26,520 nt of DNA from a virus, in IMG/VR virus record IMGVR_UViG_3300022198_005060, positions 1 to 26,520 of that record. One strand, given 5' to 3'. A model generated the notes under the pieces. It was not told the DNA's origin. It saw only the letters and a program-made list of their open reading frames with translations, and did no database searches. Positions 1-26,520 of this stretch are shown here, in pieces. The translations under genes and the position numbers were made by a program. Numbering within the stretch: the first letter of the stretch is position 1; every line of letters starts with the position of its first letter.

Positions 1-231
1 ATAGATTTCAAGGACTTTACCGATGGGGTCATTCCAGTTGTGGCCCCAAACGACGCGCGGCTTGCGTCGCTTCAGGCTGCCGTTGAAGGCTCCCGGAGCG
101 CAGATGTCGCCCACGCTGTCTTTGTTGCCGATCCCGGCGACGAAGCATTCGACGATTCCTTTTGCGGAAACGGATACTTGTCCTGCTGGTGCCGCCTTGA
201 ATTCGATGTCGTCGATCTCTGTTTCGGGCAT
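1..231 (-). CDS. HK97-type prohead protease (N-terminal part, cut by window edge)
   Basis: The gene reads leftward from ATG 231-229 and runs off the window start; 77 codons are visible. The product would cleave scaffold and capsid protein during prohead maturation. Visible signature: a GIGNKDSVGDICAPGAF segment (about residues 33-49) followed by VVWGHNWNDPIGKVLEI (60-76), the pattern of the prohead protease family in which the His of the W.H..W stretch (here His64) is a catalytic residue. The catalytic Ser lies outside the window. A clear Shine-Dalgarno AAGGAG (244-239, minus strand) sits 7 bases before the ATG and fixes the start. It lies 97 bases downstream of the portal stop on the same strand, the usual portal-then-protease order. 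The major capsid gene is expected further left (inference). Confidence 0.9.
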   Translation of the reverse strand, partial: MPETEIDDIEFKAAPAGQVSVSAKGIVECFVAGIGNKDSVGDICAPGAFNGSLKRRKPRVVWGHNWNDPIGKVLEIY

Positions 232-307
232 CTTGACGCTCCTTGCTCAAAGTACATCATAAACGACCGGAGCATGGGGCTATTGCAACTATGGGCAGCA
301 AAAGCCG

Positions 308-341
308 CTATTTACGTAAACTCATCGCCTATTTACGTAAA
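308..341. repeat. Two copies of a palindromic 13-mer, 21 bases apart
   Basis: CTATTTACGTAAA occurs at 308-320 and again at 329-341. The core TTTACGTAAA is a perfect 10-base palindrome, so the copies are both direct and inverted repeats. The right copy covers the last codons and TAG stop of the portal gene (Leu-Arg-Lys-stop); the left copy lies in the portal-protease gap. The 21-base period equals two helical turns, which would suit a dimeric DNA-binding protein. A local duplication of the portal 3' end is an equally simple explanation. Confidence 0.6.
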
Positions 342-2317
342 GTCCAAGCCCGCCTAGCCTCAGCGGCAGCAATCTCGGCTGGCTTCTTGCCCAACAGATG
401 GGCAAAATGGCTGGTCACAGCGGCCTTGAACACCGTCAGACGGATCTCAGGTGTCGAAATTCCGAGAGAAGAACGGATTTCCCGCTCCAAATCCAATGTG
501 CTCTCATGAATGATCGACTTAATCCTCGCCAGAGCGGCGTTCGCAGCGACAACCATGTCCTCGGTCTGCTCCGCCGACTTTTCGCCGCGCGAATCCCGCA
601 TGATCGTCATCAACACAGGACGAATGTCCTCGTCGTACTGCTTCTCCCACACGTCCGTCGGCATAAACATTGAGACGTCTAGCGAGCCGTCAATCAAGGC
701 CTTGCGGCACTTTTGGCCAAACGCCTTCTCGGCCACAACCCGCTGCTGCCTCTCAATCACTCGCTCGACAGTACGCTCCAAAATCTGCGTCCATCGCTCC
801 AAGTCAGAACTGTCAACGGACTTGGTTTCAACGTCACGGAAGGCTGGGTCTGCGAGTTGGCCTTCGGGCATTGGTGCAACTGCCGCCTGCGGCGCGCCCT
901 GCTCGGCAGCGAGAGCACCCTGCATGGTGTTGGGATCAAACTGAGGTCCGGCTGGCGCTTCACCCATCCCTCCGGCTTCTGGCGGTCCGGGTGGCTCTTG
1001 TCCGGGGGCGCCGGGGGGCATTCCGGGCATGCCGGGAGCACCGCCACCCATCTGCGCTTCGGGCTTGGGCATTTCTTTCTCGGTGTTGGCGATCGGGGTT
1101 AGGTTCGGGTTCATCAGCAGAGAATCCGCGAGATCACCCTTCACCTTTTTCTTGCCGGTCGCGCTCCTGTACTCGTTGGGGCTAATAAGGCCCTGTTGAA
1201 GTTCGTTCAGCAGGAACTGTTCGCGCTCTTGCTTGTAGATGACGAGAATTGGAACTTCCGAGGTGTCGAAGTCGATGTAGTGCTCATCATCGAGTTCATC
1301 GAGCGCTCGGGCGAGCGGCTCAAGGTGCGGCATCATGGTTTCAATCCAGAAAACACGGATTTCCTCTGCCGCGTTGGAGAATGTTCGTCCGGCAGCGTTG
1401 CCGATAACTGACTCCGGAACACCGAACGAGGCGAGAATTTCCTCTTTGGTGATCTGCCGCATCTGGATGTACGCGGCGTCTCGCGGATTTGACGAGGTGT
1501 CCACGTAGTCCACGCCGTCTTCCGATGCGATGACTGTGGTTCCTCCGACGCGCCCGAGGTTGCCGCGGAACCGATTGGAAAGTTCGGCTTTGTCGTCTTC
1601 GTCAATGTCGCCCTTGAGGACGAGGAGGCCACCGGGCCGACCGTCGTTTAGCAGGTAGTTGCGGTTGTACAGTTTGGCTAGATTTTCGATTTCGATCGCT
1701 ACGCCAGCGGACTCCATCGGGGTCATCGACAGGTAGGGGTCCAACGGGTGTGGGCGACGGACCCAGACAACATCGTCGGGTTTCATAATGATTTTGTCGC
1801 CGTTGGGCATCAGGACTTCGTATCCGGCCACGAAGTTTCTGGGGTCGGGGATTGGTGCGGTGTGTTGTGGGGGAAGGAGGTTGAGGCCGATCAGCCTGCC
1901 GTCTCGCCCGCGAACTTTTTCGATAAATGCGCCCCTTGTGCTCATCAGCAACTGTGAGGAAAGGCGGTAGCGGAACGCGAACGAGTTTTCGCCAATATTG
2001 GACTTCGTGTTGAGAATGTCAAGAATCGTAGAGTTCTTGGCCTTCGACTTGGTTACGATCTGACCTTCGGGATCGTTGTCCTTGCGCAAAATAATTGGCA
2101 GGCGCGCTTGGTTTCCGGCGATCGCATCGATGCAGCGAGACACCCAAACAACTTTCGCCATGCCCTCCCGGTAGGCGCGCTCGATATCCCACGGATCTCG
2201 GTATGCTCGACCCGCATAGTTCGGGTTGTTCGCGATAGGTGCGCCAACTCCGACTCTCGCCGCCTTGCTGGCGCTGTTGCCGCCAAGCGACTTATTTTCC
2301 GTTGAGTTCCAAGCCAT
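329..2317 (-). CDS. HK97-family portal protein with Pro/Gly-rich linker and extra C-terminal domain
   Basis: 662 residues; dodecameric DNA-entry vertex of the capsid. The first ~415 residues look like the HK97 portal family: WVSRCIDAIAG (58-68), LLPPQHTAPIPD (147-158), DDVVWVRRPHPLDPYLSMTP (181-200), KEEILASFGVPESVIG (291-306) and the LISPNEYRSATG segment (377-388). Typical HK97 portals are about 400-500 residues. Here a linker rich in Pro, Gly and Met (about 416-490) is followed by a charged, mostly helical domain (about 495-662) that I cannot name. Start ATG 2317-2315 is 2 bases past the stop of the upstream small membrane gene; no strong Shine-Dalgarno is seen, so coupling is likely. It sits directly upstream of the prohead protease and diverges from the terminase gene. 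Confidence 0.9.
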   Translation of the reverse strand: MAWNSTENKSLGGNSASKAARVGVGAPIANNPNYAGRAYRDPWDIERAYREGMAKVVWVSRCIDAIAGNQARLPIILRKDNDPEGQIVTKSKAKNSTILDILNTKSNIGENSFAFRYRLSSQLLMSTRGAFIEKVRGRDGRLIGLNLLPPQHTAPIPDPRNFVAGYEVLMPNGDKIIMKPDDVVWVRRPHPLDPYLSMTPMESAGVAIEIENLAKLYNRNYLLNDGRPGGLLVLKGDIDEDDKAELSNRFRGNLGRVGGTTVIASEDGVDYVDTSSNPRDAAYIQMRQITKEEILASFGVPESVIGNAAGRTFSNAAEEIRVFWIETMMPHLEPLARALDELDDEHYIDFDTSEVPILVIYKQEREQFLLNELQQGLISPNEYRSATGKKKVKGDLADSLLMNPNLTPIANTEKEMPKPEAQMGGGAPGMPGMPPGAPGQEPPGPPEAGGMGEAPAGPQFDPNTMQGALAAEQGAPQAAVAPMPEGQLADPAFRDVETKSVDSSDLERWTQILERTVERVIERQQRVVAEKAFGQKCRKALIDGSLDVSMFMPTDVWEKQYDEDIRPVLMTIMRDSRGEKSAEQTEDMVVAANAALARIKSIIHESTLDLEREIRSSLGISTPEIRLTVFKAAVTSHFAHLLGKKPAEIAAAEARRAWTLRK

Positions 2318-2319
2318 AC

Positions 2320-2517
2320 TTACTCAAGTCCCAGCAAGAAGCCGAATATGCCGCTCGTTACGCCAGCGACGACCAAGCCCCAACCCGCCGAGGGGGCGAC
2401 AAGAGCAACACCTACGCTGGTAAGCACTATAAATAATAGCATTAGAAGGTTGACAACTCTTGAGCGTGGAAGCATTTGCGTCAACTTCTCGGTCAACCGC
2501 ATTTTGGGTCTCGGCAT
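2320..2517 (-). CDS. Small two-helix membrane protein, unknown function
   Basis: 65 residues: a basic N-terminus (MPRPKMRLTEKL), then two hydrophobic segments at about residues 21-42 (VVNLLMLLFIVLTSVGVALVAP) split by a short polar SAG turn from a second at about 46-64. The topology suits a hairpin in the inner membrane. It ends 2 bases before the portal start, so the two are probably co-transcribed. ATG 2517 is the only convincing in-frame start; its Shine-Dalgarno is weak. Small two-helix proteins in phages include holins, but nothing here (no adjacent endolysin) supports that role specifically. Moderate confidence that it is a real gene because of its position and hydrophobic pattern. Confidence 0.6.
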   Translation of the reverse strand: MPRPKMRLTEKLTQMLPRSRVVNLLMLLFIVLTSVGVALVAPSAGWGLVVAGVTSGIFGFLLGLE

Positions 2518-2574
2518 GGTGACAACATAGCGCAGTCCACTACGTTATTCTAGTAACAACCGATCGAGGCAGAT
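2518..2574. promoter_or_regulatory. Divergent intergenic region, probable promoter pair
   Basis: 57 bases separate the leftward head genes from the rightward terminase gene, so promoters for both directions are expected here. TATTCT (2546-2551, plus) fits a -10 element 23 bases before the terminase ATG; its near-complement TAGAAT (2552-2547, minus) fits a -10 for the membrane-protein/portal operon. No good -35 hexamer is seen for either. The terminase Shine-Dalgarno GAGG lies at 2566-2569. Confidence 0.35.
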
Positions 2575-3885
2575 ATGAAAGAAAAAAATTGGAACGAGGT
2601 CCTCAAGTACCTTGAGCCCAAAATGTCCGAATTCTGCCCAGAGACACCATCCCTGACGCAAAAAGTCTTCCTTCGGACCTACGCGCTCGAAGCCCTCTTT
2701 GGCGGTGCGGCTGGCGGAGGCAAGTCCTCAGCCCTCTTGATGGCCGCCCTTCAATATGTCGATGTCCCCGGATACAGTGCGATCCTGTTCAGGCGTACCT
2801 ACGCTGACCTTGCCCTCCCGGGCGCCATCATGGACCGTTTCCAGTCGTGGATCGCGAACCAAGACGACGTCAAGTGGAACGCCAATAACTATACGGCCAT
2901 GTTCCCATCTGGCGCCAGAGTCTCGTTCGGCTACCTTAACAACCAGCAAGACTATTTGCGCTACAAGGGTGCCGAATTCCAGTTCATCGGAATGGACGAG
3001 GTTACCGAAATCCGCGAGTCCGACTACCGGTACCTGTTCTCCCGTCTCCGTCGTCCAGCGTCCGGGCCACTCGCAAAAGTTCCGCTCCGCATGCGCGCCG
3101 CATCCAACCCTGCCCCCAACTGGGTGCGTCAACGGTTCATCGTTGAAGGCAAGGAAACCGGCCGGATTTTCGTTCCGTCCAAGTTGACAGACAACCCGGG
3201 CATCGATGCTGACTCGTATCGTCAGGCTCTGACCGCACTGGACCCGGTTGAGCGACGCAGACTCGAAGAGGGCGACTGGTGGTCAACGACGCTCGGATCG
3301 CTTTTTGAACGGGAAAGCATTGTCGTGATCGACAGCCATGAGGTTCCGCAGATCAGTTCCGCTGCGCGAGCCGTTCGATTTTGGGACTTGGCGGCCACCG
3401 AACCGTCGCAGTCAAACCCCGATCCCGACTGGACCGTTGGGACACTGATGCTCTTCGATCAAGGGATCGCCTACGTCCTTGACGTGCGCAAGGCGCGAGT
3501 AAAAGGTGAAAAAGTCGAACAGTTGGTGGCCCAGACCGCCTATGAAGATGGTCATGCGGTGACGATCCGGATGGAACAGGAACCCGGCTCGTCTGGCAAG
3601 GCATTGTGCGACCAGTACGCGCGGTACGTGGTCCCCGGCTACGACTTTCAGGGCATCCGAGCCACGGGCGACAAAGTGACTCGCGCCCGACCGTTTGCCG
3701 CTGCGGTTGCAAATGGAAATGTTAGGTGTGTAAGATCACCGTGGCTGACGGATTGGCTCGACGAGTTGTCGTCCTTCCCTGAGGCCGCAAACCACGACGA
3801 TCAGGTTGACTCGGCGGTCGGTGCGTTCACGCATCTCACCGGCCTCGGGTTGCCGCAGCGTAAAAGAGTCGCTATCGTAGTCTAG
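2575..3885 (+). CDS. terL: Terminase large subunit (packaging ATPase and nuclease)
   Basis: 436 residues, normal length. It would translocate phage DNA into the prohead and cut the concatemer. N-terminal ATPase: Walker A GAAGGGKS (44-51), Walker B in FQFIGMDE (135-142) ending in the acidic pair D141-E142, and a coupling motif AASNPAP (175-181). C-terminal RNase-H-fold nuclease: D271 in RFWDLAATE, acidic residues in MEQEPG (334-339), and D408/D409/D412 in NHDDQVDSAVGAF. Start ATG 2575 is preceded by GAGG 6 bases upstream. The gene is transcribed away from the portal, and no small terminase subunit is recognisable next to it in this window; the usual order is small subunit, large subunit, portal on one strand. 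Confidence 0.95.
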   Translation: MKEKNWNEVLKYLEPKMSEFCPETPSLTQKVFLRTYALEALFGGAAGGGKSSALLMAALQYVDVPGYSAILFRRTYADLALPGAIMDRFQSWIANQDDVKWNANNYTAMFPSGARVSFGYLNNQQDYLRYKGAEFQFIGMDEVTEIRESDYRYLFSRLRRPASGPLAKVPLRMRAASNPAPNWVRQRFIVEGKETGRIFVPSKLTDNPGIDADSYRQALTALDPVERRRLEEGDWWSTTLGSLFERESIVVIDSHEVPQISSAARAVRFWDLAATEPSQSNPDPDWTVGTLMLFDQGIAYVLDVRKARVKGEKVEQLVAQTAYEDGHAVTIRMEQEPGSSGKALCDQYARYVVPGYDFQGIRATGDKVTRARPFAAAVANGNVRCVRSPWLTDWLDELSSFPEAANHDDQVDSAVGAFTHLTGLGLPQRKRVAIVV

Positions 3886-3912
3886 AACCAATCCAAACTC
3901 CGCCTACTACTT

Positions 3913-3917
3913 GGAGG
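3913..3917 (+). promoter_or_regulatory. Shine-Dalgarno GGAGG fixing the start at 3923
   Basis: GGAGG ends 5 bases before ATG 3923. An upstream in-frame TTG at 3911 would overlap this site and is therefore not the start. Confidence 0.75.
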
Positions 3918-3922
3918 TATTA

Positions 3923-4423
3923 ATGACAACCACTGCTATTGACGACGTCCGCACGCTTCGAAAGTTGCTGATGGCGCTCGACGAACAACTAAACGTCTTT
4001 TTGTCGTCGGAACCGACGATCGAAGAAGCCGCCGACATGTTCTTGGAAGTCAATCTCGCGAAGCGAGACATGTCGTATCTATATGGCGCCCTCGAAGCAA
4101 AGATGGTTTCGTTGATGGGCGAGGACATGCTCACGCTCCGCGACGGTGCCGAAATCGAACGCAAAGTGGCGTCAAGCCGCACGAAGTGGCAGCACAAGGA
4201 CATCGCATCAGCGGTCGCTGATCGCATCGTGCAGTCATCGGTCGACCCCGACACCGGTGAGATCGTCGCATCACCGCGAGACATCGCCGAAAAGATGTTG
4301 GATTACGTCCAACCGTCGTACTGGCGCGCCACAAAACTCAATGAGATCGGCATCAACCCCGATCATTACTGCGAATCCGAACTCAAAACCAGCATCATTG
4401 TCAGAAAGGGCAACGCATCGTGA
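3923..4423 (+). CDS. Hypothetical protein upstream of the Rad52-like gene
   Basis: 166 residues, soluble, mixed charge, no membrane segment and no motif I recognise. The N-terminal half (to about residue 75) is predicted by eye to be helical, with AADMFLEVNLAKRDMSYLYGALEAKM. The C-terminal half contains a DPDTGEIVASPRDIAEKM stretch and ends SELKTSIIVRKGNAS. Its stop (TGA 4421-4423) overlaps the GTG start of the Rad52-like gene, so the two are probably translationally coupled and this protein may act with the recombination machinery (inference). It begins 37 bases after the terminase stop, with no terminator between them. Confidence 0.8.
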   Translation: MTTTAIDDVRTLRKLLMALDEQLNVFLSSEPTIEEAADMFLEVNLAKRDMSYLYGALEAKMVSLMGEDMLTLRDGAEIERKVASSRTKWQHKDIASAVADRIVQSSVDPDTGEIVASPRDIAEKMLDYVQPSYWRATKLNEIGINPDHYCESELKTSIIVRKGNAS

Positions 4424-5082
4424 GCCTGCTTAACCAGTTTTCAGAACCCTTCCCCAAGGAGGTCGAAAGGGTTCTCAAGAAGGGCGGCACGCCCCTCACC
4501 TACATCCCCGTCAGTGAGGTCATCACTCGTCTCAACAAGGTGATGGGTCCAGATAATTGGACGTCTGAAATCATCCGATGCGAGCGTGATTCGCTGGACC
4601 CCGATTTCATCGTCGCTCACGTCCGGCTCGTTCTCACGTTTGAAGACGCTGTCGGGTTCCAGAAGGTCGTTGCCAAGGATGGTTTCGGCGGCCAAAAGAT
4701 CAAGCGTACGAAGAACGGTGACATCGTTGACCTCGGTGACGAATTCAAGGGTGCCGTGTCAGACGCACTGAAGAAGGCCGCCCAGCAGTTGGGCATCGGC
4801 TTGTATCTTGCTCGTTCCGAAGAGGCTCTTGCCATCGACGAGGAAGAGTCAAAGCCACCGATTGACGATGCGATCGTCGGGCTGTGGACGACATTCCTCG
4901 ATCACACCAAGGGCATGGATGCCGACCAAAAGGCCGAACTTGGCAACGTGTGGAATGAGTTTTCTGACGGTGCTCCCAAGCCGACGCTGGACACTGCGAC
5001 TTCAGAAGATCTTGACTTCCTGATCGCCGAGTGTGTCCGCATCAAACTCGGTGGGGAGTGGGTCGAGTCGACTGATGACTGA
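4420..5082 (+). CDS. Rad52/22-family single-strand annealing protein
   Basis: 220 residues. Phage Rad52-type proteins bind single-stranded DNA and anneal complementary strands in recombination. The N-terminal ~135 residues carry the family pattern: LTYIPVSEVITRLNKVMGPDNW (26-47), then GFGGQKI (88-94) and DLGDEFKGAVSDALKKAAQQ followed by LGIGLYL (104-130), the helix-rich end of the annealing fold. The remaining ~85 residues are acidic and variable, as is common for an SSB- or partner-interacting tail. The start is GTG 4420 (GTGA overlap with the upstream stop). The next gene begins inside its 3' end, pairing an annealing protein with a nuclease, as in other phage recombination systems. Confidence 0.85.
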   Translation: MSLLNQFSEPFPKEVERVLKKGGTPLTYIPVSEVITRLNKVMGPDNWTSEIIRCERDSLDPDFIVAHVRLVLTFEDAVGFQKVVAKDGFGGQKIKRTKNGDIVDLGDEFKGAVSDALKKAAQQLGIGLYLARSEEALAIDEEESKPPIDDAIVGLWTTFLDHTKGMDADQKAELGNVWNEFSDGAPKPTLDTATSEDLDFLIAECVRIKLGGEWVESTDD

Positions 5083-5839
5083 AGCGCTCGCTCCACCTCC
5101 ACACTTGTCGCCATCCTCAATGGGGACGTTCAATCAGTGTCCCCAAAAATTTAAGTACAGCAAGATCGATCTGATTCCAGATCAGCCGACAGAGGCAACC
5201 CTCATGGGCAACTTTGTTCATGAGGTGTTGGAATACTTCTACGCGATGCCCCCAGAGGAACGTGTCATCGGCGCGCTAAAAAACCTTGCTTCTTACACTT
5301 GGCAGCACAGCAACTGGCTGGAGCGGGTCGATCCGTTTGTTAGCGGTGACGAAAACATTCTCATGTTCCGATGGAAATCATGGTGGTGTCTCGAAAACAT
5401 TTTCAAGGTTGAACAACCAGAAGATGTCGATGCCACACACATCGAATATGAACTCAACGGTGAACTTGCAGGCGTCACCCTGAAAGGTTTTATCGACCGA
5501 TTTACTGTTGGTGACTCGGTCGTCATTTCCGATTACAAGACCGGCAAAACACCGCATGCACGTTGGGTTGACGACAAGTTTCTACAACTCCGCATTTATG
5601 GTTCGCTGGCAATTGCTCTTGGCCTTCCGGCACCAGATTCGTTGCAGTTGTTGTATCTCAAAGATGGAACCAAGTTTGAGGTTCCATTCACCGATAGCGA
5701 CGTAAGTGATACCATTACTTACGTTACTAATACTAAAAATGCGATTGATGAAGCATGTCAAACGCATGAGTTTGAAACACGCCGAACACGACTCTGTGAT
5801 TGGTGTGCGTACAAAACAATTTGTCCTGCTTGGAGGTAG
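5075..5839 (+). CDS. Cas4/RecB-like PD-(D/E)XK nuclease with Fe-S cysteines
   Basis: 254 residues. Nuclease core: His49 in GNFVHEVLE, D141 in KGFIDRF, D153-Y-K155 in ISDYKTGK, and Q171 in LQLRIYG, i.e. the H...D...(D/E)XK...Q order of the RecB/Cas4 family. Four cysteines fit the Cas4/AddB-type 4Fe-4S site: C22 (FNQCPQKF) near the N-terminus, then C241, C244 and C250 (LCDWCAYKTICP) at the C-terminus. It probably resects DNA ends to feed the Rad52-like annealing protein just upstream (inference). The start ATG 5075 overlaps the upstream stop; an alternative start at 5033 would add 14 residues inside the neighbour and has no support. No Cas1, Cas2 or repeat array is nearby, so this is not a CRISPR locus. 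Confidence 0.87.
   Translation: MTEALAPPPHLSPSSMGTFNQCPQKFKYSKIDLIPDQPTEATLMGNFVHEVLEYFYAMPPEERVIGALKNLASYTWQHSNWLERVDPFVSGDENILMFRWKSWWCLENIFKVEQPEDVDATHIEYELNGELAGVTLKGFIDRFTVGDSVVISDYKTGKTPHARWVDDKFLQLRIYGSLAIALGLPAPDSLQLLYLKDGTKFEVPFTDSDVSDTITYVTNTKNAIDEACQTHEFETRRTRLCDWCAYKTICPAWR
5700..5724 (+). repeat. Near-perfect inverted repeat inside the nuclease gene
   Basis: Arms 5700-5710 and 5714-5724 (11 bases each, loop ACC) pair fully except for one G-T position at 5708/5716, which would be a G-U wobble in RNA. The outer 8 bases (ACGTAAGT / ACTTACGT) are perfect. It lies in the coding region for residues 209-217 of the Cas4-like protein. It could be a protein-binding palindrome or an mRNA hairpin; it is not followed by a T tract. 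Confidence 0.5.
5832..5836 (+). promoter_or_regulatory. Shine-Dalgarno GGAGG fixing the start at 5842
   Basis: GGAGG lies 5 bases before GTG 5842 and overlaps the last codons of the nuclease gene. It favours GTG 5842 over an in-frame start at 5800 that would fall inside the previous gene. Confidence 0.7.
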
Positions 5840-5841
5840 CA

Positions 5842-6333
5842 GTGATTTCCGATGACATTTTTGCGCAAATGGTTGCCGAGGAAGTGAAAAACAAACTGGC
5901 ACCATCGCAGCGCAACACGCTTCTCCAGCAGGAGAACTGGGACAGATGGCGAAGAGCATTGCTTGCCCTTGTAGAAAATCTCAATGGGCAAATCGAATCC
6001 CTTGAGGCTGACGCAGAGTCCGACGCTAGCCGATATGAGGCTTTGGGTCGCGACGGAAAGCGTCTCGCTGAAACCGCCGCCGCCGCCTATTCGAGTCGCA
6101 TGAACAAGATCACTCGTTTCAAGTTCTACGTCGAAAATCGTCTCAATCAAGTCGAAAGCATGATTGAGGGTGGTTCTGCGATGGAAGGAAACGACGTCGA
6201 GTTTTATCGCAAAGCAATTCGTACTCACCGGGAACTTCTGGAGGAGTACGACATGGAGGCGACCACGATCGATCAAGCCCTGTGGGCGGTCCTTGACCAG
6301 CGCTGGGAATTCGATTCGATTACCGCGCCATGA
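5842..6333 (+). CDS. Hypothetical coiled-coil protein
   Basis: 163 residues from GTG 5842, highly charged and almost certainly mostly helical. The stretch ALLALVENLNGQIESLEADA is a plausible coiled coil, as is the later region around TRFKFYVENRLNQVESMIEG. There are no cysteines in the body of the protein, no membrane segment and no catalytic motif that I recognise. It begins 2 bases after the nuclease stop and its own stop overlaps the ATG of the HNH gene (ATGA at 6330), so it belongs to the same operon. A structural or accessory role in recombination or replication is possible from position only. Confidence 0.75.
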   Translation: MISDDIFAQMVAEEVKNKLAPSQRNTLLQQENWDRWRRALLALVENLNGQIESLEADAESDASRYEALGRDGKRLAETAAAAYSSRMNKITRFKFYVENRLNQVESMIEGGSAMEGNDVEFYRKAIRTHRELLEEYDMEATTIDQALWAVLDQRWEFDSITAP

Positions 6334-6665
6334 AGCGCACGCCGCTCAAGAGAACAGGGTTTAAGCGGAATCGAAGCAAGAAGCGTGAAGCCCAATATGT
6401 CGAGCGTCGACAACTGGTAGAGAGAATGCTCGCCGAACGCCCACACTGCGAGGCGTGCCCGGTTTTTGCGAAACATGATCAACGCTCAACTTATGTGCGG
6501 CGGGGAAGTGTCGACATTCACGAACTCGTCCGCAGAAGTCAGGGTGGCTCGATTTTGGACGAGGCGAACTGCATGGCGGTGTGCCGTGAGTGTCATACTC
6601 GGATCGGCAACTTTCCGCAGTTGGCTTTCGATCTTGGACTTGCAAAGCACGGCTGGGAGCGATGA
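6330..6665 (+). CDS. HNH-type endonuclease-like protein
   Basis: 111 residues. A basic N-terminus (KRTPLKRTGFKRNRSKKRE) is followed by a CxxC (C40, C43), the HNH-like core VDIHELVRRSQGGS (61-74, catalytic-type His64), Asn80 in DEANCMAVC, and a second CxxCH (C85, C88, H89). This is the zinc-stabilised HNH arrangement that nicks or cuts DNA. HNH genes in phages often sit beside terminase and assist packaging; here it is between recombination genes, which suggests a role in recombination or replication, though packaging is not excluded. Start ATG 6330 and its stop at 6663-6665 both overlap neighbours. Confidence 0.85.
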   Translation: MKRTPLKRTGFKRNRSKKREAQYVERRQLVERMLAERPHCEACPVFAKHDQRSTYVRRGSVDIHELVRRSQGGSILDEANCMAVCRECHTRIGNFPQLAFDLGLAKHGWER

Positions 6666-7174
6666 TTCCTCTCGGCGTGGACCCTTCGTTAACTTCAACG
6701 GGGTTCTGCGTCGATGACCTAATATTTGCGCACGCAAGTAAATTTAAAGGCGTCGAACGGCTCATCGACCTCAGGGACGTGTTCGTCGACTTGCTCTCAT
6801 CCCACCTCGTAGACGTCGTGATGATCGAAGGCTATGCCTTCTCTGCTCGCAACAGCCACGCCCACTCGCTTGGTGAACTTGGCGGCGTGTTGAGAGTTGC
6901 TGCGCATGAGCGAGACATCCCCGTCGTCGAAGTGCCCCCAACGGTTCGTGCTAAGTTCGCCACTGGTCGCGGGAACGCCAGCAAGTCCGAAGTTGTTAGC
7001 GCCATCTCCGCTAAAACTGGGTTGACGTTTGACGGCAAGGGAGCGGATGACAAATGCGATGCTTGGATCTTGAGAGAAATCGCATGGGCTTACCGCGAGC
7101 GAAGCAAATTCGACTGGCCTCAATCTCATCTTTCTGCGTTAGGAAAAATTAACTGGCCCCAACTTCCATTCTAA
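6662..7174 (+). CDS. RuvC-like Holliday junction resolvase
   Basis: 170 residues from ATG 6662, which overlaps the HNH stop. RNase-H-fold resolvase signature: GVDPSLTSTGF (5-15) with the first catalytic Asp7, then DVVMIEGYAF (51-60) with Glu56, and GKGADDKCDAW (125-135) supplying D129/D130 and D133. It would cut four-way junctions produced during recombination or clear branched DNA before packaging, the role of RuvC-like enzymes in phages. It completes a set with the annealing protein and the Cas4-like nuclease upstream. A longer in-frame reading from 6590 would run inside the HNH gene and is not supported. Confidence 0.87.
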   Translation: MIPLGVDPSLTSTGFCVDDLIFAHASKFKGVERLIDLRDVFVDLLSSHLVDVVMIEGYAFSARNSHAHSLGELGGVLRVAAHERDIPVVEVPPTVRAKFATGRGNASKSEVVSAISAKTGLTFDGKGADDKCDAWILREIAWAYRERSKFDWPQSHLSALGKINWPQLPF

Positions 7175-7183
7175 GGAGTAGTA

Positions 7184-7525
7184 ATGAACAGGCGTAGCCA
7201 GCCTATTAGTCAAGTCGAAATCGAAGAAACGCTGATGCGGTTGATCGACGACCTAGAAGAAGATACAGAAGCGTTCGAAATCCTCGCCGAAGAAGCAGCG
7301 AAAAAGGAAGCCTTGTACAAGGCAACGTGGGCTAAAGAGTACCTCTCCGCGAAGGGGTCAATCAAAGAACGCGAATCGTGGGCCGACTACAAGATGTCGG
7401 ACCAACACTATGATTTCAAAATCGCCGAAGCGCTGCTCAAAGCCAAAAGAGAAAAACTTCTCTCCCTCCGCACGGCGATCGATGCGATGCGCACCCTGAA
7501 TGCGAACGTGCGCGCTCAGGTGTAG
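7184..7525 (+). CDS. Hypothetical helical protein
   Basis: 113 residues, rich in Glu, Lys, Ala and Leu and with no Cys or Pro-rich parts; probably a helical bundle or coiled coil. ETLMRLIDDLEEDTEAFEIL is followed by a central KATWAKEYLSAKGSIKERESWADYKM segment. No function is assigned. A good Shine-Dalgarno (AAGGAG, 7173-7178) precedes ATG 7184 by 5 bases. The position after the resolvase and before the ParB-like gene places it at the boundary of the recombination block. Phages often encode small helical proteins of this kind next to single-strand annealing systems, but I cannot tie this one to a family. Confidence 0.8.
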   Translation: MNRRSQPISQVEIEETLMRLIDDLEEDTEAFEILAEEAAKKEALYKATWAKEYLSAKGSIKERESWADYKMSDQHYDFKIAEALLKAKREKLLSLRTAIDAMRTLNANVRAQV

Positions 7526-7540
7526 TGGTAGGGTCGCCGC

Positions 7541-8308
7541 ATGGAAAAGATCGACCAGTCACTAGAATCGCTCGTTGTCGAACTTGACACGTTGACGCCG
7601 CTAGAGAACAATCCGCGCCGTGGCAACGTCGAGGCGATCATGGCCTCGTACCGCGAGTTTGGGCAGATGAAGCCGATTGTCATCAAGTCGAACGGCGATG
7701 GGACATCAACAGTTATATCTGGTAACCATCAAGTCGAGGCTGCTCGCCGTTTGGGGTGGACAAAAATTGCGGCGGTTCCGATGGATGCCACCAATGAAAA
7801 AGCGGTCGCTTTCGCTTTGGCTGATAACAGGGTTTCGGAACTTGGCCACAGTGACACAGCAATGGTGTACGACCTGCTTGAAACTGTGTCAGCCCAATAT
7901 GTCGAACTTCTGGACGGTCTCGGCTGGGATGAGTTTGAGATGGCGAGCCTTGAAGAGGCGACGTATCTTTCCTCGGACGGTTCTTCGCCGGGGGTTATCA
8001 TGCCTTCGATCACTGTTCCGGATCCCGTTCAACTGCGTGTCGAGATGCCGACGGATGAGGGTGGCGAAGCAAAAATTGTTGCCGGTGACGACGTTGACCA
8101 TGTTCAGGTCGCGATTCAGGGCAGCACGGTGGCGGCTCCCGGCTCTGCGCCTCAAGCCGTCGTTCAGTACACGCTCGTGTTCGATAACCCAGACCAGCAG
8201 AAGCGTTGGTATGACTTTGTCCGGTGGCTGAGGAACGATCCCGGCTACGACGGCGACACAACAGCAGAAAAGATTATGTCGTTTATTGACGCTCATTCCG
8301 AGGTCTGA
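7541..8308 (+). CDS. ParB/sulfiredoxin-fold domain protein with unknown C-terminal domain
   Basis: 255 residues. N-terminal ParB/Srx-type domain (about 10-110): LTPLENNPRRG (18-28), GQMKPIVIKS (41-50), the box VISGNHQVEAARRLGW (58-73), then an ADNRVSELG segment (94-102) typical of phage ParB-like proteins that often neighbour DNA methyltransferases. The middle (about 110-195) is acidic and poorly conserved in appearance. The C-terminal ~50 residues (YTLVFDNPDQQKRWYDFVRWL...) look like a separate small domain, compatible with a protein-protein or RNA/DNA contact, unassigned. ParB-fold proteins can bind DNA, hydrolyse NTP or nick DNA; the exact activity here is unknown. ATG 7541 follows the previous stop by 15 bases with only a weak Shine-Dalgarno. 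Confidence 0.8.
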   Translation: MEKIDQSLESLVVELDTLTPLENNPRRGNVEAIMASYREFGQMKPIVIKSNGDGTSTVISGNHQVEAARRLGWTKIAAVPMDATNEKAVAFALADNRVSELGHSDTAMVYDLLETVSAQYVELLDGLGWDEFEMASLEEATYLSSDGSSPGVIMPSITVPDPVQLRVEMPTDEGGEAKIVAGDDVDHVQVAIQGSTVAAPGSAPQAVVQYTLVFDNPDQQKRWYDFVRWLRNDPGYDGDTTAEKIMSFIDAHSEV

Positions 8309-8309
8309 A

Positions 8310-8978
8310 GTGATTCATAAATATGGATTTGTCCGGTTGGATGACTGCATGGCCGACGATTTGTCGGTCGTAAATGCGGCCCGCGTTTCGTTTGGCGACA
8401 GGCGAGAGAAAATGAACGAGGCTGACCGTGGCCTTATCGGTTTTCTGATGCGCGAGAGACATGGGACACCTTTCGAGCACAACTCCTTTCGGTTTCATGT
8501 GAAGTGCCCGATTTTTGTGGCGCGGGAATGGTTCCGTCACAGGATTGGGTCGTTCAACGAGATGTCTGGCCGATACACCGAAATTGAAAATCATGGCTAT
8601 GTGCCCGAGGGGGACTATTGCCGCGCGCAGGTTGGGAAGCCGGGGGCTTACACCTTTACACCGCTTGATTCAGATCTGGCAGATGAGGTGAGCGCAGTTA
8701 TCGACGTTCAAGTTCGGCATGCCTTTGGTACGTACAACTATCTACTGCGTCGTGGTGTGGCCAAGGAGGTTGCGCGAGTTGTCCTTCCCGTTGGGACGTT
8801 CACCGAGTTTTATTGGACGGTCAATGCCCGCGCCCTGATGAATTTCCTATCGCTACGAACCGATGACACGGCACAGCGTGAAATCCGTGATTATGCCGCC
8901 GAGGTAGAACGAATCTTCTCCATCAAAATGCCGGTGACGTTTGATTTTTGGGATAAGGGCGGTAGGGTTTGCCCATGA
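8310..8978 (+). CDS. thyX: Flavin-dependent thymidylate synthase ThyX
   Basis: 222 residues from GTG 8310, with GAGG 6 bases upstream. ThyX makes dTMP from dUMP using methylene-tetrahydrofolate, FAD and NADPH, supplying thymidine for phage DNA synthesis. The defining motif RHR-(7)-S is intact: R76-H77-R78 ... S86 in FRHRIGSFNEMSGRY. The C-terminal ARALMNFLSLRTDDTAQREIRDYA segment matches the substrate-binding helix region of the family. The length is slightly short but within the normal range. The start was chosen over an upstream TTG (8286) that lies inside the ParB-like gene. It is the only clear nucleotide-biosynthesis gene in the window and is surrounded by ParB-like and PP-loop genes. 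Confidence 0.95.
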   Translation: MIHKYGFVRLDDCMADDLSVVNAARVSFGDRREKMNEADRGLIGFLMRERHGTPFEHNSFRFHVKCPIFVAREWFRHRIGSFNEMSGRYTEIENHGYVPEGDYCRAQVGKPGAYTFTPLDSDLADEVSAVIDVQVRHAFGTYNYLLRRGVAKEVARVVLPVGTFTEFYWTVNARALMNFLSLRTDDTAQREIRDYAAEVERIFSIKMPVTFDFWDKGGRVCP

Positions 8979-9571
8979 GCAAACCGATCTCACACGGAAC
9001 GCACGCTGGATACAGCAGGGGATGCCGATGCGAAGGTTGCGTACAGGCGCACCGTGTTTACAACCGAGATCGGAAGCGTGAGTTCAGTCGATTCAAGCAA
9101 GGCATCGGACCCGCGCCAGAGTCACGATTCGTTGAGCCCGACACCTCGCGCGCGCATCTTGAATTTCTCCAGCGGCGTGGGGTCAGCATCAATGCTGTCT
9201 CGGAAAAGTCTGGGATCTCTGAGTTCACCCTCAAGAAAATCCGAAGTGGACGATCCACGAAGGTGGCCAAAACGACAGAAGCCGCAATCCTCTCAGTTGG
9301 CGCATCGGACTTGGGGCCGCGTCAACTCGTTTCGTCTAAATATTCGGAACAGATCCTCAACGCCGTGAGGGACGCTGGTGTAACAATTGATCAAATCCAC
9401 CGGCTCCTCGGATACGGCAATCATTACTGGCCTCTTATTAGAGGTAAGTGGATCCGCGTTGAAAATCAAGATCGTTGGGAAAAGTTGTACTTTGATGTGT
9501 TCCGGCATCCAGCGCCCTTTGAAAAGTCGAAGGTGACAAAGATGGCGAGCGATGGGAAGGCCAAGAAGTGA
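8975..9571 (+). CDS. Zinc-motif and helix-turn-helix protein, probable DNA-binding regulator
   Basis: 198 residues from ATG 8975 (ATGA overlap with thyX). The N-terminus, HGTHAGYSRGCRCEGC with following H26, has C17, C19, C22 and nearby His residues that could hold one zinc; I associate this HGT..GY..GCRC..C motif with actinobacteria and their phages. A helix-turn-helix is likely at about residues 68-95 (RRGVSINAVSEKSGISEFTL then KKIRSGRS). A second, similar-looking stretch at about 134-160 (AGVTIDQIHRLLGYGNHYWP) may be another one. The C-terminus is Lys-rich. A role as phage transcription regulator is inferred from fold only. Its stop overlaps the GTG of the PP-loop gene. Confidence 0.75.
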   Translation: MSKPISHGTHAGYSRGCRCEGCVQAHRVYNRDRKREFSRFKQGIGPAPESRFVEPDTSRAHLEFLQRRGVSINAVSEKSGISEFTLKKIRSGRSTKVAKTTEAAILSVGASDLGPRQLVSSKYSEQILNAVRDAGVTIDQIHRLLGYGNHYWPLIRGKWIRVENQDRWEKLYFDVFRHPAPFEKSKVTKMASDGKAKK

Positions 9572-10716
9572 CACGCCAACGGATGTTCTTGGATATCAGC
9601 GTATTAGAGGCTGCTCGCCAGAGGATCCGTCACGTCTATGACACGTTCGACACGGTGTGCGTCCAGTTCTCGGGCGGTAAAGATTCCACGGCGGTCTTGT
9701 ATCTCGCGAAAGAGGTACATGAGGAGCGTGGGCTGGGTCCGGTAAAGGTTATTTTCCGAGACGAGGAGATGGTTTCGCCTCTCGTTTTGGATTACGTCAA
9801 CATGGTCAAAGACTTCGACTGGGTTGATATGGAGTGGTATTGCCTGCCTTATGGTGCCGAAGTTTGGGTGCTTGGTAGGCGTCAGTCTGTGATCTTGTGG
9901 GGTGAGCAACGTCGCAAGGAAGGCCGCTTGGTTCGGGATTTTCCTGAAGGCGCGATCACTGGTTATCACTTCGGTGTTGACCACTCACAGGCTCTTCCGG
10001 AGTCTGTTGACTATTACACGATGCAGGGCAAGAAGGGTTCAACGGCATTTATTACCGGTGTTCGAGCCGCAGAGTCGATGGTCCGCTACCGGTCATGCGT
10101 CCAGAAACTGCACGAAAACTACATTGTCCGACCATACCGAATGAAGGCGGGAATCCCCCTCAAGTTTGCCAAGGTCATCTATGACTGGCAGACCGATGAC
10201 GTACTCAAATTTATCAGCGAGGAGCACAACGCCCCTTACTGTGAATACTATGATCTTGCGGCGCTGACGGGTTCCAATACTCGTGTAGGCATTCCGCTTC
10301 ACTCTGTTGCGATCCGCAGAATTGGTGACCTGATCGCTACGGAGCCACAGTTCTATGATCGGCTGTTTGAATGCTTCCCGTACATTGATGCTCAGCGTCG
10401 CTGGTGGCCCGACTATGACATCGAGGCGGTCATCGAGCGATATGCGGAACAGGGTTGGGATGGTGTCAAAGAAGTCATCGACACTTTTATGATCGGCCCA
10501 ACGAAGAAAAGTCGAGCGAAGTCGTTTACTGCGGATTTCCGTCGCAAGCATGCGATCGATCCGTATTCGTATCCGATCAACTGGCTGATTAGGAATCTTC
10601 TTCTGAACGAATTGACCGTTGCGGCGGCCGCTCCGGTCGGGCCAAAAACGAGGGCCGATACCCTTCGCAAGAAGGCGCTCGCAAAACTTGCTGAGGAGCA
10701 AATCAATGGAAATTGA
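9568..10716 (+). CDS. PAPS-reductase-family PP-loop protein, IbrA-like
   Basis: 382 residues from GTG 9568 (GTGA overlap). ATP-pyrophosphatase PP-loop SGGKDS (35-40), GVRAAES (164-170) and DWQTDDVLKFISEEHNAPYCEYYDL (206-230) place it in the PAPS reductase/sulfurtransferase superfamily. The ECGLH-type motif with the catalytic cysteine of true PAPS reductases is not present, so a role in sulfate assimilation is unlikely; ATP-dependent adenylation of another substrate is more plausible (inference). It is longer than classical PAPS reductases (about 240 residues), like the IbrA group. The next gene, overlapping by 11 bases, is ParB-like, matching the known IbrA/IbrB pairing. The true biochemical function of that pair in phages is not established to my knowledge. 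Confidence 0.85.
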   Translation: MTRQRMFLDISVLEAARQRIRHVYDTFDTVCVQFSGGKDSTAVLYLAKEVHEERGLGPVKVIFRDEEMVSPLVLDYVNMVKDFDWVDMEWYCLPYGAEVWVLGRRQSVILWGEQRRKEGRLVRDFPEGAITGYHFGVDHSQALPESVDYYTMQGKKGSTAFITGVRAAESMVRYRSCVQKLHENYIVRPYRMKAGIPLKFAKVIYDWQTDDVLKFISEEHNAPYCEYYDLAALTGSNTRVGIPLHSVAIRRIGDLIATEPQFYDRLFECFPYIDAQRRWWPDYDIEAVIERYAEQGWDGVKEVIDTFMIGPTKKSRAKSFTADFRRKHAIDPYSYPINWLIRNLLLNELTVAAAAPVGPKTRADTLRKKALAKLAEEQINGN

Positions 10717-11257
10717 TCTGGTAGCCACTGAAAATTTACATGTCCCTGACTGGAACGCAACATATATTCTTCGACCAGATTTGCTGGTGTTGGCAGAGTC
10801 GTTGGCGACGGATGGGATTTTGTCTCCGCTCGTTGTTCAGCGTTCGTCGTCGAATGTGATTGACGGATCACAGCGCTTACGCCTTATTGTCGGCAACAGG
10901 CATTTGGCAGAGATGTTCCCTGTCGTCCCCGTCATTTGGAAGGACGTTTCCGACTCTGACGCTATGGCGATGCATGTTCAGATTAACCGCGGGCGAGGAA
11001 CCATTGTCGCCAAGTCGCTTTCGGCGATTGTTCGGGCACTCAAGCGAAGCCGAGCGTTTTCGGTAGAAGATTTTGACCGGCGCTTCTGCATGAGGGGTGA
11101 CGAGTTGGAACTCATGCTGGATGGAACCATCCTCAAACACCGTGACGTAAAAAATCATCGATATTCCCGTGCGTGGGTTCCCGTCGAGGCACCCGCAGGA
11201 ACCGTCGAAGCGGCAGGCACCCGCATCACAGAGGAACCGCCAAACGCAGACCGATAA
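10706..11257 (+). CDS. ParB-like protein, IbrB-like partner of the PP-loop protein
   Basis: 183 residues from ATG 10706, with GAGGAG a few bases upstream inside the preceding gene. The ParB-type box is visible: LAESLATDGILSPLVVQR (29-46), VIDGSQRLRLI (51-61), VPVIWKD (74-80), and MHVQINRGRG (89-98), where IbrB-type proteins keep an N.GR-like turn. The middle (about 100-150) is basic and helical, suggesting DNA contact. The last ~25 residues are Pro/Thr/Glu-rich and probably disordered. The 11-base overlap with the PP-loop gene suggests the two products are made in step and act together. It is clearly different in sequence from the other ParB-like protein at 7541. Confidence 0.78.
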   Translation: MEIDLVATENLHVPDWNATYILRPDLLVLAESLATDGILSPLVVQRSSSNVIDGSQRLRLIVGNRHLAEMFPVVPVIWKDVSDSDAMAMHVQINRGRGTIVAKSLSAIVRALKRSRAFSVEDFDRRFCMRGDELELMLDGTILKHRDVKNHRYSRAWVPVEAPAGTVEAAGTRITEEPPNADR

Positions 11258-11282
11258 TCCACAAAAATCATACCCTATGTGG

Positions 11283-11291
11283 TGCTACACT
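11283..11291 (+). promoter_or_regulatory. Candidate extended -10 promoter element
   Basis: TGCTACACT matches an extended -10 (TG-N-TANNNT) in the 69-base gap before the small Arg-rich gene; transcription would begin near 11298, leaving a leader of about 29 bases with a Shine-Dalgarno AAGGGAG at 11314-11320. No good -35 is visible. It would start the connector/neck operon separately from the metabolic block. Confidence 0.4.
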
Positions 11292-11326
11292 TAGCAGGTA
11301 TCCGTTTTCCGACAAGGGAGATTCTT

Positions 11327-11485
11327 ATGCCGGGTGTAGGTAGAGGTGGAGACGAGGCTCTGAGGCGATCGGGCCGTATTCGCCGTGCGGTTCGTTCGGT
11401 TGGTCAGGGTCTCGGCCGTCTGGTCGGTCGCAACCGTCGACGTGACGAGCGTCTTCGCGACATTATTCGCGGCCGTCGCGGCTGA
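11327..11485 (+). CDS. Very small Arg-rich basic protein
   Basis: 52 residues from ATG 11327 with a good Shine-Dalgarno (AAGGGAG, 11314-11320, 6-base spacing). About a third of the residues are Arg and the rest are mainly Gly, Val and Leu; it ends RDERLRDIIRGRRG. Such composition suits nucleic-acid binding, for example a DNA-condensing or RNA-binding peptide, or a virion-internal protein. No known family is recognised. It lies between the IbrB-like gene and the head-tail connector gene and is followed 17 bases later by that gene with its own GGAGGAG site (11491-11497). An in-frame reading from 11279 would extend it by 16 residues past the Shine-Dalgarno and is not favoured. Confidence 0.65.
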   Translation: MPGVGRGGDEALRRSGRIRRAVRSVGQGLGRLVGRNRRRDERLRDIIRGRRG

Positions 11486-11502
11486 TTCTGGGAGGAGCCT
11501 AG

Positions 11503-12129
11503 ATGCTCGTCTCAATCAACGATCTGATCACATACATGGACATCAAGTTGACGTTACGTCAACAGGATGCCGCCGAAATGGTTCTGGAAGGTCTCCAAAG
11601 CGAACTTGAGACGTACCTTCGTCGACCGATCGAGCCAGACGATTTTGTTGAAGAACACACGCTCGACAACAATCATGTCGGCGTGCCGATGTCGTCGTTT
11701 TTCTACAACACCGCCCTCGACACGACGATGTCGCCCATCACGTATACGCAGCCGCCGGTGACTATTTATTTGGCAAATTCGCCGATTGTCAGCGTCACGC
11801 AGGTGCGACTTAAGCCGAATCTTCAAAGTTCTTGGATCGTGATGGAAAACGAGCGTGACTATGTTGCCCGCCGGTATGGAATTGATTTGTTCCGTGGTTG
11901 GGCTGACGATCGTGTTGAGATCACTTACCGGGCCGGACTTGACGGGTCAAATATCAAAATGTTCAAGTTGATGATCCTTCGTGCCGCCACACGAGAAATG
12001 CAAAACATGCACGATGACGTTGTCGGCGTCAAAGATCTGGAACCACGCAATGTTGCTCCGATGGAAACCGGATTCTTGGATAAGGAACTTGCTGCGGTAA
12101 AGAAATATCGTCGCGTTCGGGTGGCGTGA
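11503..12129 (+). CDS. Head-tail connector / head completion protein
   Basis: 208 residues. The first protein of the connector block, expected to bind under the portal. The pattern is that of gp6/gp15-type connectors: an N-terminal helical part (INDLITYMDIKLTLRQQDAA) with an ETYLRRPI turn (about 37-45), a beta-rich centre (SPIVSVTQVRLKP, YGIDLFRGWADDRVEITYRAGL) and a C-terminal helix region (KMFKLMILRAATREMQN). Function is called from this pattern and from position before the gpG-like and terminator-like genes. GGAGGAG (11491-11497) precedes ATG 11503 by 5 bases. Its stop overlaps the next start (GTGATG). A perfect inverted repeat lies near its 5' end at 11547-11563. Confidence 0.72.
   Translation: MLVSINDLITYMDIKLTLRQQDAAEMVLEGLQSELETYLRRPIEPDDFVEEHTLDNNHVGVPMSSFFYNTALDTTMSPITYTQPPVTIYLANSPIVSVTQVRLKPNLQSSWIVMENERDYVARRYGIDLFRGWADDRVEITYRAGLDGSNIKMFKLMILRAATREMQNMHDDVVGVKDLEPRNVAPMETGFLDKELAAVKKYRRVRVA
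11547..11563. repeat. Perfect inverted repeat GTTGACG-TTA-CGTCAAC
   Basis: Two 7-base arms with a TTA spacer, located 44 bases into the connector gene. It could be an operator-like palindrome close to a gene start, or chance. Confidence 0.4.
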
Positions 12130-12596
12130 TGGCCAGAAAGATGCTCGTCTATGTAGACATCGACTGGGATTCCCAGCGCATGGACGACCAAGTTGACGAT
12201 ATGGATCGCCGACTCGATGACATGCGACCGATCTTCCGTGAGATGCGAGATTATTTCGAGCGCAACTGGTCGGCGAATTTTTTGTCGAACGGTCTTCGTG
12301 TTGGTGGTTGGCAACCCTTAGATGCGGAGTACGCCGCGTGGAAAGCGCAGCATTTTCCGGGAGCGCCAACATTGGTCCGAACAGGTTCGCTTTTTAACAG
12401 TATTCGCTCTCTGCGTGGCGCTCCGAACGAGATCAACCGGAAGAATGCTACGTTCGGCACAAACATCAAGTACGCAAAATTTCACACTTATGGAACGTCG
12501 AAGATGCCGAAACGCGAGTTCATTTACGAGCCTGCTTCATTCCGCCGGGATTGGGGCGATCGGATCGTCAAGTATGTAGTGGACGGTGATTCCTGA
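12129..12596 (+). CDS. Neck/tail completion protein, Mu gpG-like (virion morphogenesis family)
   Basis: 155 residues. Matches the Phage_tail_S / virion morphogenesis pattern: an N-terminal helix (DDQVDDMDRRLDDMRPIFRE), then YFERNWSANFLSNG, VGGWQPLDAEYAAWKAQHFP, GAPTLVRTGSLFNSI, and FGTNIKYAKFHTYGTSKMPK near the end. In Mu and related phages the family (gpG) acts in head-tail joining or tail completion. The start could be GTG 12126 or ATG 12129; the ATG overlapping the previous stop (TGATG) is preferred. It is followed by the tail-terminator-like gene with another TGATG overlap, the usual neck-gene order. Confidence 0.83.
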   Translation: MARKMLVYVDIDWDSQRMDDQVDDMDRRLDDMRPIFREMRDYFERNWSANFLSNGLRVGGWQPLDAEYAAWKAQHFPGAPTLVRTGSLFNSIRSLRGAPNEINRKNATFGTNIKYAKFHTYGTSKMPKREFIYEPASFRRDWGDRIVKYVVDGDS

Positions 12597-13192
12597 TGTT
12601 TTTGATGCACGGTGCGCATTTCGCCAAATCGTACGTAAATACATATCTGGAGAACGATATCCCGACGCGCATCATTTCGTATAGAAATGGCTGGAATCTT
12701 GACAGCGAAAGTTTGCCTGCCCCCGAAAAGTATCTGACTTACGAACCTATTGCTCTTGACGAATGGCCAACGATTATTACGGTCGCCATTTCGATGAGCA
12801 GCCTTGAGCGGAGCGGCTGGTATGAGGGCCATCCGGAGTATCGGGTCAGGTACAACATGAGGACGTATGTTTGGGTGAGGGACGAAGGTTCCGCCGAAGC
12901 GACAGTGATGCGAGATCGTCTTACAACTGTGGTGCGTTCTGCTTTGCTCGATCGTCCGTGCCTGAAGGCAACCGACCCTCGCGAGACGTTCCTCGCTCTT
13001 ATTGATGAAGGAACGTTGCGAGAGGAGTATTCAGATCTGACGCTTCTGAAGGGTGACCGGGTTCTGGCGGGCTCGTATTTGTCGTACGATCTTGAAATCA
13101 ACGAAATTGTTGCTCGTGAGGATATTGGAACAGCCCGCGAGTTCCAGATCACGCAGGAGATTCGTGGAATTGGCGAAAGGTTCAGTGCCTGA
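12596..13192 (+). CDS. Tail terminator-like protein
   Basis: 198 residues. Placed after the connector and gpG-like genes and before the sheath and tube, where contractile phages encode the tail terminator that caps the tail and joins it to the head. Sequence features are an alpha/beta protein: EWPTIITVAISMSSLERSGW (about 58-77), RVRYNMRTYVWVRD (about 83-96), a helix with RDRLTTVVRSALLD and a late strand SYLSYDLEINEIV, similar to tail-terminator folds. The family cannot be named from motifs alone. ATG 12596 overlaps the previous stop; its own stop overlaps the next ATG. Confidence 0.6.
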   Translation: MFLMHGAHFAKSYVNTYLENDIPTRIISYRNGWNLDSESLPAPEKYLTYEPIALDEWPTIITVAISMSSLERSGWYEGHPEYRVRYNMRTYVWVRDEGSAEATVMRDRLTTVVRSALLDRPCLKATDPRETFLALIDEGTLREEYSDLTLLKGDRVLAGSYLSYDLEINEIVAREDIGTAREFQITQEIRGIGERFSA

Positions 13193-13446
13193 TGGATTGC
13201 TCATGCATTTTTTTGGCAAACGGTGTTTCCGATGTTTTGGGGTTCAACCACCCGAGACGCAACTGCTATGTGATCGTGAATCACGGTCAAAACCCGATCG
13301 ATCTGTGTGAAGGCGGTCATAGGTGTGCCCCCGGAGCGAGTTGGCTGATCAGCAAATCAGATTTCGAAGATCGCAACCTTGGCTCCACTAGCAACGCAAA
13401 AATCGTTGCCAAATTTGGCGCCAAAGAACAATTGCTGAAGTCCTGA
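13192..13446 (+). CDS. Small Cys-containing hypothetical protein
   Basis: 84 residues from ATG 13192 in a TGATG overlap with the tail-terminator-like gene. Five Cys (C3, C5, C25, C39, C45) and several His (H20, H31, H43) in the first 45 residues could form a metal site; the C-terminal half is Lys/Ser-rich and helical. No known family is recognised. The middle (YVIVNHGQNPIDLCEGGHRC followed by APGASWLI) resembles a small beta sandwich in which NPIDL and PGASW repeat a pattern seen in small head-tail or tail accessory proteins, but that is a weak impression. Real gene status is supported by overlap and by the clean gap up to the next gene. Confidence 0.65.
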   Translation: MDCSCIFLANGVSDVLGFNHPRRNCYVIVNHGQNPIDLCEGGHRCAPGASWLISKSDFEDRNLGSTSNAKIVAKFGAKEQLLKS

Positions 13447-13451
13447 TAAGG

Positions 13452-13457
13452 TACAAT
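13452..13457 (+). promoter_or_regulatory. Candidate -10 element (TACAAT) for a possibly leaderless gene
   Basis: TACAAT ends 6 bases before ATG 13464, so transcription would begin at or next to the start codon. The gene has only a distant AAGG (13448-13451 region) as Shine-Dalgarno. A TTGCTG at 13432-13437 is too close (14-base spacing) to be an ideal -35. Confidence 0.35.
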
Positions 13458-13463
13458 ACGCTC

Positions 13464-13871
13464 ATGGCAACAAAATTCTTCAAACACGTTGATGCTCGCG
13501 AGTGCGAGGCGGCCCGAGATGCTGGGAAAGTTGCGTTGTGCAACCTGACTGGCCACAAGATCGAGGTCGACGAAGAGGGGCGTTTCCTTCCGCCGCGCGG
13601 ACATGCGGTCATCGACAAGGTCAATCCCCTAATCACTTCCCTTGTCGCCAAGGGTTTGATTGCGGTCAACGAAGGCGTCAAGGCGGACCCAAAACCGTCT
13701 CGTTCCAAGAAGAAGGAAGAGCAACCCGGCTTTAATCCTGACGCCACAGACGGCGACGGAGACGGCTTGGTTCAGGACGGAACTGTTCATGAGCGTCCAG
13801 TCGCCGAACCCGCCGTGGAGGAAGTTGCTCCCGAGGTTGCAGAAGTATCATCGGAAGCCGAAGAGGTCTGA
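13464..13871 (+). CDS. Acidic-tail protein with a DGDGDG calcium-loop-like motif
   Basis: 135 residues. The N-terminal ~80 residues look like a small beta domain: ALCNLTGHKIEVDEEGRFLP, then PRGHAVIDKVNPLITSLVAKG. Next is a Lys-rich linker (SRSKKKEEQ), the segment NPDATDGDGDGLVQDGTVHE (about 92-111), and an acidic Glu/Val/Ala tail. The DxDxDG pattern is that of a calcium-binding loop (EF-hand/dockerin type); I recall similar DGDGDG..QDGT segments at the ends of actinobacteriophage virion proteins. It lies directly before the sheath gene, so a virion or tail accessory role is likely but unproven. The start has weak ribosome-binding signals and a -10-like element close by. Confidence 0.7.
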   Translation: MATKFFKHVDARECEAARDAGKVALCNLTGHKIEVDEEGRFLPPRGHAVIDKVNPLITSLVAKGLIAVNEGVKADPKPSRSKKKEEQPGFNPDATDGDGDGLVQDGTVHERPVAEPAVEEVAPEVAEVSSEAEEV

Positions 13872-13888
13872 TAATCTATAGGTAACAG

Positions 13889-13918
13889 TTGCGAACGGCA
13901 GACGTAAAGTTCTGTAAA
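13889..13918 (+). promoter_or_regulatory. Candidate promoter for the sheath-tube unit
   Basis: TTGCGA (13889-13894) and TGTAAA (13913-13918) are 18 bases apart and fit a weak sigma-70-like promoter in the 93-base gap before the sheath gene. An alternative -10, TAAACT (13915-13920), has a 20-base spacing. GAGGAGAGG (13948-13956) is the strong Shine-Dalgarno for the sheath. Confidence 0.4.
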
Positions 13919-13964
13919 CTTTGCGAAGGCCGCGGATCAGCAAACTTGAGGAGAGGTAAGTCCT

Positions 13965-15467
13965 ATGCCGGGAGTCGTAATCAGCACAGCAGTCCGCACG
14001 GGTCCCACCGGGAATACCGTCCGCGAGACCTCGCAGGCGTTCTTTGTTGGCCTCGCGCATCGTGGCCCGACCAGTCACGCCGTCAAGGTCAACAGCACCG
14101 AGGAGTATCAGGCCCAGTTTGGCGGATTCGTCAACTACGGTTACCTCCACGACACTGTCCAAACCTTCTTCGAAGAGGGCGGCACTCAGTGCTATGTCGC
14201 TCGCGTTGTTGGACCGGGCGCTACCGTCGGTACCAAAACCCTTCAGGACGACGATCCGAACACCACTGGTGCGCTCGATTCGCTCCGCATTGACGCCAAC
14301 GGCGCGGGTTCGTGGAGCACCGACATTGGGGTTCTCGTTATCGGTGGTGTGACCGCCGGTAGCCGCCAGTTGATCATCTACTTCGACGGCAACCTGATCT
14401 TCAACACCGGTGACTGCACCACGGTTCCGCAGATGGTCGGCAAGATCAACCGCGACGCCATCGCCTCCAACTATGTTGTTGCTGAGGCTTTGGGCGACTA
14501 CCTCCCAGAGGTCACCTCGGGGGGCCAGCCGGTTGCTCTGAGCGCTGGCGCTGATGACCTTGCGAACATCACCACCACTCAGCACAACAATGCTCTGAAC
14601 CTGTTCCTCGATTCGTTCGGTGCCGGTGTGGTCGCCAACCCGGAGAGCAGCGCCGATGCCGTTCAGGGTGCTCTGCTGGAGCACGCGAACACTTACAACC
14701 GTCTCTGCTACCTGTTTGAGCCGGTCGGAACTCTTCTTGAGAGTGACGGCGTTTCCAACGGTATCGACGACGAGGCCCGTTCAATCACCTCGTCGCGCGA
14801 GAACACGGAGCACGCCCAGTTGCTGTTCCCGTGGGTCTACAAGCCGACCGACGTTCTCGGCGTGAACCGTCTGATCCCGCCGGTTGGCTATGCCGCTGGA
14901 TGCCGTGCCCGCGCGCACAATCAGGTCGGGCCGCAGCAGGCTGGCGCTGGAATCATCTCCAACGCCCGTTACGTCAACGGTCTGGAGTATGACATCGACA
15001 GGACCAACGGTGACCGTCTCGACGCCGCGAACGTGGTGGCGATTCGTCGGATCAACAACACGATCCGCATCTACGGTGCCCGCACCCTGTCGTCCGACAC
15101 GTCAAACTTCCGTTACATCACCGGTCAGGACGTCGTCAACCATGTGGTTGTCGAGGCCAACCGGTCGCTGGAAGATCTGCTGTTCAGCACGATCGACGGC
15201 AGGAACAACATTTTCGCCAGCGTTGAGGCCAAACTCATCGCGATTCTGGAGCCGCTCCGGCTCGCTGGCGCACTCTATGAGGCCTTCGACATCAACGGTC
15301 GTCGGATTGACTACGGCTACACGGTTAAGTGTGACCCGTCGCTCAACCCGGTTACCCAGTTGGCCGAGGGTCTCGTCAAGGCCAAGGTCGGTCTCCGCGT
15401 GTCGAGCGTCGGCGACAAGATCGAGGTCGACATTGTTAAGAGCAACTTGACCGCGTCAGTTGTCTGA
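13965..15467 (+). CDS. Contractile tail sheath protein
   Basis: 500 residues, normal sheath length. It forms the outer contracting sleeve of the tail. N-terminal sheath signature: TSQAFFVGLAHRGPTSHAVKV then NSTEEYQAQFGGF..YGYLHDTVQTFFEEGGTQCYVARVVG, i.e. the conserved start of the phage sheath family. The C-terminal part has WVYKPTDVLGVNRLIPPVGY, then INNTIRIYGARTLSSD and ANRSLEDLLFSTIDGRNNIF, typical of the sheath handshake domain. The gene shows the strongest codon bias and GC-rich third positions in the window, consistent with high expression (by eye). It is followed 14 bases later by the tube gene with its own AGGGG site. Confidence 0.96.
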   Translation: MPGVVISTAVRTGPTGNTVRETSQAFFVGLAHRGPTSHAVKVNSTEEYQAQFGGFVNYGYLHDTVQTFFEEGGTQCYVARVVGPGATVGTKTLQDDDPNTTGALDSLRIDANGAGSWSTDIGVLVIGGVTAGSRQLIIYFDGNLIFNTGDCTTVPQMVGKINRDAIASNYVVAEALGDYLPEVTSGGQPVALSAGADDLANITTTQHNNALNLFLDSFGAGVVANPESSADAVQGALLEHANTYNRLCYLFEPVGTLLESDGVSNGIDDEARSITSSRENTEHAQLLFPWVYKPTDVLGVNRLIPPVGYAAGCRARAHNQVGPQQAGAGIISNARYVNGLEYDIDRTNGDRLDAANVVAIRRINNTIRIYGARTLSSDTSNFRYITGQDVVNHVVVEANRSLEDLLFSTIDGRNNIFASVEAKLIAILEPLRLAGALYEAFDINGRRIDYGYTVKCDPSLNPVTQLAEGLVKAKVGLRVSSVGDKIEVDIVKSNLTASVV

Positions 15468-15481
15468 TCAAGGGGTAAGAG

Positions 15482-15949
15482 ATGGCAAAAACTTCACAGC
15501 GACAGATTCTCGCCGACATTGCGCCGGTGAACACCAACCACCCGAAGTGGGAGGGGTTCCGGTTTGCGCAGGTGTCGGGTGGTGAGATCACGGCGTCTGT
15601 CGAGAAGATCTATGAGGGTGGTGCGAAGTTCCCGACCGTCCTTTGCGCTCCTTTCGAGATCGGCGACATCACGCTGACCGCCCACTTCGACGACGATTAC
15701 ACGGAGAGCGACGGTGCCAGCGGCATCGCCCTGAAACTTGCTGCTCTTCGTCCGCTCGTTGGTCAGGCGTACTACAACATCAACATCAAGACCTACGACT
15801 GCGACATTGAGGTCATCGGCACCGACCGGGTGTACTCCAATGCGCTTCTGGTTGGCATCACGGAGCCTGAGGGTGACTCGTCCTCGGGTGCTCCGGCCAC
15901 GTTTGCCCTGACGTTCGCGATCCAGAGCGTCAACTCGGCTACCGCCTGA
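15482..15949 (+). CDS. Tail tube protein
   Basis: 155 residues. Follows the sheath directly, which is the conserved order in myoviruses; it polymerises into the inner tube. The sequence fits the tube fold: RFAQVSGGEITASVEKIYEG, GDITLTAHFDDDYTESDG, ALRPLVGQAYYNINIKTYDCD and ALLVGITEPEGDSSSGAPAT, with mainly beta structure. AGGGG (15471-15475) precedes ATG 15482 by 6 bases. It is followed by tandem hairpins including a strong terminator (15984-16027), as expected for a very highly expressed gene. A long antisense reading frame within this stretch is a composition effect. Confidence 0.93.
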   Translation: MAKTSQRQILADIAPVNTNHPKWEGFRFAQVSGGEITASVEKIYEGGAKFPTVLCAPFEIGDITLTAHFDDDYTESDGASGIALKLAALRPLVGQAYYNINIKTYDCDIEVIGTDRVYSNALLVGITEPEGDSSSGAPATFALTFAIQSVNSATA

Positions 15950-15960
15950 TTTACCCCGCT

Positions 15961-15976
15961 TACGGCTTCGGCCGTA
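15961..15976 (+). other. Hairpin with UUCG tetraloop
   Basis: TACGGC-TTCG-GCCGTA forms a perfect 6-base-pair stem closed by a UUCG loop, 11 bases after the tail tube stop and just before the terminator. It may protect the 3' end or aid termination. Confidence 0.6.
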
Positions 15977-15983
15977 CGCTTCC

Positions 15984-16027
15984 GAAGACCTCAGCCGCCC
16001 TTCCCGGCTGGGGTCTTCGTTGTTTCT
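15984..16027 (+). terminator. Strong intrinsic terminator after the tail tube gene
   Basis: Arms 15984-15996 (GAAGACCTCAGCC) and 16006-16018 (GGCTGGGGTCTTC) form a 13-base stem with one G-U pair and a 9-base loop, extended by one C-G pair (15983/16019); the following GTTGTTTCT (16019-16027) is T-rich. It would end the sheath/tube transcript and reduce expression of the genes downstream. Confidence 0.85.
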
Positions 16028-16055
16028 GATACTTGCACCAAGAGCGCTATGGATG

Positions 16056-16064
16056 TGCTAGGTT
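16056..16064 (+). promoter_or_regulatory. Candidate extended -10 restarting transcription at the chaperone gene
   Basis: TGCTAGGTT fits TG-N-TANNNT and ends 7 bases before ATG 16072, so the transcript could be leaderless or nearly so; the gene has no proper Shine-Dalgarno (only AGG, 9 bases upstream). TTGCAC (16033-16038) lies 20 bases before the -10, too far for an ideal -35. It is placed right after the terminator. Confidence 0.45.
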
Positions 16065-16071
16065 TTGCCGC

Positions 16072-16608
16072 ATGAGCGACAGCCTTTACATTGATGAGGG
16101 ATCTTCGGATTCTGACCCCAAGCCCGCTGCGGCGGCTTCCATTTCGGCTTCTTCGATGTCCGTTGACACCCCGTTGAGCCGCCTGAAGGAAAAGATCTCC
16201 CAGAAGATCGAGCGTCCCCTCATTCTTCTTGAGGTGCCCGATCGTGAGGGCGTTTTCCTTCGCATCAGCCCGAATGTGACGCAGAACCAGATGAAGGCGT
16301 GGCGTCGAAACGCTGGCGAGGAAACGAAGAAGGGCATGGACCCGACGAAGTTTGCCGCTTACGTCGTCGGTCACTGCACTGTTGGCATCGAGATGGACGG
16401 CGAGGAAGTTCTTGACGAGGACGGCAACTCGCTGAACTTCGCTTCTCGCGACATCCTCCAGTCAACGGGCACGACTCGCCCGGTTCCGGACGCGGTTCTG
16501 GCGTTCTTCAACCTTGACCCTCATGTCGAGGCTGGGGCGCTGGCGATCTTGGAGGCCGCAGGGTACGGAGACACCGTTGATACGGTGGACCCTACGAGGG
16601 AGTCCTAG
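16072..16608 (+). CDS. Tail assembly chaperone (short, unshifted form)
   Basis: 178 residues. Located between tube and tape measure, the universal position of tail assembly chaperones, which coat the tape measure protein during tail assembly (gpG/gpGT in lambda). Ser/Ala-rich acidic N-terminus (about 1-30), then a compact domain with LKEKISQKIERPLILLEVPD, MKAWRRNAGEETKKGMDPTK, FAAYVVGHCTVGIEMDGEEV and a C-terminal ALAILEAAGYGDTVDT, ending at TAG 16606. A short ORF in the -1 frame continues from the overlap and ends before the tape measure start, as for the frameshift-derived longer form. The start ATG 16072 has a poor ribosome-binding site, see the promoter entry. Confidence 0.85.
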   Translation: MSDSLYIDEGSSDSDPKPAAAASISASSMSVDTPLSRLKEKISQKIERPLILLEVPDREGVFLRISPNVTQNQMKAWRRNAGEETKKGMDPTKFAAYVVGHCTVGIEMDGEEVLDEDGNSLNFASRDILQSTGTTRPVPDAVLAFFNLDPHVEAGALAILEAAGYGDTVDTVDPTRES

Positions 16609-16790
16609 ACGAACTTGTTGATGACACGTATGTCATCAGCGCTGCCCGCCTAGGCGAACTTTGGGGCACCAACCCACTGTCATTGTTATCTATAGACGAT
16701 GATGAATGGCTGATACTTATGGCTTGTGCTAAAGTAGTAGAGCGCGATCGCGAGGAAACCGAGCGTAAAAACAGGCAAAATAACCGCTAG
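16581..16790 (+). CDS. Frameshift extension of the tail assembly chaperone (-1 frame)
   Basis: An open -1 frame runs from after TGA 16578-16580 to TAG 16788-16790, overlapping the end of the chaperone gene by 28 bases. It contains no plausible start codon near its beginning, so it should be reached by a -1 shift between 16581 and 16605, giving a product of about 239 residues. The translated part reads ...ELVDDTYVISAARLGELWGT... and later DDDEWLILMACAKVVERDRE and ETERKNRQNNR, the acidic/Trp/charged-helix look of known chaperone extensions just before tape measure genes. No canonical slippery heptamer is present; the nearest is GGACCCT (16587-16593), where only the A-site Pro codon re-pairs well. 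Confidence 0.7.
   Translation, partial: YGGPYEGVLDELVDDTYVISAARLGELWGTNPLSLLSIDDDEWLILMACAKVVERDREETERKNRQNNR
16727..16735 (+). promoter_or_regulatory. Candidate extended -10 upstream of the tape measure gene
   Basis: TGCTAAAGT fits TG-N-TANNNT, 74 bases before ATG 16809, inside the chaperone extension. It has the same TGCTA core as the elements at 11283 and 16056; by chance about six such 6-base matches per strand are expected in the window, so support is weak. Confidence 0.25.
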
Positions 16791-16808
16791 TTCTGAAGGC
16801 CGGTCGAC

Positions 16809-19800
16809 ATGGCTGATGCAAATCTCGTCGTTAGGGTTCGCGATGTCGGCACGCGAAACCTCACCGAAATACGACGAAAACTAGACAGAATTACGGTTTC
16901 TGCCACAGCCGCTGGCGCGGCCATGAAAGCGTTCAGTAAAAGTTACAACGACGCTTGGGTAAAACGCCTCGACGACATCAATAAGCGGTTCACTCGACAT
17001 TTCGACGAGATTGACGCCGCCGTCAAACTGCTTGGCAATGTCCTCCTCAAGGGCTTGGGTCTCGCGCTGAAAGCCACCGCAGCAGAGTTCGCCCTCATGG
17101 GCGCCTCAATGATCGCTGTTCACGGCCTGTTCGCCGCAGGAAATCTTCTGGCACGCGCGTATAGCGCAACGATGAACGTGGTCGCTGCGGGTGCGGCTTC
17201 TGCCGCTGTCGCTATTGCGTCGGTCGCAGCGGCGATGCGTGAGAACAATGCGGCGATGTTCGCATACAAGGCTAAGGGTTACTCCCAGTTTGGCAGTAAT
17301 CTGAATCGGGTCCGTGTTGTGATGCGCGGCTTGGAGTCCGATTCGCAACTTGCCACTGTTGGTGTCGAAAATCTGAACGCCGCTTATGCCGCTGTGTCGA
17401 AGCGTTCAACGTTTACTCGCGGCTCGCAAAACCTTCTGCGCGGACTCATGGATTTCGCTTCTGCCGGTCAGCCGCTAGATCAGGGCGTGAAAGCGGCCGG
17501 TGAACTGATCGGCACCCTTCAGGATCCGAAAGCGTCTTTCGGCGAGATTTCTAAGGCGGCCGAGGCTTTGGGTCCGGCCATGAAGGATGCTTTGGATAAA
17601 GCCAAGAAGGAGGGTGTGACGAGCGCCGCTGCGTTGAAGCAGGCAATCTTGAGCGGCAATCTCGCGACCCTCGGTGGCGTTGAGGGCCAGTTCGACGCCG
17701 TTAACGGAACCCTCATGTCAGTTCTGAAGAACGGTTTCAACCAGATTCGCACGATGTTCGCTGATATGGGTCAGCCGTTCTTGGAGCCGCTGAAGCGTGC
17801 GGCCGACGAAATTCTGGTTGTCATCCGCCGTACATTTGTACGTACAGCCGCCGACCTGAACAAGTTCGGTAAAGGTGATTTTGTCGACAGTTTGGTCGGG
17901 ATGGCCGAAAAACTTGAACGCCTGTTCGTGCATCTGGTTCGAAATTATCTTCCTGCGGCCAACGGGATGATGGAGCGGATGGGTGACAGGTGGGAGAGGT
18001 TTACTGACGGATGGAACCGTATTGCTGACGGTTTGCGACCGTTAATCAAGGGCGCCCAAGTACTTGAGGATGTGCTCGGGAAGATCTTTGGCCCAATTTG
18101 GGACAAAATGAAAGAGAAGTTCGGCACCTTCAACGCACAGTTGATTGACAATAAGGCTGAACTTGAAGCGTTTGGCACCGCACTCGGCAACATGTTTGTC
18201 AAGTTTGGCGACATCGTCGAGGTTATTCGCGACCTGTACTTCAAGGCGTTGCCGTTTATGACAAAGATGGTTGACGGTTTGACCAAAGTCGCTAGTGGCC
18301 TTGAGCGTGTTTTGTCGATGATGAACTCAATGTTTGGTGGCGCTGGCGACGGTTTCGGTGCCATGGGAGTTCTGATGGGTATTGGAATTGTCGGTCGTCA
18401 GATGAAAAACACTAAAGGTGGTTTTCTCCCGAGCAACATTGGCTCTATGAACGTTCAGGCCGGTCAGGTGTATGTCACTGGGGCGACTGCCGGTGGCCAG
18501 ATGGATCCTCGGGCCGCTGCCGCTCAAAATAAGTTCGGCACCCCATATCCGATGGGAACAGGCGCTGTCCATGGGACGAGTGGCGATGGGATGCGGTCGT
18601 ATCGGGCTGCTCGCAGTCAGGCTCTTAACTCCGGCATGCCGTTAACGCCACAGCAGGGTGCGGCGTTCGGGTTGTCGGCACAGCAGACGGCACGCATCAA
18701 CAAGACTGTTCGGGCGCGAGCGACGGCTTCTATGAAAAAAAACTTGGCGTTCGGCAAATATCGGGGAGTGGCCGGTCCCTTGCAGCAGTTCTCGGCTAAC
18801 AATATTCGCTTGCGACGTGCCAGTAGCGAGCCATGGAATGCCGCGATGAGAATGAACAATACGGGCACCGCGAAGATGGGGACTATGGCCGCTCTCGGAA
18901 TGCTCTCTTCGGTGATGCCTGAGGAAACACAGGGCGCGATGGCGTTGGGTTCAATGGTTGGCGCATTTAACCCGCTTGCAGGTCTTGCTGTTGCTGGTCT
19001 TGGCACGGCACTGACGTCAGAAAATGCAGGGCTCGGCATTCTTGGCGGTTTGGGCGGTGGTGCGACTGCCGGATTTATGGTTGCTGGACCGGCTGGCGCT
19101 GCTGTCGGTGCAATTTTGGGTGCCGCTGTCGGCGGTATCAAAGCCGAGATCAACAAGAACGAGGCTCGGCGTGAGGCGGCTCGCGAGGTTGCATCTAATG
19201 CCGCAAGTGAAATTTTGGAGTCTATGACTCAGGGAATCATGGATGCGGCCGAGGCGGGTCGGACAACCGCTCTCACGTCCGGAAACATTCGTTCAACTAT
19301 GGGATTCGGGAGACTGGATCGCTTTTTCCAAATGGCTCGCTCGTACCAGAAGGATGCTGGTAACCGAACTCACGAAGAGCGGCAAAGTTTAGTGCGTCAA
19401 ATTTATAGCAATCGTGCTGCTTTGGGATTTGAAATGTCGTTTGAAGATTTCCAAAAAGCGTTCGATAAGCCTCACGAGTTCTTGGAGAAATTCGAAGAAC
19501 TGCTCGGTCCCAAAATGGCAGCACAAGTTCTCGTGCTTGACAAATATGACAACAGGATGGAAGCCTTTACTCAGACGATGGGCATGAGTGAAGAGGCTTT
19601 GCTGGAGTTGGCTGCTGCCGGGGGCGTAAATCTTTACGACGCAGCGATGAAAACAAAAGATATGTTCATCGAACTCAGCAAGGCGATGATTGACTCAAGC
19701 GACGAACTCAGCAACGTTTTCAGTGACGTGTTCGGTGGCATGGTTGACGACCTCCAGACCATCAAGGAACGTGAACAGGCTCCATTGATCGTAAACGAGG

Positions 19801-20906
19801 CGGCGCAAAACCTGATGGATGCTTCACGCGAGGGGACGCTGACTAGGACCGATGTTGCTGATCAGTTGATTGGGATGATTGGCGGCTATCAGTCCGCGTT
19901 TGGTGATGACACAGTTGCCGCTGCTCAGTTCCTCGCTGACTTTGGCACCGGGCGCGCCTTTGAGCAGGATGCGTTGCTTGGTGGCATGTCGGCGGAAAAC
20001 CAAGCGATTGTTCGCGGGGTTATTCAGGAAATTTTGCCAAACTTGCGTTCACAATTGACAGGTGGCGCATTGTCAGAGTTGCTTACTGGAGCATTCGGCG
20101 CTCTTGGCCAAGAGGTTACTTTCGACGCAAATACTCTCAATCAGTTGGTTAGCGATCCTCGTCGTTTGCAGCAGTTTACAAGCCAGTTTACTAGGGAAAA
20201 TTTGGCAGAGATAGCAGACATGAAAGAGGCTGGGCCATCCGCCTTATTCGACCTTATCAACACGACGTTCCCGGATTTGAACCTCTCAATGAAGGACTTC
20301 CAAGAAAGCGCAGCCACGCAGGCTCTGAATCTTGAAAATGCTGGAGCGGAACTTCAATTGAATGTCGAAGAGTTCGTTACGACACTCGGCAACGCTTTGG
20401 ATGAACTCAAGGAGGCTCTGAGCATTGGCGATACTAGGAGTCCACGCGGCATCGGCGACACGCGCTCGTCGCGATTCGCCAACACCCTGTCAGCACACAG
20501 CGGACTAGATTCGATGGCAACCGGCAAACGATTCATCACGTCGGGTTGGCGCAATTTTGCTCTTGGTAGCCCAAGTTCAGATCACATTATGGGTCGCGCC
20601 TATGACCTTCAGGGTCAGAACTTGGGGGCATACAAGTCCCTCGTCGATAAGTCGGGTGGCTTCGCAGAGTTCCACGGTGCGGGCGGTGGACGTCATCTGC
20701 ATGTTGTTCCCAATGTCTCTGGTGGCGCGATGGGTGATTCGTCAACACCGCTGTCCATGGGTTCGTCTGGCGGGGGTGTCGGTACGACAAATTACAATAA
20801 CTACACCATCAACGTGAATGGCGCTGAGGCTTCGCCGCAGGAAATTGCTGAAACCGTGATGGCTGAGATTAAGAGGTCCGAGATGTCGATGCGGGAGCGC
20901 TACTGA
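16809..20906 (+). CDS. Tape measure protein with C-terminal M15-type peptidase domain
   Basis: 1365 residues, the longest gene here; it sets tail length and crosses the tail tube. N-terminal ~120 residues are helical and followed by Ala-rich hydrophobic stretches (about 75-140: LALKATAAEFALMGASMIAV ... AAGAASAAVAIASVAAAM). A second Gly/Ala-rich hydrophobic region is at about 690-780 (GLAVAGLGTALTSENAGLGI, AGPAGAAVGAILGAAVGG). Long charged helices follow. Near the C-terminus, after a tandem IGDTRSPRG/IGDTRSSRF linker, is a complete M15 zinc peptidase signature: S1257-D-H1259-xx-G1262-x-A1264-x-D1266 and H1296-x-H1298. Such a domain would cut peptidoglycan peptides at infection (inference). Weak Shine-Dalgarno AAGG upstream of ATG 16809. 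Confidence 0.93.
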   Translation: MADANLVVRVRDVGTRNLTEIRRKLDRITVSATAAGAAMKAFSKSYNDAWVKRLDDINKRFTRHFDEIDAAVKLLGNVLLKGLGLALKATAAEFALMGASMIAVHGLFAAGNLLARAYSATMNVVAAGAASAAVAIASVAAAMRENNAAMFAYKAKGYSQFGSNLNRVRVVMRGLESDSQLATVGVENLNAAYAAVSKRSTFTRGSQNLLRGLMDFASAGQPLDQGVKAAGELIGTLQDPKASFGEISKAAEALGPAMKDALDKAKKEGVTSAAALKQAILSGNLATLGGVEGQFDAVNGTLMSVLKNGFNQIRTMFADMGQPFLEPLKRAADEILVVIRRTFVRTAADLNKFGKGDFVDSLVGMAEKLERLFVHLVRNYLPAANGMMERMGDRWERFTDGWNRIADGLRPLIKGAQVLEDVLGKIFGPIWDKMKEKFGTFNAQLIDNKAELEAFGTALGNMFVKFGDIVEVIRDLYFKALPFMTKMVDGLTKVASGLERVLSMMNSMFGGAGDGFGAMGVLMGIGIVGRQMKNTKGGFLPSNIGSMNVQAGQVYVTGATAGGQMDPRAAAAQNKFGTPYPMGTGAVHGTSGDGMRSYRAARSQALNSGMPLTPQQGAAFGLSAQQTARINKTVRARATASMKKNLAFGKYRGVAGPLQQFSANNIRLRRASSEPWNAAMRMNNTGTAKMGTMAALGMLSSVMPEETQGAMALGSMVGAFNPLAGLAVAGLGTALTSENAGLGILGGLGGGATAGFMVAGPAGAAVGAILGAAVGGIKAEINKNEARREAAREVASNAASEILESMTQGIMDAAEAGRTTALTSGNIRSTMGFGRLDRFFQMARSYQKDAGNRTHEERQSLVRQIYSNRAALGFEMSFEDFQKAFDKPHEFLEKFEELLGPKMAAQVLVLDKYDNRMEAFTQTMGMSEEALLELAAAGGVNLYDAAMKTKDMFIELSKAMIDSSDELSNVFSDVFGGMVDDLQTIKEREQAPLIVNEAAQNLMDASREGTLTRTDVADQLIGMIGGYQSAFGDDTVAAAQFLADFGTGRAFEQDALLGGMSAENQAIVRGVIQEILPNLRSQLTGGALSELLTGAFGALGQEVTFDANTLNQLVSDPRRLQQFTSQFTRENLAEIADMKEAGPSALFDLINTTFPDLNLSMKDFQESAATQALNLENAGAELQLNVEEFVTTLGNALDELKEALSIGDTRSPRGIGDTRSSRFANTLSAHSGLDSMATGKRFITSGWRNFALGSPSSDHIMGRAYDLQGQNLGAYKSLVDKSGGFAEFHGAGGGRHLHVVPNVSGGAMGDSSTPLSMGSSGGGVGTTNYNNYTINVNGAEASPQEIAETVMAEIKRSEMSMRERY
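20434..20487 (+). repeat. Tandem peptide repeat in the tape measure linker
   Basis: The linker before the peptidase domain repeats IGDTRSPRG / IGDTRSSRF, a nine-residue unit twice in tandem. It probably forms a flexible joint. Boundaries are approximate. Confidence 0.5.
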
Positions 20907-22522
20907 TGTCTAAGTCGTGGCCGCTTTTTCGGGGAAGTTTTTCCGCTATTGAAATTTTGCAAGGTAGCACTTCGCCGGTGGGGACAATCGTCACCAAAAC
21001 CGCACGTAGACCCGCACCCTATATGGCTGGAGGCCAATTTGGTCTAATAAAACTGGCGGACAAGTCCTACAGGGTGGAACAACTGTGGGTTAAACAAACA
21101 AACTCTCCCAATAATTATGTTTTGGCGTATCCTTTTGCAAACGTGCCGCTGTATTGCGATGCGGGAGAAGTCTATTCGGTTGATCGTAGTGGATATGGGT
21201 CAGAGGCTCATTGGCAGACACCCGAAGGAACGCCGTTGCCAAATGATATTTACAACTCATTAATTTGTATTGACCGTCAGTATAGGTTCAATAAGGGCGG
21301 GCGTCCTTCTTTCAATCATACGACTGGTCCTTTCTACTATCTACTTAACGGGAACTTTTTTCCGTATCCAGACGAGTTCGAGCGCATGTCAACTTCTCAG
21401 GCGCAGGCATGGATTACTGCGACTCGAAGTAGGCAAACGGCTGCTTCTAAGCCAAGTTGGGCAAGCACAATTTCCGAGTCTGGTGATTATAGAGAACGAT
21501 TGCTGCCCGCGATGCGTTCAAATATGCAGGCGTTGTTGAACCAAGATTCAACGTACGTGAACTTAATGAGACTGGCCGAAAATGCTCGAGATGATCTTCG
21601 GGTCCGAGTTGCTGCTGTTCGCATTCTCGAAGAAAAGGGCTACAGCGAGTCCAACATTGAATGGTTTTTTAATCCAAGGGCCAATCCCGGAATCCTTAAA
21701 GTCACATCTCCCGGTGGGTCCGCTGCCGCCAGTCGCGGAAGTGGAGGAAGTGGAGGAAGCGGAGGGGTTTCTCGCCCGAGTACGTTTATCGCCCCAACCC
21801 CAGCAGTAACACGAGTTGTTGTGAGGGCGCCATTTGGATACAGCCGCCCGCCTGATCGAGCACCAGATCAACGACCGCAAATAATTCAGAACTACACCGA
21901 GTACGTACGTGCGCCCGGGTTCTCTGGTGGATACCGAGAAGTAAGCGGCCAAGACATATTCGTGTTCCCTTACGTGCCTAATAATATTTCTTACAGTGGG
22001 CTTGGATCCCAGTGGACTGAAATCGACAGGCAAGGAAACTATCCTCTGGTCGAATGGACCAAATGGGATCTGATGCGAGTCGAAATGGAATTTCTCTTGG
22101 CCGAGGAGCGAACCGAAAGTGGAGGCGCAATTGTCCCTGATGGCATCTTCAACTCGGTACAGGGCAGACTGAACACGCTCCGACGCATGTCTCAAAGGCG
22201 CGCCGCCGTCTCAGTCTTTAATTTGGATGACCTGTTCAGAGTTCAGATTAAGCGTGCTGCCGAGACCGGTAAAGCCATGCAGTTTGTCATCGCTGACTTG
22301 ACAGTTAATGCGTCACGACGTTCTTTGAATAGCGTTTCTAAAGAAATTACGGCTGCCACTGTAAAACTAACCTTGCAGGAAATCCCCATCGAGGCGGTCA
22401 CTATTGTTCGAATGTCGCCACCGAAAATGACTGATCCGACGCTTCCGAAGAAAACTGACGAAGACTCAGAGTCGAGCGACGTCCTTTTTACCGACATCTG
22501 GTCCGCCAAGCCACTAAGTTAA
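20906..22522 (+). CDS. Baseplate/hub protein, XkdP/LysM-type C-terminal domain (538 residues)
   Basis: 538 residues from ATG 20906 (TGATG overlap with the tape measure). Three regions are visible. The N-terminal ~190 residues have a beta-like pattern (YMAGGQFGLIKLADKSYRVE, YNSLICIDRQYRFNKGGRPS) that I cannot name. A short Gly/Ser linker at about 278-287 (GSGGSGGSGG) follows a basic helical segment. The C-terminal ~180 residues hold IFVFPYVPNNISYSGLGSQW, ...PLVEWTKWDLMRVEMEFLLA and FRVQIKRAAETGKAMQFVIA, the pattern of XkdP-type proteins between tape measure and hub. The family is normally about 200-250 residues, so the N-terminal half is an unusual addition. Role: tail-tip or baseplate assembly (inference). 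Confidence 0.75.
   Translation: MSKSWPLFRGSFSAIEILQGSTSPVGTIVTKTARRPAPYMAGGQFGLIKLADKSYRVEQLWVKQTNSPNNYVLAYPFANVPLYCDAGEVYSVDRSGYGSEAHWQTPEGTPLPNDIYNSLICIDRQYRFNKGGRPSFNHTTGPFYYLLNGNFFPYPDEFERMSTSQAQAWITATRSRQTAASKPSWASTISESGDYRERLLPAMRSNMQALLNQDSTYVNLMRLAENARDDLRVRVAAVRILEEKGYSESNIEWFFNPRANPGILKVTSPGGSAAASRGSGGSGGSGGVSRPSTFIAPTPAVTRVVVRAPFGYSRPPDRAPDQRPQIIQNYTEYVRAPGFSGGYREVSGQDIFVFPYVPNNISYSGLGSQWTEIDRQGNYPLVEWTKWDLMRVEMEFLLAEERTESGGAIVPDGIFNSVQGRLNTLRRMSQRRAAVSVFNLDDLFRVQIKRAAETGKAMQFVIADLTVNASRRSLNSVSKEITAATVKLTLQEIPIEAVTIVRMSPPKMTDPTLPKKTDEDSESSDVLFTDIWSAKPLS
21737..21763 (+). repeat. Three 9-base units coding for the Gly/Ser linker
   Basis: GGAAGTGGA occurs twice followed by GGAAGCGGA, a short tandem repeat coding for GSGGSGGSG-type residues in the hub gene. 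It could expand or contract and change linker length. Confidence 0.6.
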
Positions 22523-22532
22523 GGTCTGCACA

Positions 22533-23591
22533 ATGGCCGCTGACTCAAACGAAGACGACCTTATCGAACGTCGTAAAAATATTGTTTTCGATGACCCATC
22601 ACTTGCTGGAGCAGAAAGCGATATGCACTCGTCGCTTCTTAAGGCGACGTACAGCGCTGGCATGGATTTTGCCACTCAAGTATCTTTGGAAATCATCGAC
22701 CCGGAGTTTTCATTTGCTAAAAACAACTATTTTCAAATTACCAGAGACGTATATTTTAAGACAACAAAATTTGAAGACTCCGAAGGTCTCCTAACGTCTA
22801 CGGTAGTAACTCTGCCAAAATTAGAGTATCAACGGCTTGAGATCGCTGCTGTGACATGTCAGCGTGGACGTGGATCTTCTCCAGTTTGGACAGTTGAGTG
22901 TAGGACCAAGGCGATGCAGCAGATGCGGAGAGATAAAGACCCTGCGTCGATTTCTGGCACAAGTTATGACTTTGTCGTCAACGCAGCCCAAAAATATGGT
23001 ATGGGTTGTTTCGCTGAGCAAACCAGCAAAACACGTCAAATCAATAAAGCGAGCAACGATCGGGCTGCTGACTCGACGTGGGATGTAATCAAGAATCTTG
23101 CCAGTCAAGCAAAGTTCGTTACGTTCGAAAGTGATTCAATATTATTTTTTACATCTCAAAAACATCTCATGGGCCAGTGGGGCAGTACCTATACGGACAT
23201 TCTCGAACCGGAAGCAATTTTCGCCTCCGGCGCCATTGCTCGCGACGCATACAACGTAATCCCGATTAGTTGGCCTTCATCTCCGTCAGAGCCGTTTCAG
23301 TTGATGGAACTTCCGACCGTTCGCAAGTCGGACAATGACCCACTCGCGGTTCAGGGGTCAATGCTTGTTGATCGCGCTTCTGGTACCGCGCTCCGACCGG
23401 GCATGACAATCTATTTGTACAACTATCCGACCATGGAGGGAATGTACCTTATTAGTTCCGTATCTTACGACATTCTGTCATCGGATCCAGTGCGGGTTGA
23501 TTTCCGTTCCGCGGAACGCGAAGCAAAGGATATCCGACAGTACGACGTAGGCACCACGTTCTCGTCGACCTTCATCGATAGGGGATTCTGA
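22533..23591 (+). CDS. Baseplate hub protein, XkdQ/gpD-like
   Basis: 352 residues. In contractile phages this gene follows the XkdP-type gene and encodes the trimeric hub that holds the spike (gpD of P2, gp27 of T4, XkdQ of PBSX). Features: an acidic N-terminus, a beta-rich first half (VSLEIIDPEFSFAKNNYFQI, TSTVVTLPKLEYQRLEIAAV), then helical TWDVIKNLASQAKFVTFESD, and a C-terminal beta part (ALRPGMTIYLYNYPTMEGMY then LISSVSYDILSSDPVRVDF), which fits the hub fold. The family is called from pattern and position rather than a diagnostic motif. The stop overlaps the next ATG (TGATG 23591), pairing hub and spike. Confidence 0.78.
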   Translation: MAADSNEDDLIERRKNIVFDDPSLAGAESDMHSSLLKATYSAGMDFATQVSLEIIDPEFSFAKNNYFQITRDVYFKTTKFEDSEGLLTSTVVTLPKLEYQRLEIAAVTCQRGRGSSPVWTVECRTKAMQQMRRDKDPASISGTSYDFVVNAAQKYGMGCFAEQTSKTRQINKASNDRAADSTWDVIKNLASQAKFVTFESDSILFFTSQKHLMGQWGSTYTDILEPEAIFASGAIARDAYNVIPISWPSSPSEPFQLMELPTVRKSDNDPLAVQGSMLVDRASGTALRPGMTIYLYNYPTMEGMYLISSVSYDILSSDPVRVDFRSAEREAKDIRQYDVGTTFSSTFIDRGF

Positions 23592-23962
23592 TGGCTGGGC
23601 CAAATTTTGTCAGCAACGTCAGTGGCGCTACCAATCCGGAGCGCGGAGGTGGTATTTATCTCGGTACTGTGGCGGCGGTTTCGGGCGGGAAAGCACGAGT
23701 TAGCGTCCCCATGCTAGGAATCGTTAGTCAACCTTGTGACACCTTGAATGCTTTCGGCAACGACGCTTACGTCAAGGGCGAGCGCGTGGTCGTCGCTTTT
23801 CTGGAGCACGAAAAGGAGAAACTTGTCGTTTTGGGCAGGGTGAATCGCATTTCACAGATTTTTCCCACATTGGTTCAATTCGAGGCTTTAGTTGACCGGG
23901 TTGAGGCCTTGGAAGCCACTGTCGTCTCCCTTCAGTCGCAACTGAACTCCCACTCCCATTAA
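23591..23962 (+). CDS. Baseplate spike/OB-fold protein, gpV/gp5-like
   Basis: 123 residues. An N-terminal OB-fold (about 18-86): GGGIYLGTVAAVSGGKARVS, VPMLGIVSQPCDTL, KGERVVVAFLEHEKEKLVVL and GRVNRIS match the small beta barrel of phage central spikes (gpV, gp5 N-domain, gp45). The C-terminal ~35 residues (FEALVDRVEALEATVVSLQS) are a clear coiled coil for trimerisation rather than the longer beta-helix of P2 gpV. The protein ends NSHSH, an His-x-His at its tip, the arrangement that holds an iron ion in trimeric P2-type spikes (analogy). It sits between hub and gp25-like genes, as in P2/Mu. Confidence 0.83.
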   Translation: MAGPNFVSNVSGATNPERGGGIYLGTVAAVSGGKARVSVPMLGIVSQPCDTLNAFGNDAYVKGERVVVAFLEHEKEKLVVLGRVNRISQIFPTLVQFEALVDRVEALEATVVSLQSQLNSHSH

Positions 23963-23997
23963 TCTGTGTAAAATGTAAGAGACGCAGGAGAATCGCC

Positions 23998-24291
23998 ATG
24001 GACGCCATGAAATTCCCAATCGAGTTTGACGAAGGCGGTGTTACCCGCCTGACTGATGGCACTCCTGATTACTACAAGCAGTTGTTGGCCTTGAGCGCAA
24101 TTACCGAACCCCACTCACTCCCAATCACGCCAGATTTTGGGGTGTGGGATCCGACGTTCAACACCGTCGAGAAGGGCCAATTCGTAGTCCACTCCGCACG
24201 TTTCGTGCCGGAGGTTCAGATTGAACAGATCGATGTCGACATTGATGACAGCGGTCAAAACCTCATTTCCTTCGGTTTTAAGGTCAGGTAA
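23998..24291 (+). CDS. gp25-like baseplate wedge protein
   Basis: 97 residues, exact size and pattern for the gp25/IraD family: FPIEFDEGGVTRLTDGTPDY then KQLLALSAITEPHSLPITPDFGVWDPTF, HSARFVPEVQIEQIDVDIDD and ending with a beta strand. In T4 and P2 (gpW) it forms part of the wedge that triggers sheath contraction. GGAG with 7-base spacing precedes ATG 23998; an internal ATG at 24007 is the alternative start. It is separated by 35 bases from the spike gene; TGTAAAAT in this gap (around 23967-23974) resembles a -10 but has no -35, so promoter activity is doubtful. Confidence 0.9.
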   Translation: MDAMKFPIEFDEGGVTRLTDGTPDYYKQLLALSAITEPHSLPITPDFGVWDPTFNTVEKGQFVVHSARFVPEVQIEQIDVDIDDSGQNLISFGFKVR

Positions 24292-24296
24292 AAACG

Positions 24297-25535
24297 ATGC
24301 CAGCAGATTTTAGCGACTACGTCGACTTGACCACTCTTGACCTATCGCCGACGGACGTGTATCTCGGCGCAATCCAGTTGGGGCGTATCGTGCTGCCCGA
24401 GTTCGAGATTCGTCAAGGCACACCTGATGATGCACTACTTCAAGCGTTCTCATACATGACCGCATTGAATGTTGGGGCCATCAACCGTCTTCCCTCGCGC
24501 GTCATGGAAGGCTTGTGCGCCATCATGGGTGTGCAAAGATCCGGAGGAACACGAGCAACAGTGACGATCACGATCGGGTTGACCGATTATGACGACTTCA
24601 CGCTTCCTGTCGAGACGGTTTTTACACACACGGCGACGACCCAGTTGGGTAACGTGACTACGAGTTACGAACTTGTCGCGCCGGTGGTTGTCGCGGCTAG
24701 CAGCCCAACGGACGGATCAGGCAACCCGAATCCTCTGCCAACCGTTACGGCTCAACTCATTTCGACCTACACTGGTGTCAACCCCGTCGTGGGTGTTGGC
24801 GACCGTTTTCAGATTCAAAATGTTAACAGTCAGGTTGATTACGCCGTTGGTCATAGTGATTTTCTAAACGGGCAGAATCCCGAAGATGGAACATCTTTCC
24901 TGAATCGGGCTGCGACGTACCTTCAGAGCCTTTCCGCCAACACCGCTACTTCGAACCAGATTGCGTCATACATCCTGTCGACATTCACGACAGTTAGTAG
25001 GGCCAAGGTGTACGACTTGACGGATCCAGATTTGGACGAAACGTTCGGCGCTGCTCCCGTCCCCGGATACACCAGCATTTATGTTTACGGTGTCGAGCAA
25101 GAACTGAGCCAAACGCAACTTTACGATATTTTGGTCGAGGTCGCCAACAAATCGACCGCCGGTTTGAGTTTCTCGGTCAAAAATTTTACTCCCGTAAATG
25201 TGGGAATCACATGTGAAATTGTTTACGACGGCTCCTACACAGAACAGGTGATTATCGCTGCCGTTAAGGCCGAACTCGCAGATTTCCTATCAATTACCGG
25301 TTTCGATAGTCGCTCGGAGCGTGTCAAGGTGTCTGAAGTGACGTCCAAGATTGCTGCCGTCCCCGGCGTATTCTACGTTCAGTCCGTGACCATTAGCGAC
25401 GTCGACAATCTTGCTTCCGCACCCGCGCCAATCATCTCCATCGATTCCGCTACTGGTGACATCGTTTTTCTCAAGAAAGGCCTGCTCGCCACCTCTTCGG
25501 ACACAAACTTCAACGTGACGGCCACGCCTGACTGA
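24297..25535 (+). CDS. Baseplate J-like protein (gp6/gpJ)
   Basis: 412 residues. Directly follows the gp25-like gene, as in P2 (W-J) and Mu. Baseplate J signature: an N-terminal helix region (TPDDALLQAFSYMTALNVGA followed by INRLPSRVMEGLCAIMGV), a beta domain with VTITIGLTDYDDFTLPVETVFT, then a C-terminal region with SLSANTATSNQIASYILSTF, VVN-type repeats and AVPGVFYVQSVTISDVDN. It forms the wedge bodies that connect sheath and hub. The start ATG 24297 is 5 bases after the previous stop, with no strong Shine-Dalgarno, suggesting coupling. The length is near the usual 300-480 range. Confidence 0.92.
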   Translation: MPADFSDYVDLTTLDLSPTDVYLGAIQLGRIVLPEFEIRQGTPDDALLQAFSYMTALNVGAINRLPSRVMEGLCAIMGVQRSGGTRATVTITIGLTDYDDFTLPVETVFTHTATTQLGNVTTSYELVAPVVVAASSPTDGSGNPNPLPTVTAQLISTYTGVNPVVGVGDRFQIQNVNSQVDYAVGHSDFLNGQNPEDGTSFLNRAATYLQSLSANTATSNQIASYILSTFTTVSRAKVYDLTDPDLDETFGAAPVPGYTSIYVYGVEQELSQTQLYDILVEVANKSTAGLSFSVKNFTPVNVGITCEIVYDGSYTEQVIIAAVKAELADFLSITGFDSRSERVKVSEVTSKIAAVPGVFYVQSVTISDVDNLASAPAPIISIDSATGDIVFLKKGLLATSSDTNFNVTATPD

Positions 25536-25537
25536 TC

Positions 25538-26520
25538 ATGTCCCACTTCGATGAAAACATTTTTTCGCATGATAACGCTCTTCATGCCACAAGCGAGGCT
25601 GGCACATTCGTTCCGCTAGACACGGTTTCGCCAACATGGCAGGTCAATAACGGAACGTACAGGACAACGGATGCTCGTGAAGCCCGATATGTACCGGAAT
25701 TTTTCTCAATCGTAATCACGCCATCCAACACGTCGCCTGTTCTCCTATACCTAGAAAATCAGCCGCTGCCCACAATCAGCATCAATACGTTCATTGCGAA
25801 GTTTCATGCGCGCGTTCTATGTGATTCACAGATCACCGCGACAGCAAAAATAGGTCCAACTACCGAAGTCATCCCCGATGGCATCGCCACCGTCGGAACA
25901 GCCTCAAACTGGTTTGTCGCAAACTCCAACGACCATCACGTTCCAATCGGAGCGAACTATTCCAGTCTGAAAGTTCAACTCTCCATCGCTGGTCACGGCG
26001 GACTTCCGATTTACGTGACCATGCCCGTTCTGCTCAACGACCACGGATTCCGGCAAAACAACTTTGTTATCAACGGCCGAAAGTATGTTCCAACCTACTA
26101 CTGGGATATAGATTCACAGCAAGAGGCGCCAACGCATCCGTTTTTCAAACTTTTAGACATTTTTACGTCCGATGCAGACAAGTCAGTAAACCGTTATGTC
26201 GACTGGTTTGAGTTCGAGACAGATGAACTGTTGCCCAGCGTTCAGGACTCTGCCTTCACCAAAAGCACGCTGACCAATCCAGACTGGGTTGACCCAGAAA
26301 ACCGAGATTGGCTCGCCCAGTTCACCGGCAACAAACTAAAAACTACGGTTCGAACGACGGCCTACAACTGGACGACATTCGAGCGCACTTCAACCTCGCA
26401 GAACTTCACTCAAGGCGACCTGATGCAGGTGTACGACCTTATGGCTGGGTCAATGGATCTCGAAACAGAGAGCACCGACTTGGCGTGGCGAGAAATCGGA
26501 CGACAAATGTTTAGCGGCTC
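25538..26520 (+). CDS. Tail/baseplate protein, P2 gpI-like region (partial, runs off window end)
   Basis: 327 codons are visible from ATG 25538 with no stop before the window end. It starts 2 bases after the baseplate J stop. The first ~200 residues are beta-rich (PEFFSIVITPSNTSPVLLYL, SINTFIAKFHARVLCDSQI, LKVQLSIAGHGGLPIYVTMP) and look like a carbohydrate-binding-type or structural sandwich that I cannot assign. The following part, PFFKLLDIFTSDADKSVNRY then VDWFEFETDELLPSV, and TNPDWVDPENRDWLAQFTGN, fits the tail protein I pattern, which attaches fibres to the wedge in P2. A gpI segment after J supports that reading; the extra N-terminal domain is unusual for P2 gpI. Confidence 0.7.
   Translation, partial: MSHFDENIFSHDNALHATSEAGTFVPLDTVSPTWQVNNGTYRTTDAREARYVPEFFSIVITPSNTSPVLLYLENQPLPTISINTFIAKFHARVLCDSQITATAKIGPTTEVIPDGIATVGTASNWFVANSNDHHVPIGANYSSLKVQLSIAGHGGLPIYVTMPVLLNDHGFRQNNFVINGRKYVPTYYWDIDSQQEAPTHPFFKLLDIFTSDADKSVNRYVDWFEFETDELLPSVQDSAFTKSTLTNPDWVDPENRDWLAQFTGNKLKTTVRTTAYNWTTFERTSTSQNFTQGDLMQVYDLMAGSMDLETESTDLAWREIGRQMFSG

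Follow-up and report, generated by a model that had tools for sequence, protein, structure and literature searches.

A near-obligate PP-loop/ParB gene pair of the IbrA/IbrB superfamily in a contractile-tailed phage, with ATP pyrophosphatase residues in place of those of a PAPS reductase

What does a phage gene encode when automatic annotation names its product a PAPS reductase (cysH) and its reading frame runs into that of a ParB-fold protein? The IbrA-type family is annotated as PAPS reductase in many records, though it is without reductase residues, and 167 phage cysH genes were counted as sulfate-assimilation genes in one freshwater study (PMC10914622). The pair of genes considered here lies in a virus record of 26.5 kb (26,520 nucleotides; "the window" denotes this whole stretch), which by gene content belongs to a contractile-tailed phage. 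The left side of the window carries genes for terminase, portal, a Rad52-like annealing protein, a Cas4-like exonuclease and RuvC, and the right side carries head–tail connector, tail sheath and baseplate genes, so that the pair is flanked by recombination genes on one side and by head–tail genes on the other. The portal gene (329–2317) is on the minus strand; the terminase and following genes are on the opposite strand.

Table 1. Features of the PP-loop/ParB locus, with positions in the window and the evidence for each.
Feature	Position	Strand	Evidence or remark
Upstream accessory ParB-like protein, 255 aa, PHROG 723 type	7541..8308	+	ParB_N 5e-7, PHROG 723 2.6e-36
ThyX	8286-8978		Gene confirmed
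IbrA/YbdN-type PP-loop ATP-pyrophosphatase-like protein, 382 aa, GTG start	9568..10716	+	Pfam PAPS_reduct 8.5e-9, PHROG 2302 2.2e-71
PP-loop S-G-G-K-D-S codons, residues 35-40	9670..9687	+	S35, G37, K38, D39 invariant, 53 homologues
G-V-R-A-A-E-S codons, residues 164-170	10057..10077	+	G164, R166, E169 invariant
D-W-Q-T-D-D codons, residues 206-211	10183..10200	+	D206, W207, D211 invariant
IbrB/YbdM-type ParB-fold protein, 183 aa, ATG start	10706..11257	+	PHROG 2159 5e-23; profile relation to YbdM
D-G-S-Q-R codons, IbrB residues 53-57, predicted nucleotide-pocket motif	10862..10876	+	His to Gln; most other clades DGFHR
N-R-G-R-G codons, IbrB residues 94-98, second ParB motif	10985..10999	+	Following His absent; elsewhere NRARGxH

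A first-pass annotation of the window had assigned the PP-loop protein to the PAPS reductase superfamily, and its domain and PHROG matches (Table 1) agree; the three motifs it had singled out are all present, and the two open reading frames do overlap by the 11 bases it had noted (10706–10716). It had further likened the pair to IbrA/IbrB, which is borne out by profile matches to the E. coli proteins YbdN (annotated as a PAPS-reductase-family protein) and YbdM (annotated as IbrB-like). Profiles built from phage proteins recognise both, YbdN by the PP-loop profile at 1.5e-94 and YbdM by the IbrB profile at 3.9e-58, and the window PP-loop protein is 26% identical to YbdN over 261 aa (3.5e-18, blastp). 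Like the window genes, ybdN and ybdM are adjacent, overlapping and in the same order, here on the chromosome, and their products share the invariant residues. The IbrA–IbrB proteins of E. coli and prophages likewise form a PP-loop and ParB pair with the order and motifs of the window, although identity between the window clade and the IbrA-like YbdN is no more than about 26% in the PP-loop domain. The Pfam family DUF3440 matches 11 of 53 homologues, marking YbdN (2.2e-32) and the Gaia-type proteins, but the window PP-loop protein gives no match to it even at E values up to 10, and is therefore placed in a divergent clade of the superfamily and not as a DUF3440 member. On sequence grounds, then, the window pair is a divergent clade of the IbrA/IbrB superfamily. 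It differs from E. coli YbdN–YbdM in this lack of a DUF3440 match, in the loss of the IbrB motif histidines described below, and in having an extra upstream ParB.

Across 53 diverse homologues, 18 positions of the PP-loop protein are invariant and common to all groups, and none of these is a cysteine. Most fall in the PP-loop, D-x-E, GxRxxES and DW..D motifs; beside those listed in Table 1 they include D65, E67, R123 and R173. The CG[LI]H motif, which represents the ECGLH tail of PAPS reductases, occurs in 0 of 368 homologues and is missing from the window protein, as the first reading had held. The window protein does contain cysteines. The commonest in the family is C92 (in W-x-C-L-P), kept in 61–100% of members depending on the group, but it was rejected as a family-wide catalytic cysteine because it is Ala or Gln in Kovu, 031MP004, P11VFA, 1H, Hendrix and E. 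coli YbdN; retained as it is in most homologues, C92 could have a role. C225 (in YCxxYD) was rejected as a catalytic cysteine as well, since only the window side of the family has it and locus L106 has Ala in its place. Judged by its motifs, the PP-loop protein keeps the residues to be expected in an ATP pyrophosphatase, and the redox residues of a PAPS reductase are all missing.

The AF2 model of this protein (pLDDT 89) matches, over approximately residues 6–255, the PAPS domain of human FAD synthase (Z 16.8), APS reductase (15.4) and CysD (14.9). APS and PAPS reductases together score from 15.4 to 13.7, nearly as high as the top match, and because the values for FAD synthase, the reductases and CysD are so close, fold alone cannot tell adenylylation and reduction apart. 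The sequence itself favours adenylylation. FAD synthase and the CysD adenylyltransferases, closest by Z together with APS reductase, have an intact PP-loop and DW..D like the window protein (human FAD synthase having the DW..D equivalent), and FAD synthase also has YC..YD; the window protein nonetheless belongs to neither as a sequence family. E. coli CysD, an adenylyltransferase subunit, keeps S-x-GKDS just as the window protein keeps SGGKDS.

The partner protein carries the ParB N-terminal fold with its D-G-x-x-R and N-R-x-[RK]-G motifs, and its predicted layout is an N-terminal NTP-binding ParB domain followed by helix-turn-helix (HTH)-like helices. For its AF2 model (pLDDT 89), Z is about 14 against the nucleotide-binding domain in ParB and Noc proteins, including CTP- and CDP-bound ParB, and 12.9 against KorB over 133 residues, a stretch that takes in the HTH-like helices after the ParB fold. 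D53, G54, R57, N94, R95 and E133 are among the invariant residues, and G98 is nearly so. The histidines of DGFHR and NRARGxH are typical of most clades examined, a statement about their distribution and not about their essentiality; in the window protein the two motifs read DGSQR and NRGRGTI, and both histidines are missing. The window clade mostly has DGSQR (or similar) with NRGRGxx, so that the two were lost together, and the nucleotide pocket of IbrB in this clade has therefore probably diverged. By a recent survey, ParB folds differ in whether they bind CTP, ATP or GTP, and mobile elements are enriched for them (PMC12704722). Mycobacteriophage Phlyer, Arthrobacter phage Kovu, Bacillus phage 031MP004 and Rhizobium phage P11VFA share the ParB–PP-loop–ParB arrangement of the window at 33–38% identity; unlike the window protein, their IbrB proteins retain DGFHR or DGYHR and NRAKGxH-type motifs. 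In the Gaia-type clade (L087:4817-5716, L091:4811-5741), IbrB carries the annotation of an ectoine synthase/ParB multidomain protein, with a cupin-like domain fused or adjoining.

How constant is the association of the two genes? Relatives were gathered from viral contigs (with four different seed members), annotated phages and bacterial genomes; many of these loci are close relatives and the counts do not represent independent events, while the seeds span several phage clades. An IbrB-type ParB gene lies no more than 3 kb from the PP-loop gene at 179 of 179 viral loci with full flanks (no less than 2.5 kb before and 2 kb after the PP-loop gene) and at 60 of 61 bacterial full-flank loci. Of 356 cases, 350 have it downstream of the PP-loop gene, and its longest possible open reading frame overlaps the PP-loop frame in 82%. 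Titles of the bacterial records that hold the pair span proteobacteria, clostridia and bacilli, Bacteroidales and Streptomyces. Whether in phages, on plasmids or in bacteria, the two genes form a near-obligate module. Two outcomes that would have spoken against the original reading—ordinary placement among PAPS reductases, and loss of the association in related phages—were looked for, and neither occurred. A mirror-tree comparison within the window clade gave correlations of 0.79–0.82 between the PP-loop protein and IbrB versus 0.67–0.77 between the PP-loop protein and phage housekeeping genes, a difference too small to prove contact between the two proteins. YbdN-type genes were also found on 723 plasmid records, mostly from Klebsiella, Escherichia and Shigella, and many of the plasmid entries among the matches listed have a ParB-family gene annotated alongside.

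The wider block is less uniform. The first-pass annotation had grouped the pair with the upstream ParB-like gene and ThyX, and only the former part of this grouping stood: the second ParB is upstream at 118 of 179 viral full-flank loci, including 52 of 52 in the window clade, and is absent from the Gaia-type clade and nearly absent at bacterial loci. ThyX lies near the PP-loop gene at only 10 of 86 scanned loci (the window being counted twice, as itself and as its copy L001), and was rejected as a module member; it is an occasional neighbour, outside the two-gene unit. The upstream ParB and its homologues have a conserved C-terminal stretch (~YxLVFDxxxQxxWxxFxxWLK) past the ParB domain, in place of which the proteins of FP_Taranis and PJN03 end in a Cys-x2-Cys zinc-ribbon-like motif. 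Between ThyX and the PP-loop gene, the window encodes a 200-aa protein (8969–9571) of PHROG 1590 (unknown function) with a weak HTH_26 match, which recurs in about 16 related loci. Elsewhere in the family, an SNF2-type helicase gene is found upstream of the IbrA-type gene at 13 of 67 bacterial loci (e.g., L290, L291, L312, L313 and L332) and in Lactobacillus phage AQ113, mostly with its end no more than a few bases away, in an apparent helicase–IbrA–IbrB operon. Methyltransferase genes adjoin the cassette in Bacillus phage 031MP004 and in M. abscessus prophi79-1. In Microbacterium phage Hendrix (L086:3375-4667), the PP-loop homologue is at the genome end, beside genes for a glucosyltransferase, a methyltransferase and an N-acyltransferase. 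Several phages have the cassette beside a terminase or portal gene.

The reading that we tentatively prefer is one in which an ATP pyrophosphatase adenylylates its substrate under the control of an NTP-dependent IbrB switch, most likely for a sulfur-free change to phage DNA or to a protein bound on DNA. The PP-loop enzyme would cleave ATP to AMP and PPi, activating the substrate by adenylylation, and IbrB, acting as a switch or clamp under nucleotide control, would place the enzyme on DNA. The resulting change, specific to a site or region, could protect the genome from host restriction or mark it for late events. That DNA is the target is the least certain step. It is suggested by the predicted HTH of IbrB and by the precedents of DndB with DndC and of DpdB, as well as by the SNF2-type helicases upstream at bacterial loci, the methyltransferases at two phage loci and the proximity of packaging genes. 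ParB-fold partners accompany PP-loop or TGT enzymes in known DNA modification systems, as DndB does DndC and DpdB does DpdA (PMC10853773, PMC12839542). No report of a modified base in cassette-carrying phages was found in a literature search, nor of a biochemical activity for any IbrA/IbrB or YbdN/YbdM protein.

Sulfur enters two of the other readings. That the PP-loop gene is an auxiliary metabolic gene, a cysH that boosts sulfate assimilation by the host, is what its automatic annotation implies and what published counts of phage cysH as sulfur-cycling genes assume (PMC10914622), and the window protein does have the fold and superfamily of PAPS and APS reductases in common. E. coli CysH, however, has a degenerate PP-loop (SSFGIQAA) and a C-terminal ECGLH at 238, whereas the window protein has an intact ATP-type loop and no such cysteine; at 244 aa, CysH is also 138 residues shorter, close to the roughly 140 first estimated, and the near-obligate link is to a ParB-fold gene and not to cys genes. 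The window gene is thus probably not a sulfate-reduction gene, and a role in host sulfate assimilation is very improbable. Only three loci came back from a scan for viral genes resembling CysH, each with its match at a contig end, and the scan has little bearing on bona fide viral CysH. A reduced DndC-like enzyme for phosphorothioation or base thiolation, drawing on host IscS, seems unlikely, if less so. DndC does work with a ParB-superfamily protein, DndB, much as in the window pair, and there are weak local matches to DndC and to BrxP of BREX type 4; the similarity is confined to the PP-loop segment (residues 12–82), and neither the DndC cysteines nor any family-wide Cys pair or triad is seen. 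The full-length DndC profile reaches 25.7 bits against a curated cut-off of 290.4, over residues 18–78 only, and DndD (TIGR03185) and a class V aminotransferase/cysteine desulfurase (PF00266) were found in 0 of 17 related phage records, five of them possibly incomplete contigs; identification of the window protein as a DndC was rejected on these results. A search for DndE gave no match, but neither did its control, so that this search carries no weight. Host IscS can stand in for the cysteine desulfurase of the Dnd/Ssp system. With the cysteines missing and DndD and the desulfurase not found, a sulfur-containing base is unlikely as the product.

The main rival to a DNA modification is transcription control, in which IbrB would be an NTP-gated DNA-binding activator or antirepressor and IbrA would modify or charge it, turning on phage late genes or prophage genes. 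Annotation text names IbrA and IbrB as co-activators of prophage gene expression, a role that reportedly originates in the original eib work, and such a phenotype fits plain transcription control. The predicted HTH of IbrB and its likeness to Noc, KorB and ParB fit as well, as does the frequent position of the cassette just before terminase or head genes. In E. coli, the ybdNM operon is repressed by CitR and YbdM stands among the predicted transcription factors (PMC9068703); YbdM has elsewhere been called completely uncharacterized, its deletion having small fitness effects and its overexpression a growth cost (PMC8764527). Yet there is no obvious need in such a scheme for an ATP pyrophosphatase that keeps all its catalytic residues in hundreds of homologues, and the position of the cassette varies among phages; in those of Lactobacillus and Streptococcus it follows the lysis genes. 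We regard transcription control as a serious contender, but an unlikely one. Rather unlikely, too, is counter-defence through nucleotide signalling, by which the PP-loop enzyme would make or destroy a nucleotide-type molecule, the ParB-fold proteins would sense it, and a host defence would be neutralised. Both proteins have nucleotide-binding folds, ParB folds bind several nucleotides and abound in mobile elements, the pair occurs on phages, plasmids and chromosomes alike, and there is a weak profile match (E 0.02) to a chain named Cap9; against this, no defence model matched IbrB, and the PP-loop enzyme matched only DndC and BrxP, locally in the PP-loop.

An adenylylating PP-loop enzyme with an IbrB switch is the mechanism that we carry forward, as a tentative one. 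In its most general form—a speculative extension, and a doubtful one as yet—phages, plasmids and bacteria would share an unrecognised cysteine-free, ATP-dependent DNA-modifying machine, composed of an IbrA-type adenylylating enzyme and an IbrB-type switch, of which many phage "cysH" sulfur-cycling genes would be the catalytic subunit. Such pairs are common in phages, on plasmids and in bacterial genomes, E. coli ybdNM among them; the near-obligate linkage, the intact ATP-type loop and the lack of reductase residues make their function directly testable in a laboratory strain, K-12. The counts of phage cysH from which viral sulfur cycling has been argued may take in genes whose products do not reduce PAPS.
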